54,291 nucleotides of DNA from Methanocalculus chunghsingensis (GTDB lineage Archaea > Halobacteriota > Methanomicrobia > Methanomicrobiales > Methanocorpusculaceae). The translations under genes were made by a program, and so were the position numbers. Below, one piece after another: positions 1 through 54,291 of this stretch. The DNA lies in contig NZ_JWHL01000016.1 in assembly GCF_018132105.1 (NCBI RefSeq), forward strand, positions 1 through 54,291, read 5' to 3'. How positions within the stretch are numbered: position 1 is the stretch's first letter; each line of letters starts with the position of its first letter. The notes below the pieces were generated by a model that worked only from the letters and a program-made list of their open reading frames with translations, did not search any database and had not been told where the DNA came from.

Positions 1-228
1 TACCTCTTCAAGCAGGGTGAGCTGATCATCAACGAAGGCGAGATCGTCAGCAACGGCAACAAGAGAACCCTCTGGGTGGATGTAAAGACGAACGAGAACC
101 CACAGGTTCAGCGTGATATCGCCCTGAAGTTCAACAAGTTCTACACGATCAACCAGAACAACTACGAGGTGGCCTCACACCACTATGTGCCAAACCCGTA
201 CGTCATCGAGATTGATGCAACGATCTGA
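1..228 (+). CDS. fwdA: Formylmethanofuran dehydrogenase subunit A, C-terminal end (partial)
   Basis: The window opens inside this gene. Only the last 75 codons are present, in frame 1, ending with TGA at 226-228. The visible tail has the closing strand pattern of amidohydrolase-fold proteins (a 'vfK-G-elii-eGeiv' stretch followed by 'TLWVDVKT'), then 'KFYTINQNNYEV'. This resembles the end of FwdA/FmdA, the subunit that makes formylmethanofuran from formate in the first step of CO2-reducing methanogenesis. The family call rests on this short tail only. Another cyclic amidohydrolase is possible. The upstream part lies outside the window. Confidence 0.65.
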   Translation, partial: YLFKQGELIINEGEIVSNGNKRTLWVDVKTNENPQVQRDIALKFNKFYTINQNNYEVASHHYVPNPYVIEIDATI

Positions 229-240
229 GGTGAGTGAAAA

Positions 241-426
241 ATGTTTACAACCGGCTGTGAACCTGCCGATGCCTGGGATATCGTCTCAAAGATGGAGATG
301 GAAGGAAATCTCTCTCTTCCATCGATTCAGGATCGGCTCTCAGCACCCCCGGAAGGCCACACCGATCCCGTCAAAAGGATGATCCTGATGCAGGAGATTC
401 TCGTTGAGATGGGTGTAACCGGATAA
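241..426 (+). CDS. Small hypothetical protein downstream of fwdA
   Basis: A 61-residue ORF starts 12 bases after the fwdA stop, with a GGTGAG ribosome-binding site at 229-234, so it is probably cotranscribed with fwdA. The product is soluble and acidic, with no cysteines in metal-binding spacing and no membrane segment. The middle reads 'MEGNLSLPSIQDRLSAPP' and the end is helical. I do not recognise a family. It ends 10 bases before the stop of the converging chemoreceptor gene. Translation is supported by spacing and the ribosome site only. Confidence 0.5.
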   Translation: MFTTGCEPADAWDIVSKMEMEGNLSLPSIQDRLSAPPEGHTDPVKRMILMQEILVEMGVTG

Positions 427-436
427 AAAAAGAGTG

Positions 437-2350
437 TTATGCTGTTCTGAACTTCCGGTTGGCTTCAAGGGTCTCCTCGGCAAACCGGGAGACCCGGGTA
501 ACCATCTGGTTGACCTCATCAACGCTCGCTGAGACCTCTTCGGTGGCAGCGGCGGTATCCCCTGCCTCATGGCCGGTCTTCTCCATCAGATCGGTCATCT
601 CATGGATGCTTGCGGTGATCTCTTCAACCGTTGCTGCCTGTTCCTCTGCGGCACTGGCGACCTCTTCGATATTTCTTGAGATACTCTCGACTGAGCTGAC
701 GATATCATTAAAGGCGGCGATCGTCTGCTGCATCTGATCAGATCCGTCTTTGACGACGAGTGTGGCGTTCTTCATCGCTGATGATGCCCGTTCTGCACCA
801 GTTCTGAGGTTGCCGATCATCTCGGTGATGTTCTCTGCAGAGTTTCGTGACTCCTGTGCGAGCGCCTTGACCTCGGAAGCCACGACGGCAAAGCCCCGCC
901 CGGCATCTCCCGCACGGGCTGCCTCGATGGCGGCGTTTAAGGCGAGAAGGTTCGTCTGATGGGCAAGATCCGAGATGACCCCGACGATCTTTCCGATCTG
1001 ATTCATCTGGGTATTGATGTCTTTAATGATCACATCGATCTCTGCGGTGGCGGTATTGATCTCCCCCATCCCGGCTTCGGCACGGGCAGCGATCTTTGCA
1101 CCATCTTTGGACTTCTCATCTGCGGTCCGGGAGATGGCAGCGACCGACTCGGCACTTGAAGTCACCTCCTCAACAGCAGCAGAGAGATCCTCCATCGCCC
1201 GGAGGACCTGCTGTGCAGAATGGGTGGCTTTTTCAATGTTCCCGCTGACCCGGCCGGTGCTGGCTGCGATCTGCTGGGTTCCGTTTGCCACCTCATCAAG
1301 GCTTGCATCCGCCTCATTTGCCGCCCCGGCAAGCTCTTCCATCAGCTGTATTGACTGCTGAACCAGGGTGGAGACGTTTGCCGAGACTTTATTTAACGAC
1401 TCCTTGATGGTGACAAATTCTCCCCTGACATTCAACTGCGGATTGACGGTCACCGAGAAGTCGCCATCCGCAAATGCTCCGGTGACCCTGTTGACTTCCC
1501 TGACGAGGCCGTTGAAGGCACGCCCCATCCGGTCGAGTGAGGCCTTGAAATCCGCCCAGTCCCCTTCTGTCCGGATAGATGTATCGAAGGTTGCGCCAAA
1601 GTTGGCTACCGCATATGATCCGCAGATCCGCATCGCCTCATTGACCCGTATGGTGACGGCATCAAGGATATGGTTCATCCCCTCGATGATCTCCCTGAAC
1701 TCTCCCGTATGTCTGGATGTATCGGCCCGGGTGGAGAGTTTCCCCCCGATGACGGCATCGATGATCGTATCGGTATCTGCTTTGAGCATCTTCAGTGATT
1801 TCTGTACTTCTATGAGGGCGCTGTCGATCCGGGAGAAGATCTCTGCTGCTTTATCCGAATCCTGGTCACTCTTTGTCGGGGTAAGGTTGAAGTCTGTCCT
1901 TCCTTCGGCGATCTTTTTGAGATTCTCTGCGGTTCTGGTAAATTCGGCTCCAAGGAATGCCCCCTGTTTCTTCTCACGGCTGATATCGTCTGTGATATCG
2001 CGGCAGCTCCCCCGGACACCCTGTGAATGGCCGTGCTGATCTTTTACAAACGTGCAGAAGATTCCAATCCAGCGTTCTGTTCCCTTTTTATGCCTGATCC
2101 GGAAGGTGACATACCGTGAATCCCGGTCACGGACTGCAAGGGCCTTCTCCACCTTCTCCAGATCTTTCTGGTGAATGATCCGTTTGAAGAGGCCGGCATC
2201 CCTCTGGAAGTCGGCAGGGGTATAGCCGGATATTCGCTCGCAGGACGGAGAGACATAGGTGAATGTCCCATCTGATCCAAGAAGGAACTCCCAGTCATGG
2301 GTGGCATCGAGGATCAGTTTATAGAGTGTCAGATCATCTGCTGTCGTCAT
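437..2350 (-). CDS. Soluble methyl-accepting chemotaxis protein with N-terminal PAS domain
   Basis: A 637-residue chemoreceptor without a transmembrane segment. Residues 1-130 form a PAS domain (PAS_3 type, ending 'GSCRDITDD'). Residues about 150-330 are helical HAMP-like repeats. The rest is an MCP signalling coiled coil whose hairpin tip, near residues 460-490, reads '[17 protein letters not shown]' and then '[15 protein letters not shown]', a near-canonical CheA/CheW contact. It therefore senses a cytoplasmic signal, perhaps redox or energy state via PAS, and reports to a CheA. No che gene is adjacent. The nearest CheA is at 42762-44963, which carries its own receptor. It is a single gene, convergent with the fwdA string. 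Confidence 0.9.
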
Positions 2351-2585
2351 GAAGTCTTCTCCGGTGTTGCCCCTCTTCTGGAGGCCTCATCGGTAAATAA
2401 TAAATGAGAATTTCGTCTCCCGTAAAATAAAACATCCGATCAGATGAAGGTCATATTTTTAGTTATTTATACTTTCTAACAAATATTTAGTTTTTGTTTC
2501 TTGAAGTTCTGTATTTGCTTTTATTAATTTGCTGTTTTGGTAGTTGAGATCGTAGCTGGACATTCATCAGGGACAATTTATTCTA
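2351..2585. other. AT-rich intergenic region upstream of chemoreceptor and RM genes
   Basis: No gene is seen in these 235 bases. The sequence becomes strongly AT-rich from about 2395 on, unlike the GC-rich surroundings. It contains TATA-like words for both directions: TTTATTATTTA on the minus strand near 2393-2405, facing the chemoreceptor, and TTATTTATAC near 2463-2472 on the plus strand, facing the methyltransferase gene. It probably marks the left edge of the horizontally acquired restriction-modification segment. Confidence 0.4.
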
Positions 2586-2612
2586 GTGGCAACTCTAATA
2601 TGTGGTTGGCTT

Positions 2613-3842
2613 ATGCTTACAAATGAAGAGCAAAGAGTGAACATCTATACCACAGATACATATCCAACGGACCCTCATCAGGTGACACATGAGACTGAGC
2701 TGAGTGCTCTTAATTTAAACTGGACCGAAAAAGACCTTCCAGAAAGAGTACGGACAAAACATGTACACCGCCTTCATCCATATCTTGGGAAATATATACC
2801 TCAGCTTGTCGAAGTTTTTTTGCGTAAGTATTTTGTTGCGGGTCAGACAATTCTTGATCCTTTTTCAGGTTCAGGAACAACTCTTGTTCAGGCAAATGAG
2901 TTGGGAATGAATGCAATTGGCTATGATATTTCTGCTTTTAATGTCCTCCTCGCCAGGGCAAAAACTGCTGAATATGATTCCTCCTTAGTTAAAAAAGAGA
3001 TAAATGAGATTCTTGAGTTAGTACAGGCAACAATCGGGATAGATCCAGGTCAGCAGAAACTCTGGATGGAGTGTACGAAAGGACCTTATCTATCATCTAA
3101 TAATAATGAATATCTTGAGAGATGGTTTGCGCCCCAGGCACTTAGGGAGTTACTGACATATCGCTATTATATTGAAGCGGGTGATTTTGAATATAAGGAT
3201 CTGTTGAAGGTCATTCTCTGTCGCTCTGCTCGTTCTGCACGGCTAACAACACATTTTGATCTGGATTTCCCAAAAAAGCCGGTAACGGAACCTTATCACT
3301 GTTATAAACATAGAAGGATTTGTCACCCTACCCAGGAATCCTTTAAATTTTTAAAGCGATATAGTGCAGATACCATAAAACGTGTTTCAGAGTTCTCTTC
3401 ATTAAGAAGTCGGGCGAGCGTAAAAGTTCATCATGAAGACTGCCGAAATGTTGATTTCCCAGAGGTTCATGGTGTCGTTACCAGCCCTCCGTATGTGGGT
3501 CTCATTGACTATCATGAACAACATGCATATGCGTACCATCTTCTTGGGCTTGAAGACAAGCGAGGGGATGAGATCGGACCTGCCGCAAATGGAAAGAGTC
3601 GGATCGCAAAAGAGACATATCAAAAGGATATTGCAGATGTCTTCCAAAGAATAGTAAAAACAATGGTTCCAGGCGGTCACTTGATTGTTGTCGCAAATGA
3701 TCGCGACAATCTCTATGAAGGGATTGCGGACAGTCTGGATGTTGAGGTTGAAGACATCATTCAACGTCATGTTAATCGGAGGACCGGGAGGCGCTCGACA
3801 GAGTTCTATGAATCAATTTTTATCTGGAGAAAAATGGATTGA
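2613..3842 (+). CDS. Type II DNA methyltransferase (amino-MTase, TSPPY motif)
   Basis: An S-adenosylmethionine-dependent DNA methyltransferase. Counting from an alternative GTG at 2586, motif I 'DPFSGSGTT' is at residues 91-99 and catalytic motif IV 'TSPPY' near 299-303. TSPPY is typical of N4-cytosine and some N6-adenine enzymes. FxGxG preceding the catalytic motif by about 200 residues gives an alpha-like order with the target-recognition region between. I prefer the ATG at 2613: the ten residues before it look unlike family N-termini, though neither start has a clear ribosome site. It is followed after 12 bases by the endonuclease gene, so it should protect the host from that enzyme. Base composition is AT-rich compared with neighbours, suggesting transfer. 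Confidence 0.88.
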   Translation: MLTNEEQRVNIYTTDTYPTDPHQVTHETELSALNLNWTEKDLPERVRTKHVHRLHPYLGKYIPQLVEVFLRKYFVAGQTILDPFSGSGTTLVQANELGMNAIGYDISAFNVLLARAKTAEYDSSLVKKEINEILELVQATIGIDPGQQKLWMECTKGPYLSSNNNEYLERWFAPQALRELLTYRYYIEAGDFEYKDLLKVILCRSARSARLTTHFDLDFPKKPVTEPYHCYKHRRICHPTQESFKFLKRYSADTIKRVSEFSSLRSRASVKVHHEDCRNVDFPEVHGVVTSPPYVGLIDYHEQHAYAYHLLGLEDKRGDEIGPAANGKSRIAKETYQKDIADVFQRIVKTMVPGGHLIVVANDRDNLYEGIADSLDVEVEDIIQRHVNRRTGRRSTEFYESIFIWRKMD

Positions 3843-3854
3843 TAAGGTGTTATT

Positions 3855-4733
3855 ATGTCCGATCATGAAGGTATGAAGTTGGCTATCCAGAAAGTCATTA
3901 TCCAAATGATGAATAACGTCATGGATCGAGTTTTGTACTCGGATCCATTTGTAGAAGAGGAGCATCAATCCAGGAAGCCACTCTATTCTGCCCTTGTCCC
4001 GGATGAGATATTCAAGGGATCCCATTTTGAGAGACGTTTTGTTACACCATTTGGCAAAGTCTGGGAGAAACTTGCCGTCGTTGCCGCAGAGAGTGGTCTT
4101 GGGTATGGCTCGATGGAACACAGGATTGACGGCCTCGTTCGGGAAGGTTGTCTAAACCGGATCGCAGAAGTTCTCAACCGGCTTGAGCACGCACAACGGA
4201 ACCGGGATCGCACCAGGCCTGACTGGAAGGCCGAGCTGGCATACATCATGGAGGGAAGGGGCGAGCTGATCCCGGTTTCCGTCATCTGTGATCTCTATGT
4301 GGAAGATACGGAGAATAATAAACGATATGCCTTTGAACTGAAAGCACCGCTCCCAAATAGCGATCAGACGAAGGTGAGTAAGGAGAAGATATTGAAGTTG
4401 CATTGTATGGAGCCCCCCGTAGTTGATGGGGCGTATTTTGCATTGCCTTATAATCCCTATGGCACCCGGGAGAATTATTCCTGGAGCTTCCCGATGCGAT
4501 GGTTTGATATGCACTTAGATGAGGTTGTCCTTATAGGTGATGACTTTTGGGATACAATTGGAGGGGCTGGAACATATGATGCATTCATCTCAGCTATCAA
4601 TGAGATCGGACCTGAATATAAAGATAGGATTTATCGGGAATATCTGGGGATAGAACCCCCCTTAACATACAGTCCGACACGATCCCTTCTGCGTGAGCAA
4701 CCTATGGAATACCAGAAGAAGGTACAACGATGA
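3855..4733 (+). CDS. Type II restriction endonuclease, possibly TdeIII/MjaII-like
   Basis: A 292-residue protein directly downstream of the methyltransferase. The segment 'VICDLYVED...YAFELKAPL' places an aspartate at 146 and E161-x-K163 after it, a PD-(D/E)xK nuclease signature. The N-terminal part ('EEEHQSRKPLYSALVPDE', 'RRFVTPFGKVWEK') and the length recall the TdeIII/MjaII family, known to cut GGNCC, but I recognise that from memory and only loosely. The target is not readable from sequence. The gene appears intact. Together with the methyltransferase it forms a two-gene system between chemosensory genes. Composition grows less AT-rich towards the middle of the gene. Confidence 0.75.
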   Translation: MSDHEGMKLAIQKVIIQMMNNVMDRVLYSDPFVEEEHQSRKPLYSALVPDEIFKGSHFERRFVTPFGKVWEKLAVVAAESGLGYGSMEHRIDGLVREGCLNRIAEVLNRLEHAQRNRDRTRPDWKAELAYIMEGRGELIPVSVICDLYVEDTENNKRYAFELKAPLPNSDQTKVSKEKILKLHCMEPPVVDGAYFALPYNPYGTRENYSWSFPMRWFDMHLDEVVLIGDDFWDTIGGAGTYDAFISAINEIGPEYKDRIYREYLGIEPPLTYSPTRSLLREQPMEYQKKVQR

Positions 4734-4735
4734 TG

Positions 4736-4761
4736 CCTGTATCATCAGGTACCTTTTGTTT
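4736..4761 (+). terminator. Possible terminator after the RM genes
   Basis: A short stem CCTG (4736-4739) and CAGG (4746-4749) with a six-base loop is followed by a T-rich run (TTTTGTTTT, 4753-4761). It is placed three bases after the endonuclease stop. The stem is weak. The T run alone could end archaeal transcription. Confidence 0.35.
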
Positions 4762-6230
4762 TACTCCCTCCTCCACCCCCCCTTCGGCACCTGCATCTCA
4801 AACCGTGCCCCTTCTCCATACACCCCGGTCTCCCTGATGGTGATCCCGGTGATTGCAAGGATCTCGCGGGTGAGGAAAAGGCCAAACCCTGTGTTCTTTC
4901 CAACACCACGGCTGAATATACGCTCCTTCTGATCATCGGGAACGCCGGGTCCGTCATCCTCCCAGATGATGATAAGATCGCCATCCTGGGTCTCAGAATG
5001 GATCGTAACGCCCGTCGCCCCGTCTGCATGGCGGATGGTGTTGTCCATCAGGTTTGTAAAGACCTTCTCAATCATCGGGTCGGCGAGGATCTGGTATGCT
5101 TCAGGGTTGCTCTGAATCGGAAGGTCTCTTCTCTCAAGCTTTCTGATGAGATCCCTGATCTGAAGCCATTCCGGCTTCTTCACACCGAGCTCTTCATAGG
5201 TGCGGGTAAACTCGATCTGCCGATGGATGGCATCTGCTGATCTCTTCAGCTTCTCAAGATAGCCTGCCTGAACCGGATCGACACTTATCTCGGAGGCAAA
5301 TCCCAGAAAGCCCTGAAAGACCATGATCTCATTGAGGATATCATGGCGGGTGATGGATGACAGGGTCTGGAGTTTCTTGTTTGCGGTATGGAGGGCATCT
5401 TCTGCCTGCTTCCGATCGGTGATATCCTGTCCCTGTGCGATCGTCGCAATGACGGTCCTGCCATCATTACCGGTAATATTTGCCGAGTTCCAGAGGACAG
5501 CCCTGACATCGCTGTTCCGGGTCTGGATCGGGATCTCGATCACCTCCCAGGATCGTCCGGATGTCGCCTCATGGATCAGCTCCATCGCCCGTTTGCGCTC
5601 TTCTGGGGGGAAGAGGATGCCGAGATCTGAGATGAGCGCCTCACCCATCGGGATCCCGGAGAGCCGTTCAAATGCCCTGTTGAATCGTGTTATCCTATAG
5701 TCGGGATCCCATACGACGATCGGGGCATTGGCATAGGAGATGAGCTTATCGAGATAGTCGTTCTTTTCGATGATCTCCCCCTGCATCCGGTATATCTCTT
5801 CAAACTGTGCCCTCATCTCCGCTTCTGCCGCTTCAAGCTCATCATTGCGCTCGTTAAGGATCCGGTTTGCGGCATCCAGTTCACTGTTCTTTGCCGCAAG
5901 CATCTCTTCAGAACCCTTCCACTGTTCGGTGAGGAATGTGATGATCAGGGCGAAGAAGATGAAGATTCCTGCCCTGATGATGCCGTTTGCGAGCTCGCCA
6001 ATGCCTGCATAGCTGAGGAGAAGGATGAGATAGAGTGCTGAGAGAAGGATAGAGAAGAGGAATCCACGCCGGAGATAAAAGATGCAGGCGAGGGTAATCG
6101 GGATATAGTAGAGGTTCTGGAATATGATGTAGAAGCCCGAGGAGAGTGAGAATATCGTTAAGGCAAGAGAGACAGCGGTTGTACTGATGACTGCGCCAAG
6201 AGCGACCCTTGTATTGAGGGGGATATTCAT
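4761..6230 (-). CDS. Membrane-bound PAS sensor histidine kinase
   Basis: A 489-residue kinase. Residues 10-100 hold about four transmembrane helices without a large outer loop. A coiled coil follows at 105-155 (including 'AEAEMRAQFEEIYRMQGE'), then a PAS domain at 158-275 ('YDPDYRITRFNRAF'-like core). The H-box 'SSITRHDILNE' gives phospho-acceptor H296. The HATPase has an N-box 'DNTIRHADGA', 'EDDGPGVP' and 'GFGLFLTREI', so it looks catalytically competent. The H-box is the TRHD type common in methanogen kinases, which standard HisKA models often miss. It is last in a leftward row of three related kinases, 29 bases after the previous one, and its C-terminus is near-identical to theirs at the DNA level. 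Confidence 0.9.
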   Translation of the reverse strand: MNIPLNTRVALGAVISTTAVSLALTIFSLSSGFYIIFQNLYYIPITLACIFYLRRGFLFSILLSALYLILLLSYAGIGELANGIIRAGIFIFFALIITFLTEQWKGSEEMLAAKNSELDAANRILNERNDELEAAEAEMRAQFEEIYRMQGEIIEKNDYLDKLISYANAPIVVWDPDYRITRFNRAFERLSGIPMGEALISDLGILFPPEERKRAMELIHEATSGRSWEVIEIPIQTRNSDVRAVLWNSANITGNDGRTVIATIAQGQDITDRKQAEDALHTANKKLQTLSSITRHDILNEIMVFQGFLGFASEISVDPVQAGYLEKLKRSADAIHRQIEFTRTYEELGVKKPEWLQIRDLIRKLERRDLPIQSNPEAYQILADPMIEKVFTNLMDNTIRHADGATGVTIHSETQDGDLIIIWEDDGPGVPDDQKERIFSRGVGKNTGFGLFLTREILAITGITIRETGVYGEGARFEMQVPKGGWRRE

Positions 6231-6259
6231 CTCTCTTTTATTATTGCATGCTCCGGGTA

Positions 6260-9200
6260 TTAATTACCTCTTTTATTTCGCCATGCCCCCTCCGGCACCT
6301 GCATCTCAAACCGTGCCCCTTCTCCATACACCCCCGTCTCTGAGATAGTGATCCCGGTGATGGCGAGGATCTCGCGGGAGAGGAAGAGGCCAAGGCCGGT
6401 ATGCCTTCCAACACCCCGCTCAAATATCTGTTCCTTCTGATCACCGGGGATGCCGGTTCCGTTATCCTCCCAGATGATGATGAGATCGCCTTTTCGGATC
6501 TCACAATGGATTGTAACGCCGGTTGCACCCTCAGCATGGGATCGTGTATTCTCCATCAGGTTTGCAAAGACCTTCTCGATCATGGGGTCGGCGAGTACCT
6601 CGTATCCACTGCAGTCATGCCGTATCGGGAGACGTGTATCGTTGATCCCTTTCATCATGGCGGAGATGGCAGACCATGCCGGCTTCTTCACCCCAAGCTC
6701 CTCATAGCTGCGGGTAAATTCAATCTGTCGTTCTATTGCTTTTGCAGCCTTCCTCACCTCGCTGAGATATCCTGCCTGCTCAGGATCAATGCTCTTCTCC
6801 CCGGCAAATTCAAGGAACCCCTGCAGTGCCATAATCTGGTTCTGGATGTCATGCCGGGTGATGCCTGAGAGAATCCGGAGTTTTTTGTTTGCTGTATGGA
6901 TCGCCTCTTCTGCGGCTTTCCGTTCGGTAATATCCATTCCAAACTCGATGAGCCCGATGATCTCTCCCTTCTCATCATAGACCGGACATCCCCGGAGATG
7001 GAAGCATCTTCCGTCCGGAGTCGTGACCACCTCTTCTTCAACCTCCCCTGTCGCCAGGGATCGAATCAAGGGACAGTTCCCGCAGGGATCAGTTCGGCCA
7101 TGCCAGATCTCATAACAATGGCGGCCGATGAGTTTCTCTGGATCGGATCCGACCGAGTCTGCTGAGACTTTGTTTGCATACACTACCCTCAAACCGGTAT
7201 CATAGTATGCGAGCATCACCGGCATTGAGTTGAGAATAGCCGTCTTTTCGGCTTCAGATTGTTTCAGAGCTGATTCTGCGGCCCTGCGCCCGGTGATATC
7301 GCGTGATATACCAAGGATCCCGGTTGGATGCCCTTCATCATCCCGAAGAAGACGTGCAGTGTTCTCAACCAGTATCGTTCTCCCGTCCCTGCAGTACTCT
7401 TCGGTCTCAAAGAATACTGTTCTCTCCGGATCTGCGCTCCCGGATGCTTCAAGCGCCATCTCCTCATCAAATCGTTTCCGAAGCGACGCATATGATGCAG
7501 GGGTCATTATGTCCTGAACCGTCTGTGCCAGCGACTCCTCCACCGTAAAACCCTTCATCTTCAGCACCGATGGGCTGATATACCGGAGTTGAAAGTCCAT
7601 ATCAAAGATCCAGATATTATCCGCGGTATTCTCAGCAATCAACCGGTACTTCTCCTCACTCTCTCTGAGCGCCTCTTCTGCGGCCTTCCGTTCGGTGATA
7701 TCATGAAGCCGCTCGATGATCAGCTCGACCTCTCCCTCATCATTGAGGATTGGACTGCTGGTGCACTCGATATATCTCCCCAACTCAGGGGAGTACCTCT
7801 CTATCGTCTCACGCTGCTTTGATTGCACCGCCAATGATGTTGCACAGTCATGGCAGGGTTCTCTTCTCCCGATGAGCTCATAGCATCTCTTTCCATCCGC
7901 ATCTTCTGGACGAAGACCAAGGATCTCATACCCTGCCTTATTGTACCTGATGATGGTGTGATCAGGCCGCTGGAGGCCGACGATGTCCGGGACGCCATCA
8001 AGCATCGCCTCAATGAGCCACTTACTCTTCTCTGCCTCAAGCTCTGCCCTCTTCTGCCCGGTGACATCATTATAGACCGCGACCACTTCCCCGCTTCCGA
8101 GCCTGAAGACACGGTTTTCATACCAGTTTTCGTATCTGTCATCTGTATAAACCGCCTCGGGGAAGTATTGAGGAACCCCGGTCTTCCAGACCTGCTGAAA
8201 GACCGGGATCAACCCGTACTCATCGATGGTGGGGCGTAGATCTCCGAGGCTTTTTCCGATGACATCCTTCTTTTGCCTCCTCTCGATCTCACAAGCCATC
8301 CGGTTGAAGTCCTTAATGATGTAATCGTCTCCGGATGATCCATCATTTCTGACCTCGTAGATGGCAACGCCACTTGTTATCGTATCAAAGAGGCCGGAAT
8401 AAAGCTCTTCACTCTTCCGGAGGGCCTCTTCAGCCCGCTTCTTCTCGGTCACATCGCGTGAGACGATGAGGATTGCAGTCGGCTTCCCGTCTGTGTCCCG
8501 GAGGAAACTGAGGGTATTATTCACCAGGATACGGGATCCGTCTTTATGGTACTCCTCGAGATCAAGGGATATGCTCCCGATGGGTTCACCGGACTCCTCC
8601 CGGCGTATCGCCTCGTCAAAGGTGGAGAGGACCACCCGGAGCGAATCCGGTGTCAGTATCTCGTCAAGTGGCTGTGCCATGGCCTCCTCAACGGTAAATC
8701 CGCGTAATGCCTCGATTGACGGACTGACATAGGTGAGGTGGAATGAGAGATCTGCGACGGTGATCGTCTCGGTCATATTCCCAGTGATAAGGCGGAGCTG
8801 CGACTCGCTCTGCTGAAGTGCGTCCTCTGCCTCCTTCCGGTCGGTGATATCGTAGATCGAGGCGACTGACTGCCCGGTTCCCGGAATCATTCCGACGGTA
8901 AGAAGTGTGGTATGGCTGCCCCCTGCATGGTCGATGAAGGTAAAGTCGTATGTCCGCGGAGCTTCACCAGATTCCTCTCTCCTCTGCCGGTGATAGGTCT
9001 TCATCCTCTCACGATCATCATCCCCCACAAACCTTGTCCAGCTCATCCCGGTTACTTCGTCCTTTGAATAGCCCGATAGCACTTCAAATGAGCTGTTTGC
9101 AAGGGCGATCGTGGTATCCGGGTTGATGATGATCGTTGCGGCATGCGTATGTTCAAAGATGGCCTGATACAGTCTCTCGGATTGGCCAAGCCGTTGTTGT

Positions 9201-10090
9201 GCCAACGTGATCTCATCAAGCTGTTGCCGAAGCTCTTCTTCAGCCGCCGCCAGCCTCTCATATGATCTCTGGAGTGCCCTGTTCTTCTCTTCAAGCTCTT
9301 CTTCCCGATCCTTCAGCTCAGTGATGTCACGGCCGACCGACTGATATTCCCTGCACTCTCCAGTTTCATCAAAGATTGCTGTTGTACTCCATCTCTGCCA
9401 GGTGGTCCTGCCGTCCGGCATGATGATCCGCTCCTCGATGATACATGAAGGGTGGTCAGGGGTGAGGGATGCGAAGAGTGCGGTGACATTCTCACGATCA
9501 TCCGGATGGATCTCTGGCATGAACCGGCTGTCGATGATATCCTCAGCAGTCATCCCGAAGGCACGGGAGTATGCCTCATTGACAAAGATGACCTCTCCAC
9601 TCGGACGGAATCTGCATATGAGCTCAGTCTGAGCCAGAACGACACTGCGATACCGGCACTCGCTCTCCACAAGAGCCCTCTCAGCCTCCCTTCGGCGTAC
9701 CGCATACCTGATCTTGTTGATCAGCTCCGCAAACTGTGCTTTTGGATTTCCACCTTTCTGGAGGTAGAAGTCGGCGCCATTGTTCAGCGCATCGATCACG
9801 ACATCCTCCCGCCCTCTCCCGGTGAAGATGATAAAGGGTGTTGTATCGCCTGTTGAACGGAGGTGCTTCAGAAAGGCGATCCCATTCATCCCCGGCATCT
9901 GGTAATCGGAGACTATCGCATCGAAGTGATTGTTGTTTCGGAGGGCAATCGCCTCCTCTGCGTTCTCCACGGTTGTGACGGCGATATCTCCTGCCCTCTC
10001 CAGAAAAATCTTTCCTATCTCAAGGAGAGCAGGTTCGTCATCGACATACAGGAGTGAGATTGCTGATCGCTCATCACCGGGAGATATCAT
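6260..10090 (-). CDS. Giant REC-(PAS)x7 hybrid histidine kinase
   Basis: 1276 residues, soluble. An N-terminal receiver (residues 10-130, phospho-acceptor D62 in 'IVSDYQMPGMNG') is followed by seven PAS domains from about 140 to 1060. A signalling coiled coil 'EEELRQQLDEIT' lies between PAS1 and PAS2. The fifth and seventh PAS carry a cysteine cluster ('CYELIGRREPCHDC', 'HCYEIWHGRTDPCGNC'). The H-box 'GITRHDIQNQ' gives H1080, and the HATPase has 'ENTRSHAEGA', 'EDNGTGIP' and 'GLGLFLSREI'. Having the receiver at the N-terminus suggests that another kinase modulates this one. It shares layout and C-terminal DNA sequence with the kinases on both sides, which points to tandem duplication. No DNA-binding output is seen. 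Confidence 0.9.
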   Translation of the reverse strand: MISPGDERSAISLLYVDDEPALLEIGKIFLERAGDIAVTTVENAEEAIALRNNNHFDAIVSDYQMPGMNGIAFLKHLRSTGDTTPFIIFTGRGREDVVIDALNNGADFYLQKGGNPKAQFAELINKIRYAVRRREAERALVESECRYRSVVLAQTELICRFRPSGEVIFVNEAYSRAFGMTAEDIIDSRFMPEIHPDDRENVTALFASLTPDHPSCIIEERIIMPDGRTTWQRWSTTAIFDETGECREYQSVGRDITELKDREEELEEKNRALQRSYERLAAAEEELRQQLDEITLAQQRLGQSERLYQAIFEHTHAATIIINPDTTIALANSSFEVLSGYSKDEVTGMSWTRFVGDDDRERMKTYHRQRREESGEAPRTYDFTFIDHAGGSHTTLLTVGMIPGTGQSVASIYDITDRKEAEDALQQSESQLRLITGNMTETITVADLSFHLTYVSPSIEALRGFTVEEAMAQPLDEILTPDSLRVVLSTFDEAIRREESGEPIGSISLDLEEYHKDGSRILVNNTLSFLRDTDGKPTAILIVSRDVTEKKRAEEALRKSEELYSGLFDTITSGVAIYEVRNDGSSGDDYIIKDFNRMACEIERRQKKDVIGKSLGDLRPTIDEYGLIPVFQQVWKTGVPQYFPEAVYTDDRYENWYENRVFRLGSGEVVAVYNDVTGQKRAELEAEKSKWLIEAMLDGVPDIVGLQRPDHTIIRYNKAGYEILGLRPEDADGKRCYELIGRREPCHDCATSLAVQSKQRETIERYSPELGRYIECTSSPILNDEGEVELIIERLHDITERKAAEEALRESEEKYRLIAENTADNIWIFDMDFQLRYISPSVLKMKGFTVEESLAQTVQDIMTPASYASLRKRFDEEMALEASGSADPERTVFFETEEYCRDGRTILVENTARLLRDDEGHPTGILGISRDITGRRAAESALKQSEAEKTAILNSMPVMLAYYDTGLRVVYANKVSADSVGSDPEKLIGRHCYEIWHGRTDPCGNCPLIRSLATGEVEEEVVTTPDGRCFHLRGCPVYDEKGEIIGLIEFGMDITERKAAEEAIHTANKKLRILSGITRHDIQNQIMALQGFLEFAGEKSIDPEQAGYLSEVRKAAKAIERQIEFTRSYEELGVKKPAWSAISAMMKGINDTRLPIRHDCSGYEVLADPMIEKVFANLMENTRSHAEGATGVTIHCEIRKGDLIIIWEDNGTGIPGDQKEQIFERGVGRHTGLGLFLSREILAITGITISETGVYGEGARFEMQVPEGAWRNKRGN

Positions 10091-10193
10091 TACTCTATCA
10101 TCTACATCAGGAGTGATAATAGCTTCTGTACTCTGGGAAATCCTGAAGGCATGATGAAAAAATGTGTTTGGGTTAACGACACTTTATCACATA

Positions 10194-13100
10194 TCAGGGG
10201 GTACTCTCTCCCGCCATCCACGCCCCTTCGGGTACGATCATCTCAAACCGTGCACCCTGTCCATCAACCCCGGCTTCGCGGATGGTGATCCCGGTGATGG
10301 CGAGGATCTCACGGCAGAGAAAGAGCCCAAATCCTGTATTTGTTCCAAAACCGCGTTCGAATATCTGATTCTTTTGATCTGCCTGGATGCCCGCCCCGTT
10401 ATCCTCCCAGATGATCGCAAGGTCCCCATTACGCTCTTCACAGGAGATTGTGACGCGGTTTGCTCCCTCTGCATGCCGGATGGTATTGTCCATCAGGTTG
10501 TAAAAGACCCTCTCAAGCATCGGGTCGCCAAGTATCAGATAATCTTTAGATTCATAATCAACGGAGATCCGGCTCTTCTCAACTCCCCTGATGATATCCG
10601 TGAGGGGACGCCAGATCGGCATCTCAATGCCGAGATCCTCATATTGTCGTGTGAACCCGATATATCGCTGGATAGCGTCCGAGGCAGTATCAATCTCATG
10701 CAGATAATCTGCCTGCTTTTCTGGATTGCTCCCCTCTCTCATGAGATCGAGGTATGCCTGGAGGACCATGATCCTGTTCTGGATATCATGCCGGGTGATC
10801 CCTGAGAGGATCCGCAGCTTCCTCTGGGCGGTGAGGATCGCATCTTCTGCCCGCTTCCGGGTGGTGATATCACGTGCTGCTGCGAAGAGGCCATGAATAT
10901 TGCCATCCGGCCCCCGGTAGACACTTGCATTATAGAGGACATCTATTGTCCTGCCGGAGATATGGCGTATTGTGAGGGGATAGTCCTTCACCGACCCGGA
11001 ACGGAAGGCTGTTCTGTACCCTTCCTCTGCTTTCAGGGGATCAGTAAAATACTCTGCAAAGACGGTCCCGATCAGCTCCTTCCGGGGGATACCGGTCGCC
11101 TCCTCGGTTGCCTTATTCACATCGGTGATGAGTCCGTTCGGGCTGATGGTGACAAGCGGATCGAGGCTTGTCTCGATGAGGGTTCGTGTGTAGAGTGATG
11201 CCGCCTTGAGGGCTTTCTCCGCCCGTTTCCGTCTGGTAATGTCGATACCAAACTCGATGCACCCGATGAGATCTCCTTCCTCATCATAAATAGGCGATCC
11301 CCTGATATGGTAGGTTCTGCCATCCGGCAGCATCTTCTCCCCCTCTTCAATCTTCCCGGTCCTCATCGATCTGATGACCGGGCACTCTTCACAGGGATCC
11401 GATCGGCTATGCCAGATCTCAAAGCAATGGCGGCCGATGAGCTGAGCCGGGTCCTGGCCGACCGATTCACCGGAGATCCGGTTTGCATACCGGATTCTCA
11501 GGCCGGGGTCATAGTATGCAAGCATCAGCGGCATTGCATCAAGGATGGCCCGCTTCTCCGCTTCTGCCAGTCTGAGGGCCTTTTCATGGGACTTCTGACG
11601 GGTTATATCATAGACTGAAGCGACGGATCTCCCTGTTCCCGGGATGATGCCGATGGTTACAATAACCGGGTGGGGGGTTCCGGTGCGATCGATGAGATGG
11701 AACTCGTAACTCGGTGGTGTAGTCGTTTCCGGGTCTTCAATCCTCCTCTTCTGGTGATAGCCCACCATCTTCTCCAGTTCGGATTCGCAGACAAATTCCG
11801 TCCAGCTCTTCCCGATGACTTCCTCTTTCTGCCATCCCGTGATCTCCTCAAATGCACCGTTGGCCAGGGCAATTGTGGTATCCGGATTGATGATGATCGT
11901 CGCAGCCTGTGTGCATTCAAAGATCGCCTGATATTCTCTCCTTGATTGATCACGCTCCTGCTGTGTGGCGGTTATCTCATCAAGCTGCTGCCGAAGCTCT
12001 TCTTCTGCGGCGGCGAGTTGTTCGTTTGATGCATGGAGCTCGGTGTTTCTCTCCATAAGAGCAAGCTCAAAGCGCTTTCTCTCATCGATATCAACATGGA
12101 TGCCCAGAGCACGGGGTGCATCTGCCCCTGGTCCCTTTCTATATGTCTTCGCCCTGCCCGAGATCCATTTCCAGCTCCCGTCTTTACAGCGTAACCGGAA
12201 GTCCTCTTCATACGGCTGCATATCGCGGATATGCCGGGCAATTCGTGGAACCATCTCTTCCCGCTCTTCCGGATGAAGGAGATCGAGCCATGACTGATAC
12301 CCGGCCGGAAATTCATCAGGTTCATATCCGAGCATTCTGTAATAACCGGGGCTGAAATAGACCTCGTTTGTCTCGAGATTCCAGTCCCAGAATCCATGCT
12401 CCGCGGCATCCATCGCCAGTTCAAGCCGTTCATGCAGCTCCCTGATTGCCAGTTCGCTCCGCGTGATCTCATCGAGCTGCTGCCGAAGCTCCTCATCTGC
12501 GGCGGCGAGCTGTTCGTATGAAGCCCGAAGTCTTTCATTTACCTCAATGCCTCGTATTTCTGCCTCTTTCTTCTCATTAACGTCGATATGGGTTCCAATG
12601 GTCTTTCTTGCCAGATTGCCCTCTCCATCACGCAGTCGCCAGCCACGTGACCATATCCATATCCAGCGTCCGTCGGGATGCCTCATTCTGAAATGGTTCT
12701 CATACATTCCAGGGTTTTGGCTCTCAAGGTACTCCTCAAATGCCCGAGCTGCCTGATTCCGGTCGTCAGGATGGATCAGATCGATCCAGACCTCCTGCAG
12801 ATTTGGATTGCCGGAGAGGTCGAAATCATCTGTATTCCGCCCGATCATGGTGAAATACTCAGGGCTGCACCAGAGGAAGCCGGAATCGAGATCATACTCC
12901 CATGCCCCGGTATTTGAGACGGCGATGAGGGCTTTATACCGATCCGCAGCCTGTAGGACCTCCTGCTCAGCATGCCTCCGCTGGACTGCGTACCGGATCT
13001 TATTCATCAGATCGGCAAACTGTGCCCTGTGATCTCCGCCTTTCTGAATATAGAAGTCAGCACCTTCGTTCAGCGCCTGGATGACGACCTCCTCCCGTCC

Positions 13101-13376
13101 TTTCCCTGTGAAGATGATGAAGGGTGTTGTATCGCCTGTTGAACGGAGATGTTTGAGGAGTCCGATACCGGTCATCCCCGGCATCTGGTAGTCTGAGATG
13201 ATAGCGTCAAAATGGTGGTGTTTGAGGTGCTCAATTGCGTTTTCTGCACCAGGGGCTGTGGTGACGGCGAAATCGCCGGTCCTTTCGAGGAAGAGTTTTC
13301 CTATCTCAAGGAGGGCAGGCTCGTCATCGACATAGAGTAGTGATAGAACTCCCTGTCTCTCCCCGATGCACGTCAT
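10194..13376 (-). CDS. REC-(PAS)x5 hybrid histidine kinase
   Basis: 1060 residues, soluble, and paralogous to the next gene. The receiver occupies residues 10-130 (D62). PAS1 and PAS2 are PAS_3-type ('HPDDRNQAARAFEEYL', 'HPEEREEMVPR'), each followed by an 'EELRQQLDEIT' coiled coil. PAS3 is of the 'ATIIINPDTTIALANG' type and nearly matches one in the neighbour. PAS4 has the 'HCFEIWHSRSDPCEEC' cysteine motif. PAS5 precedes the kinase core with 'GITRHDIQNR' (H863), 'DNTIRHAEGA', 'EDNGAGIQ' and 'GFGLFLCREI'. It heads the leftward row of three kinases; a TATA-like box lies about 28 bases before its ATG. Its input signals are unknown. Confidence 0.9.
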   Translation of the reverse strand: MTCIGERQGVLSLLYVDDEPALLEIGKLFLERTGDFAVTTAPGAENAIEHLKHHHFDAIISDYQMPGMTGIGLLKHLRSTGDTTPFIIFTGKGREEVVIQALNEGADFYIQKGGDHRAQFADLMNKIRYAVQRRHAEQEVLQAADRYKALIAVSNTGAWEYDLDSGFLWCSPEYFTMIGRNTDDFDLSGNPNLQEVWIDLIHPDDRNQAARAFEEYLESQNPGMYENHFRMRHPDGRWIWIWSRGWRLRDGEGNLARKTIGTHIDVNEKKEAEIRGIEVNERLRASYEQLAAADEELRQQLDEITRSELAIRELHERLELAMDAAEHGFWDWNLETNEVYFSPGYYRMLGYEPDEFPAGYQSWLDLLHPEEREEMVPRIARHIRDMQPYEEDFRLRCKDGSWKWISGRAKTYRKGPGADAPRALGIHVDIDERKRFELALMERNTELHASNEQLAAAEEELRQQLDEITATQQERDQSRREYQAIFECTQAATIIINPDTTIALANGAFEEITGWQKEEVIGKSWTEFVCESELEKMVGYHQKRRIEDPETTTPPSYEFHLIDRTGTPHPVIVTIGIIPGTGRSVASVYDITRQKSHEKALRLAEAEKRAILDAMPLMLAYYDPGLRIRYANRISGESVGQDPAQLIGRHCFEIWHSRSDPCEECPVIRSMRTGKIEEGEKMLPDGRTYHIRGSPIYDEEGDLIGCIEFGIDITRRKRAEKALKAASLYTRTLIETSLDPLVTISPNGLITDVNKATEEATGIPRKELIGTVFAEYFTDPLKAEEGYRTAFRSGSVKDYPLTIRHISGRTIDVLYNASVYRGPDGNIHGLFAAARDITTRKRAEDAILTAQRKLRILSGITRHDIQNRIMVLQAYLDLMREGSNPEKQADYLHEIDTASDAIQRYIGFTRQYEDLGIEMPIWRPLTDIIRGVEKSRISVDYESKDYLILGDPMLERVFYNLMDNTIRHAEGANRVTISCEERNGDLAIIWEDNGAGIQADQKNQIFERGFGTNTGFGLFLCREILAITGITIREAGVDGQGARFEMIVPEGAWMAGESTP

Positions 13377-13399
13377 AATGATTTGATGATCATAGCTCC

Positions 13400-13408
13400 T
13401 TATAAAAT
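13400..13408 (-). promoter_or_regulatory. TATA box for the REC-PAS kinase at 13376
   Basis: The minus strand reads TTTTATAAG here, 25-30 bases before the ATG at 13376. Archaeal transcription starts about 25 bases after the TATA centre, so the mRNA would begin at or very near the start codon and may be leaderless. Confidence 0.5.
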
Positions 13409-13611
13409 CTTTGGAATGAAAATTCCACTATTCCAGGATTGCTCCGGGATTATCGTTAAGAAAAACTATTTCTTTCTGATCTCCGGTTTATTATGATGGG
13501 GTTTTGGGGGATAGTTCCCTGACAGGCAGTTTATACAGCCAGTTCAGTTTTATCAAATGATATACAAGTGGAGGTGGTTGTGTACTGTACCCATTCGTAT
13601 GATGAAACAGA

Positions 13612-13700
13612 AATTATATAACCAAAATTTTTGGTGTGGAGAAAAGATTCATATATTTGTTGATATATATCCTCTCCATCAGAGAGAAGGAGGTGAACTC
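13612..13700 (+). promoter_or_regulatory. Promoter with 15-bp perfect palindrome and structured leader
   Basis: This is the gene-proximal part of a 324-base region without genes (13377-13700). A TATA box (ATTATATA, 13613-13620) is followed at once by ACCAAAATTTTTGGT (13621-13635), a perfect palindrome with 7-base arms around a central T. It sits where a repressor would block the polymerase. The expected start is near 13640-13645, giving a leader of about 55 bases. In that leader CTCTC (13672-13676) can pair with GAGAG, right before the strong ribosome site AAGGAGGTGA (13688-13697). The rest of the region (13411-13610) shows nothing clear. Confidence 0.55.
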
Positions 13701-13907
13701 ATGACTGTCCGGATAAAGCCAAAAAAACCGGTGATATCTCCAGAGGTGACTCCAAACCGGAGTGTACGGAGACTTATGATGAACCAGACCGATTTCCCTG
13801 TTCAATCAGGATATATGATGCATCTCTTCGTCCTTGGTCTCCTCTCGGCGACCGTCACCCTCACCGGAATCACAGCAGGGATGGCACTCAGAATGGTTGG
13901 ACTCTGA
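13701..13907 (+). CDS. Small single-pass membrane protein, unknown function
   Basis: A 68-residue protein. The ATG at 13701 is chosen over in-frame upstream codons because of the strong Shine-Dalgarno AAGGAGGTGA at 13688-13697. The first 45 residues are basic and proline-rich ('RIKPKKPVISPEVTPNRS'). The end is a hydrophobic helix ('MHLFVLGLLSATVTLTGITAGMAL'), so the basic part should stay in the cytoplasm. I do not recognise a family. It stands alone, with a well-formed promoter and a palindromic operator candidate, so it is probably regulated and well translated. No partner gene is evident; the next gene converges on it. Confidence 0.7.
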   Translation: MTVRIKPKKPVISPEVTPNRSVRRLMMNQTDFPVQSGYMMHLFVLGLLSATVTLTGITAGMALRMVGL

Positions 13908-14073
13908 GAGGGTTCCATCTTCGCTTCTCTTTTTGGTAACGCCACGATCCGGAACTTTCCCATGGTGAGCCCTGCCCATGAGATTTGGCGATAGCGCTCC
14001 TGCTATTCCGGATCAACCGGATGCCGGGCCGCCTCCTCGTCTCATGAATAAGAGGTTCATTCCATGATCCCGG
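13908..14073. other. Intergenic region with two short hairpins
   Basis: No gene is seen between the converging small membrane protein and zinc-ribbon genes. Two adjacent inverted repeats are present: ATAGC (13991-13995) with GCTAT (14002-14006), and TCCGG (14007-14011) with CCGGA (14017-14021). A T-rich patch at about 13926-13935 may end transcription of the small membrane protein gene. Confidence 0.3.
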
Positions 14074-14460
14074 TTATCGAACAACGGGATCACAGAAGTC
14101 CTCTTCAATACTGCATTTGTCGATATACTGAAGGTTAAACTTGTAGAAGTTTGTATAGCCGCAGTTTCTGCATCTGGAGGTGAAGTGGTTGCAACCGACA
14201 TAGAGATCATGCACCCCTTCGACACCACAGTTTCTGCATCCCGCGACCGGCTCAAGTCTCCAGACATCATAGCAGGATATTGGTGTATAGTCCCCTTTCT
14301 TACTTATTTCTGCCATCTTTGGGATGAAGATCCGGGTTGCGCCACAATTTGAGCAGATGACCTGTGCCTGCTGTGGAACGACCTTTATCATCTGGTCTGC
14401 ATCCGCACGGCAGTGGTAACAGTCAATTCGGTATTTGGTAGAGTACACACCAGGCTTCAT
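14074..14460 (-). CDS. Multi zinc-ribbon protein, unknown function
   Basis: 128 residues with four CxxC knuckles: 'CYHCRAD', 'CSNCGATR', 'CRNCGVEG' and 'CRNCGYTN', with further cysteines at 'GCNHFTSRC' and near the end. They would pair into two zinc ribbons. No catalytic motif or membrane segment is present. Such proteins may bind nucleic acid or scaffold complexes, but I do not recognise the family. It follows the thermosome gene on the same strand, separated by a hairpin-plus-T-run terminator, so it is probably transcribed on its own. Confidence 0.7.
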   Translation of the reverse strand: MKPGVYSTKYRIDCYHCRADADQMIKVVPQQAQVICSNCGATRIFIPKMAEISKKGDYTPISCYDVWRLEPVAGCRNCGVEGVHDLYVGCNHFTSRCRNCGYTNFYKFNLQYIDKCSIEEDFCDPVVR

Positions 14461-14483
14461 ACGAGAGACTGGTGACGCGGAAG

Positions 14484-14514
14484 ATAAAAAAGTACCCCTC
14501 CCGGTTTGGGAGGG
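14484..14514 (-). terminator. Hairpin and T-run terminator of the thermosome gene
   Basis: A perfect 7-bp inverted repeat, CCCTCCC (14496-14502) and GGGAGGG (14508-14514) with a five-base loop, lies 31 bases beyond the thermosome stop. On the minus strand it is followed by six Ts (14486-14491), the pattern of an intrinsic terminator. The T-run may also contribute to the promoter of the zinc-ribbon gene starting at 14460. Confidence 0.65.
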
Positions 14515-14545
14515 ATGATATGAGAAAAAGTGTTATTGGAGGTTT

Positions 14546-16204
14546 TTACATCATGCCTGGGGGCATGCCACCCATGCCACCCATGCCGCCCATTGCGGCC
14601 ATCTCTTCCTCGCTTGGCATACCGCCACCCTTTCCGGATGATGCGATGACATCATCGATCCGGAGGATCATGACTGCAACTTCAGCGGCTGAGGAGATAG
14701 CCTGTGTCTTGACACGGAGGGGTTCAACAACGCCTGCTTCTTTCATGTCAGCGGGTTTTGCCTCAAAGACATTGAGACCGAAGGTCTTGTTGCCCTTCTC
14801 ATGTGCAGCACGGAGGTCGACGAGCATATCGATTGGGTCGAGACCTGCGTTCTCTGCGAGGGTCCGTGGAATGATCTCAAGAGCACTTGCAAATGCCTCG
14901 ATGGCGAGCTGTGCACGGCCACCGACGCTGGATGCGTACTCGCGGAGTCTGAGTGAGAGCTCGATCTCCGGTGCACCGCCACCAGCGACGACCTTCTTGT
15001 CCTCGACGACGACACCGACGACACGGAGAGCATCCTCGATTGCACGCTCAAGCTCGTCAACGACATGGTCTGTGCCGCCTTTGATGATGATCGAGACTGC
15101 CTTTGGATTCTTGCACTCCTCAACGAAGATCATCTCTTCGCCTGAGACCTTCTTCTCCTCGATCTTTCCTGCGATTCCAAGCTCTTCCTCAGCGATTGCA
15201 TCGATGGATGAGACGACGGATCCGCCGGTTGCACGGGCAAGCTTCTCGATATCGGACTTCTTGACACGGCGTACTGCAAAGATACCTGCCTTTGCAAGGT
15301 AGTGCTGTGCGATGTCGTCGATACCCTTCTGACAGAAGACGACGTTTGCGCCGGATGCGATGACCTTGTTGACGATCGTCTTGATCATCTTCTCTTCTTC
15401 GTCAAGGAACATCTGGAGCTGGTCCGGGCTTGTGATGCTGATCTCGGCATCGACTTCGGTCTTCTTAAACTCGATTGCTGCGTTTAAGAGGAGAATCTTT
15501 GCATCGGTGACAACCTTGGGCATGCCTGGGTGGACACGCTCTTTGTCGATGATCATGCCTTCGATGATCTCGGAGTCGTCAATGGATCCGCCGACCTTCT
15601 TCTCAACCTTGACATTGTCGATGTCAACAGTGCCGTCTTCATCGGCAACCATTGTGATAGCTTTGACAATGAGGCCGCAGAGCTTCTCTTTTGAAGATTC
15701 TGCACCCTTGCCGGTCATTGCGGTCTCAGCGATCTTGGTGAGCATCGCGACATCGTTTGGCTTGACATCGAAGGCGAGCTCTTTTAAGATCTCCTGAGCC
15801 TTCTCAGCGGCCTGGCGGTAGCCCTGTGCGATGACGGTTGGGTGGACATCCTGCTCGAGGAGGTCTTCTGCCTTCTTGAGGAGTTCGCCACCGACGACGA
15901 CGGCGGTCGTGGTTCCGTCGCCGACCTCATCGTCCTGGGTCTTGGCGATCTCGACCATCATCTTTGCGGCCGGGTGCTCGATATCCATCTCTTTGAGGAT
16001 GGTTACGCCATCGTTTGTGATGACGACATCACCGATGGTGTCAACGAGCATCTTGTCCATGCCTTTTGGTCCAAGGGTTGTTCTGACTGCTGCTGCAACT
16101 GCCTTCGCTGCGGCGATGTTCATACTCTGGGCGTCGCGTCCACGTGTTCGGGAGCTGCCTTCCTTCAGAATAAGAATTTGTTGTCCTCCAAGTTGTGCTG
16201 ACAT
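14546..16204 (-). CDS. thsA: Thermosome subunit (group II chaperonin)
   Basis: A 552-residue chaperonin subunit, the usual length for archaeal thermosomes. It forms double-ring cages that fold proteins with ATP. Visible signatures are '[13 protein letters not shown]' near residue 45, the ATP-binding '[15 protein letters not shown]' near 97, and '[17 protein letters not shown]' near 405. The C-terminus is a glycine-methionine tail with repeated GGM, typical of this family. The start is supported by GGTGAT at 16209-16214 and a clear TATA box at 16247-16254. It appears intact. A terminator hairpin lies just downstream. Only one subunit gene is in this window; others may exist elsewhere. Confidence 0.97.
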
Positions 16205-16256
16205 AATGTATCACCAGTGTTTGAAGATAAAGTTGCTTTGTGGTTCTATATAAACC
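16205..16256 (-). promoter_or_regulatory. Thermosome promoter
   Basis: The minus strand carries TTTATATA at 16247-16254, 43 bases before the ATG, and the ribosome-binding site GGTGAT at 16209-16214. The expected start is near 16225. The TFB-recognition side of the box overlaps the last codons of the upstream HTH gene, so the promoter is packed directly against that gene. Confidence 0.7.
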
Positions 16257-17180
16257 TTATTCGGGTATCAGATCGAGGAGATCTGATCCCTCTTCAAGAG
16301 AATAGAGCTGCTCCTCACCGATAATGAGGGTTTTTCCTATCTTCTTCTCCTTATTATAGTCAGATAGGATGCAGAGGGAGCGGGCACGGGCAATCCGGGA
16401 TAGGTTTCCGACGAGAGCCGCGCGCCTGACCATCTTCTGGGCGGGGCCAAAGCAGGCGAGGATCATCGTCTCATCATAGTGGGCGACCGCCTGAAAGGGG
16501 GCACGCCGGAATGAGTGAAGCTCAAGCCCGATAGACTGAAGGTATCCGGCAGGGGTGATCACCTCGCTCTCTTCGATACCGGTGATCGAGGGGAGATCAT
16601 GAGGCCGGTCCATGAAGAGATCGATCGGCTGGACGATCGGCTCATCGAAGAGTTCCTCGAGCTTCAGGGCCATCTCAAGCGTCGTTCCCATGCCACTTTC
16701 GTATTTGCTGATCGTCCGCCTGGAGACGCCGAGAAGATGGGCGAGATCACCGAGTGAGAGGGTATGTGCCTCTCTCATCTGGTGGAGGCGGTGGCCGTCG
16801 ATATTGACATAGAGCCCTCCCGGCGAGGCATAGACGAGCGGGGGGATCTCTTCAACCAGGTAATCATAGAGTGTTGATGGTGAGACGGCGAAGAGACCAT
16901 ACCTGAGATAGACTGCGCTGCGCTCAAGCGGAACGCCCCGTGCCCGTTCCCCGATGATGATCGGGACTGCCTTGAGATGGTGGGCCATAGCATCGAGATC
17001 GGTTGCAACATCCTCGGAGACGGAGTCGATCTGGGAGACGACCTTGATGATGACAAGTCGCTCTCTGTCTGATGCCAGAAGATCAAAGCTTCGTGGTCTC
17101 TGGGTACACCGTTCAGAGACGTCAAACCCTGCGGTAATGAGAATTGCCACCACCGTCTGGATGAGTCGTTCCTGTACCAT
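16257..17180 (-). CDS. Archaeal HTH-type (XRE) transcriptional regulator
   Basis: 307 residues. The N-terminal 120 residues resemble a nuclease-fold-like domain ('RPRSFDLLASDRERLVIIKVV', 'AHHLKAVPIIIGE') seen in a conserved archaeal family of putative HTH regulators. An XRE helix-turn-helix follows at about 150-190 ('LAHLLGVSRRTISKYESG'). The C-terminal domain is of unknown role. It is divergent from tiaS; the gap contains a perfect palindrome 9-23 bases before this start codon, a candidate autoregulatory operator. The next gene on the same strand is the thermosome, which has its own promoter. Whether this protein regulates that gene cannot be told from the sequence. Confidence 0.85.
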   Translation of the reverse strand: MVQERLIQTVVAILITAGFDVSERCTQRPRSFDLLASDRERLVIIKVVSQIDSVSEDVATDLDAMAHHLKAVPIIIGERARGVPLERSAVYLRYGLFAVSPSTLYDYLVEEIPPLVYASPGGLYVNIDGHRLHQMREAHTLSLGDLAHLLGVSRRTISKYESGMGTTLEMALKLEELFDEPIVQPIDLFMDRPHDLPSITGIEESEVITPAGYLQSIGLELHSFRRAPFQAVAHYDETMILACFGPAQKMVRRAALVGNLSRIARARSLCILSDYNKEKKIGKTLIIGEEQLYSLEEGSDLLDLIPE

Positions 17181-17188
17181 CGTTTCTC

Positions 17189-17218
17189 TATCCTACAAGG
17201 ATAAGCGAGATGATAAAT
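17189..17218 (-). promoter_or_regulatory. Palindromic operator candidate and TATA box of the HTH gene
   Basis: TATCCTACAAGGATA at 17189-17203 is a perfect palindrome with 6-base arms around ACA. On the minus strand it lies between a TATA-like ATTTATCA (17211-17218) and the ATG at 17180, where a bound protein would stop initiation. Position and symmetry fit autoregulation by the HTH protein, or shared control with divergent tiaS. Confidence 0.5.
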
Positions 17219-17263
17219 GATCTGACACTCCCCCTTATGGGTGCGGAGAGCAGATCTGTAGCT

Positions 17264-18535
17264 ATGTGGATTGGAATCGATGATACCGACTCCCCTGAGG
17301 GTATGTGTACCACCTATCTCGGAGCGGTCCTTGCCAGGAGGCTTGAAGCATCAGGAATACCGGTCCACTCACTCCGGCTTATCAGGCTGAATCCGACGAT
17401 CATCTGGAAGACCCGGGGAAACGCTGCCATTGCCATCGGTGCCGGGGGGGATCCGGATACCGCCTTCTCCATTGCAGAGTCGCTCATTGAAGAACTTGCC
17501 GATCTGGGGTGTGAGAGGACGAATCCCGGCCTGGTCGTCTGTGGAGACCGCCGTCCTCCGGCTGCCTTTGCAGAGGAGGCGATCACCGGATTCTGTACAA
17601 TCGAGGGTGCGATCGATGCATGTATCGAAGCGGGAGCGCGATACCGTGGCTGGAAAAATGGCCGGGGTCTCATCGGTGCCGTCGCCGCCGTTGCAGCAGA
17701 GCTGGACGATAGCACCTCGGAGTATCTCGTCTACCGGGATGTCGGTCGCAGGGAGAGGGAACGGGTCGTTGATAGAAAGACCCTGACGACAGCAGAGGAG
17801 ATGACTCATCCACATACCTGGGATACGGTCGATGCCGCCAACAACGTTGTCGTCTGTGTCCCGCACACCCCGGATCCGGTCCTCTTCGGCATCCGGGGGG
17901 AGAACCCGGTCTGGGTATCCCTCGCCCGAAACCTGATCGAATCAGAAGACCCCGCCATCGAGGCTCTCTTTGAGACGAACCAGGGGACGGATGCCCACCT
18001 GCTCCCGGGAATGATCGGATCCCTTGAAGACGGGCGATCCTACATCGTTGTGGGAACCGTTTCCACCCACCCGGCGACCGGGATCGGCGGTCATGTCTCA
18101 GTCCGGATCAGTGACCGGGATCTCCATCTCACCTGTATGGCATATGAGCCGGTGAAAGGGTTTCGCGAGATCATCCGGGCGCTTGCACCAGGTGACAGGA
18201 TCGTTGCCTGTGGGAGCTACCGGAATAATACACTGAATCTTGAGAAGTGCTGCATCCTCGATGCCCCCCCTCTCCGGATTGCAGAGGCCCCCATCTGTCC
18301 GGAATGTGCAAGGAAGATGACCTCGGCCGGGACGAGGAAGGGCTACAAATGCCGTCGGTGCGGGAAGAGGGAGGAAGATCCGGCTGTACGTTTTGAGGAG
18401 CGTCATCTGGTGCCTGGCTGGTATGAAGTTCCGCCATCTGCCCGGAGACATCTTGCCCGCCCCCTCTGCCGGGGTTCTCCGCCCCTCCCTGACAATGTCG
18501 TGAATCTTATATCCGATCAGGTCGACTGGTTATAA
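17264..18535 (+). CDS. tiaS: tRNA(Ile2) 2-agmatinylcytidine synthetase
   Basis: This enzyme attaches agmatine to C34 of tRNA-Ile2 so that it reads AUA codons; it is essential and archaea-specific. The N-terminus 'MWIGIDDTDSPEGMCTTYL' is the family hallmark (ferredoxin-like/kinase domain). An OB-type domain occupies roughly residues 270-350. The end has a zinc ribbon, 'CPECARKM' with 'CRRCGKR'. I chose the ATG at 17264 because homologues begin with MWIGIDDTDS; the frame stays open upstream to 17210. Length is about 423 residues, normal for the family. A membrane protein gene follows after 5 bases. Confidence 0.93.
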   Translation: MWIGIDDTDSPEGMCTTYLGAVLARRLEASGIPVHSLRLIRLNPTIIWKTRGNAAIAIGAGGDPDTAFSIAESLIEELADLGCERTNPGLVVCGDRRPPAAFAEEAITGFCTIEGAIDACIEAGARYRGWKNGRGLIGAVAAVAAELDDSTSEYLVYRDVGRRERERVVDRKTLTTAEEMTHPHTWDTVDAANNVVVCVPHTPDPVLFGIRGENPVWVSLARNLIESEDPAIEALFETNQGTDAHLLPGMIGSLEDGRSYIVVGTVSTHPATGIGGHVSVRISDRDLHLTCMAYEPVKGFREIIRALAPGDRIVACGSYRNNTLNLEKCCILDAPPLRIAEAPICPECARKMTSAGTRKGYKCRRCGKREEDPAVRFEERHLVPGWYEVPPSARRHLARPLCRGSPPLPDNVVNLISDQVDWL

Positions 18536-18540
18536 TCGAA

Positions 18541-19221
18541 ATGATAGATATCTGGGAGTCTGCAGAGAAGTCGGCGGAGTATGCACTGGCTGCGATCCGT
18601 GATCATCCAGGACGTATTCCTCTCCTGATGGGGATGATGGCGCTCTTTCCCCTGATGATGGGGTATACCGCACGGATTTATCGCGGTGAGCCGCAACCCC
18701 CTGACCTCTCCTCCCCCTATGGCCTCTTTATTGATGGGATCAGGCTCACTATCGTCCAGTTCATCTACTCAGCACCTGTCATCGGAGCGATCCTCCTCAT
18801 TACATCCAGACAGAGCAGACTGATGGATCTCATCACCCATGCTGATCGCGGCCTTCTCTTCTCTCCTGTGGGAGCGGTCTTCTTTCTCCTCCTTGGGGTG
18901 GTTCTTCTGTATGCCGTCGTCATCCTCATCTCGATGATAGGTCTCATCAGGACTGCCCGTTCAAGGCGTATCCGGGATGGATTTGCATTCCGCGAGATCA
19001 CCACCCATATCAGGGCTATCGGATCTGTTCCGTATATCTCTGCGGTTGCTTTCTATACTGTCGTCTCCCTCCTTCTGTCGCTCCCTGCCGGGTATCTGAT
19101 TGAGCTTACGCCCATCGGCTATATCCCTGCATTCTTCATCTATGTCGTCATCACACTATTCGCCGCCCGGTACTTTACGCTCATCTACGAGTCGGGCCTC
19201 CCCCGCAGGACTGTGGGCTGA
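18541..19221 (+). CDS. Multi-pass membrane protein, DUF4013-like
   Basis: 226 residues with about five to six hydrophobic helices (approximate centres at residues 35, 80, 115, 165, 195). The motif order, with 'YSAPVIGAILLI', a glycine-rich long hydrophobic stretch 'GAVFFLLLGVVLLYAVVIL' and 'FREITTHIRAIG', fits DUF4013-type archaeal membrane proteins of unknown function. It starts 5 bases after the tiaS stop and is probably cotranscribed with it. No transport or catalytic motif is visible. Confidence 0.7.
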   Translation: MIDIWESAEKSAEYALAAIRDHPGRIPLLMGMMALFPLMMGYTARIYRGEPQPPDLSSPYGLFIDGIRLTIVQFIYSAPVIGAILLITSRQSRLMDLITHADRGLLFSPVGAVFFLLLGVVLLYAVVILISMIGLIRTARSRRIRDGFAFREITTHIRAIGSVPYISAVAFYTVVSLLLSLPAGYLIELTPIGYIPAFFIYVVITLFAARYFTLIYESGLPRRTVG

Positions 19222-19259
19222 TACAAGGTTTCATCATCAGGCAAAGAGCATTCTTCTGC

Positions 19260-20144
19260 ATGGTACAGGGTCTGACAATACTCTTTGATGATCGCGACAA
19301 TGCCCAGCGAATCATGCGTCTCCTGAAGAAATCCGGAGTTTCTGCAAAACTCTCCTCTGATCCGGTCCTCTCCTCGGAAGAGGTCGTATTGGGCTCTATC
19401 GGTGCACTGAAGCAATATATCCTCTCTCAAACACCGGATGACCCCGAAGATGTCCAGACTCTTTCGCTTGCCCAGGGTCTTATTGCATCCGATGTGGAGG
19501 CGTATGAGAGGATTATGAGGGCTATTGAAGAGGATGGTGGCAAAACCCTTCTCGGAGAGACCGGCGAAGAGCCTATGGCGGAGGAAGAGATCCGGTCCCG
19601 GCTCCATGATGCCTTCCGGCTCGTCCTCTATGAGAAACAGGGGCTTATCACCGCTGAGAATGACACCATCATCATCACACAACGGATCGAACCGGATCTC
19701 CTTGAGATATCAATGCCTGCTGATCTCATCCTGTATCCCGGAATTGAGGAGCTTGAGGAAGCCGGCCTGACTGCTGAACGGATGGTCTCCTCTGAGGTGC
19801 ACTACTCGGTCCAGACAGGGACGGATATCATATTCTGTGATGATCCCGAGGAGCTGATCTCTCTTCTTGAGGAATGTGAGCCTGAGGAGGAGAGCCTTGT
19901 CGCATTTCTTGAACAGTTCTTCCTCCTTCTGATGCTCGCTGACGAGTCGGTCCGGCTCATCGGGGAAGGGGCTGTCACCATTGAGGAGATCCACAGGCGG
20001 CTTCCGGATACTGCAATCACAGCAGATCAGGAGTCCTATCCGATCCGGTTCACTATCGACGAGGAGATGGTTACCCATATCGTTGATACACTCCGATCCA
20101 AGGGCAGGATCAGCGGCAAGGATGGGAGGCTGAAGGTCAGATAG
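19260..20144 (+). CDS. Acidic hypothetical protein (294 aa)
   Basis: A soluble, glutamate-rich protein, mostly helical in appearance. The N-terminus 'MVQGLTILFDDRDNAQRIM' and a mid-region 'GIEELEEAGLTAERMVSSEVHYSV' suggest two alpha/beta parts. The end ('IDEEMVTHIVDTLRSKGRISGKDGRLKVR') looks like a small winged-helix-type module. No metal ligands or nucleotide-binding motif are seen. I do not recognise the family. It starts 38 bases after the membrane protein gene, same strand, with only a weak ribosome site, so it may belong to the tiaS operon. Confidence 0.65.
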   Translation: MVQGLTILFDDRDNAQRIMRLLKKSGVSAKLSSDPVLSSEEVVLGSIGALKQYILSQTPDDPEDVQTLSLAQGLIASDVEAYERIMRAIEEDGGKTLLGETGEEPMAEEEIRSRLHDAFRLVLYEKQGLITAENDTIIITQRIEPDLLEISMPADLILYPGIEELEEAGLTAERMVSSEVHYSVQTGTDIIFCDDPEELISLLEECEPEEESLVAFLEQFFLLLMLADESVRLIGEGAVTIEEIHRRLPDTAITADQESYPIRFTIDEEMVTHIVDTLRSKGRISGKDGRLKVR

Positions 20145-20148
20145 ATGG

Positions 20149-20184
20149 TTTTATATAATTTCCGTCCAATCTACCTTTTGGTGA
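20149..20184 (+). promoter_or_regulatory. Promoter of the 68-residue protein gene
   Basis: A strong TATA box, TTTATATAAT (about 20150-20159), lies 33-43 bases upstream of the ATG at 20193. GGTGA at 20180-20184 is the ribosome site with 8-base spacing. The gene therefore has its own promoter, giving a short leader. Confidence 0.65.
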
Positions 20185-20192
20185 ACTGAGAT

Positions 20193-20399
20193 ATGGCATA
20201 TAAGTGGAAGAACAAGACCGAAGTTGATGAAGCAGTCGTCGTTGTCATGAACTCGATGGATAAGGATCCTGATCTCTCTCCCTGGCTCTTCAGGACGATT
20301 CAGGCGGCGATTGATGATTCGGATCCGGAACTTGGGACATATTTCCTTCAGGAGATCAAGATCCACGCACCTGAAGCGATGCGTTGGTTCCTTGAGTAG
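20193..20399 (+). CDS. Small hypothetical protein (68 aa)
   Basis: A small protein beginning 'MAYKWKNKTEVDEAVVVVMN' and ending in an aromatic-rich helix ('APEAMRWFLE'). It is acidic in the middle ('DDSDPELG'), soluble and without cysteines. A well-formed TATA box and ribosome-binding site support expression, probably at a good level. It lies 33 bases before a REC-PAS kinase gene and could be cotranscribed with it. No family recognised. Confidence 0.7.
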   Translation: MAYKWKNKTEVDEAVVVVMNSMDKDPDLSPWLFRTIQAAIDDSDPELGTYFLQEIKIHAPEAMRWFLE

Positions 20400-20432
20400 G
20401 GTCTCTACCCTTCTCCGGATCCTCCCTTTTCA

Positions 20433-23123
20433 ATGACATCCGTTCTCCTCGTCGATGATGATCCCGCCCTCCTCGAGGTGACACGGCTCTTCCTTGAACG
20501 CGATGGCTTTTCGGTAACAATTGCAGGTTCAGGCCGGGAGGCCCTGAAGAAGCTCGCAGAAACTCCTTTTGATGCAATCGTCTCGGATTATGAGATGCCC
20601 CTGATGGATGGCCTCGCACTCCTCTCACAGGTTCGATCATTTGGGATGACGATTCCGTTCGTCATCTTCACCGGAAGGGGACGGGAGGAGGTGGCGATTC
20701 AGGCACTGAACAAGGGGGCAGACTTCTACATCCGGAAGGGCGGGGATCCGAAGTCCCAGTTTGCGGAACTTGGCAATGCCATCCGCCGTTCTGTTGCGTA
20801 CCGCCAGGCCGAGCGGAAGTTTGAGATACTCATCTCTGCATTGCCGGATCCCACCTTCTCAATCGATGATCAGGGGTATGTGACGACCTGGAACCGGGCG
20901 ATGGAGGATATGACAGGGATCCCGGCAGATGAGATGATCGGACGTGGAGAATTTGCGTATGCTGTTCCAATCTATGGGACTGCCCGTCCGATGCTGATTG
21001 ATATTGCCGCAGGCCTGGCTCCTGATAAGGATGAACGGCTCGGGTACAGCACCTTCTGGCGTGAAGGGCATGCCTTCTATGCCGAGTCTTCCCAGGCGAA
21101 GCCCCGGGGCACCCCGGTCTTCCTCTGGGGGAAGGCAACGCCTCTCTTTGATGATGCCGGAAGGCTGTCGGGCGCCATCGAGACGATCCGTGATATCAGC
21201 TATCGGGTCGCCCTTGAGCAGGATCTCCAGACTCAGTATGAATCCCTCTCCGTTGTTGATGAAGAACTCAAAGCGCAGATGGAGGAGGTCATCGCACGGG
21301 ATCATGAACGTGAGATCCTCCTTGCCGAGATAAAGGATCAGCAGATCCTCCTTGATACCATCTTTGATATCACCCCGGTGAACTTCTATGTCTATGACCG
21401 GGAGTGCCGGTTCCGGTACGCCTGTAAGAAGGGTGCATACCAGATCGGGATGACCCCGGAAGAGATGGCCGGCCACCACTGGCGTGAGCTTGGGATGCCG
21501 GCGGCGATCATGGAACCGCTTGAGGCGAGCCTCCGGGAGGTCTTTGCGACCGGGGAGGAGATCGAGGTTGATGCTTCCTATCCGACGATTGAGGGAGAAC
21601 GGTACTACCGGTGTATCATCACCCCGATGGGAGATGCCGGCCACCCGGATCTCGTCCTTGTGACTGTTCTTGATGTCACTGAGACAAGGATGGCAGAAGT
21701 ATCACTCCGGGAACAGGGGGAATACTGCCATCTCCTCTTCGACTCTGCGGGTGATGCCCTCCTCCTCTTCGACGACCTGACGGTCTCAGACTGCAACCGC
21801 CGTGCGATGGAGCTCTTTGGCTTCTCCCATGACGAGCTGATTGGACGGAAGGCCGGGAGACTCTCGCCTGAGTTTCAGCCATGTGGCGGGAGATCCAGGG
21901 ATCTCCTCGTCGGGCTGCTTGCACGTGCAGAAGAAGGCGAACTTCAGTTCTTTGAATGGAAAGGACTCAGATCAGACGGAACGCTCCTTGATCTCGAGGC
22001 GACGGTGAGTCCTCTGATGATGGGGGGGCGGCAGCATCTCCTTGCCGTTATCCGGGACATTTCAGAGCGAAAACGGCATGAGGGTGAGATCAACCATCTC
22101 CTCTCTCATATTCCCGGAATGGTATACCGCTGTGATATCGACCGGAACTGGACGATGCGGTTCATCTCTGACGGATGCCGGTCTCTCACCGGGTATGCAC
22201 CCGATGACCTCATCGATAACAGGGTGATCTCATGGAACGATCTCATCCTGCCGGATCACCGTGAAAGACTCTGGGACGAGTGGAGGGGGGTGATAGAGAC
22301 GAAGGGGGTCTTTGAGGGGGAGTATCCGATCCGGCGGCGTGACGGTGAGATCCGCTGGGTCTGGGAACGCGGGGCGGTTGTGTACGAAGAGGATGGCTCT
22401 CCGCGGTTCATCGAGGGGTTCATCACCGATATCACCGATCGCCGGTTCACAGAGGATTCGATACGACACCTCAATGAGAAGCTTGCCCTCCTCGCTTCGG
22501 TGACACGGCATGATCTGAAGAATCGTCTCGGAACGATCCTCGGATACCTTGACCTGATGGAAGAGCCCGATCCCCTCCTCCGGCTGGATGAGGGTATTCC
22601 AAAGATCAAAGAGATGATCGGACGGGTCCTCCGGATGATAGCGTTTGCACAGGACTACCAGGAGATCGGATTACATGGAGTTTCATGGCAGAACCTGCCG
22701 CTGACGGCGGCTCATGCGGCTGACTCGGTGGATACCAGCAGTATCACGATAGCACGTGATCTTCCTCCGATGGAGATCCTGGCCGATCCCCTCTTCGAGA
22801 AGGTGATCGCCACCTGTATCGATAACGCCATCCGGCATGGGGAGAAGGTCACCCGTATCCGGCTATCTGCCGGCATCTCGGATGACGGCCTCTCCATCAT
22901 CTGCGAGGATGACGGGATCGGGATACCCCTGGAGGAGAAAAGCCGGATATTCGAGCGGGGTGTTGGAAAAAATACCGGCCTTGGCCTCTTCCTTGCCCGT
23001 GCAATCCTTGCGATCAGCGGGATGAGCATCTTGGAAGAGGGTATCTGCGGGGAGGGTGCGAGGTTTGTGATCCTGGTGCCCCCGCACCTCTACCGGTATC
23101 CCACGGAAACTCCCTCCCGGTAG
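20433..23123 (+). CDS. REC-(PAS)x4 hybrid histidine kinase
   Basis: 896 residues, soluble. A receiver at 1-120 (D52 in 'IVSDYEMPLMDG') is followed by PAS1 at about 130-250 (with 'GRGEFAYAVPIYG'), a coiled coil 'DEELKAQMEEVIARDHE', PAS2 near 300-420, PAS3 near 430-545 and PAS4 near 550-670. The kinase H-box 'SVTRHDLKNRL' gives H693. The ATPase has 'DNAIRHGEKV', 'EDDGIGIP' and 'GLGLFLARAI'. All catalytic motifs look intact. It belongs to the same methanogen kinase type as the genes at 4761-13376, but on the other strand and with different PAS domains. No response regulator with an output domain is adjacent. Confidence 0.9.
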   Translation: MTSVLLVDDDPALLEVTRLFLERDGFSVTIAGSGREALKKLAETPFDAIVSDYEMPLMDGLALLSQVRSFGMTIPFVIFTGRGREEVAIQALNKGADFYIRKGGDPKSQFAELGNAIRRSVAYRQAERKFEILISALPDPTFSIDDQGYVTTWNRAMEDMTGIPADEMIGRGEFAYAVPIYGTARPMLIDIAAGLAPDKDERLGYSTFWREGHAFYAESSQAKPRGTPVFLWGKATPLFDDAGRLSGAIETIRDISYRVALEQDLQTQYESLSVVDEELKAQMEEVIARDHEREILLAEIKDQQILLDTIFDITPVNFYVYDRECRFRYACKKGAYQIGMTPEEMAGHHWRELGMPAAIMEPLEASLREVFATGEEIEVDASYPTIEGERYYRCIITPMGDAGHPDLVLVTVLDVTETRMAEVSLREQGEYCHLLFDSAGDALLLFDDLTVSDCNRRAMELFGFSHDELIGRKAGRLSPEFQPCGGRSRDLLVGLLARAEEGELQFFEWKGLRSDGTLLDLEATVSPLMMGGRQHLLAVIRDISERKRHEGEINHLLSHIPGMVYRCDIDRNWTMRFISDGCRSLTGYAPDDLIDNRVISWNDLILPDHRERLWDEWRGVIETKGVFEGEYPIRRRDGEIRWVWERGAVVYEEDGSPRFIEGFITDITDRRFTEDSIRHLNEKLALLASVTRHDLKNRLGTILGYLDLMEEPDPLLRLDEGIPKIKEMIGRVLRMIAFAQDYQEIGLHGVSWQNLPLTAAHAADSVDTSSITIARDLPPMEILADPLFEKVIATCIDNAIRHGEKVTRIRLSAGISDDGLSIICEDDGIGIPLEEKSRIFERGVGKNTGLGLFLARAILAISGMSILEEGICGEGARFVILVPPHLYRYPTETPSR

Positions 23124-23197
23124 CCCCCTCCCCTCTCTCTGCTGATGTGCGGTACTTATGGTCTGCGAATACAGAACGGTACCCAGGTTGAGTACTG

Positions 23198-24133
23198 ATG
23201 TCACAGAAGTGTTCTGAAGCGGTCGCCCAGATGCACCTCCGGCCGGGGATGACGGTCGGGGAGCTTGTGGATGCGATGGGAAGAGCGGGTGCCTATAACG
23301 GGGGATCGCTTGCAGAGGCGGTCTCGATCACAGAGATGATGTTTGCCGATCCGGCGGCGACCCGGTTCTTCGGTCTTGCAGGGGCGATGGTTCCCGCCGG
23401 GATGGGTGGTATCGTCTCAGATCTCCTGGATGCCGGGTATATTGATATTCTCGTCTCGACGGGTGCAAACCTGACACATGATGTCATCGAGGCGATCGGC
23501 TGCCATCACTATCATGGGACCGAGATCTGCGATGATGTTGATCTCCGGCATGATGAGATCAATCGTATCTATGATGTCTATCTCCCCACCGAGGCATTTG
23601 AGGTGTTTGAGGATTTTATGCAGGGAGTGTACAGTGATCTCCCTGATGGTTCCTCCCTCTCGATCAGCGATCTCCTCCGGAGGATCGGCAGTTCCCTCGG
23701 CTCCGGCATCCTTGCTACCGCGGCGAGGAAGGATATTCCGGTTTACTGCCCGGCAGTCCAGGACTCGATGATCGGCCTTCAGTACTGGCTCTTCTCCCAG
23801 ACGAACAAGGTGACCATCGATGCCTTTGCGGATATGAAACCCCTGATGAACCGCTGCTTTGCCGCTGAGAAGGCCGGGGCATTCATCGTCGGCGGGGGCG
23901 TTCCGAAGAACTTCATCCTCCAGAGTATGCTGATGACCGAGAACGGTTTTACCTATGCGGTCCAGCTCACCGGAGATCGCCCGGATCTCGGCGGTCTGTC
24001 AGGGGCGACGCTTGACGAGGCACGGTCCTGGGGCAAGATCACCGAAGAAGCCCGTGCGGTGACGGTCTATGGCGATGCGACGATCACGCTCCCGCTCCTT
24101 ATTGCGGCGACACTTGAGAGGCTGGCAGCATGA
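23198..24133 (+). CDS. dys: Deoxyhypusine synthase
   Basis: Transfers the aminobutyl group of spermidine to the conserved lysine of initiation factor aIF5A using NAD, the first step of hypusine-type modification. At 311 residues it is the usual archaeal size. The active-site segment 'VGGGVPKNFILQ' places the catalytic lysine at 237; the N-terminal 'GMTVGELVDAMGRAGAYNGG' and 'STGANLTHDVIE' (NAD site) are typical. The gene's last four bases (ATGA) overlap the start of pyrF, so the two are translationally coupled. The start at 23198 has a modest ribosome site (GGTTGAG). Confidence 0.95.
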   Translation: MSQKCSEAVAQMHLRPGMTVGELVDAMGRAGAYNGGSLAEAVSITEMMFADPAATRFFGLAGAMVPAGMGGIVSDLLDAGYIDILVSTGANLTHDVIEAIGCHHYHGTEICDDVDLRHDEINRIYDVYLPTEAFEVFEDFMQGVYSDLPDGSSLSISDLLRRIGSSLGSGILATAARKDIPVYCPAVQDSMIGLQYWLFSQTNKVTIDAFADMKPLMNRCFAAEKAGAFIVGGGVPKNFILQSMLMTENGFTYAVQLTGDRPDLGGLSGATLDEARSWGKITEEARAVTVYGDATITLPLLIAATLERLAA

Positions 24134-24765
24134 GCGCCCTCATCCTTGCCCTTGATACCACCTCCCGGGAGGAGGCGCTCCGGATCGCATCATTGACAGC
24201 AGATCATCTCGATGCCATCAAGATCGGCTACCCGCTCGTTCTTGGAGCCGGCCTTTCGATTGCAGGGGAGATCGCAGCCCTCGGAGTCCCGGTGATCGCG
24301 GACTTCAAGGTGGCGGATATCCCAAATACGAATACCCTCATCTGCGATCAGGTCTTTGCTGCAGGATGTTCTGCCGTCATCTGCCATGCCTTCCCCGGAG
24401 GCGACTCGCTTGAAGCCTGTGTCGCCTCTGCCCATGCGCATGGCGGCGAATGTTTCGTCGTCTGCGAGATGAGCCATCCGGGCGGGGCTGAATGGTTCTC
24501 AGGCGGGGTAGCAGAGCGGTTCAGTGGGATGGCGGTCACCGCAGGCGCAGACGGGATCATCGCACCGGCGACCCGGCCTGCCCGTGTGGCGGCACTCCGT
24601 GAGATCATCGGGACGAAGAAGATCTATTCGCCGGGTGTCGGTGCCCAGGGTGCTGCACCAGAGGATGTGAAGGCACTCGTTGACGGCGTCATCGTTGGCC
24701 GTGCCATCTATGGAGCTGCGGATCCTTCCGCAGCCGCGAGAGAATATCGGGATCGCTGCCGGTGA
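24130..24765 (+). CDS. pyrF: Orotidine 5'-phosphate decarboxylase
   Basis: Catalyses the last step of UMP synthesis. 211 residues, normal for the archaeal type. The catalytic signature 'ADFKVADIPNTN' (DxKxxDI) is near residues 58-69, and the phosphate-binding end 'YSPGVGAQG' and 'IVGRAIYGAADP' is intact. It starts within the dys stop (ATGA overlap). The pairing of dys with pyrF has no evident metabolic link and probably reflects shared expression of housekeeping genes. Confidence 0.95.
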   Translation: MSALILALDTTSREEALRIASLTADHLDAIKIGYPLVLGAGLSIAGEIAALGVPVIADFKVADIPNTNTLICDQVFAAGCSAVICHAFPGGDSLEACVASAHAHGGECFVVCEMSHPGGAEWFSGGVAERFSGMAVTAGADGIIAPATRPARVAALREIIGTKKIYSPGVGAQGAAPEDVKALVDGVIVGRAIYGAADPSAAAREYRDRCR

Positions 24766-24773
24766 ATCGTCGG

Positions 24774-24849
24774 GTGCCGATGAAGAGAATCTCGTCCTGA
24801 CACCGGTCTCTCCGGTGGGTGATGAACCCTATGAGTCACTCTGAGGCAC
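24774..24849 (+). ncRNA. Candidate C/D box guide RNA
   Basis: The gap after pyrF has the box order of an archaeal C/D sRNA: C-like GATGA (24779-24783), D' CTGA (24797-24800), C' GTGATGA (24819-24825) and D CTGA (24841-24844). A 5-bp end stem GTGCC (24774-24778) with GGCAC (24845-24849) encloses them, and CACCGG/CCGGTG (24801-24806, 24812-24817) forms a hairpin between D' and C'. Guide stretches would be 24784-24796 and 24826-24840. Against it: the C box lacks the consensus RU start, and the D'-C' spacer is long. Targets were not identified. Confidence 0.35.
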
Positions 24850-24864
24850 ACCTTATGGGGAAGG

Positions 24865-25137
24865 TTGAAGCCCTCTCCCGTTCCAGTTCCGGGTATGCTC
24901 CGATGTCCCTCATGTGGGAGCAGGGATCTCTTCCGGACGATCGGTGGATATGCCGGCTCTGAATACCGATGCAAAAAATGCGGGTATCAGGGGACCTTCG
25001 TCGTCGAGAGTGATGAGGATATGCCGGTCCCGGAGAGGCGGGATGAACAGCCTGCGTCGAGGCTCGATATTCCCCTCTGGATACGCATCCTGGCAGTGAT
25101 CTTTCTCCTCGTTATTATTGCACTCTATCTTCTGTGA
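24865..25137 (+). CDS. Zinc-ribbon protein with C-terminal membrane anchor
   Basis: A protein of 80-90 residues. A zinc ribbon (CPSC ... CKKC) fills the N-terminal half, an acidic linker follows, and a single hydrophobic helix ('ILAVIFLLVIIALYLL') ends the chain, so it is tail-anchored with the ribbon in the cytoplasm. The start is uncertain: TTG at 24865, after GGGGAAGG, or ATG at 24895, where the zinc ribbon begins. Function unknown. It lies 27 bases before the NrdD-tail-like gene on the same strand. Confidence 0.65.
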   Translation: MKPSPVPVPGMLRCPSCGSRDLFRTIGGYAGSEYRCKKCGYQGTFVVESDEDMPVPERRDEQPASRLDIPLWIRILAVIFLLVIIALYLL

Positions 25138-25164
25138 TCCTCTATTCTGGCCGGAGAGTACCCG

Positions 25165-25566
25165 ATGATCAGACTTTTATCTTCCATCCTCCAACTACTC
25201 CGCATGCACTTGACAGAGGAACAGAAGAAGGCGATTGAGACGTACGCCACTCTTGATGATATTCCGGTTGAGGAGAGGCGGTACAAATGCCATACCTGCC
25301 ACCATATTGTGGATGAGGAGCCGTGTCCTGCCTGCGGGGAGGCGATCCTTCAGCAGATGTGCCCGGTCGATCACTGCCACTGCCCCCATGATATCATCGA
25401 GTCGCTCGCCTACTGCCCGCTCTGCGGTGCAGCCATCTGCCCTGAGTGCGGATCCCATGACGTCTCCCAGATCTCCCGGATCACCGGCTATCTCTCGGAT
25501 GTCGGGGGATGGAATGCGGCAAAGCAGCAGGAGCTCAAGGATCGCGCCCATTACGATATCGGATGA
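25165..25566 (+). CDS. Stand-alone NrdD C-terminal-like protein (zinc and glycyl-radical motif)
   Basis: 133 residues. The C-terminal half matches the end of class III ribonucleotide reductase: a zinc site 'CPLCGAAICPEC', then 'SRITGYLSDVGGWNAAKQQELKDR', where G108 in 'TGYL' aligns with the radical-bearing glycine of NrdD. The N-terminal half has extra cysteines ('CHTCHH', 'CPACGEA', 'CPVDHCHC') and no reductase barrel. It may be a rubredoxin-like electron carrier, a regulatory fragment or a spare radical domain; similar short archaeal proteins are often annotated as anaerobic ribonucleotide reductase. The start at 25165 follows GGAGAG; ATG at 25204 is the alternative. Its stop overlaps the cbiZ start (ATGA). 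Confidence 0.7.
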   Translation: MIRLLSSILQLLRMHLTEEQKKAIETYATLDDIPVEERRYKCHTCHHIVDEEPCPACGEAILQQMCPVDHCHCPHDIIESLAYCPLCGAAICPECGSHDVSQISRITGYLSDVGGWNAAKQQELKDRAHYDIG

Positions 25567-26438
25567 GGTATTATCTCCGTGGTGAGACGCTCCTGATCAG
25601 GGGGGCGTTCCTTGCCGCAAGTTCGGGGGTGGGCGGCGGTCTCGCCGAAGTGACGACGCTCCTCAACCATACTGTTCCTCATGGGTACCGGGCGGCAGAG
25701 CCGGAACGTACCCTCTCTCTCCTTGCCGCCTCCCATGGCCTCTCTGACCGTTTCTTTGGCCTGATGACTGCGGTTCCGATGCGTCACCTCGTCGTCCTCA
25801 GATATGATTTCCTGACGATCTTTATCACTGCCGGGGTGACCCATCCGACACCGGAGGGGCCTGGCACCATCAATATCATCGTCACCAGCAGTGAAGGCTT
25901 CACCCCTGCCGCCCTCCTCGGGGCATTTATCACCGTTACCGAGGCGAAGGTCCAGGCACTCCGGGATCTGGGCCGTACCTTCACCGGGACGACGACGGAT
26001 GCGATCATCGTCGCATCTGAGGGGGAGGCAGTCCACCGGTATGCGGGTCCGGCATCCCCTGCGGGCGAACGAATCATGAGCGCGATCAGGAAAGGGGTAT
26101 CCGTCGCCCTCGACCGCCATGATGGAAGGGTTCCTGCAGATGAACCCGCTTTCTTCATCTATAGCCGCTTCAACGGCGGAGCGTGGATCGAGTGGTCGAA
26201 GAAGAACTGCCCCTATTATCCCTGCCATTTTGAAGGGCAGCGGTGTGACTTCTGCTACTGCCCCCTGTATCCGTGTGGTGACGAGACCCTCGGTGACTGG
26301 GTGGAGAGCTCATCCGGGGGGAAGGTCTGGGCCTGCACAAACTGTACGCTCAACCATGAGCCGGAGGTTGTGCGCCACCTGAAGAAAAATCCTGAGGCAT
26401 CCCTCAGTGAACTGAAGGCCCTCCGAAAGAAGAAATAA
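25563..26438 (+). CDS. cbiZ: Adenosylcobinamide amidohydrolase CbiZ with Cys-rich C-terminal domain
   Basis: CbiZ removes the aminopropanol side chain from scavenged cobinamides to give cobyric acid, so that archaea can rebuild them into their own cobamides, needed for methyl transfer in methanogenesis. The N-terminal 190 residues show the family pattern ('ASSGVGGGLAEVTTLLNHTV', 'GTINIIVTSSEGFTPAAL', 'TGTTTDAIIVA'). Residues about 215-270 form a cysteine-rich domain ('CPYYPCHFEGQRCDFCYCPLY', 'CTNC') known as a separate small zinc-finger-like family. The ATG at 25563, overlapping the upstream stop, is preferred to a longer in-frame start at 25509. It ends 2 bases from the converging DUF1858 gene. 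Confidence 0.88.
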   Translation: MRYYLRGETLLIRGAFLAASSGVGGGLAEVTTLLNHTVPHGYRAAEPERTLSLLAASHGLSDRFFGLMTAVPMRHLVVLRYDFLTIFITAGVTHPTPEGPGTINIIVTSSEGFTPAALLGAFITVTEAKVQALRDLGRTFTGTTTDAIIVASEGEAVHRYAGPASPAGERIMSAIRKGVSVALDRHDGRVPADEPAFFIYSRFNGGAWIEWSKKNCPYYPCHFEGQRCDFCYCPLYPCGDETLGDWVESSSGGKVWACTNCTLNHEPEVVRHLKKNPEASLSELKALRKKK

Positions 26439-26440
26439 TC

Positions 26441-26635
26441 TTATTCGATTGCGATACCAAGAGCGCTGGCAAGTTCCTCAAGTGGAATGCCATGAACCAC
26501 TGCTGCCTCGCGGATCGTCTCGTTGTGTGCGATTGCGCATCCGAGGCATCCCATGCCAAAGTTCTGAAGTATTGCTGCTGATTCCGGCTTCGCCTGAATA
26601 AGCTCCATGATCGTTGAATCAACGGTGATCGACAT
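26441..26635 (-). CDS. DUF1858 redox-disulfide domain protein
   Basis: 64 residues. The pattern 'DSTIMELIQAKPESAAILQNFGMGCLGC' with the CxxC pair is that of the DUF1858 (hybrid-cluster-protein-associated) disulfide domain. Such small proteins are thought to take part in redox or sulfur relay, but a defined role is lacking. It is single and complete, facing cbiZ tail to tail. Its promoter must lie in the 100-base gap shared with rpa. Confidence 0.85.
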   Translation of the reverse strand: MSITVDSTIMELIQAKPESAAILQNFGMGCLGCAIAHNETIREAAVVHGIPLEELASALGIAIE

Positions 26636-26678
26636 AGAAGATCATGTTGATCTGACACCTATATCATGGTTCACTTTC

Positions 26679-26704
26679 ACCCCCCGGTCTGGGGGGTTTA
26701 TATC
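26679..26704 (+). promoter_or_regulatory. rpa promoter with adjoining perfect inverted repeat
   Basis: The TATA box TTTATATC (26697-26704) lies 33-40 bases before the rpa ATG. Immediately upstream, ACCCCCC (26679-26685) and GGGGGGT (26691-26697) form a perfect 7-bp inverted repeat with a GGTCT loop, covering the TFB-recognition position. It could be an operator, or a terminator-like hairpin. Confidence 0.5.
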
Positions 26705-26736
26705 CCAACCATTCCCATGGAATGTTGGAGATCATT

Positions 26737-28542
26737 ATGGAAACAGATGATATCATTGCAAGAATCTCCCAAAAACTGAAGGCCCAGGGGATCGAACCCC
26801 GGCCGGAGAAGATCGCATCAAAGATCAACCGTCTCGTCACCGAGTTTGGTGTGCCGCCGTCCGAGGCGGAACGGACAATTCTGCAGGACACATTTAAGGA
26901 ACATGGTATCGAGCAGCCAAAGCCGTCTGCGCCTTCTTCTGATGCTGTTGGTATCGGCACACTCGTCCCCGGCGAATGGGTGACGGTGGAGGGAAAGGTC
27001 GTCTCGGTAACTGAGCCTCCCTCCCCGGCGGTTGCACAGACCGGGGTGATCGCTGATGATACTGGTGCTGTCAGGTTCGTCATCTTTGCAAAGAATGCTC
27101 CCGCACTCCTCAGGGTCGGGGAATGGTTCAGGCTTGAAAGCGCAGTCGTCGATGAGTTCCGGGGTCTGGCGAACCTGAAGATTCATGCGGGGACGACGGT
27201 CACTCCGATCAACGACGATCGTCCTCTCACCCCGGAGATCACCAGGATTGCCGATCTCCGCCCTGGCATTGCTTCAGTCACCGCGAAAATTGTCCAGGAC
27301 TGGGAGGTCCGCCATGACCGGATGCTTCAGACCGGACTCCTCGGGGACGAGAGCGGGACGATGAAGTTCGTCATCTGGAAGGGTGGCAGCGACCGGAAGC
27401 TTGAGCCTGATACGGCCTATACCTTCGCGTATGTTCCTGTTGAGGAGTATAACGGCCGCCTCTCCCTCACCATCGATCCGGCATCATGTACGCCTGTGGA
27501 TTCGGAGATCGCTGTTTCTGCCGGACCTGCCGGATCTGAAGAACCCATGCCCCTGTTTGAAGGAAAGATAATCTCTGTCCGTCATGTCGGATCCGAGACT
27601 GTCCGGGAGAGCGGGATCATCGCAACCCCGGATGGTGCATATGCATTTACCATCTGGGGAGATGCCCAAATCCCGGCACTGGAACAGGGAAACTGGTATG
27701 CAATCGAAGGGGCGACGAAGGGGATGTTCCGGGGTGCTCCACGGATATCCATCAATCAGGATGCGGTACTCAGTCCGGTTGAAGATCGTTTCCTCCCCCC
27801 GCCTCCGGCAACCCCGGTTGCTGATCTCGCCCCCGGTATTGCGACCGTCAGGGTGAAACTCGCGCAGGAGTGGGAGAGCAGAAGCGAACGGATGCTCCAG
27901 GCCGGCCTGGTCGGGGATGAGACCGGTGTCATCAAGTTCGTTATCTGGGATGGCGAAGGTGTTGAGCAGATTCAGGAGAATATCGTCTATACCTTCTTCT
28001 ATGCCGCTGTTGAGGAGTATAACGGAAGGCTCTCTCTTGATCTGACACACGCGACCCCTCTCCCGGATGAAGATGCTGATATTGAGGTCTCCCGTGGTGG
28101 GAAATCGATCTCAGGAGCTCTCGTTCATATCGCATCCGGATCAGGGATTGTCAAACGCTGCCCGGTGGAAGGATGTAATCGTGTTCTCTCCAGGCAGAAC
28201 TTCTGTCCTGTTCATGAGTTCCAGCCCGGCTTCCAGTACGATCTCCGGATCCGGGGTACGCTGGATGATGGCCAGACCGCCCATAACCTCCTCATCCAGC
28301 GTGAAGCAGTCGAGAAGCTCTTCTCGATGACCCTTGCAGAGGCACAGGATATCGCCGAGAACCAGCCGCTTGGTGCTGATGAGGTTGCCCGGCAGCTTGG
28401 TGATCGGGCACTCGGCAGGTACCTCACCGTCACCGGCCGGGAGTTTGAAGGGCTCTTCATTGCATTTGATGCAAAATGGCTCTTTTTTGATCCCGCCAGG
28501 CATACTGCTCTTATCAATCGTGCAGGAGGTGATCTCGCATGA
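26737..28542 (+). CDS. rpa: Replication protein A, multi-OB single-stranded DNA-binding protein
   Basis: Coats single-stranded DNA in replication, repair and recombination. About 601 residues: a helical N-terminal part (1-65), then four OB folds. The second and fourth are close repeats ('LRPGIASVTAKIVQDWE' and 'LAPGIATVRVKLAQEWE', each with a 'G-DE-G-KFVIW' strand), which suggests internal duplication. A zinc finger C-x4-C-x8-C-x2-H ('CPVEGCNRVLSRQNFCPVH') starts the C-terminal domain. The ATG at 26737 is preferred to 26722, because GGAG (26727-26730) is correctly spaced only for the former. The stop overlaps the next gene (ATGA), its usual partner. Confidence 0.93.
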   Translation: METDDIIARISQKLKAQGIEPRPEKIASKINRLVTEFGVPPSEAERTILQDTFKEHGIEQPKPSAPSSDAVGIGTLVPGEWVTVEGKVVSVTEPPSPAVAQTGVIADDTGAVRFVIFAKNAPALLRVGEWFRLESAVVDEFRGLANLKIHAGTTVTPINDDRPLTPEITRIADLRPGIASVTAKIVQDWEVRHDRMLQTGLLGDESGTMKFVIWKGGSDRKLEPDTAYTFAYVPVEEYNGRLSLTIDPASCTPVDSEIAVSAGPAGSEEPMPLFEGKIISVRHVGSETVRESGIIATPDGAYAFTIWGDAQIPALEQGNWYAIEGATKGMFRGAPRISINQDAVLSPVEDRFLPPPPATPVADLAPGIATVRVKLAQEWESRSERMLQAGLVGDETGVIKFVIWDGEGVEQIQENIVYTFFYAAVEEYNGRLSLDLTHATPLPDEDADIEVSRGGKSISGALVHIASGSGIVKRCPVEGCNRVLSRQNFCPVHEFQPGFQYDLRIRGTLDDGQTAHNLLIQREAVEKLFSMTLAEAQDIAENQPLGADEVARQLGDRALGRYLTVTGREFEGLFIAFDAKWLFFDPARHTALINRAGGDLA

Positions 28543-29108
28543 CCGAGCGTTTCCAGAATTATGTCCGTGAACCCGCAAAGCGGGTCTTTGCAGCAGAGAT
28601 GCGGGATGCCCGCCACTCCTTCCGTGTCGGTGATGACGAGAAGAGTCCGACGTATCTCCTCCTCCCCACCGGAGAGCGGTGCAACCGGGTCTTCATCGTC
28701 GGATCACTCACCCAGAAAGAGAGGGTTGGTGAACAGAACAGCATGTACCGGGCACGGGTCGCTGATCCCTCCGGGACGTTCTTCATCACCGCCGGATCCT
28801 ATCAACCTGAGGCGATGCAGCAGGTTGCCAGGATCGAACCACCCGCCTTCGTGGCAGTCGTTGGAAAACCAAACGCCTATGAGACCCCGGACGGGAAGGT
28901 CCTCATCTCGATTCGGGCCGAGACGGTCACCCCGGTTGACCGGGATATCCGGGATCTCTGGGTTCTTGATGCTGCCGATGCAACCCTTGACCGGATCGAT
29001 GCGTTTGGCGATAGCCAGGATGCGGAGACGGCACGGGCAGAGTACAATCCCAACCTTGCATCCTATAAAAAGATGGTCTATGATGCCCTTACGGCCATCA
29101 GACAATAA
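28539..29108 (+). CDS. RPA-associated OB-fold protein
   Basis: 189 residues, coupled to rpa by a 4-base overlap. This is the archaeal RPA-associated protein family (COG3390 type). 'REPAKRVFAAEMRDA', 'CNRVFIVGSLTQKER', 'YRARVADPSGTFFITAGSYQPEA' and 'AVVGKPNAYE' show a single OB fold, followed by a helical C-terminus. In other euryarchaea such proteins form a complex with RPA and help load or modulate it. It appears complete. Transcription runs towards the remnant shikimate kinase gene on the other strand. Confidence 0.88.
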   Translation: MTERFQNYVREPAKRVFAAEMRDARHSFRVGDDEKSPTYLLLPTGERCNRVFIVGSLTQKERVGEQNSMYRARVADPSGTFFITAGSYQPEAMQQVARIEPPAFVAVVGKPNAYETPDGKVLISIRAETVTPVDRDIRDLWVLDAADATLDRIDAFGDSQDAETARAEYNPNLASYKKMVYDALTAIRQ

Positions 29109-29109
29109 C

Positions 29110-29556
29110 TTTTTTCTCTGGCTGACGAGGTCGATGACCTTCCTGACCATGGCCTCCAAATCCTCACCCGCTGATATGATGGTGAGATCTGCATATGTCT
29201 CGTATAACGGAGCCCGTTGATTGTACATCTCCCGGAGACTCTGGTTTGGAAGGAGCATGATCCCCCTTGGTGGTGATATTGTTAAGTCTCTTCTCCATCT
29301 CTTCACAGGAGATCGCCAGGTACACAACGATACCTCCTGCCTTCAGGCGATTCATCGCCTCTTCCTCGATCCGCCTGAAGGTACCCGGCCCATCTTCGTC
29401 AAAGATCTCCTGGAGCATCCTCCCGGTCTCTTCCTGTATCAGGATGTCGGTGTCGATGAACTGCATGCCGAGTGTCTTTGCAAGGATGACGCTAACCGTA
29501 CTCTTCCCCGCACCCGGCATCCCGATAAGAATGATGTTCCGCTGCTCTCTACTCAT
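29110..29556 (-). pseudogene. aroK: Shikimate kinase (AroK-type) pseudogene
   Basis: The frame from 29556 encodes an intact P-loop ('GMPGAGKST') and 'FIDTDILIQEETG', then runs from 'EEEAMNRLKA' straight into 'GGIVVYLAISCEEMEKRL'. About 25 residues that should carry the GGGS shikimate-binding motif are missing. At 29262-29266 a run of five Gs (minus strand) shifts the frame; with one G fewer the product continues as 'KGIMLLPNQSLREM', 'RAPLYETYADLTI', the proper family C-terminus. After 'QRKKLL', near 29105, that frame has no early stop and runs into rpa-partner sequence. Three lesions indicate a dead gene, although the G-run alone could be a sequencing error. Confidence 0.8.
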
Positions 29557-29669
29557 GGTTGTATCCGAGGCTCTATGATATTTAATTAAAAATATTATAA
29601 TTTTAAAAACTAATTAACAATGCTTATCTACGATCCACATTCAGTATCGTATTGTGGATGGATGATCGG

Positions 29670-31208
29670 ATGGGAAAGAGACTTGGAATCATTATACTGA
29701 CGTTGATCATACTTCTCCTCATTGCGGCTGCAGGATGTACCGCAAGAGAGGGGTCTGAACCTGGATCGGGAGCTTCTGATCTCCTGATTGTAACGGAAGA
29801 GAACCCGCCATACAACTATCTTGATGCAGACGGTGAGGTGGCGGGGCGATCAACAGAGGTGGTACGTGAAATTCTTGCACGGCTTCATGATACTGCTCCA
29901 ATTGAGGTACTTCCCTGGAGTGATGCCTACGAACTGGCACTCAGCAGACCCGATGTCGTACTCTTTTCAGCAGCAAGAACACCTGAGCGGGACCCGCTCT
30001 TCTCATGGGTCGGCCCGATCGGAAAGCAGGGCTTCGTCTTCTATGCACCCGGTCATTCAGGGATTGAAGTCTCGGGTGTTAACGAGATTCAGAATATGTA
30101 TACCGTCGGAGTCGTCAGAGATGACTGGAGGCACCAGTACCTTGTCAAACAGGGCTTTGAGAATCTGGTTCTGTACCCTGATGACATCATGGCAATACGG
30201 GGGGTTCATGAAGGGGAGTCTGATCTCTGGTTTGGGAGCAGTGATTCCATCAATCCTCTCTCCCTTGCCGCAGGATTGGAGCCAACAGATCTTGCTCCCG
30301 TCTATATCCTTCGCGAAATTGAATTATATATCGCCTTTAACAAAGAGACAGACGAGGGAATCATCCGGAGATGGCAGAGAGCCCTTGATGATATGAAGAA
30401 GGACGGGACATTCGATGAGATTACCACACGGGAACAGCTCATTATGTACGTCCCGCTTGCAGGGGTGAGCGGGGCCGGGAAAGAGGCACTCACTCTGTTC
30501 ATCTCAAAAGCAGAGGGAAGAGTTACCGGAACGGCTGATACACTCCGTCTCCTTGCCGGAACGTCGGATATTCAGTCAGGTGAGATGGATCGTATCCAGC
30601 CTGTTCTTACAAACCTCAAGGCAAATGATCAGACCTCAACCTTCGTCTTCATTTCGTCTGATGGAACCTGGTATCAGGCTGGTGATCAAATGCCACGACA
30701 TAATGCAGGTACTCTCCCTTACTTCTCCACCCTGATGGCAGGCACTCCGATCACCGGAAAGGTGATCACCGACCCGGTGACCGGTCGTGAGGCCGCTGTT
30801 GTCACGGTTCCGGTTATGAGCGGTACGAATGTTATCGGAGCGCTTGGGGCACGAATCGATCTTGTGGCTCTCTCCAGATCATTAAACGATGATCTCTCGC
30901 TTGATGGAAGAGCCTACTTCTCTGCAGTGACCGAAGACGGGGTTGTCGCCCTGCATACGCATACTGAGAAGATTGGCGTCTCTGCTCCTTCCGGTACGGA
31001 TACCTTCTCAGAAGCGACACGGAGAATCATTCAGGAGACAAAAGGAGAGGTGGGATATTACGAGGATGGCATCTATTATCAGGCTGCATTCCAGGAATCG
31101 GCGATAACCGGATGGCATTTCATCATCGCTGAACAGGGAACCCCCCCCATCCCGCCAGAGACACGAGCGGAAGAGGAACTCAAAAATCTCCTCGCTATGA
31201 ACGATTAA
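29670..31208 (+). CDS. Lipoprotein with solute-binding (SBP_bac_3) domain fused to a Cache domain
   Basis: A secreted, lipid-anchored protein of about 512 residues. A signal peptide ends in the lipobox 'LLIAAAGC'. Residues 35-270 form a family-3 solute-binding domain ('DLLIVTEENPPYNYLDADGE', 'VGVVRDDWRHQYL'). Residues about 275-500 form a double-Cache sensor domain ('TFVFISSDGTWYQAG', 'GVVALHTHTEKIGVSAPS'). There is no second membrane helix, transporter or kinase domain, so it must report to a partner. In-frame starts at 29652 (TTG), 29658 and 29670 are possible; 29670 gives the cleanest signal peptide. A terminator follows, then a REC/GAF kinase gene on the same strand. Confidence 0.85.
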   Translation: MGKRLGIIILTLIILLLIAAAGCTAREGSEPGSGASDLLIVTEENPPYNYLDADGEVAGRSTEVVREILARLHDTAPIEVLPWSDAYELALSRPDVVLFSAARTPERDPLFSWVGPIGKQGFVFYAPGHSGIEVSGVNEIQNMYTVGVVRDDWRHQYLVKQGFENLVLYPDDIMAIRGVHEGESDLWFGSSDSINPLSLAAGLEPTDLAPVYILREIELYIAFNKETDEGIIRRWQRALDDMKKDGTFDEITTREQLIMYVPLAGVSGAGKEALTLFISKAEGRVTGTADTLRLLAGTSDIQSGEMDRIQPVLTNLKANDQTSTFVFISSDGTWYQAGDQMPRHNAGTLPYFSTLMAGTPITGKVITDPVTGREAAVVTVPVMSGTNVIGALGARIDLVALSRSLNDDLSLDGRAYFSAVTEDGVVALHTHTEKIGVSAPSGTDTFSEATRRIIQETKGEVGYYEDGIYYQAAFQESAITGWHFIIAEQGTPPIPPETRAEEELKNLLAMND

Positions 31209-31220
31209 GTCCTTCTTTGG

Positions 31221-31250
31221 TACGCGATCCTCGGATCCGCGTATCTTTTT
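31221..31250 (+). terminator. Hairpin and T-run terminator after the lipoprotein gene
   Basis: TACGCG (31221-31226) and CGCGTA (31238-31243), extended by ATCC/GGAT, form a 10-bp stem with one bulge and a two-base loop. Five Ts follow (31246-31250). It begins 12 bases after the stop. It should separate the lipoprotein gene from the kinase gene at 31342, at least partly. Confidence 0.65.
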
Positions 31251-31341
31251 ATTCTGTGATCCGAATGCATAAACCCGGAGGTGCAGGTGACGGGCCTGAC
31301 CATGTCGGAACCATTAATCTACCAGAGGGTGCTGATCTGTT

Positions 31342-34300
31342 ATGAACACACCCGGAGCAGGGCATCAGCAGTACACCCTCCTCTATATTGATGATGAGCC
31401 TGCTCTCCTTGAGATTGGCAGGCTCTTCCTTGAGAGGTCCGGGGATTTCATTGTGACGACGGTTGGGAGTGCTGAGGATGCGGTCCGGCTCCTCGTTGAT
31501 CATCGTTTTGATGCGATCGTCTCTGACTATCTCCTCTCCGGCATGCATGGGATCGATCTTCTCCGGCATCTCAGATCAACAGGTGATACCACCCCGTTTA
31601 TTCTCCTCACTGCGAGGGGGAGGGAAGATCTGGTGATCGAGGCGGTGGATGAGGGCGTTGACTATTACGTCCAGAAGAGCGGCTCCCCATCCGCCTGGTC
31701 TGCTGATCTTATTCGGAAGATTCATGATGCCATCGTCAGGAGACGAATGCGTGCGGGTATTGATAACAGGCAGACCTTTCAGGATAGCCTGATGAGGATA
31801 GCAGCAGGTTTCGTCGGCCAGGAAGATTTTGATACGGTCATGAATGAGGCGCTCTCCGAGATCGGTACCTTCTCGGGAGCATCACGGTCGTATATCTTTC
31901 TTTTCCGGCAGGATCAGCCGGTGATGGATAACACCCATGAATGGTGCCGGGAAGGCGTATCCCATGAGATGGAAAATCTCCAGGGTATTCCAAGGGCCTC
32001 TGTCCCATGGTGGATGGAGCGGCTCACCAGAGGGGAGGATATCAGGATCCCGAAGATCTCCCTCCTCCCCAATGAGGCTTCGGCAGAGAAGGAGCTGCTT
32101 CTGGCGCAGGGGATCGAATCGCTCATCGTCCTCCCACTCACCGTGAAAGGATTGCTCATCGGATTTATTGGTCTTGATAATGTCTTTTCGGGCTGGGGCT
32201 GGTCGGATGAGGATATCCGGCTTCTCCGTATCAGTGCCAATCTTATTGCAGGCGCGATTGAACGGGAGAGAAAGCAGCATGACCTTCAGGTGATGAATGC
32301 TGAGCTTCAGGCCGCAGAGGAGGAGATGCGGGTGCAGCTGGATGAGCTGGTGGAGACTCATACGGCGCTCTGGAAGAGTGAACGGCATCTGAAGCACCGT
32401 CTTGCTTTCGAGAAGGTGATCGGACGAATCTCCTCCTCCTTCGTCCATTGCAATGATGCCGATCCTGCTGCTGATCAGGCACTTGCTGAGTTTGGAGCAT
32501 TCTGTCATGCAAGCCGGGCGTGTATCATCGTTCTCCGTGAAAGTGAGCAGTTCATGGACAATATCTCCGAATGGTGCGCCGATGATCTCTCTCCTGTGAT
32601 CAACCCTCTCCAGGGGATCCCGGCAGATGCCTGTCCCTGGCTGATGGAGAAGATGAGGAACAATGAGATCATCCATATCACGGAAACCTCCCGGATGCCA
32701 CCGGAGGCGATTGCAGAAAAGAAACTCCTCCTCTCCCAGGGAATCCAGGCGATGATAGTGCTTCCGCTTCTGATCAAAGGCGGGTTCATCGGATATATCG
32801 GACTTGAGTATGCGGCCACCCCCCGGAAATGGTCAGATGAGGATCTCGAGCTCCTCCGTATCGCATCCGAACTCTTTGCGAGTGCGATTGAGCAGAGGAG
32901 ATCGGATCTGTTGCTCAGGCGGAGGATGGAGTTTGAACATCTCATAACGACCATCTCATCAGCGTTTGTTGGTGCTGATCCCAGTGATACGGACGATCTC
33001 ATTAATGATACCCTCGTCTCGATCGGCCGGTTCACCGGGGTTGATCGCGCCTATGTATTTCTGCTGAAAGAGAATGGCGATACAATCGAGAATACGCACG
33101 AATGGTGTGCTGAGGGGATAAGACCGGAGATACAGGATCTCGGGAATCTCGCCTATCTGGAGGTGATGCCATGGTTTACTGAAAAGATCCTGAATGGCGA
33201 GATCGTCTCGGTCTCTGATATCAATAAACTTCCAGGGGATGCTCTTTCTGAACGGAGATACTGTGGGATGCATGGTGTCCAATCGCTCATCCTTCTCCCG
33301 ATCAGGATCGGGAGGCGGATCTTTGGGATCCTCGGTTTTGATTCTGTCAGGACGATCCGAACCTGGACAGAGGATGATCAGACCCTCATCTCAATAGTCA
33401 GCGATATCATCGCTCATGCCATCAATAAGAGAGAGGCTGCTCTTGCACTCAGGGAGAGTCAGGAGAGGCTCCAGATGGCTCTCTCCGCATCCGGAACAGG
33501 GATGTGGGAACTCGATCTCCCCTCCATGAGCCTCTCGTTTGACGATCATGCAGCAGCCATATTCGGATATAATGACGGACGGTTTTTCGCAGAATCAATT
33601 GACTGGAAGAGGTTCACACATCCGGATGACATCCCCGACGTAACCAGGATCATCAATGACTATCTTGAGGGGAGGCGGACACTCTTTGAGACCGAACATC
33701 GGATGCGGCATGGAGATGGCACCTGGATCTGGATCTCCGGCATAGGTAAAATTACCCGTTGGCATCCTGACGGGCTGCCACTTCGTCTCTCCGGAACCCT
33801 GCATGATATAACCCGGCGAAAAGAGATGGATGAGGCATTGCACAAGCGTGAGGAACTGGAAAGGAATAAGAACCGGATTCTGACGATGCTTGTGATGCAG
33901 GAGGATCTCGATCTGATTCTGGATGCCATTGTACTCCAGATGGAAAGGAGCGATCCCTCAATACATGGATCTATTCTGCTGTTTGATGAGGCCCGGCAAT
34001 GCCTGGTACATACCTCTGCACCGAATCTGCCTGATGAGTACAATGCATTGCTGCAGCCAGGCCTTCCGATCGGCCCGGATGTCGGTTCCTGCGGTTCGGC
34101 GGCGTATCTCCGGGATCGGGTGGTGGTGGCGGATATCCGGAACAGCCCACGGTGGACTCCGTATCCGGATTTTGTAAGGGTCACAGAAAAGTATGGTCTC
34201 CTTGCCTGCTGGTCCCAGCCGATCCTCACCTCTGATGGAAAGCTCCTTGGAACCATCGCCAACTATGCGGATGCTCCGGGTGAGCCGGATGAAGCAAATC

Positions 34301-35487
34301 TCCGGGTACTTGAATGGGCGGCTGACGTGGCTGCCCTTGCCATACTGCAGAAACAGGCTGACGATCTCCTCCGCAGACATGCCAAAGAGATCACTGCAGC
34401 ATACGAGGTCCTCGAAGAGCGGGTGAGGGAGCGGACAGCGGATCTGGAAGAGGCGCTCCATCAGCAGAGGATCGCAGAAGAGAGATTTAAAACACTCTTC
34501 CGTGAGATGCTCGACGGATTCGTCCAGCATGAGATCATCTTTAATGAAAAGGGGAAGGCTGTGGATTTCCGGATTACCGCCGTTAATCCGGCTTTTGAGA
34601 AGATGATCGGTATCCCTGCAGATGATATGGAAGGCCAGACGATTCTGGATCTTCTCCCTGAACTCCGGGACTCCTGGGCAGATATATTCCAACAGGTGGC
34701 GGATACCGGAGTCCCGGTCATCTTTGAGAACTGCCTCTCCGATAACCAGCGATGCTTTAAGGTCTCGGCTTTCCGACCGGAACCGGATCAGCTTGCATGC
34801 ATATTTGAGGATATCACGGAAGAGAAGAGGATTGATGAAGAGATGAGGAGATCTCTCCTTGAGAAAGAGGTGCTCATCAAAGAGATCCACCACCGTGTGA
34901 AGAATAACATGCAGGTCGTCTCAGGCCTCCTGACGCTCCAGAGGAAAAATATCAATGATGATACTATCCGGAAACTCTTTTTGGAGAGTGAGAGCCGGAT
35001 CTTCTCACTCGCACTCGTCCATGAGAAGCTCTACCAGTCAAAGAGCCTCTCGCGGATCGAGTACGGGCAGTATCTCTCGACGATGGGAGATTATATCCTC
35101 GGGCTGAGTGAGATCGGCTCTGATGCAGTCTCAATTGAGATTGATGCCCCAGATATCTATCTCTCGATTGAGAAGGCTGTTCCTCTCAGCCTCATCACCA
35201 ATGAATTCATTATGAATTCCTTGAAACATGCCTTCCCTGATGGCCGGAAAGGGAGGATCATCCTCGGGATGAAACGGAAGAGGGATACAATTGTGTACCG
35301 ATATCATGATGATGGCGTTGGCGTACCGGCCGGAGTCGATTATGCAGAAACTTCCTCACTTGGGTTACAGCTGGTTAACAGCCTTGTCATTCAGCTGATG
35401 GGGACAATCTCTATGAACCGGGATCAGGGTACTACCTTTATAATAACATTTCCTGTTGCACCAGATGGAGAGAATCAAAATGAATGA
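31342..35487 (+). CDS. REC-GAFx3-PAS-GAF-PAS HisKA_2-type histidine kinase
   Basis: 1381 residues, soluble. A receiver at 10-130 (D62; the usual MPGM loop is replaced by 'LLSGMHG') is followed by three homologous GAF domains, each with an EWC motif ('NTHEWCREG', 'NISEWCADD', 'NTHEWCAEG'). A PAS_3 domain comes next ('HPDDIPDVTRI'), then a fourth GAF of another type ('GSCGSAAYLRDRVVVADI'), a coiled coil and a last PAS. The kinase is HisKA_2/HWE-like: 'EIHHRVKNNMQVV' with H1184, N-box 'TNEFIMNSLKHAF', 'DDGVGVP' and 'SLGLQLVNSLV'. It thus differs from the TRHD kinases elsewhere in the window. It overlaps the downstream response regulator by 8 bases, strongly suggesting a cognate pair. Confidence 0.92.
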   Translation: MNTPGAGHQQYTLLYIDDEPALLEIGRLFLERSGDFIVTTVGSAEDAVRLLVDHRFDAIVSDYLLSGMHGIDLLRHLRSTGDTTPFILLTARGREDLVIEAVDEGVDYYVQKSGSPSAWSADLIRKIHDAIVRRRMRAGIDNRQTFQDSLMRIAAGFVGQEDFDTVMNEALSEIGTFSGASRSYIFLFRQDQPVMDNTHEWCREGVSHEMENLQGIPRASVPWWMERLTRGEDIRIPKISLLPNEASAEKELLLAQGIESLIVLPLTVKGLLIGFIGLDNVFSGWGWSDEDIRLLRISANLIAGAIERERKQHDLQVMNAELQAAEEEMRVQLDELVETHTALWKSERHLKHRLAFEKVIGRISSSFVHCNDADPAADQALAEFGAFCHASRACIIVLRESEQFMDNISEWCADDLSPVINPLQGIPADACPWLMEKMRNNEIIHITETSRMPPEAIAEKKLLLSQGIQAMIVLPLLIKGGFIGYIGLEYAATPRKWSDEDLELLRIASELFASAIEQRRSDLLLRRRMEFEHLITTISSAFVGADPSDTDDLINDTLVSIGRFTGVDRAYVFLLKENGDTIENTHEWCAEGIRPEIQDLGNLAYLEVMPWFTEKILNGEIVSVSDINKLPGDALSERRYCGMHGVQSLILLPIRIGRRIFGILGFDSVRTIRTWTEDDQTLISIVSDIIAHAINKREAALALRESQERLQMALSASGTGMWELDLPSMSLSFDDHAAAIFGYNDGRFFAESIDWKRFTHPDDIPDVTRIINDYLEGRRTLFETEHRMRHGDGTWIWISGIGKITRWHPDGLPLRLSGTLHDITRRKEMDEALHKREELERNKNRILTMLVMQEDLDLILDAIVLQMERSDPSIHGSILLFDEARQCLVHTSAPNLPDEYNALLQPGLPIGPDVGSCGSAAYLRDRVVVADIRNSPRWTPYPDFVRVTEKYGLLACWSQPILTSDGKLLGTIANYADAPGEPDEANLRVLEWAADVAALAILQKQADDLLRRHAKEITAAYEVLEERVRERTADLEEALHQQRIAEERFKTLFREMLDGFVQHEIIFNEKGKAVDFRITAVNPAFEKMIGIPADDMEGQTILDLLPELRDSWADIFQQVADTGVPVIFENCLSDNQRCFKVSAFRPEPDQLACIFEDITEEKRIDEEMRRSLLEKEVLIKEIHHRVKNNMQVVSGLLTLQRKNINDDTIRKLFLESESRIFSLALVHEKLYQSKSLSRIEYGQYLSTMGDYILGLSEIGSDAVSIEIDAPDIYLSIEKAVPLSLITNEFIMNSLKHAFPDGRKGRIILGMKRKRDTIVYRYHDDGVGVPAGVDYAETSSLGLQLVNSLVIQLMGTISMNRDQGTTFIITFPVAPDGENQNE

Positions 35488-36370
35488 ACCTGCTATATTG
35501 ATCGTTGAAGATGAAGCTGTTACGGCGATGGTTCTCAAGACAAGCCTGACAGAGATGGGGTATTCTGTATGCGGTATTTCCGCGACAGGAGAGCGTGCTG
35601 TTGAGATGGCCGGCGAATTACGCCCGGATCTGATATTAATGGATATTATGCTCGCCGGGAAGATGAACGGAATCGAGGCGGCAGAGCAGATCAAGGAAAA
35701 ATACCGGATACCCCTGATCTTCCTGACCGCATTCAGTGATGATCGGTACATCCATGAGGCCAAACTGACAGAACCGTTTGGATATATCCTCAAGCCTGTA
35801 CGGGAGCTTGAACTTAGGACAACCATCGAGATGGCATTTTATAAGCATGCGATGGAGAAGGTCGTCCGGGAACAGGCGGAGATTATCCGGGTGCTGTTGA
35901 ATGAGACCCGTGATCTCCATTATCTCATGGATAGAGACGGAACGATCCTGACTGCGAATGATGCCCTTGCGAAGCGGGTCGGTATCACGGCGGATGAACT
36001 GATCGGAACAAGCATCCATGATCTTGTCGCATCCGGACATCTCTCCCCGACGATGGCCGCATCAAAACTTCCCTCCCTTGTGAACTGTTGTTCGCTCCGC
36101 TTTGAAGAAGAGTTTGGCGATTGCTGGTTTGATATCGGGATTCATCCGGTCAGCGGCCCGGATGGAGCGATCTCCCAGTATGCAGTCCATATTCATGATA
36201 CATCCCGTGTCAAGGCGATGGAAGGGAAGATGCGGACACTCTCAGAGCTCCTGATGAAGACGCTTTATCCGCAGAAGGGTGAGGATGATGTCAGCCTGGA
36301 TGATCTCCAGGGAGCCGAGGAACTGGATCTGGTTATCAGAGAGATGAAAGAGTCTGATCCTTTCCGGTAG
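35480..36370 (+). CDS. REC-PAS response regulator
   Basis: 296 residues. The receiver at 1-120 has D55 in 'LILMDIMLAGKMNGIEAA', the PdtaR/HWE-associated type in which 'LAGKMNG' replaces MPGMDG. A PAS domain follows at about 140-245 ('HYLMDRDGTILTANDALAKRV'), then a helical tail. No DNA-binding, cyclase or methylesterase domain is present. The ATG at 35480 follows GGAGAG and lies inside the end of the upstream kinase gene, so the two are coupled. It is the natural acceptor for the kinase at 31342; the PAS domain may be the output by dimerisation or ligand control. It converges on ribB. Confidence 0.88.
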   Translation: MNEPAILIVEDEAVTAMVLKTSLTEMGYSVCGISATGERAVEMAGELRPDLILMDIMLAGKMNGIEAAEQIKEKYRIPLIFLTAFSDDRYIHEAKLTEPFGYILKPVRELELRTTIEMAFYKHAMEKVVREQAEIIRVLLNETRDLHYLMDRDGTILTANDALAKRVGITADELIGTSIHDLVASGHLSPTMAASKLPSLVNCCSLRFEEEFGDCWFDIGIHPVSGPDGAISQYAVHIHDTSRVKAMEGKMRTLSELLMKTLYPQKGEDDVSLDDLQGAEELDLVIREMKESDPFR

Positions 36371-36420
36371 ATCAGATCTCTATCTGGTGATAGCGCTCTT
36401 CAATAACAATACCCCGATCC

Positions 36421-37110
36421 CTACCGGGACTGCGAGGCTTTCCAGGCCTGCCATGCCTCGATGATCTCCTCGCCGGTCACAAACGGGAACCCGTGATCCT
36501 CTCCATAGGCCCGTGCCTTCTCCTTCTCAAGGGCGTTGCCGGTCTCGTCGTCGAGCATCTCGCAGACGGTGACTGCGGGAGTTATCCCCGCCATCAGGGC
36601 GAGGGCGATCGAGAGCTCGGTCTGCCCCTGCCGCTGGTCAAGGAGGTCGTCTGCAGCACGGAGGAGGGCCGAATGGCCGGGTGTCCGGAACTCTTTTCCA
36701 AATGGGGGGAGGCTGCCGCCGTTCATTGCCGACCGGACATGCTCTGCGATCTTTGAGATGGTGAGGGCACGATCATGGTCGGTGATCCCGGTGAAGGTCT
36801 CCCGGTGGTTCACCCAGAGGGAGAAGGAGGAGTGATTCTTCCGGTCATAGGGGATCTCCCCTTCCTTCTCGCCAAGTTCCCCGCAGCGGGAGAATACATC
36901 CGATGCAAACGGGAGACCGAGTGCCTTTGCCGCATCCGGGTGAACCGCCGTACAGATCAGGCCGCCTCCGTCCTTTCGCATCCTGAGGATATCGTTGTGG
37001 CGGATGGTATCGGATCGGATCACGAGATCGGTCTCACGTTCACGGTTGTCAAAGTCATAGATAAGGACGAAACGTCCTTCTTTCAGTGCTGTTATTGCTT
37101 CATGCATCAT
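36421..37110 (-). CDS. ribB: 3,4-dihydroxy-2-butanone 4-phosphate synthase
   Basis: Makes the four-carbon precursor of riboflavin, and hence of F420-type deazaflavins and FAD/FMN, from ribulose 5-phosphate. 229 residues, the single-domain archaeal type. Signatures: the acidic metal-binding loop 'DFDNRERETDLV' near 19-30, 'SSFSLWVNHRETFTGITDHDRA' near 93-114, 'RTPGHSALL' and 'QTELSIALALMAGITPAVTVCE'. The start overlaps the ribK end by 11 bases, so the two flavin genes are coupled. They stand at the far end of the leftward chemosensory gene string. Confidence 0.95.
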   Translation of the reverse strand: MMHEAITALKEGRFVLIYDFDNRERETDLVIRSDTIRHNDILRMRKDGGGLICTAVHPDAAKALGLPFASDVFSRCGELGEKEGEIPYDRKNHSSFSLWVNHRETFTGITDHDRALTISKIAEHVRSAMNGGSLPPFGKEFRTPGHSALLRAADDLLDQRQGQTELSIALALMAGITPAVTVCEMLDDETGNALEKEKARAYGEDHGFPFVTGEEIIEAWQAWKASQSR

Positions 37111-37777
37111 ATCCGACCTCTACATCGATGGTATCGTTATCGTCAAGCCCGATTTCATTCCTGAGAGGGACACCGGATATCAACTCAATGATATCCTCAG
37201 GATAATGTGTCCTGCCAGGAACGATGAGTGCGCAGGGAATCCCCGCAATCCGGCAGGGAAGGCAGCGTGCCTCCCCAAAGGTCCTGTGCTCATCTGAAAA
37301 ACCCGGAATGGTTATCCATTCGAGCGAATCCAGCCTCTTCCGTATAGGAATGCTCTGCTGGTTCAGTCTGATGTTTAATGTTCCGGGGAAGGGTTCAAAC
37401 CCGCAGTTCATCCGGAACTGATCCCGGTAATGGGGCAGGGACATATAGTACCGCCCCTCTCCGAGGCCCGAGATGATCGTTCCCTGAAGAATGAAGTGCC
37501 CGCCGACGCGGGTGAATATCCGGCAGTATTCGGCATGTTCCCTCCTGAGAATCTCCTCGCCCGGCTTCGTCACCGTCACCGACTGGCCAGAGGGATCGAC
37601 CGTCCGACTGATGAATCCTGCCGATTCAAGAGCTTTTAAACGGCGGGATATAGTCTGGGGGCTTGTTCCAAGGGTGGAACCGAGGCTCTGTGTCGATACC
37701 CGGACCGGGCCGCGGCATCCTCCGAGGAGGGCGATCGCCTTTAAGACCGGGAGATCTCCCGCATCAGACACCTGCAT
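37100..37777 (-). CDS. ribK: CTP-dependent riboflavin kinase with N-terminal HTH domain
   Basis: Archaeal RibK phosphorylates riboflavin with CTP to give FMN. The C-terminal 130 residues match ('GTIISGLGEGRYYMSL', 'FEPFPGTLNIRLN', 'LPCRIAGIPCALIVPGRTHYPE', 'IELISGVPLRNEIGL'). The first 90 residues are a winged helix ('STQSLGSTLGTSPQTISRRLKALE'). That fusion is known in archaea, where such proteins can also act as regulators of riboflavin genes. Coupled to ribB by an 11-base overlap. It starts 19 bases after the GNAT-type gene. Confidence 0.94.
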   Translation of the reverse strand: MQVSDAGDLPVLKAIALLGGCRGPVRVSTQSLGSTLGTSPQTISRRLKALESAGFISRTVDPSGQSVTVTKPGEEILRREHAEYCRIFTRVGGHFILQGTIISGLGEGRYYMSLPHYRDQFRMNCGFEPFPGTLNIRLNQQSIPIRKRLDSLEWITIPGFSDEHRTFGEARCLPCRIAGIPCALIVPGRTHYPEDIIELISGVPLRNEIGLDDNDTIDVEVGYDA

Positions 37778-37796
37778 GATCTCCAGATTTGGGAGG

Positions 37797-38831
37797 CTAC
37801 CTATTTATGGATATCGACTCGTGCAGAATAGCAGGCCTTCCCGAGGATCGGCGCATCGGAGCCACCTCGGCCCCTTCCATATTCCCTGCCGCCCAGAGGT
37901 ACCGTTCGCGGACCGAGGCCGGGAGATCCCCCTCAGGTATCGGGACGAATCCATACTCGCCGTAGAATTTCCTGAGATGGACAACCGCATACATCGTCAG
38001 TTCATCATTATAGCATGCCTCGACGAGAGCCGTCATCACCTGCCGTGAGAGGCCACGGCCACGGTGGATCTCCGGGGTGAAGACCGCATCCACTTCGTAG
38101 CCGTCCGGATGGCGCCTGCACCGGGCGAGGGAGACGATCGCATCCCCTTCACATGCGGCAAAAATCCGGTCGACTGCGGGGTCGCCGGTTGTTCCATGGT
38201 AGTCGATCCAGACGATATTTGCATCCGGGAACTCATCTGATCTGATCTCGCGGACCTCGGCTGCCCCTCCGCTGAGATAGGGGATGAAGACCGGAACTCC
38301 GGCAGCGAGGATTGTATCTGGTTCACCTATCCGTTTCGGGATGACGATCAGTGTCGGATCATGCCCTGATACGAGACGAAGGATATCAGTGGTGAGGTCT
38401 CCCGTCATCTTTTCGCTGGTGATGGATGCAGGCGGTGCATGCAGCAGCATCCCCCGGCCGCTCTCCCCCTCTGCAAGGAGGATGATTTCGGGGGGATAGT
38501 GCTGATCAAGGAATACAGCGGCAACATCCTCCGCACTCTTCCCAGAGAAGACGCAGATGAGAGGACGGTCGGTGATGAGCCGATCATCTTTCTTCAGATC
38601 AGATGGAATAAGCAGGATATCGACGGGATCCTGCAGATGCTCTCCGCCCGGTTCCGTGATGATGAGCGTCGCTTCTGATATCGCCCCGGAATCCAAAATC
38701 CTGATACCCGGGAGAACAGGTGCCTCTCCTGCCTGCCATATCACCTCGCGGACGCCTGGAATCCTCGCGATGAGTCGGGAAATGTCTCTCCTCTCTCCCC
38801 TGATATCGATGAGAATACGTCGTGGATCCAT
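37797..38831 (-). CDS. GNAT-family N-acetyltransferase-like protein with unknown N-terminal domain
   Basis: 344 residues. The C-terminal 150 residues form a GNAT fold: 'FTPEIHRGRGLSRQVMTALVEACY' is the acetyl-CoA-binding motif A, and 'KFYGEYGFVPIPEGDLP' is the closing segment. The first 190 residues are an alpha/beta domain with Rossmann-like strands ('ILLIPSDLKKDDRLI', 'PPEIILLAEGESGRGMLL') that I do not recognise. The substrate is unknown. Placed between a membrane histidine kinase (14 bases) and ribK (19 bases), it may belong to either unit. Acetylation of a chemosensory protein is conceivable but not supported by any motif. Confidence 0.8.
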   Translation of the reverse strand: MDPRRILIDIRGERRDISRLIARIPGVREVIWQAGEAPVLPGIRILDSGAISEATLIITEPGGEHLQDPVDILLIPSDLKKDDRLITDRPLICVFSGKSAEDVAAVFLDQHYPPEIILLAEGESGRGMLLHAPPASITSEKMTGDLTTDILRLVSGHDPTLIVIPKRIGEPDTILAAGVPVFIPYLSGGAAEVREIRSDEFPDANIVWIDYHGTTGDPAVDRIFAACEGDAIVSLARCRRHPDGYEVDAVFTPEIHRGRGLSRQVMTALVEACYNDELTMYAVVHLRKFYGEYGFVPIPEGDLPASVRERYLWAAGNMEGAEVAPMRRSSGRPAILHESISINR

Positions 38832-38845
38832 TCTCTCCTCCCCTG

Positions 38846-40234
38846 TTATGTAATGCGGTATCCTTCCTGTGGCACCAACAGGACGAACCGTGCTCCCCGC
38901 CCGCTCTCCCCTTCTTCATGAATGTCGATCCCGGTGATGCCAAGGATCTCGCGGGTGAGGAAGAGTCCGTGGCCTGATCGTTCGGTACTCTCAGCAAAGA
39001 GTCTCTCTTTCTCATCATCCGGGATGCCGGTCCCGTTGTCCTCAAGAATGATGGCACACCCGTCATCCCGGATCTGGTAGGTGACAAGGAGGGCAGTCGC
39101 CCCTGCTGCAATGGCATTCTCGATCAGGTGGGAGATGGCAGTCCGGAGATGCGGGTCTGAGAAGATGGAAAGCCGTTCCGTCCAGGGATGTACCACCATT
39201 CCTCTGGTGTCAAGCCGGGCAGTCGCCTGATGCACCGTCTCCTGGACCGGCATCCAGACCGGAGGAATCATTCCGATCTCCCGGAAATCCCGTGATATGG
39301 CAATCTGCCGCCGTATCCCGTCTGCCGAATCCTCGATCTTTCTGAGGAGCGAGAGCGAGGCAGGGTCATTGATCTGCATGCTCCCGATGGTCAGATGCCG
39401 GTAGAGCTCCTCAAGACGTTTTGAGAGGCCGTGCCGGATGATCCCGCTTAAGGTTGTCAGCTGACGGTTGGTGTTTCTCAGGGCAGATCGTGCCATCACC
39501 TCACCGGTGATATCGCGGATCGACTCAACCGCACCTGCAACCTCCCGGTCAGGGCCATAGAGCGGCGTTGCCACACACCTGAGATGGGCTCCCCGGCCTT
39601 CATTGAGTCCGGGTGCGATCATCTCCGCCTCGACTGCATCCCCATCTCTTGAAAGCCGCTCATACGGGGTTTCACTATCAGGATCATTCCTGAGTGCGTA
39701 ATCGATAAGGATCGCCCTCTTCTCCCCATAGAAGGGAACCGCATACGCATACTCTCCCTGTCCGATGATCTTCATCTTCGGAACTCCGGTCATCTTCTCG
39801 ATGGCACGGTTCCATGCGATGACCCGCCCCTCCCGGTCGATGGCGAAGGTGGCGTCAGGAAGGAACTCGATGAGGTCATGGAGCTGCTCCTCGGATTGCC
39901 GCAGCCTGATCGTCAGGAATGAGACGACGAACCCGATGGTAATATAGACAGCTGATCTGGCGAGGATGGAGAGGGTGACACCGAGGTCCGATGGGGTGAG
40001 GAGGAGGGCCGCACCTGCATAGGTGGCTGCGATAAGGATGGCGATTGCGGCTCCACGCCTCGGGTACCAGTATCCTGCAAGAAGGATCGGAAGATAGAGG
40101 AGATGGGGGAAGACATAGGTGATCCCCTGGAGGAGCCCGATGATATTTGCGGCAAGCGTGATGGCGATAGCGGCGAAAATAATTATGATCCGCCGCTGCT
40201 CGACCGGTTCGTTGAAGAATGGGTGGCTCCGCAT
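38846..40234 (-). CDS. Membrane PAS histidine kinase with altered H-box
   Basis: 462 residues. About four transmembrane helices at 15-110 are of the same type as in the kinase at 4761 ('LLYLPILLAGYWYPRRG'). A PAS domain follows at 120-245 with the 'GQGEYAYAVPFYG' variant. The H-box reads 'SGIIRHGLSKRLEELY': H268 is kept, but the D and N of TRHDxxN are replaced by G and K. The ATPase has 'IENAIAAGA', 'EDNGTGIP' and 'GHGLFLTREI', so nucleotide binding looks intact. Phosphotransfer efficiency is therefore doubtful. Last signalling gene of the leftward chemosensory string, 18 bases after the decayed REC-kinase. Confidence 0.88.
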   Translation of the reverse strand: MRSHPFFNEPVEQRRIIIIFAAIAITLAANIIGLLQGITYVFPHLLYLPILLAGYWYPRRGAAIAILIAATYAGAALLLTPSDLGVTLSILARSAVYITIGFVVSFLTIRLRQSEEQLHDLIEFLPDATFAIDREGRVIAWNRAIEKMTGVPKMKIIGQGEYAYAVPFYGEKRAILIDYALRNDPDSETPYERLSRDGDAVEAEMIAPGLNEGRGAHLRCVATPLYGPDREVAGAVESIRDITGEVMARSALRNTNRQLTTLSGIIRHGLSKRLEELYRHLTIGSMQINDPASLSLLRKIEDSADGIRRQIAISRDFREIGMIPPVWMPVQETVHQATARLDTRGMVVHPWTERLSIFSDPHLRTAISHLIENAIAAGATALLVTYQIRDDGCAIILEDNGTGIPDDEKERLFAESTERSGHGLFLTREILGITGIDIHEEGESGRGARFVLLVPQEGYRIT

Positions 40235-40252
40235 CGGTCTCTTCTCCCTTCC

Positions 40253-41482
40253 TTATCCGGATCGGTGCTGGATCGATCCGGTTGGGCAGCGGATCTCAAA
40301 CCGCCCTCCCTGCCGGGGGTCTCCTGTCTCAACGAGGCCGATTCCGGTGATTGCAAGCGCTTCCCGTGCCAGGAAGAGGGAGAATGCCTTTCCGATCCCA
40401 AGCTCATAGGAGAAGAGGGCATCTTTTCCGGCGAGGGGAATACCGATCCCGTCATCCTCAATGGTGATCACCCCTGTATCCCTCTCCCCGGAGTAGGTGA
40501 TCGTCACCTTCCCGGCCCTCCTCCGGGCTGCATCGGTGATGATCGCCCAAACCGCCTTCTCACCGACGGGATCAAGGTAGAGGAAGAGATCACCTGGAAC
40601 CCGTGCATCAACAGCCACACCTGCTGTATCTTCCGGTAGAATCTCTGTAAAGCGAAGCCATTCGGGTTGGCTCTCCCCGATCTTCTGGTACTCCTGGGTG
40701 AACCGGGTCGTCTGGATCGCACGATCGATCCCTCCGGTTGCTGTCCGGAGATGGTCGCGTGCCGCTTCCGGTTCCCGGTCAAGGACCCTCTCAGCATATT
40801 CAAGTGACTCATGGATCGAGGAGAGCTGTGTCAGGAGTCCGTGGCGGGTGATGCTCGTGAGAAGCGTCAGTTTCCGGTGGGCTTCTGCAAGGGCTCCCTC
40901 GGCACGCTCACGCTGGACGATCTCTGCCCTGAGATCCTCGTTCTTCTCCTGAAGCTGTTCATTGAGTCCATAGAGTTCGTCCCGTGCTTCTTCGAGATCC
41001 GCGTTCTTCCGGACCGCAATCGCATAGGTCGAGAGAAGAATATCGAGGATCGTCTTCTTCGCAGCGGTGATGGAGTACTCCCGATCCGAGATGATGATCG
41101 AGAGCTCGTCACCCTCCTCTTCCTTTCCTCTCTCAAAGACCTCCCTGACCCGTCCAAGGATAAATGCAGGATCAAATGGCTTGATGATGAAGTTGTCGGC
41201 ACCGCATGCAACCCCCCGGATGACATCCTCGGGATCAAAGAGCTGGGTGACGAGGAATACCGGTATCGTATTCATCTCTTTGATCCGGCGGCAGAGCTCA
41301 TACCCGTCCATCCCGGGCATCACGATATCGCTCAGAACCAGATCCGGGGGATCGTCCCGTATCAGTCCGAGTGCCGATTCTCCATCGGCAGCGGTGGTGA
41401 CGCGATATCCGTCCCCTTCGATGATCCGTCTGAGATACTCGGTCTGGGTTGTACTGTCCTCGACGATGAGAATATGCTTCAT
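40253..41482 (-). CDS. REC-coiled coil-degenerate histidine kinase (probable pseudokinase)
   Basis: 409 residues, clearly a paralogue of the next gene. The receiver (1-120) is intact with D52 ('VLSDIVMPGMDG'). A helical section ('ARDELYGLNEQLQEKNEDL') leads to 'LTSITRHGLLTQL' with H214, where the D and N of the H-box are lost. In the ATPase region the N-box asparagine is gone ('VWAIITDAARRRAG'), the DxGxG box remains ('EDDGIGIP') and the G2 box 'GLGLFL' has become 'GKAFSLFL'. ATP hydrolysis is thus unlikely. It may act as a receiver-controlled adaptor or decoy for its active sister. Gaps to neighbours are 12 and 18 bases. Confidence 0.9.
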   Translation of the reverse strand: MKHILIVEDSTTQTEYLRRIIEGDGYRVTTAADGESALGLIRDDPPDLVLSDIVMPGMDGYELCRRIKEMNTIPVFLVTQLFDPEDVIRGVACGADNFIIKPFDPAFILGRVREVFERGKEEEGDELSIIISDREYSITAAKKTILDILLSTYAIAVRKNADLEEARDELYGLNEQLQEKNEDLRAEIVQRERAEGALAEAHRKLTLLTSITRHGLLTQLSSIHESLEYAERVLDREPEAARDHLRTATGGIDRAIQTTRFTQEYQKIGESQPEWLRFTEILPEDTAGVAVDARVPGDLFLYLDPVGEKAVWAIITDAARRRAGKVTITYSGERDTGVITIEDDGIGIPLAGKDALFSYELGIGKAFSLFLAREALAITGIGLVETGDPRQGGRFEIRCPTGSIQHRSG

Positions 41483-41494
41483 CCCTCTCTCCTC

Positions 41495-42772
41495 CTATCG
41501 AAACCGCCCTTTGGGAATCCTGATCTCAAAACAGGCTCCTTCTCCATACGTCCCGATCTCGGATATCCCAAACTCGCATGTTGCAAGTATCCTGGATGCA
41601 AGGAAGAGGCCAAGGCCGGTATTCTCTCCATATCCCTGTTCAAAGATTCGCTCTTTCTTATGGGGGGGTATTCCGATACCGTCATCGGTGATTCTGATGC
41701 AGAGGTCTTTCTCTATCTCAGCGGTGATATGGATTGTTGTGACCTTCTTCCCGTGGCGGATGGAATTTTCGATGATGGTTGCAATCACCGTCCCCATCAA
41801 TGGATCTGCGAGTATCTCGAGATCCGGAAGGCTGGCTGTCACTGATATACCACCAAGATCGATGAGTGCCATGGCATCCCCGGCCAGATCCGAGAGACTC
41901 AGCCACTCCCGGTCGCATGATCCGATCTCCTGGTAATTCCCGGTAAATTCGATGATTTTTATAATTCGGCGGGCCGCCTCCCGAATCCGTGTGAAGGCCG
42001 CCTCGGGAGATACTATTCCGTCACCCCCGGAGGCGAGCTCAACAAACCCTTCGATGACGGTGATGTGGTTTCTGATATCATGCCGGGTGATGCTTGTGAG
42101 AAGATGGAGTTTCTCATGGGCATCGATGAGGGCATCCTCGATCCGCTGCCGCTCATCGATCTCATGCTGAAGGTCGTCGTTTGCCTGGTGCAGCTCCTCA
42201 ACAAATTCCTGGAGCTGTTCATTCACCCCATAAAGTTCGTCCCGGGCCTCCTGCAGTTCGATATTCTTTCTGACTGCAGTTGCATAGGTCGAGATGAGGA
42301 CACGAAGGATCTGATCCTTTCCTGCGGTGATGGTGTAGGTCTTCTTTCCAAAGGTTGCGTCCACCTCATCATTTCTGGAGATGATATTCTGCATTTTCCC
42401 GAAGCTGAGGACATCGGCGACGGTATCGACGAGGTAGTCTGCATCGAAGGGCTTGATGATGAAGTTCACAGCACCGCATGCGAGGCCGCGGACGATATCC
42501 TCTGGATCAAAGAGCTGGGTGAGAAGAATGACGGGGATCCCATAGCGGTCCCGGATCTCACGGCAGAGCGTATATCCATCCATTCCCGGCATCACGATAT
42601 CGCTGATGATGAGATCGGGCGGCTCGACCCCGACACAGGTGAGTGCGGTCTTTCCGTCGATGGCAGTGGTGACACGGTACCCTGCCCTGAGGAGGATCTG
42701 GCGGATATACTCGGCCTGTGTGGGGCTGTCCTCGACGACGAGGAGCCGTATATCCCCCGGATTATGCTCCAT
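41495..42772 (-). CDS. REC-coiled coil histidine kinase
   Basis: 425 residues, soluble. The receiver (1-125) has D58 in 'IISDIVMPGMDG'. A 90-residue helical linker includes 'ARDELYGVNEQLQEFVEEL', shared with the adjacent paralogue. The H-box 'TSITRHDIRNH' (H231) and ATPase motifs 'IENSIRHGKK', 'TDDGIGIP' and 'GLGLFLASRI' are all intact. There is no PAS or membrane domain, so its main input is the receiver, most simply phosphorylated by the CheA-REC protein encoded just upstream. It overlaps that gene by 11 bases. Confidence 0.9.
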   Translation of the reverse strand: MEHNPGDIRLLVVEDSPTQAEYIRQILLRAGYRVTTAIDGKTALTCVGVEPPDLIISDIVMPGMDGYTLCREIRDRYGIPVILLTQLFDPEDIVRGLACGAVNFIIKPFDADYLVDTVADVLSFGKMQNIISRNDEVDATFGKKTYTITAGKDQILRVLISTYATAVRKNIELQEARDELYGVNEQLQEFVEELHQANDDLQHEIDERQRIEDALIDAHEKLHLLTSITRHDIRNHITVIEGFVELASGGDGIVSPEAAFTRIREAARRIIKIIEFTGNYQEIGSCDREWLSLSDLAGDAMALIDLGGISVTASLPDLEILADPLMGTVIATIIENSIRHGKKVTTIHITAEIEKDLCIRITDDGIGIPPHKKERIFEQGYGENTGLGLFLASRILATCEFGISEIGTYGEGACFEIRIPKGRFR

Positions 42773-44963
42773 GCCTGCTCACGTCCCTGACCACCCTGAG
42801 GAATGCATCCTTTTCAAACATACTCTTGATAATATAGGCATCTGCACCGAGATGTATTCCATACTCCTGATCCCCTGGCGAGTCGAGTGATGTCACGAGG
42901 ACGACCGGCAGAGCAGACAGGTGTGTACTGCTCCGGATCGCCTCGGTGAGAGCGAACCCGTTGACTCGCGGCATATCTACATCAGATACCACAATATCGA
43001 ACTCCTCCTGTTTAAGCCTTTGGAGTGCGTCCGCACCATCATAGGCACACTCGACAAAATATCCGGCATCTTCGAGGATTGCCCTGAGAAACTCCCGTGA
43101 GGTGACGGAGTCCTCGACGACGAGGACCCGCCCGGTTGCCGGGTCCAGTCTCCCACCCCGTCCCTCTCCACGTGGGAGCGTCGAGATGATCAGATCCAGT
43201 GGGTCGATGACGAGTGCCACACTTCCATCCTCGAGGATCCCGGCACCGGCGATCCTGCGAACATGGCGGAGCTGGCTCCCCAGCGATCGGACGACGATCT
43301 CCTGGACCCTGATCAACTCATCGACGTAAATACCGAGCTTTCCCGCCCCTGATGCAAGAAGGACAACCGGAATCGGGCGTTCCGGGTCGATCTTCATGGG
43401 AGGGAGCTTCACGCCGAGCCCTCGTTCAAGGGGGATGAGCCTGATGAGATCATCGCCGATCCTGATCTCCTCTGCTCCCGGCTTCATCCTGATGACCTGG
43501 CGGACCTGCTGCATCGGGATGACGTACTTCCTCCTCCCGGCAGAGACGACGACACCCCGGAAGTTTGAGAGGCGGACCGGGAGATACATCCTGACGCAGG
43601 TGTTCTGTCCGGGTATCGAGGTGATGGCGACGTCTCCTCCAAGACGGGTGACTGCATCCTCGACGATCGCAAGGCCAAGACCTCGTCCCGAGAGCTCGGT
43701 CACATCTGGGGAGGTTGAGAGGCCTGACCGGAAGACGAGTTTCATGCTCTCATCATCTGAGAGGTTTCCAGCTTCTTCTTCGTTCAGCAGTCCCTTCTCT
43801 ATCGCAGATCTCCTGATTACACCGGGATCAATCCCTTTTCCGTCATCGGAGATGTCGATCCCGACCCTGCTTCCTGCAAGCGGGACGACCCGGATATGAA
43901 TCCTTCCTTTCGGATTTTTTCCTTTTGCAACCCTGGTTCCCGGATGTTCGATCCCATGATCGATGGCGTTCCTGATGAGATGGGTGAGGGGATCTTTTAG
44001 CGCCTCGAGGAGACGGCGGTCGATCTCGATCTCCCCTCCATCGACGGCGAAGTCAACCTGCTTCCCTGACGACCCCGCCACCTCCCTGATGAAGCCCGGG
44101 AAACTGGCAAGTATATGGGAGACCGGCAGAAGGACGGCATCATGAATGGTGTCTGCTATCACCTGGGTGCTTGACTCAAGAATATGCAGGTTACGGGCAT
44201 TCTCCTGGATATGCGTGGTGAGATCATGCCTGAGCGAATCGATGAATTCCCGGTTCTTCTTCTGGAACTTCAGGATTCGATCAAGGGCAACCCAGTCCTC
44301 GTATATCATGTCCCGATCACTTCTGAGAAGCTCCTCGATCCTCCGGAGATCGGTGGCGACCTGGACATGGGTCCATTGCCAGAGGGAGAACCGGATCATC
44401 ATCGCATCCAGTTCACGCATCCTGTGGCCCATCGAGAGGCGGGTGGTAAGGAGTTCGTCAGACCCGGTGATAAGCCGGTCCAGGGTCTCGTTTGCGATCC
44501 GGACGGTCCCGGTCTCCCGCAGACGAGGGAGCTCACTCCGGGTCGGGGTGGAGGCAGCCTTCTTCTCCAGAACGGCTGTCTTCTCACCTTTTACCGCCCG
44601 AAGTTCCCTGATGATCGCAACCGGCGACACCTTCTCACCGGCAAGGATCGATCGGATCAGGTGGATCGCACGGTGGAAGAGATCATACCCGGCGGCATCG
44701 GGGACGAAACTCCCGTTTCGTACAGCCGAGAGTGCCGTCTCAAGATGCTGGCAGACCGACTCGATCTCCCTGAGGGAGACGGCACGTGCTGCCCCCTTGA
44801 GGCTGTGCGTCCTCCGGTAGACAGATTCCGCCAGATCGGGATCGATCCCCTCTCCCCTCTCAAGGGCGATCAGCTCCCCGGTGATGGCAGAGAGATGCTC
44901 GTCGGCTTCGTCTCTGAAGGTGGCAAGGAGCGTCTCCCTGAGGTCGTCGTCGTTTCCCGGCAT
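42762..44963 (-). CDS. cheA: CheA-type hybrid kinase with C-terminal receiver (HPt-HATPase-CheW-REC)
   Basis: 733 residues. An HPt domain at the N-terminus ('YRRTHSLKGAAR', H53) is followed by a helical dimerisation region, a CheA-type ATPase ('LIRNAIDHGIEHPG', 'DDGKGIDPG', 'SGRGLGLAIV'), a CheW-like domain ('GVVVSAGRRKYVIPMQQV') and a receiver at about 610-730 ('IVVSDVDMPRVNGFAL'). The HPt-ATPase-CheW-REC order is that of WspE/FrzE-type kinases of non-motility chemosensory systems, where the fused receiver acts as sink or relay. No CheY, CheB or CheR is encoded nearby. It starts one base after the MCP stop and overlaps a REC-kinase gene, so all should be expressed together. Confidence 0.94.
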   Translation of the reverse strand: MPGNDDDLRETLLATFRDEADEHLSAITGELIALERGEGIDPDLAESVYRRTHSLKGAARAVSLREIESVCQHLETALSAVRNGSFVPDAAGYDLFHRAIHLIRSILAGEKVSPVAIIRELRAVKGEKTAVLEKKAASTPTRSELPRLRETGTVRIANETLDRLITGSDELLTTRLSMGHRMRELDAMMIRFSLWQWTHVQVATDLRRIEELLRSDRDMIYEDWVALDRILKFQKKNREFIDSLRHDLTTHIQENARNLHILESSTQVIADTIHDAVLLPVSHILASFPGFIREVAGSSGKQVDFAVDGGEIEIDRRLLEALKDPLTHLIRNAIDHGIEHPGTRVAKGKNPKGRIHIRVVPLAGSRVGIDISDDGKGIDPGVIRRSAIEKGLLNEEEAGNLSDDESMKLVFRSGLSTSPDVTELSGRGLGLAIVEDAVTRLGGDVAITSIPGQNTCVRMYLPVRLSNFRGVVVSAGRRKYVIPMQQVRQVIRMKPGAEEIRIGDDLIRLIPLERGLGVKLPPMKIDPERPIPVVLLASGAGKLGIYVDELIRVQEIVVRSLGSQLRHVRRIAGAGILEDGSVALVIDPLDLIISTLPRGEGRGGRLDPATGRVLVVEDSVTSREFLRAILEDAGYFVECAYDGADALQRLKQEEFDIVVSDVDMPRVNGFALTEAIRSSTHLSALPVVLVTSLDSPGDQEYGIHLGADAYIIKSMFEKDAFLRVVRDVSRHGA

Positions 44964-44964
44964 A

Positions 44965-47346
44965 TCAGACGTGGTACTGTTCGGTAATCTTCTTCAGCCG
45001 GATACCGAGTTCATGGAGATCTTCTGCGGTCTTCTCAGCCTTCTGGGTATTCTCAAGATTCTTCCGTGCAGCCTCCTGGATCTTCTCCATCGCATGGGAG
45101 ATACGGTCCATGCCGGATGCCTGTTCGGAGATGGAGTCTGCTATCTCATATGCTTCATTGGAGGAGTCGGCGATGGCAGTTGCAAGGACCTCAATCGCCT
45201 GCCGTGCCTCGGCGGTGAGCCGGACGGTATCCTCAACCGAGGATGATCCCCGATCGACCGATACGACGGTTCCTGAGACGCCACGCTGGATATCTGTTAA
45301 GATCGTTCTGATATGTGCAGTCGCCTGCTTTGACTGCTCAGCAAGATTATGAATCTCATGCGCAACAACCGCAAATCCTTTCCCAAACTCCCCGGCCTTT
45401 GCCGCCTCGATGGAGGCATTGACGGCGAGGAGGTTTGACTGCTCGGAGATGTCGGTGACGGTTGCGATGATCTCCCCGATGGCGGTACTCTGTTCCGAGA
45501 GCTTGACGACGTTCGTCCCGACGACATCCATCTGCCGCCGGATCTGGTTCATGCCATCAAGGATCTCCTGGACCGACCGTTGCCCGTCCTTGCTGACGAA
45601 GCTCGCCTTCATCGCCTTCTCGGTGACAGCCCTCGTCTTCTGATTGGCACGTTCGGTCTGGATACGCACCCCTTCGACCGAGTTTGAGGTCTCATCGACG
45701 ATCCGGACGGTCTGTGAACTCTCCTGGGAGAGGTGGGAGGTGACGGCGGAGATCTCGCTTGATGCAGAGGAGAGGACGGAGATTCCTTCATATAACTCCT
45801 CGGTGATCAGCTTCATCAGCCGGGAAAGCTCGATACCGATGGTGTTGAGTGCATCACGATATGCCACGAATTCACCGGCAACCGGGATATCAGGATTGAA
45901 TCTGGCGGTGAAATCCCCGGCGGCATAGTATCCGGCAAGCCGCATCGCCTCATTCACCGGCTCGGTGATCCGTTCAAGGGTCTTGTTGAACCCGACGATG
46001 ATCCTCCGGTAGCTCCCCCGGAAGGCCTTTTCATCGCCACGGACCTTGAGATCACCCGCCCAGGCGGCATCGGTCATCTTCAGGGTCTCTTTATGAAGAT
46101 GGTCAAGCGAATCCATCATCATTTTAATGGCAGGCCTGATCTCGTCCCTTTCATCCTGGATGGCGAATTTCTCGACATATTCGCCATTTGCGATCCGTTT
46201 GATATTGCCGACGATGTTCGTCTGGAGATCTTCTGCAAACTCGTCCATCGTCTGTGCCATTACCCCGATCTCATCCCGTCTGCTGATACCGAGACGGACA
46301 GAGAGATGTCCGTTTCTCAGTTCCTTGATCATCAGGACGACCTGCTGGAGGGGTTCAGAGATCGACCGTCCAAAGAGGATAGCAACGGCAGCACCGACGA
46401 TGATCGAGGCGAGCATGACGGCAACGAGCGTATCCCTGATGGTATTAATCGGCCCGGTGAAGTCAGCGAGATACGCCCTGGAGACGATATGCCAGTCGAG
46501 CGGCTCAAAGTAGGTAAAGACATCGATGATCTCGTTTCCATCGACGGTATGGTAGAGAATCCCCTCCTTCTCGGTGAGGGCTGTCTGGACGAGAGTCCGG
46601 TCGATCCAGTTCTCGCCTTCACTCGTCGGGTGGACGATGACGTTTCCTGCTCCATCGATGACTTTCATGTACCCGTTCTCACCTATGACGGTCTGCCGGA
46701 TACTCTTCCTGACGACATCGAGTGTTTCTTCTTCTTTGGTTCCGACGAAGAGGATCCCGATCACGTCGCCACGGCTGTTTGTGATTGGTTCATACGCGGT
46801 GACGTACTGGATCCCGAAGAGATCACGGGATCCATAGAATGTCTCCCCCCCGATGACCGAATAATCGAAGACATCCTGCGTCAGCCGGGTCCCGACGGCA
46901 CGCTCGCCATCTTCGCTGATGACGTTTGTCGCTATCCTGATTGCATGATCATCATAGACCTGGAAGACGGTCGCGGCTCCACCAACGAGCTCCTGCACCT
47001 GATCGACGATCTCGAAGTTATCGTTGACGACGTACCGCTGGTTTCCGGGACCGACCAGCGTCATCTGACCCTCGATGATCTCCGGGCTGCCGTGCTGGTA
47101 GAACTGCTGCCTCAGGACATTTAAGTCACTGTCAACCTTGTTTCGTGTCAGGGTGTAGACATCGTTTGTCCACCCTTTCATGTCATTGCCCTGTACCTGC
47201 AGCCGTGTCTCGATCTGCTGGGTGATGACGCCTGCCGAGCTTGTGTAGGAGACGACACCGACGAGCGAGGTCGGGATGATTGCAAGGAGGAGGCAGATGA
47301 CGAGGATCTTTGTTCCAACCTTCATGTTTGAGAAGAATGTTACCAT
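44965..47346 (-). CDS. Transmembrane methyl-accepting chemotaxis protein with Cache sensor
   Basis: 793 residues. TM1 is near 12-33. An extracellular Cache domain at about 40-300 (Cache_3/Cache_2 type: '[21 protein letters not shown]', '[17 protein letters not shown]', '[13 protein letters not shown]') should bind a small ligand. TM2 is near 305-330, followed by HAMP plus a second HAMP-like repeat and the signalling coiled coil. The tip near 630-665 reads '[20 protein letters not shown]', a variant (QS, VNAS) typical of Wsp-like receptors. It is the dedicated input of the downstream CheA-REC. One base separates the two genes. Confidence 0.94.
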
Positions 47347-47376
47347 GATATACCTCTCGGCGGTTTATGCTAGTTC

Positions 47377-48252
47377 TTACATCTCTCTTTCTTGATCACT
47401 GATTACCATCTCTGGATCGGTGAGAAGTGCTTTTCCATCGATGATCACAACATCCCCGGCAACCCCGATGAGATGGGTCCTCGGGATGGCGGTTCTGGTC
47501 GTTGCGTCAGGGAGGGGGCGTTTGAGCCGTGATGTTCCCCTGATCCTGTCAACGAGGAGGCCGAAGGTCATCTTCCCATCCGAGAGGATGATCACCCTGT
47601 TGAAGTCCGTCAGTCCGTACTCGGGGACCCTAAAGAACTTCCGGAGATCGATGAATGAGATGATCTCCCCCCGGACTGCGGCTATCCCGGTGATGAAGGG
47701 TGGTACCCCGGGTACCGGGGTGATCTCACCGGTCAGGATCACTTCGCGGACATACTGCATCCCGACGGCATACTCGACATACCCAAGCTGAAACCTCAGG
47801 ATCTCGGGTTTGTCAACAGATTCATCTGTTACTCTCATCTCTGAGAGAGCCGGAGCCCTCCCCCTGAGGAGATCGAGCGTCTCCTCATCATCCGGTGGGA
47901 GGGCACCATATACCAGTGGGATGAGCGAGAGATCATCGATGATGATGACACCATCCTCTCTGATTCTGGTTCCCGGAAGATTCCCCGGTGATGCCTCTTC
48001 CTCCGACCTGATACCCTCTATCCGATCGGCGATGAGTGCTATCTCATTCTCCCTGAGGGTGGTGATGATGAGAGAATCGGTCGCTTTTACCTGCCTGATT
48101 TCTGAGCCGATACTGGCGATTGGGATCTCCTCGCCATAGATGATGACGGTGCCCTTCTCCCGGACTGCAACCATCCGTGTGGTCGTCCGTACACGGTCAA
48201 GAGGGAGGGCATATCCTGTCGTGCCGACACAGAAGTGAAGATACTCTGTCAT
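47377..48252 (-). CDS. cheW: Double CheW coupling protein
   Basis: 291 residues made of two CheW domains: residues 1-125 ('YLHFCVGTTGYALPLDRVR', 'LIADRIEGI') and about 145-285 ('LRFQLGYVEYAVGMQYVREVI', 'VPGVPPFITGIAAVRGEIISFIDLRKFF', 'GLLVDRIRG'). The second is canonical; the first is more divergent. CheW links receptors to CheA; tandem CheW proteins can bridge array partners. It is the first gene of the leftward operon, with a TATA box at 48298-48306, and 30 bases separate it from the MCP gene. Confidence 0.92.
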   Translation of the reverse strand: MTEYLHFCVGTTGYALPLDRVRTTTRMVAVREKGTVIIYGEEIPIASIGSEIRQVKATDSLIITTLRENEIALIADRIEGIRSEEEASPGNLPGTRIREDGVIIIDDLSLIPLVYGALPPDDEETLDLLRGRAPALSEMRVTDESVDKPEILRFQLGYVEYAVGMQYVREVILTGEITPVPGVPPFITGIAAVRGEIISFIDLRKFFRVPEYGLTDFNRVIILSDGKMTFGLLVDRIRGTSRLKRPLPDATTRTAIPRTHLIGVAGDVVIIDGKALLTDPEMVISDQEREM

Positions 48253-48297
48253 TTGCAGATAGGAGAATATCGTAGACAGGATATGATAACTCTTGTG

Positions 48298-48306
48298 TAT
48301 TTATAT
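48298..48306 (-). promoter_or_regulatory. TATA box of the chemosensory operon
   Basis: The minus strand reads ATATAAATA here, about 50 bases before the cheW start, putting the transcript start near 48275. All following leftward genes down to 36421 are spaced by 30 bases or less or overlap, so this may serve up to nine genes. A perfect inverted repeat CCACAC/GTGTGG (48363-48368, 48377-48382) lies further upstream in the divergent gap. Confidence 0.55.
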
Positions 48307-48422
48307 GCGGCAGGGGGATTCCCCGGTTTTTCGGTCCGGATCTCCATCATAGGAGCCGGAGTCCACACTTCGTAACGTGTGGCTTTAATGGTGTAGGGTT
48401 CGGGTTGTGCAGAAATATTATA

Positions 48423-48457
48423 TGGACAAATTGTAAATAGGAATTACAATATGTCCA
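48423..48457. repeat. 35-bp dyad repeat, copy 1, overlapping the ATPase start codon
   Basis: Identical to copy 2 at 50250-50284. It is an imperfect palindrome: 14 of 17 position pairs match around the centre, with outer arms TGGACA/TGTCCA and inner arms TTGTAA/TTACAA. The ATPase ATG (48451) lies in its right arm, and a TATA-like AAATATTATAT (48413-48423) abuts the left. It could be an operator, or an RNA hairpin hiding the start codon. Confidence 0.8.
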
Positions 48458-49653
48458 ACCGGGAGATGAACCTTATGATCAGACGGGATGCAGAGGAGAA
48501 ACTTCGCTCTCTTGCCCTTGGATTTCCTGCCGTTTCGGTGATCGGCCCACGTCAATCCGGAAAGACAACCCTTGTCCGGTCAGTATTCCCTGATAAACCC
48601 TACATATTACTGGAAGATCCTGATACACGTGCATTTGCTGAGGAGGATCCACGCAGCTTTCTTGCCCAGTACGAAGAGACCGGAGCAGTCTTTGATGAGG
48701 TCCAGAGGGTACCGGAGCTGTTCTCCTATCTCCAGGGTATTCTGGACAGGCATGCAACGCCCGGGCAGTTCATCCTCACCGGATCACAGAACTTTCTGAT
48801 GATGGAGAGTATCTCTCAGTCACTCGCCGGGCGGGTTGGAATAATCAGGCTTCTCCCGCTCTCGATGAGGGAGATTGCCCGTGCCGGAGTTATACCGGAG
48901 ACATATGAGGAGATTCTCTTTGGCGGTCTCTACCCCCGCCCCTATAGCACCCCTCTGGAGCCATCCGATTTCTACTCATCATATATACAGACATATATTG
49001 AGCGTGATCTTCGTCAGCTGAAGCAGGTGCAGAACCTCTCGACATTTCAGACATTCATGAAGATGTGTGCCCACCGATCCGGGCAGATCATTAACTACTC
49101 ATCCCTGGCCAACGACTGCGGTATCACCCATAATACGGCGAAGGAGTGGTTATCTCTCCTTGAGACATCACTGTTAATCATTCTGATGAGGCCTCACCAC
49201 AAAAACTTCAACAAGAGGCTGGTGAAGGCCCCGAAACTCTACTTCACCGACCCCGGCCTTGCGGCACATCTCTGTGGAATACCAAATGCTGAGAGTCTCA
49301 GGTATCATCCGTTAAAGGGAGGGCTTTTTGAATCACTCATCATCACCGAGTTCCTCAAGGTCAGGTTTAACGCAGGCAAAGAATCCAATCTGTACTTCTG
49401 GAGAGATAAACTCGGGCACGAGATCGACTGCGTCATTGAATATGCGGGATCAGATCTCATCCCTGTTGAGATTAAATCAGGCAGGACAGCAGCCAGTGAC
49501 TTCTTTAAAGAGATCACGTACTGGAACAACCTCTCCGGCAATACCCCGAAGAGATCATTTGTCGTCTATGGGGGGGATCAGAACCAGCAGAGAAGAGCCG
49601 GGCATCTGGTTGGATATCAGCATCTGGAGCCGATATTCCCGTATCTGGAGTGA
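48451..49653 (+). CDS. AAA ATPase with DUF4143 / PD-(D/E)xK-like C-terminal domain
   Basis: 400 residues. Walker A 'GPRQSGKTTLVR' near 31-42, Walker B 'AVFDEVQRVPEL' near 82, and a sensor region 'ILTGSQNFLMM' define the AAA_14-type ATPase. The C-terminal DUF4143 domain ends with 'GHEIDCVIEYAGSDLIPVEIKSG', whose D and ExK resemble a nuclease core. Members are abundant and often multi-copy in archaea; their role is unclear (defence, mobile-element or toxin-like functions have been suggested). The start codon lies inside a 35-bp dyad that recurs behind the neighbouring toxin-antitoxin pair. The gene appears complete. Confidence 0.9.
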   Translation: MSNREMNLMIRRDAEEKLRSLALGFPAVSVIGPRQSGKTTLVRSVFPDKPYILLEDPDTRAFAEEDPRSFLAQYEETGAVFDEVQRVPELFSYLQGILDRHATPGQFILTGSQNFLMMESISQSLAGRVGIIRLLPLSMREIARAGVIPETYEEILFGGLYPRPYSTPLEPSDFYSSYIQTYIERDLRQLKQVQNLSTFQTFMKMCAHRSGQIINYSSLANDCGITHNTAKEWLSLLETSLLIILMRPHHKNFNKRLVKAPKLYFTDPGLAAHLCGIPNAESLRYHPLKGGLFESLIITEFLKVRFNAGKESNLYFWRDKLGHEIDCVIEYAGSDLIPVEIKSGRTAASDFFKEITYWNNLSGNTPKRSFVVYGGDQNQQRRAGHLVGYQHLEPIFPYLE

Positions 49654-49720
49654 GGTTCGGGCACACTCGTAGGAAGCCCCTCTGCGTTAGCGGGGGATGG
49701 TTCACGCCAGAAGGGTGTCT

Positions 49721-49990
49721 CTAATAATCATAGATATGCTGGCGGTGATCGATCAGTATCAAATAAACGGCTCTCTCTTTTTCATCGGGTTTGAATATAA
49801 GTCGGTATCGTTGTGCGATTCTGGTTGCTTTCTTACCATGTAACGCGCCTGATAGCCAGCCACCTGTATTGAGAGGATCTTCTTTCAAGCGTTGCAGTTT
49901 CTTATCAAGTTCATGGATAATTCTCTTGTTGGATTTTATTTGACTAAGGCTTTCGATGAATGTGTCCGTTGTTCGAATAGTCCATTCCAT
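49721..49990 (-). CDS. RelE/ParE-family toxin
   Basis: 89 residues with the RelE/YafQ fold pattern: 'FIESLSQIKSNKRIIHELDKKL', 'LKEDPLNTGGWLSGALHGKK', 'RIAQRYRLIFKPDE' and the end 'LILIDHRQHIYDY'. Such toxins usually cut mRNA at the ribosome. The start codon overlaps the antitoxin stop by one base (TGATG), the usual arrangement of a type II module in which the antitoxin comes first. It lies between the two copies of the 35-bp dyad. Confidence 0.85.
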   Translation of the reverse strand: MEWTIRTTDTFIESLSQIKSNKRIIHELDKKLQRLKEDPLNTGGWLSGALHGKKATRIAQRYRLIFKPDEKERAVYLILIDHRQHIYDY

Positions 49991-50208
49991 CAGGATGAAT
50001 CACCAAGCAGATCGTCTATCGATGATATCTCTCTGAATCGTCCGGCAGCTATGTCATCTTCACTTTTCTGTATCTTCGCCATCGTTTCCGGGTTGCTCAG
50101 TATCTCAATCGTATCGAGAAGGATATCCAGGTCTTCCCGACGAACCATAGTATCCTGAATTTTCTTTATTTCAGAATATACTTCATCAATGGTGACGGAG
50201 GGAGTCAT
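49990..50208 (-). CDS. Antitoxin of the RelE-type module
   Basis: 72 residues, acidic and helical ('EVYSEIKKIQDTMVRREDLDILLDTIEIL'), ending in 'EISSIDDLLGDSS', which probably threads into the toxin. No clear DNA-binding motif is visible, so it may belong to the helical antitoxin types without strong autorepression. Identified mainly by position directly before, and overlapping, the toxin gene. The 35-bp dyad lies 41 bases before its start codon and could be its operator. Confidence 0.78.
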   Translation of the reverse strand: MTPSVTIDEVYSEIKKIQDTMVRREDLDILLDTIEILSNPETMAKIQKSEDDIAAGRFREISSIDDLLGDSS

Positions 50209-50249
50209 GAATAGTAATTATCGTCGCATATCATAATTATTGTTGAATG

Positions 50250-50284
50250 TGGACAAATTGTAAATAGGAATTACAATATGTCCA
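50250..50284. repeat. 35-bp dyad repeat, copy 2
   Basis: Same sequence as copy 1 at 48423-48457, in direct orientation 1827 bases away. Here the equivalent ATG (50278) opens a frame of only five codons before TGA, and similarity to the ATPase start fades after about ten more bases. It is thus either the stub of a deleted second ATPase gene or a functional operator before the antitoxin gene. Confidence 0.8.
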
Positions 50285-50485
50285 GCCGGGGGTGACCCCC
50301 CCTAGATCATACCGGATGTAGTGCAAAAAACGAATAGGAATAGCCAGGGATTCCAAGGCAATGGAACAACCTCTCTGCCCCATCCCCGGGAGATAATCTG
50401 TCGTTTATGGAGGGGGTATCGGACTTCGTGAAATGTCGAACTCCCTTTCGTTAGTTATATGTAGAAAGGGTGCGAAGAGGTACAG
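50285..50485 (+). promoter_or_regulatory. Control region of the HTH-mevalonate operon
   Basis: No gene is seen in these 201 bases. A GGGGG-TGA-CCCCC hairpin lies at about 50288-50301. An imperfect dyad, GGACTTCG (50421-50428) with CGAACTCC (50437-50444), 7 of 8 pairs matching, lies just upstream of a TATA box TTAGTTATATG (50451-50461). The first codon is GTG at 50486. The dyad is a candidate site for the HTH regulator encoded next. Confidence 0.5.
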
Positions 50486-51196
50486 GTGAAACCCGGACAG
50501 CGTCAGCAGCTTGCCGAAAAGATAGCAGGAGAGATAACCCTCTCTGATGTCCCCGGCAAAGCCCTGAAGAAGTGGCGGACGAGTTTTTCGATATCCCCGG
50601 GTGTTCTTGCCGATCATCTCGGGGTATCTCCGTCGGTTATCAGTGATTACGAGAGCGGGAGGCGGAAGAGTCCGGGAACGGCAGTCGTCGGAAAGATCAT
50701 TGACAGCCTCTTTGCGATTGATGAAGAGAAGGGCGGAATCTTTGCGAAGAAGTACTCGACCATGCTCTTCTCGGACCTCGATGACGAGGTCATCTATGAT
50801 ATCCATGACTTCTCGGATGCTGTCCCGGTCAATGACTTTGCTGATGCGATTAACTGCTCGCTCATCTGTGGCGGTTCAGATCACCGGATCGTCGGCTATA
50901 CTGTTGTAAACAGCCTCAACGCGATCCTCACCCTCTCTCCAAATGAGTTCAACCGGATTTATGGATGGAGTACGGAACGGGCACTGATCTTTACCGAGGT
51001 ATCAAGCGGAAAGTCGCCGATGGTGGCGATCCGTGTGACACCGTTTAAGCCACCCTGCGTCATCCTCCAGGGGATAGATCCAAATCTGGTGCATCCACTG
51101 GTTCCAAGGCTTGCAGAGCGGGATCGTATCACGGTCTATTCAACAGAAGAGTCGATTGAAGATATTATTACAATTCTAAGGAGACAGGCATGGTAG
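50486..51196 (+). CDS. XRE-family HTH regulator of the HMG-CoA synthase operon
   Basis: 236 residues, GTG start, with GAAGAGG upstream. The helix-turn-helix is near residues 30-65 ('[27 protein letters not shown]'). The C-terminal half is an alpha/beta domain of unknown ligand ('[36 protein letters not shown]'). This type of regulator sits next to HMG-CoA synthase in many euryarchaea, as I recall, and here overlaps it by 7 bases, so control of isoprenoid-lipid precursor synthesis is likely. A dyad near the TATA box suggests autoregulation. The ligand, perhaps a CoA ester, is only a guess. Confidence 0.88.
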
Positions 51197-52239
51197 GCAT
51201 CATCACCTATGGGGCATATATCCCGCGGTTCCGGGTCAGGGTCGAGGAGATCGCACGGGTCTGGGGTGCAAACCCGGCCGAGATCACCGGTGGCCTTGGC
51301 GTCTTTGAGAAGTCGGTCCCTGACCTTGACGAGAATACTGCGACGATTGCAGTTGCGGCGGCACGTTCCGCTCTGGCACGAAGGAAGATCAATCCCGTTG
51401 ATATCGGGGCAGTCTATGTCGGCTCCGAATCGCATCCCTATGCGGTCAAGCCGACGGCGGTCACCGTCGGCGAGGCGATCCGGGCGACACCGGTGATGAC
51501 GGCGGCAGATTATGAGTTCGCCTGCAAGGCCGGGACTGCGGCTATCCAGACCTGTATGGGTCTTGTCGGGTCAGGAATGATCAGGTATGGCCTGGCCGTC
51601 GGTGCCGATATCGCACAAGGTGCTCCCGGAGACGCTCTTGAATATACGGCAGCAGCCGGAGGGGCGGCGTTTCTCATCGGATCTGAAAAGCCCATCGCCG
51701 AGATCACCACGACGGTCTCCTATACGAGCGATACCCCGGATTTCTGGCGGCGGGAAGGCCAGCCCTATCCCCGCCATGGAGGGCGGTTCTCAGGCGACCC
51801 CGGGTACTTCAAGCATGTCCTCGGAGCAAGCAGGCTCCTCTTTGAGCGAGAGGGAACCGAAGCGGCCGATTATGACTATGCCGTCTTTCATCAGCCGAAC
51901 GCGAAGTTCCCGACGAGAGCTGCAAAGATGCTCGGCTTTTCAGATGAGAAGACAAAGCCGGGTCTCGTCGTCCCAAAGATCGGGAACACCTACTCGGGTG
52001 CCTCCCCCGTCGGGCTTGCGGCAACGCTCGATATCGCAGAGCCAGGTGATCGGATCTTCGTCTGCAGCTACGGCTCCGGTTCCGGCTCGGATGCCTTTGA
52101 TATCAGGGTGACCGATGCGATAGAGACGGAGATCGACCGGTCAAAGGCACCGACTGTGGCGGATCTCATCAGTGAGCCCCGGTACCTTGACTATGCACTG
52201 TATGCAAGACACAAAGGAAAGATCGTGATGCAGGAATGA
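51190..52239 (+). CDS. Hydroxymethylglutaryl-CoA synthase
   Basis: Condenses acetoacetyl-CoA with acetyl-CoA to HMG-CoA, the entry to mevalonate and archaeal ether lipids. 349 residues, archaeal size. The N-terminus '[16 protein letters not shown]' is a hallmark. The catalytic cysteine lies in '[17 protein letters not shown]' near residue 112, a histidine in '[12 protein letters not shown]', and '[17 protein letters not shown]' follows. It overlaps both the upstream regulator (7 bases) and the thiolase (4 bases), so the proteins are made together, as expected for the known archaeal thiolase/HMG-CoA synthase complex. Confidence 0.96.
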
Positions 52240-53399
52240 GAGAAGTAGCAGTTATCGGGGTTGGATGTACGCAGTTTGGCGAACGCTGGGATACCTCGTT
52301 CCGGGAGCTCTTCGTCGAGGCGGGAACCCTCGCGATCGAGGATGCGGGCGTCGGCGGCGAGTCGATAGACGCATTATATGTCGGCAACATGAGTGCAGGC
52401 AGATTTGTTGAGCAGGAGCATATCGGGGCACTCATTGCAGATTATGCAGGGCTCACCCGTGCAGGCCATGTCCCTGCAACGCGGGTCGAGGCGGCCTGCG
52501 CATCCGGTGGTTTGGCATTCCGGCAGGCGGTCCTTGCGGTTGCAAGCGGGATGGAGGATATCGTCGTTGCGGCAGGTGTTGAGAAGATGACTGATGCCGG
52601 CGACTCAACCGACGTCCTCTCTGCAGCAGCAGACCGTGAGTGGGAAGGGTTTGCAGGGGCGACCTTCCCCGGTCTCTATGCGATGATCGCAACCGATTAT
52701 ATGCACCGCTATCCGCTCACCCGTGATCAGCTCGCCCAGGTTGCGGTGAAGAACCATTATCATGGGTCGATGAACCCGATTGCACAGTTCCAGAACGAGA
52801 TCACCATCGAAACGGTTCTTCGTTCGACGCTCGTCGCCGATCCGCTCCGGCTCTTCGACTGCTCCCCCGTATCCGACGGGAGTGCCGCGGTCGTCGTCGC
52901 CCCGCTCGACCGGGCCAGGGAGTTTACCGATGCACCGGTGACGGTTATCGGCTCAGCCCAGGCGAGCGATACGATTGCACTCCATGATCGCCGGGATATC
53001 TCGACGCTCGATGCATCGGTTGCAGCCGGTAACCGGGCATTTGAACGTGCAGGCGTGACGAGGAAGGATATCGATCTCATCGAGGTCCATGACTGTTTCA
53101 CCATTGCCGAGATCTGTGCCATCGAGGACCTCGGGTTTGTGACGAAAGGCGAGGCCGGCATCTTCTATGAGGAAGGCCAGGCATATATCGGCGGCGATCT
53201 CCCGGTGAACACCTCCGGCGGCCTGAAGGCCTGTGGACACCCGGTCGGTGCGACCGGGATCAAGCAGGTCTGGGAGGTTGTCACCCAGCTCCGTGGCGAG
53301 GCAGGACGCCGGCAGGTGGATGGTGCCGAGATCGGGATGACGCAGAATGTCGGTGGGTCTGGTGCGACGGTCGCCTGCCATATCTTCAGGAGGGCCTGA
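52236..53399 (+). CDS. Acetoacetyl-CoA thiolase (acetyl-CoA C-acetyltransferase)
   Basis: 387 residues, SCP2-thiolase type found in archaea. The nucleophilic cysteine is in '[15 protein letters not shown]' near residue 88. Second-site motifs are '[18 protein letters not shown]', '[17 protein letters not shown]' (histidine) and '[18 protein letters not shown]'. In methanogens this enzyme, HMG-CoA synthase and a DUF35 protein form a complex that channels acetoacetyl-CoA through a shared CoA site, which overcomes the unfavourable thiolase step. All three genes lie here in order, with overlaps or a 2-base gap. Confidence 0.95.
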
Positions 53400-53401
53400 G
53401 T

Positions 53402-53791
53402 ATGACGGTAGCGCGATTCTGGAGGAAGATTCCCCAGCGGTACAATCTCATCGGTACAAAATGCGAAAACTGCAACACAGTCTACTTCCCGCCCCGGTCT
53501 CTCTGCCCGGACTGCAGGCGGGACGGGAAGATCATTGATCATACCTGCTCTGGAAAGGGCACAGTTGTCACCTTCTCTGTGATCCGAACAGCAAGCGATC
53601 AGTTCTCGAATATGACGCCGTATGTACTTGCGATCATCGAGCTTGAAGAGGGGTGCCGCCTCACTTCACAGGTGATCTGCGACCCGACCGAGGTGAGCGT
53701 CGGGATGAAGGTCAAATCCGTCTTCCGGGTGATCGCCGAGGATGGCCCGTCCGGGATCATCCATTACGGGACGAAGTTCGTTCCGGTTTAA
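53402..53791 (+). CDS. DUF35 Zn-ribbon/OB-fold scaffold protein of the thiolase-HMGS complex
   Basis: 129 residues. The N-terminal rubredoxin-like zinc ribbon 'CENCNTVYFPPRSLCPDC' is followed by an OB fold ('GKGTVVTFSVIRTASDQF', 'GMKVKSVFRVIAEDGPSGI'). In the characterised archaeal complex the DUF35 protein bridges thiolase and HMG-CoA synthase. It starts 2 bases after the thiolase stop and ends the operon; a T7 run lies 11 bases after its stop. Confidence 0.94.
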   Translation: MTVARFWRKIPQRYNLIGTKCENCNTVYFPPRSLCPDCRRDGKIIDHTCSGKGTVVTFSVIRTASDQFSNMTPYVLAIIELEEGCRLTSQVICDPTEVSVGMKVKSVFRVIAEDGPSGIIHYGTKFVPV

Positions 53792-53801
53792 AATCGCTCT
53801 C

Positions 53802-53808
53802 TTTTTTT
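53802..53808 (+). terminator. T-rich terminator of the mevalonate operon
   Basis: Seven consecutive Ts begin 11 bases after the DUF35 stop, within a CT-rich stretch and without a strong hairpin, the usual form of archaeal intrinsic termination. The remaining gap to 53910 shows no gene. Confidence 0.5.
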
Positions 53809-53910
53809 CGGGCTCTTGTTCCTTATCATCGGATCTCCCCGGTCTTTTCAGGTGATCCAATGAGAAAAGAAAGAGTTGGAAGAGAAATATGCTCGTGATG
53901 AGCCCTCTCT

Positions 53911-54276
53911 TTACCAAGATTCAGGAAATGCCATGTCCGTGTAAATGTCCTCAAGGCGGGCCTTATGTCCACGTTCCATATTGGCCAGCTGCATAAAGAT
54001 CTCTTTCTGTTTTGGATCTTCCTGTGCGCCTGCGAGTTGTGTGTACATCTGCATTGCCTCAAGCTCCTTTCTGATCGCAATTATGATACCATCGATCGGT
54101 TTGAGATCAGGTGTGAGATCCGGTGAGGCAAGAGTGTCTGCCACTTTATAGTCTCTGGATGCGGAGAATGTAATGGATGTGACACCCTTGTCAAGGTAGT
54201 CCTGCAGGAGTTCGCGGTGTTTGGTCTCATCGCTGGCAAGTTCGTGAAAGAGTTTCTTCAGGTTTGGATCCTTCAC
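53911..54276 (-). CDS. Ferritin-like/rubrerythrin-type protein, N-terminus doubtful
   Basis: 121 residues. 'ELASDETKHRELLQDYLDKG' and 'ELEAMQMYTQLAGAQEDPKQKEIFMQLANMERGHKARLEDIY' contain ExxH metal ligands of a ferritin-like four-helix diiron protein, a family linked to peroxide or oxidative-stress defence. The first helix with its glutamate is missing: the frame begins at a GTG (54276) without a ribosome site, with a TAG two codons upstream, and starts 'KDPNLKKLFHELA', which in homologues is internal. Either the N-terminal part lies in another frame beyond the window edge, or the gene is truncated. Confidence 0.7.
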   Translation of the reverse strand: MKDPNLKKLFHELASDETKHRELLQDYLDKGVTSITFSASRDYKVADTLASPDLTPDLKPIDGIIIAIRKELEAMQMYTQLAGAQEDPKQKEIFMQLANMERGHKARLEDIYTDMAFPESW

Positions 54277-54291
54277 GATCTAACAGGCAGG

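Follow-up and report, generated by a model that had tools for sequence, protein, structure and literature searches.

The methanogenic archaeon Methanocalculus chunghsingensis, whose genome encodes MCR and CheF, has a conserved chemosensory operon that appears to act not on the swimming motor but on an acetyltransferase and on paired kinases that are in part degenerate. The operon lies in a 54,291-nucleotide stretch of DNA (the window; contig NZ_JWHL01000016.1). From gene content and residues, we consider it about an even call that the operon encodes a second chemosensory system, one that serves no motility role and lacks methylation-based adaptation, in which CheA would signal to a heteromer of REC-kinases and a 4TM-kinase, and these to a GNAT acetyltransferase. 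A narrower version is unlikely in full: that a chemoreceptor array would control acetylation through CheA, a split REC-kinase heteromer, and a membrane kinase-like protein that lacks the His and is linked to the GNAT. If the GNAT branch is true, receptor arrays would govern acetylation, and no example of such control was found in the literature searched. To our knowledge, the output of most non-motility chemosensory systems has yet to be established, and work on archaeal ones is scarce. A single archaeal order here provides dozens of natural variants: with or without CheR/CheB, with or without the GNAT, fused or unfused, and with kinases broken in opposite halves. These variants bear on two questions: how general kinase-to-kinase relays are as a chemosensory output, and whether an enzyme can be controlled without phosphotransfer by relatives of histidine kinases that lack the His.

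The unit is located on the reverse strand. The earlier note had described six tightly packed leftward genes from 48252 to 38846; all six open reading frames are found there, and the domain content it gave (double CheW, Cache-MCP, CheA-REC, two REC-kinases, and a membrane PAS kinase) agrees with Pfam. The first gene (47377..48252) encodes a 291 aa double CheW coupling protein (CheW2; Pfam CheW). Its N-terminal half is divergent, reaching 20.9 bits, which is under the family cut-off. In a structure model the beta-barrel pattern occurs twice, and CheW proteins are the best PDB matches. The second gene (44965..47346) encodes a 793 aa receptor with Pfam Cache_3-Cache_2, two HAMP (HAMP and HAMP_2), and MCPsignal domains, a short hairpin, and an EIH tip. 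Next is a hybrid CheA (42762..44963) with Hpt, HATPase_c, CheW, and C-terminal Response_reg (REC) domains; its catalytic residues are all intact and include Hpt H53 and REC D661. These proteins supply the chemosensory core, that is, an MCP signalling domain, a CheW, and a CheA with Hpt His, ATPase, and CheW domains.

REC-kinase 1 (r1; 41495..42772) and REC-kinase 2 (r2; 40253..41482) each match Response_reg and HATPase_c. r1 possesses REC D58, H231, and intact N, G1, and G2 boxes. r2 possesses an intact REC D52 and H214 (as R-H-G), with Asp317 in the N-box and a broken G2. The sixth gene (38846..40234) encodes a 462 aa 4TM-PAS histidine-kinase-like protein (4TM-kinase; Pfam PAS and HATPase_c), in which H268 is present as R-H-G and the ATP boxes are intact. 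The earlier assignments of CheA H53, r1 D58, and r2 D52 are correct.

From CheW2 onward, the intergenic spacings are 30, 1, -11, 12, and 18 bp. The genes are thus as tightly packed as described, but the overlaps once reported reduce to one junction of five. The unit also does not end at 38846 as proposed. A gene encoding a GNAT acetyltransferase whose N-terminal part is USP-like but degenerate (37797..38831) begins 14 bp further on and belongs to the unit as its seventh gene. The riboflavin genes ribK (37100-37777) and ribB (36421-37110) follow on the same strand, with ribK starting 19 bp downstream of the GNAT gene. Both are probably co-transcribed with the chemosensory unit; the signalling unit of other genera does not include them. 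Upstream, sequence inspection identified a candidate archaeal TATA box, ATATAAA, on the reverse strand (48300..48306), which ends 47 nt before the unit's first ATG. Scans for sigma-70 promoters gave chance-level matches only, as expected for an archaeon.

Within the order, 76 of 232 genomes, from 17 of 40 genera, encode a CheA/REC homologue, and CheW2-MCP-CheA/REC-REC.HK is collinear in the loci read. Conservation of this gene order had been set beforehand as the test of the proposal, and it recurs across this archaeal group, taken to be the Methanomicrobiales. Because the arrangement is syntenic across many genera, it is not due to chance. Every full copy of CheA retains H53, the N, G1, and G2 boxes, and REC D661. 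A sister form, CheW-CheR-CheW-MCP-CheA/REC-CheB, keeps CheR and CheB and likewise terminates in REC-kinases, two of which have other kinase cores (REC-GAF/PAS-HisKA_2). In almost every cluster sampled, a REC-kinase comes after CheA/REC (or CheB). Since this position is kept even with another type of kinase core, CheA-to-REC.HK is the simplest wiring. The conserved order and the position of the REC-kinase support the earlier view of a non-motility chemosensory unit terminating in REC-kinases. Strict co-occurrence of REC-kinase and CheA fails: same-family REC-kinases are found without CheA in four genomes (G055, G075, G180, and G186), and further orphan copies exist elsewhere. CheA therefore need not be their sole input, and they may also receive signals from other kinases.

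Every phosphotransfer and dimerisation step that follows, and acetylation as the output, is our reading of these sequences. A ligand signal at the Cache domains would pass through the MCP and CheW2 to CheA, which would autophosphorylate at H53. The phosphoryl group would then move to the REC of CheA itself, probably a sink or brake, and to the RECs of the downstream REC-kinases. Phosphorylation of the latter would determine which state is adopted by a DHp/ATPase kinase complex built from the REC-kinases. Within Methanocalculus, this complex would be a heteromer, with the ATP site contributed by r1 and the His by r2, whose own ATP site is non-functional. The complex may act jointly with the adjoining, often His-less 4TM-kinase, whose most likely effector would be the adjoining or fused GNAT.

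The GNAT is the best-linked candidate output of the unit. It matches Pfam Acetyltransf_10/_1, its fold matches ElaA and GCN5, and R257, G258, and G260 of its RGRGLSR motif are invariant. The gene is missing from the 13 clusters that have no 4TM-kinase. It is fused to the 4TM-kinase gene in at least five loci (L066, L073, L075, L076, and L105) and overlaps it by 4 bp in relatives with an unfused pair. The acetyltransferase branch looks new. It cannot be a universal output, since the GNAT is absent from 14 of 46 clusters and entirely absent from the genomes of genus g36. An unlikely alternative keeps the CheA-REC.HK wiring and has the REC-kinase His pass its phosphate to a receiver or transcription regulator encoded away from the unit, as the final output; the GNAT and 4TM-kinase would then be a separate stress module sharing the transcript. 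In 13 clusters, among them all those of genus g36, the core CheW2-MCP-CheA-REC.HK does lack 4TM.HK-GNAT, and the genome also has several short REC proteins (about 120-160 aa) that stand alone and could be the true phosphotransfer targets. Copies without CheA are also found, both as a free REC.HK-4TM.HK-GNAT trio (G165; REC.HK-4TM.HK up to the contig end in G172) and as 4TM.HK-GNAT pairs, where the aligned His is missing in 11 of 11 read. However, the trio moves as a block, and of 33 clusters with a 4TM-kinase, 32 have the GNAT directly behind it. The 4TM-kinase has no His in 20 of these 33, which speaks against an ordinary phosphotransfer role; three more keep the His and have lost the ATP-site Asn.

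The REC domains of the REC-kinases retain the acceptor D, the T, and the K, and 43 of 45 first copies of these kinases are intact. In r1, the His is lost in two sister species, to D in G014 and to N in G013, with the ATP site retained; both losses fall in the genus that carries the second copy. In r2, the N-box N is changed to D and G2 is broken in all five genomes, and His and G1 are retained. The earlier note described two REC-kinases with receivers coupled to kinase cores. This holds for the intact r1, but r2 lacks the N-box Asn and G2 glycine and so does not have the full set of an active histidine kinase (His, N-box Asn, G1 Asp, and G2 glycines). Its ATPase is likely catalytically dead, and r2 is unlikely to be a kinase alone. 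r1 and r2 are sisters in the tree (support 84/92), and dN/dS is ~0.11-0.23 for both. The opposite losses suggest a split, heteromeric kinase, and such complementary decay looks new. As r1 is intact in the window species, the split-kinase reading rests on the two sister species. It is quite unlikely that the kinase RECs are phosphate sinks only, or that r2 is a Spo0B-like phosphotransferase from CheA to another receiver, with no kinase-to-kinase activation. r2 does combine REC D52 and H214 with a dead ATPase, and CheA-linked RECs are usually sinks (PMC10782961). Yet r2 has no acidic residue after its His (R-H-G), and outside Methanocalculus, where the REC-kinases are single-copy, 41 of 41 first copies have every catalytic box, a feature for which a sink has no use.

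As the earlier note stated, CheR, CheB, and CheY are missing from the unit; all three are encoded elsewhere in the genome. No CheR or CheB gene is present near any type I cluster read, and the CheB tblastn matches in some of these loci are to the REC domain of CheB, not the esterase. In an aligned-pair test, receptor residues 558-559 are EE or QE in 13 of 13 receptors of the CheR/CheB type versus 0 of 47 of the CheR/CheB-less type, to which the window receptor belongs; its methylatable E-E pair is gone at these positions. A likely methylation residue of the receptor thus appears to have been lost in parallel with CheR and CheB. The window receptor has no [EQ][EQ]xx[AST][AST] site, and other E/Q pairs are still present. 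Some CheR/CheB-type receptors are likewise without a simple methylation consensus, and a search for EExxAS alone was dropped as proof of absent methylation because receptors accompanied by CheR/CheB lack the motif too. A Cache-HK fusion in G018, considered as a naturally occurring direct link between receptor and kinase, was rejected as an internal deletion; all that remains of r2 are its last ~100 aa, which contain neither a DHp domain nor the His. Compared with the three other MCPs of the genome, the window receptor has a hairpin 15-16 residues shorter after the tip and a tip of EIH versus EVK, which makes mixed arrays unlikely. That the motility CheY/CheF on contig C12 are the main route of CheA, with the operon as an extra taxis input, is therefore improbable, even though a complete motility set (CheF, CheY, CheB, CheA, CheC, and CheD) adjoins archaellum-type genes there, since the unit also has its own adjacent, conserved REC-kinases.

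The preferred CheA-to-REC-kinase cascade is not categorically new, contrary to what had been suggested. In Rhodospirillum centenum, CheA3 phosphorylates REC1 of the hybrid kinase CheS3 and in this way controls that second kinase (PMC3868531). The Che3 cluster likewise combines a hybrid CheA bearing a C-terminal REC with a hybrid kinase bearing an N-terminal REC (PMC3868531). It differs in having a stand-alone CheY3, a CheB3, and further domains in CheS3. The window unit is archaeal, has no CheR, CheB, or CheY, and adds two REC-kinases whose decay is complementary across the genus, a 4TM-kinase, and a GNAT. No stand-alone CheY that could serve as a target of the second kinase, as in Che3, is present in the unit or the clusters read. 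FlmD of C. testosteroni was dropped as a further precedent, as it is a single-domain regulator.

The CheA-REC of the alternative cellular function (ACF) and Tfp classes also has a C-terminal REC and a likely non-motility role (PMC10782961); for these classes only hairpin length was compared, and the window unit leads to REC-kinases instead of a GGDEF protein or pilus regulators. The Wsp system (ACF) shares the chemosensory core and a non-motility output. Unlike Wsp, the window unit has no CheR or CheB and no GGDEF response regulator; its proteins gave no Pfam match to GGDEF. Archaeal motility chemotaxis (CheA-CheY-CheF) has the MCP, CheW, and CheA core in common with the unit, which is without CheY, CheF, CheC, CheD, CheB, and CheR. 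The motility CheY, CheF, and another CheA are encoded on contig C12, and the window CheA is only distantly related to the latter.

The pseudokinases DivL and ChrS are kinase-like proteins that have lost catalysis and modulate a partner kinase, and heterodimers between related histidine kinases are reported (PMC9491836). The operon of this genus differs in that its two paralogues show opposite losses, of the ATP site in one and of the His in the other. Type III GNATs (cAMP-GNAT and ACT-GNAT) similarly place a GNAT domain under a linked sensory part, and a mycobacterial member acetylates a USP (PMC8556138). In the present unit, a membrane histidine-kinase-like protein stands in the place of that sensory part, and the USP-like domains are found within the GNAT.

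Re-reading of the window confirms the six genes of the earlier note, both in position and in encoded protein. The operon lies on the minus strand and is composed of a double CheW (CheW2, 47377-48252), a Cache-HAMP-MCP receptor (44965-47346), an Hpt-CheA-REC protein (CheA/REC, 42762-44963), two REC-fused histidine kinases, r1 (41495-42772) and r2 (40253-41482), and a 4TM-PAS kinase (38846-40234). Gaps between consecutive genes are 30, 1, -11, 12, and 18 bp, and a TATA-like element ends 47 nt upstream of the first ATG. A seventh gene, encoding a GNAT acetyltransferase (37797-38831), starts 14 bp past the 4TM-PAS kinase gene. It is followed by ribK and then ribB (36421-37777), which in the window's genus lie 19 bp downstream of the signalling unit and may therefore share its transcript. 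Just past ribB, on the opposite strand, is a REC-PAS protein (35456-36370) whose best REC score is to a PhyR-type model.

CheA/REC is found in 76 of 232 genomes and 17 of 40 genera across the order. Across the phylum, sampled at 393 genomes, all matches listed at E <= 1e-80 fall within this same order. Among the 60 CheA/REC neighbourhoods read, two operon forms are observed. Type I, the window's form, is CheW2-MCP-CheA/REC-REC-kinase without CheR or CheB, usually followed by the 4TM-PAS kinase and GNAT. Type II is CheW-CheR-CheW-MCP-CheA/REC-CheB-REC-kinase. Type I CheAs form a single clade (support 99/100) that, in a tree rooted on distant motility CheA, nests among type II (root unsure), which points to loss of CheR and CheB in type I.

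The earlier note proposed signalling from MCP to CheA to the REC of a second kinase, with conservation of the type I order in relatives as a test, and that order is indeed conserved. Both forms consistently have the REC-kinase as their downstream partner, and two loci (L093, L098) keep the REC with a kinase core of another type (REC-GAF/PAS-HisKA_2). Together these are the main support for CheA-to-REC-kinase wiring; taken whole, the proposal is supported in part. In one genome of the window's genus (G018, L134:7557-9290), an internal deletion fuses the front part of the Cache-MCP to the C-terminal ~100 aa of r2. It removes CheA and r1 together with most of r2 and leaves CheW2, the 4TM-kinase, and USP-GNAT intact; this is either a strain with a natural deletion or an artefact of assembly.

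Phosphorylation of receivers by CheA is established. A REC within CheA is often a sink (PMC10782961). In Che3 of R. centenum, CheA3 phosphorylates REC1 of the hybrid kinase CheS3, thereby controlling it (PMC3868531). By analogy with Che3, together with synteny, CheA most likely phosphorylates r1 and r2.

CheA is intact in every copy compared, and the His, N, G1, and G2 boxes are kept in 43/45 first REC-kinases. The REC-kinase gene is duplicated in the window's genus, with r1 and r2 as sister clades (support 84/92), both under purifying selection (dN/dS about 0.11-0.23). In this genus r2 always has an N-box N to D change and a broken G2 box, with His kept as R-H-G. r1 is intact in the window species and in genomes G012 and G016; its His is replaced by Asp (GAC) in G014 and by Asn (AAC) in G013, with the ATP site kept. 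The simplest reading of these residues is that r1 and r2 would act jointly, ATP coming from r1 and His from r2, at least in G013 and G014. The pair is unusual. In the window's genus (L133, L053, L055, L056, and the window), r2 and the 4TM-kinase are both R-H-G at the phospho-acceptor, and the acidic residue usually found after His has been lost. REC-kinases of this family also occur without CheA in G055, G075, G180, and G186; at the threshold used, no CheA was found near these orphans (L191, L192, L194, L195) or elsewhere in their genomes.

The acetyltransferase is an unexpected partner of a chemosensory operon. Of the 46 type I loci whose downstream sequence extends far enough, 32 have GNAT: 32/33 with the 4TM-kinase and 0/13 without it. 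The two genes overlap by 4 bp in several loci and are fused in frame in L066, L073, L075, L076, and L105. In G165, REC-kinase-4TM-kinase-GNAT stands alone with the CheA core elsewhere in the genome; the same holds for REC-kinase-4TM-kinase in G172, which runs up to the contig end. GNAT is missing from genus g36 although the chemosensory core is present. The 4TM-PAS kinase itself (33 clusters) lacks His in 20, keeps His with loss of the ATP-site Asn in 3, and is intact in 10.

GNAT of this kind is held by 168/232 genomes of the order and, in the search of 393 genomes of the phylum, is confined to it. A wider family without CheA, spread across the order, contains 4TM-kinase-GNAT fusions and 4TM-kinase/USP-USP-GNAT pairs. 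The aligned His is missing in 11/11 of these kinases read, and most ATP boxes are kept; since some have a His one position on, the loss calls for cautious interpretation. Fusions lacking the aligned His include L143, L145, L147, L155, and L156, and in several a conserved S-x-D-H-L-H/Q motif lies shifted by one position. The window GNAT domain matches ElaA and GCN5, and its N-terminal part is USP-like, shortened, and degenerate (alignment; model mean pLDDT 73). Catalysis-free kinase-like proteins such as DivL and ChrS can modulate partners (PMC9491836), and linked sensory parts can control GNATs (PMC8556138). From these precedents we infer a branch in which the REC-kinase would signal to the 4TM-kinase and then to GNAT. 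Neither a histidine-kinase/GNAT unit nor this operon is described in the open literature searched, an absence that does not prove novelty.

Beyond the aligned tip segment, type I receptors continue for 110 residues, compared with 125-126 in the genome's other three MCPs. The tip is EIH in type I, EVK in those three, and EIK or EIR in type II. At the E-E pair aligned with the motility-receptor EEVTS site, 13/13 type II receptors have EE/QE, and 47/47 type I receptors have E followed by a non-Glx residue. Loss of CheR/CheB is thus accompanied by loss of one likely methylation residue. The type I operon is likely adaptation-free, though not proven so, as other E/Q pairs persist in its receptors.

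The host is a methanogen with a separate motility set (CheF, CheY, CheB, CheA, CheC, and CheD) on contig C12, CheR on C15, and short stand-alone receivers. Contig C23 also bears CheR and two MCP-CheW pairs (L015:4784-15195). Both MCPs are very long, with Cache and multiple HAMP domains, and the CheWs that follow them are near-identical; next come a 4TM histidine kinase and a short CheR that lacks the N-terminal domain. Near the left end of the window's contig lies a PAS-HAMP-MCP receptor (437-2350) that is soluble and belongs to the motility length class.
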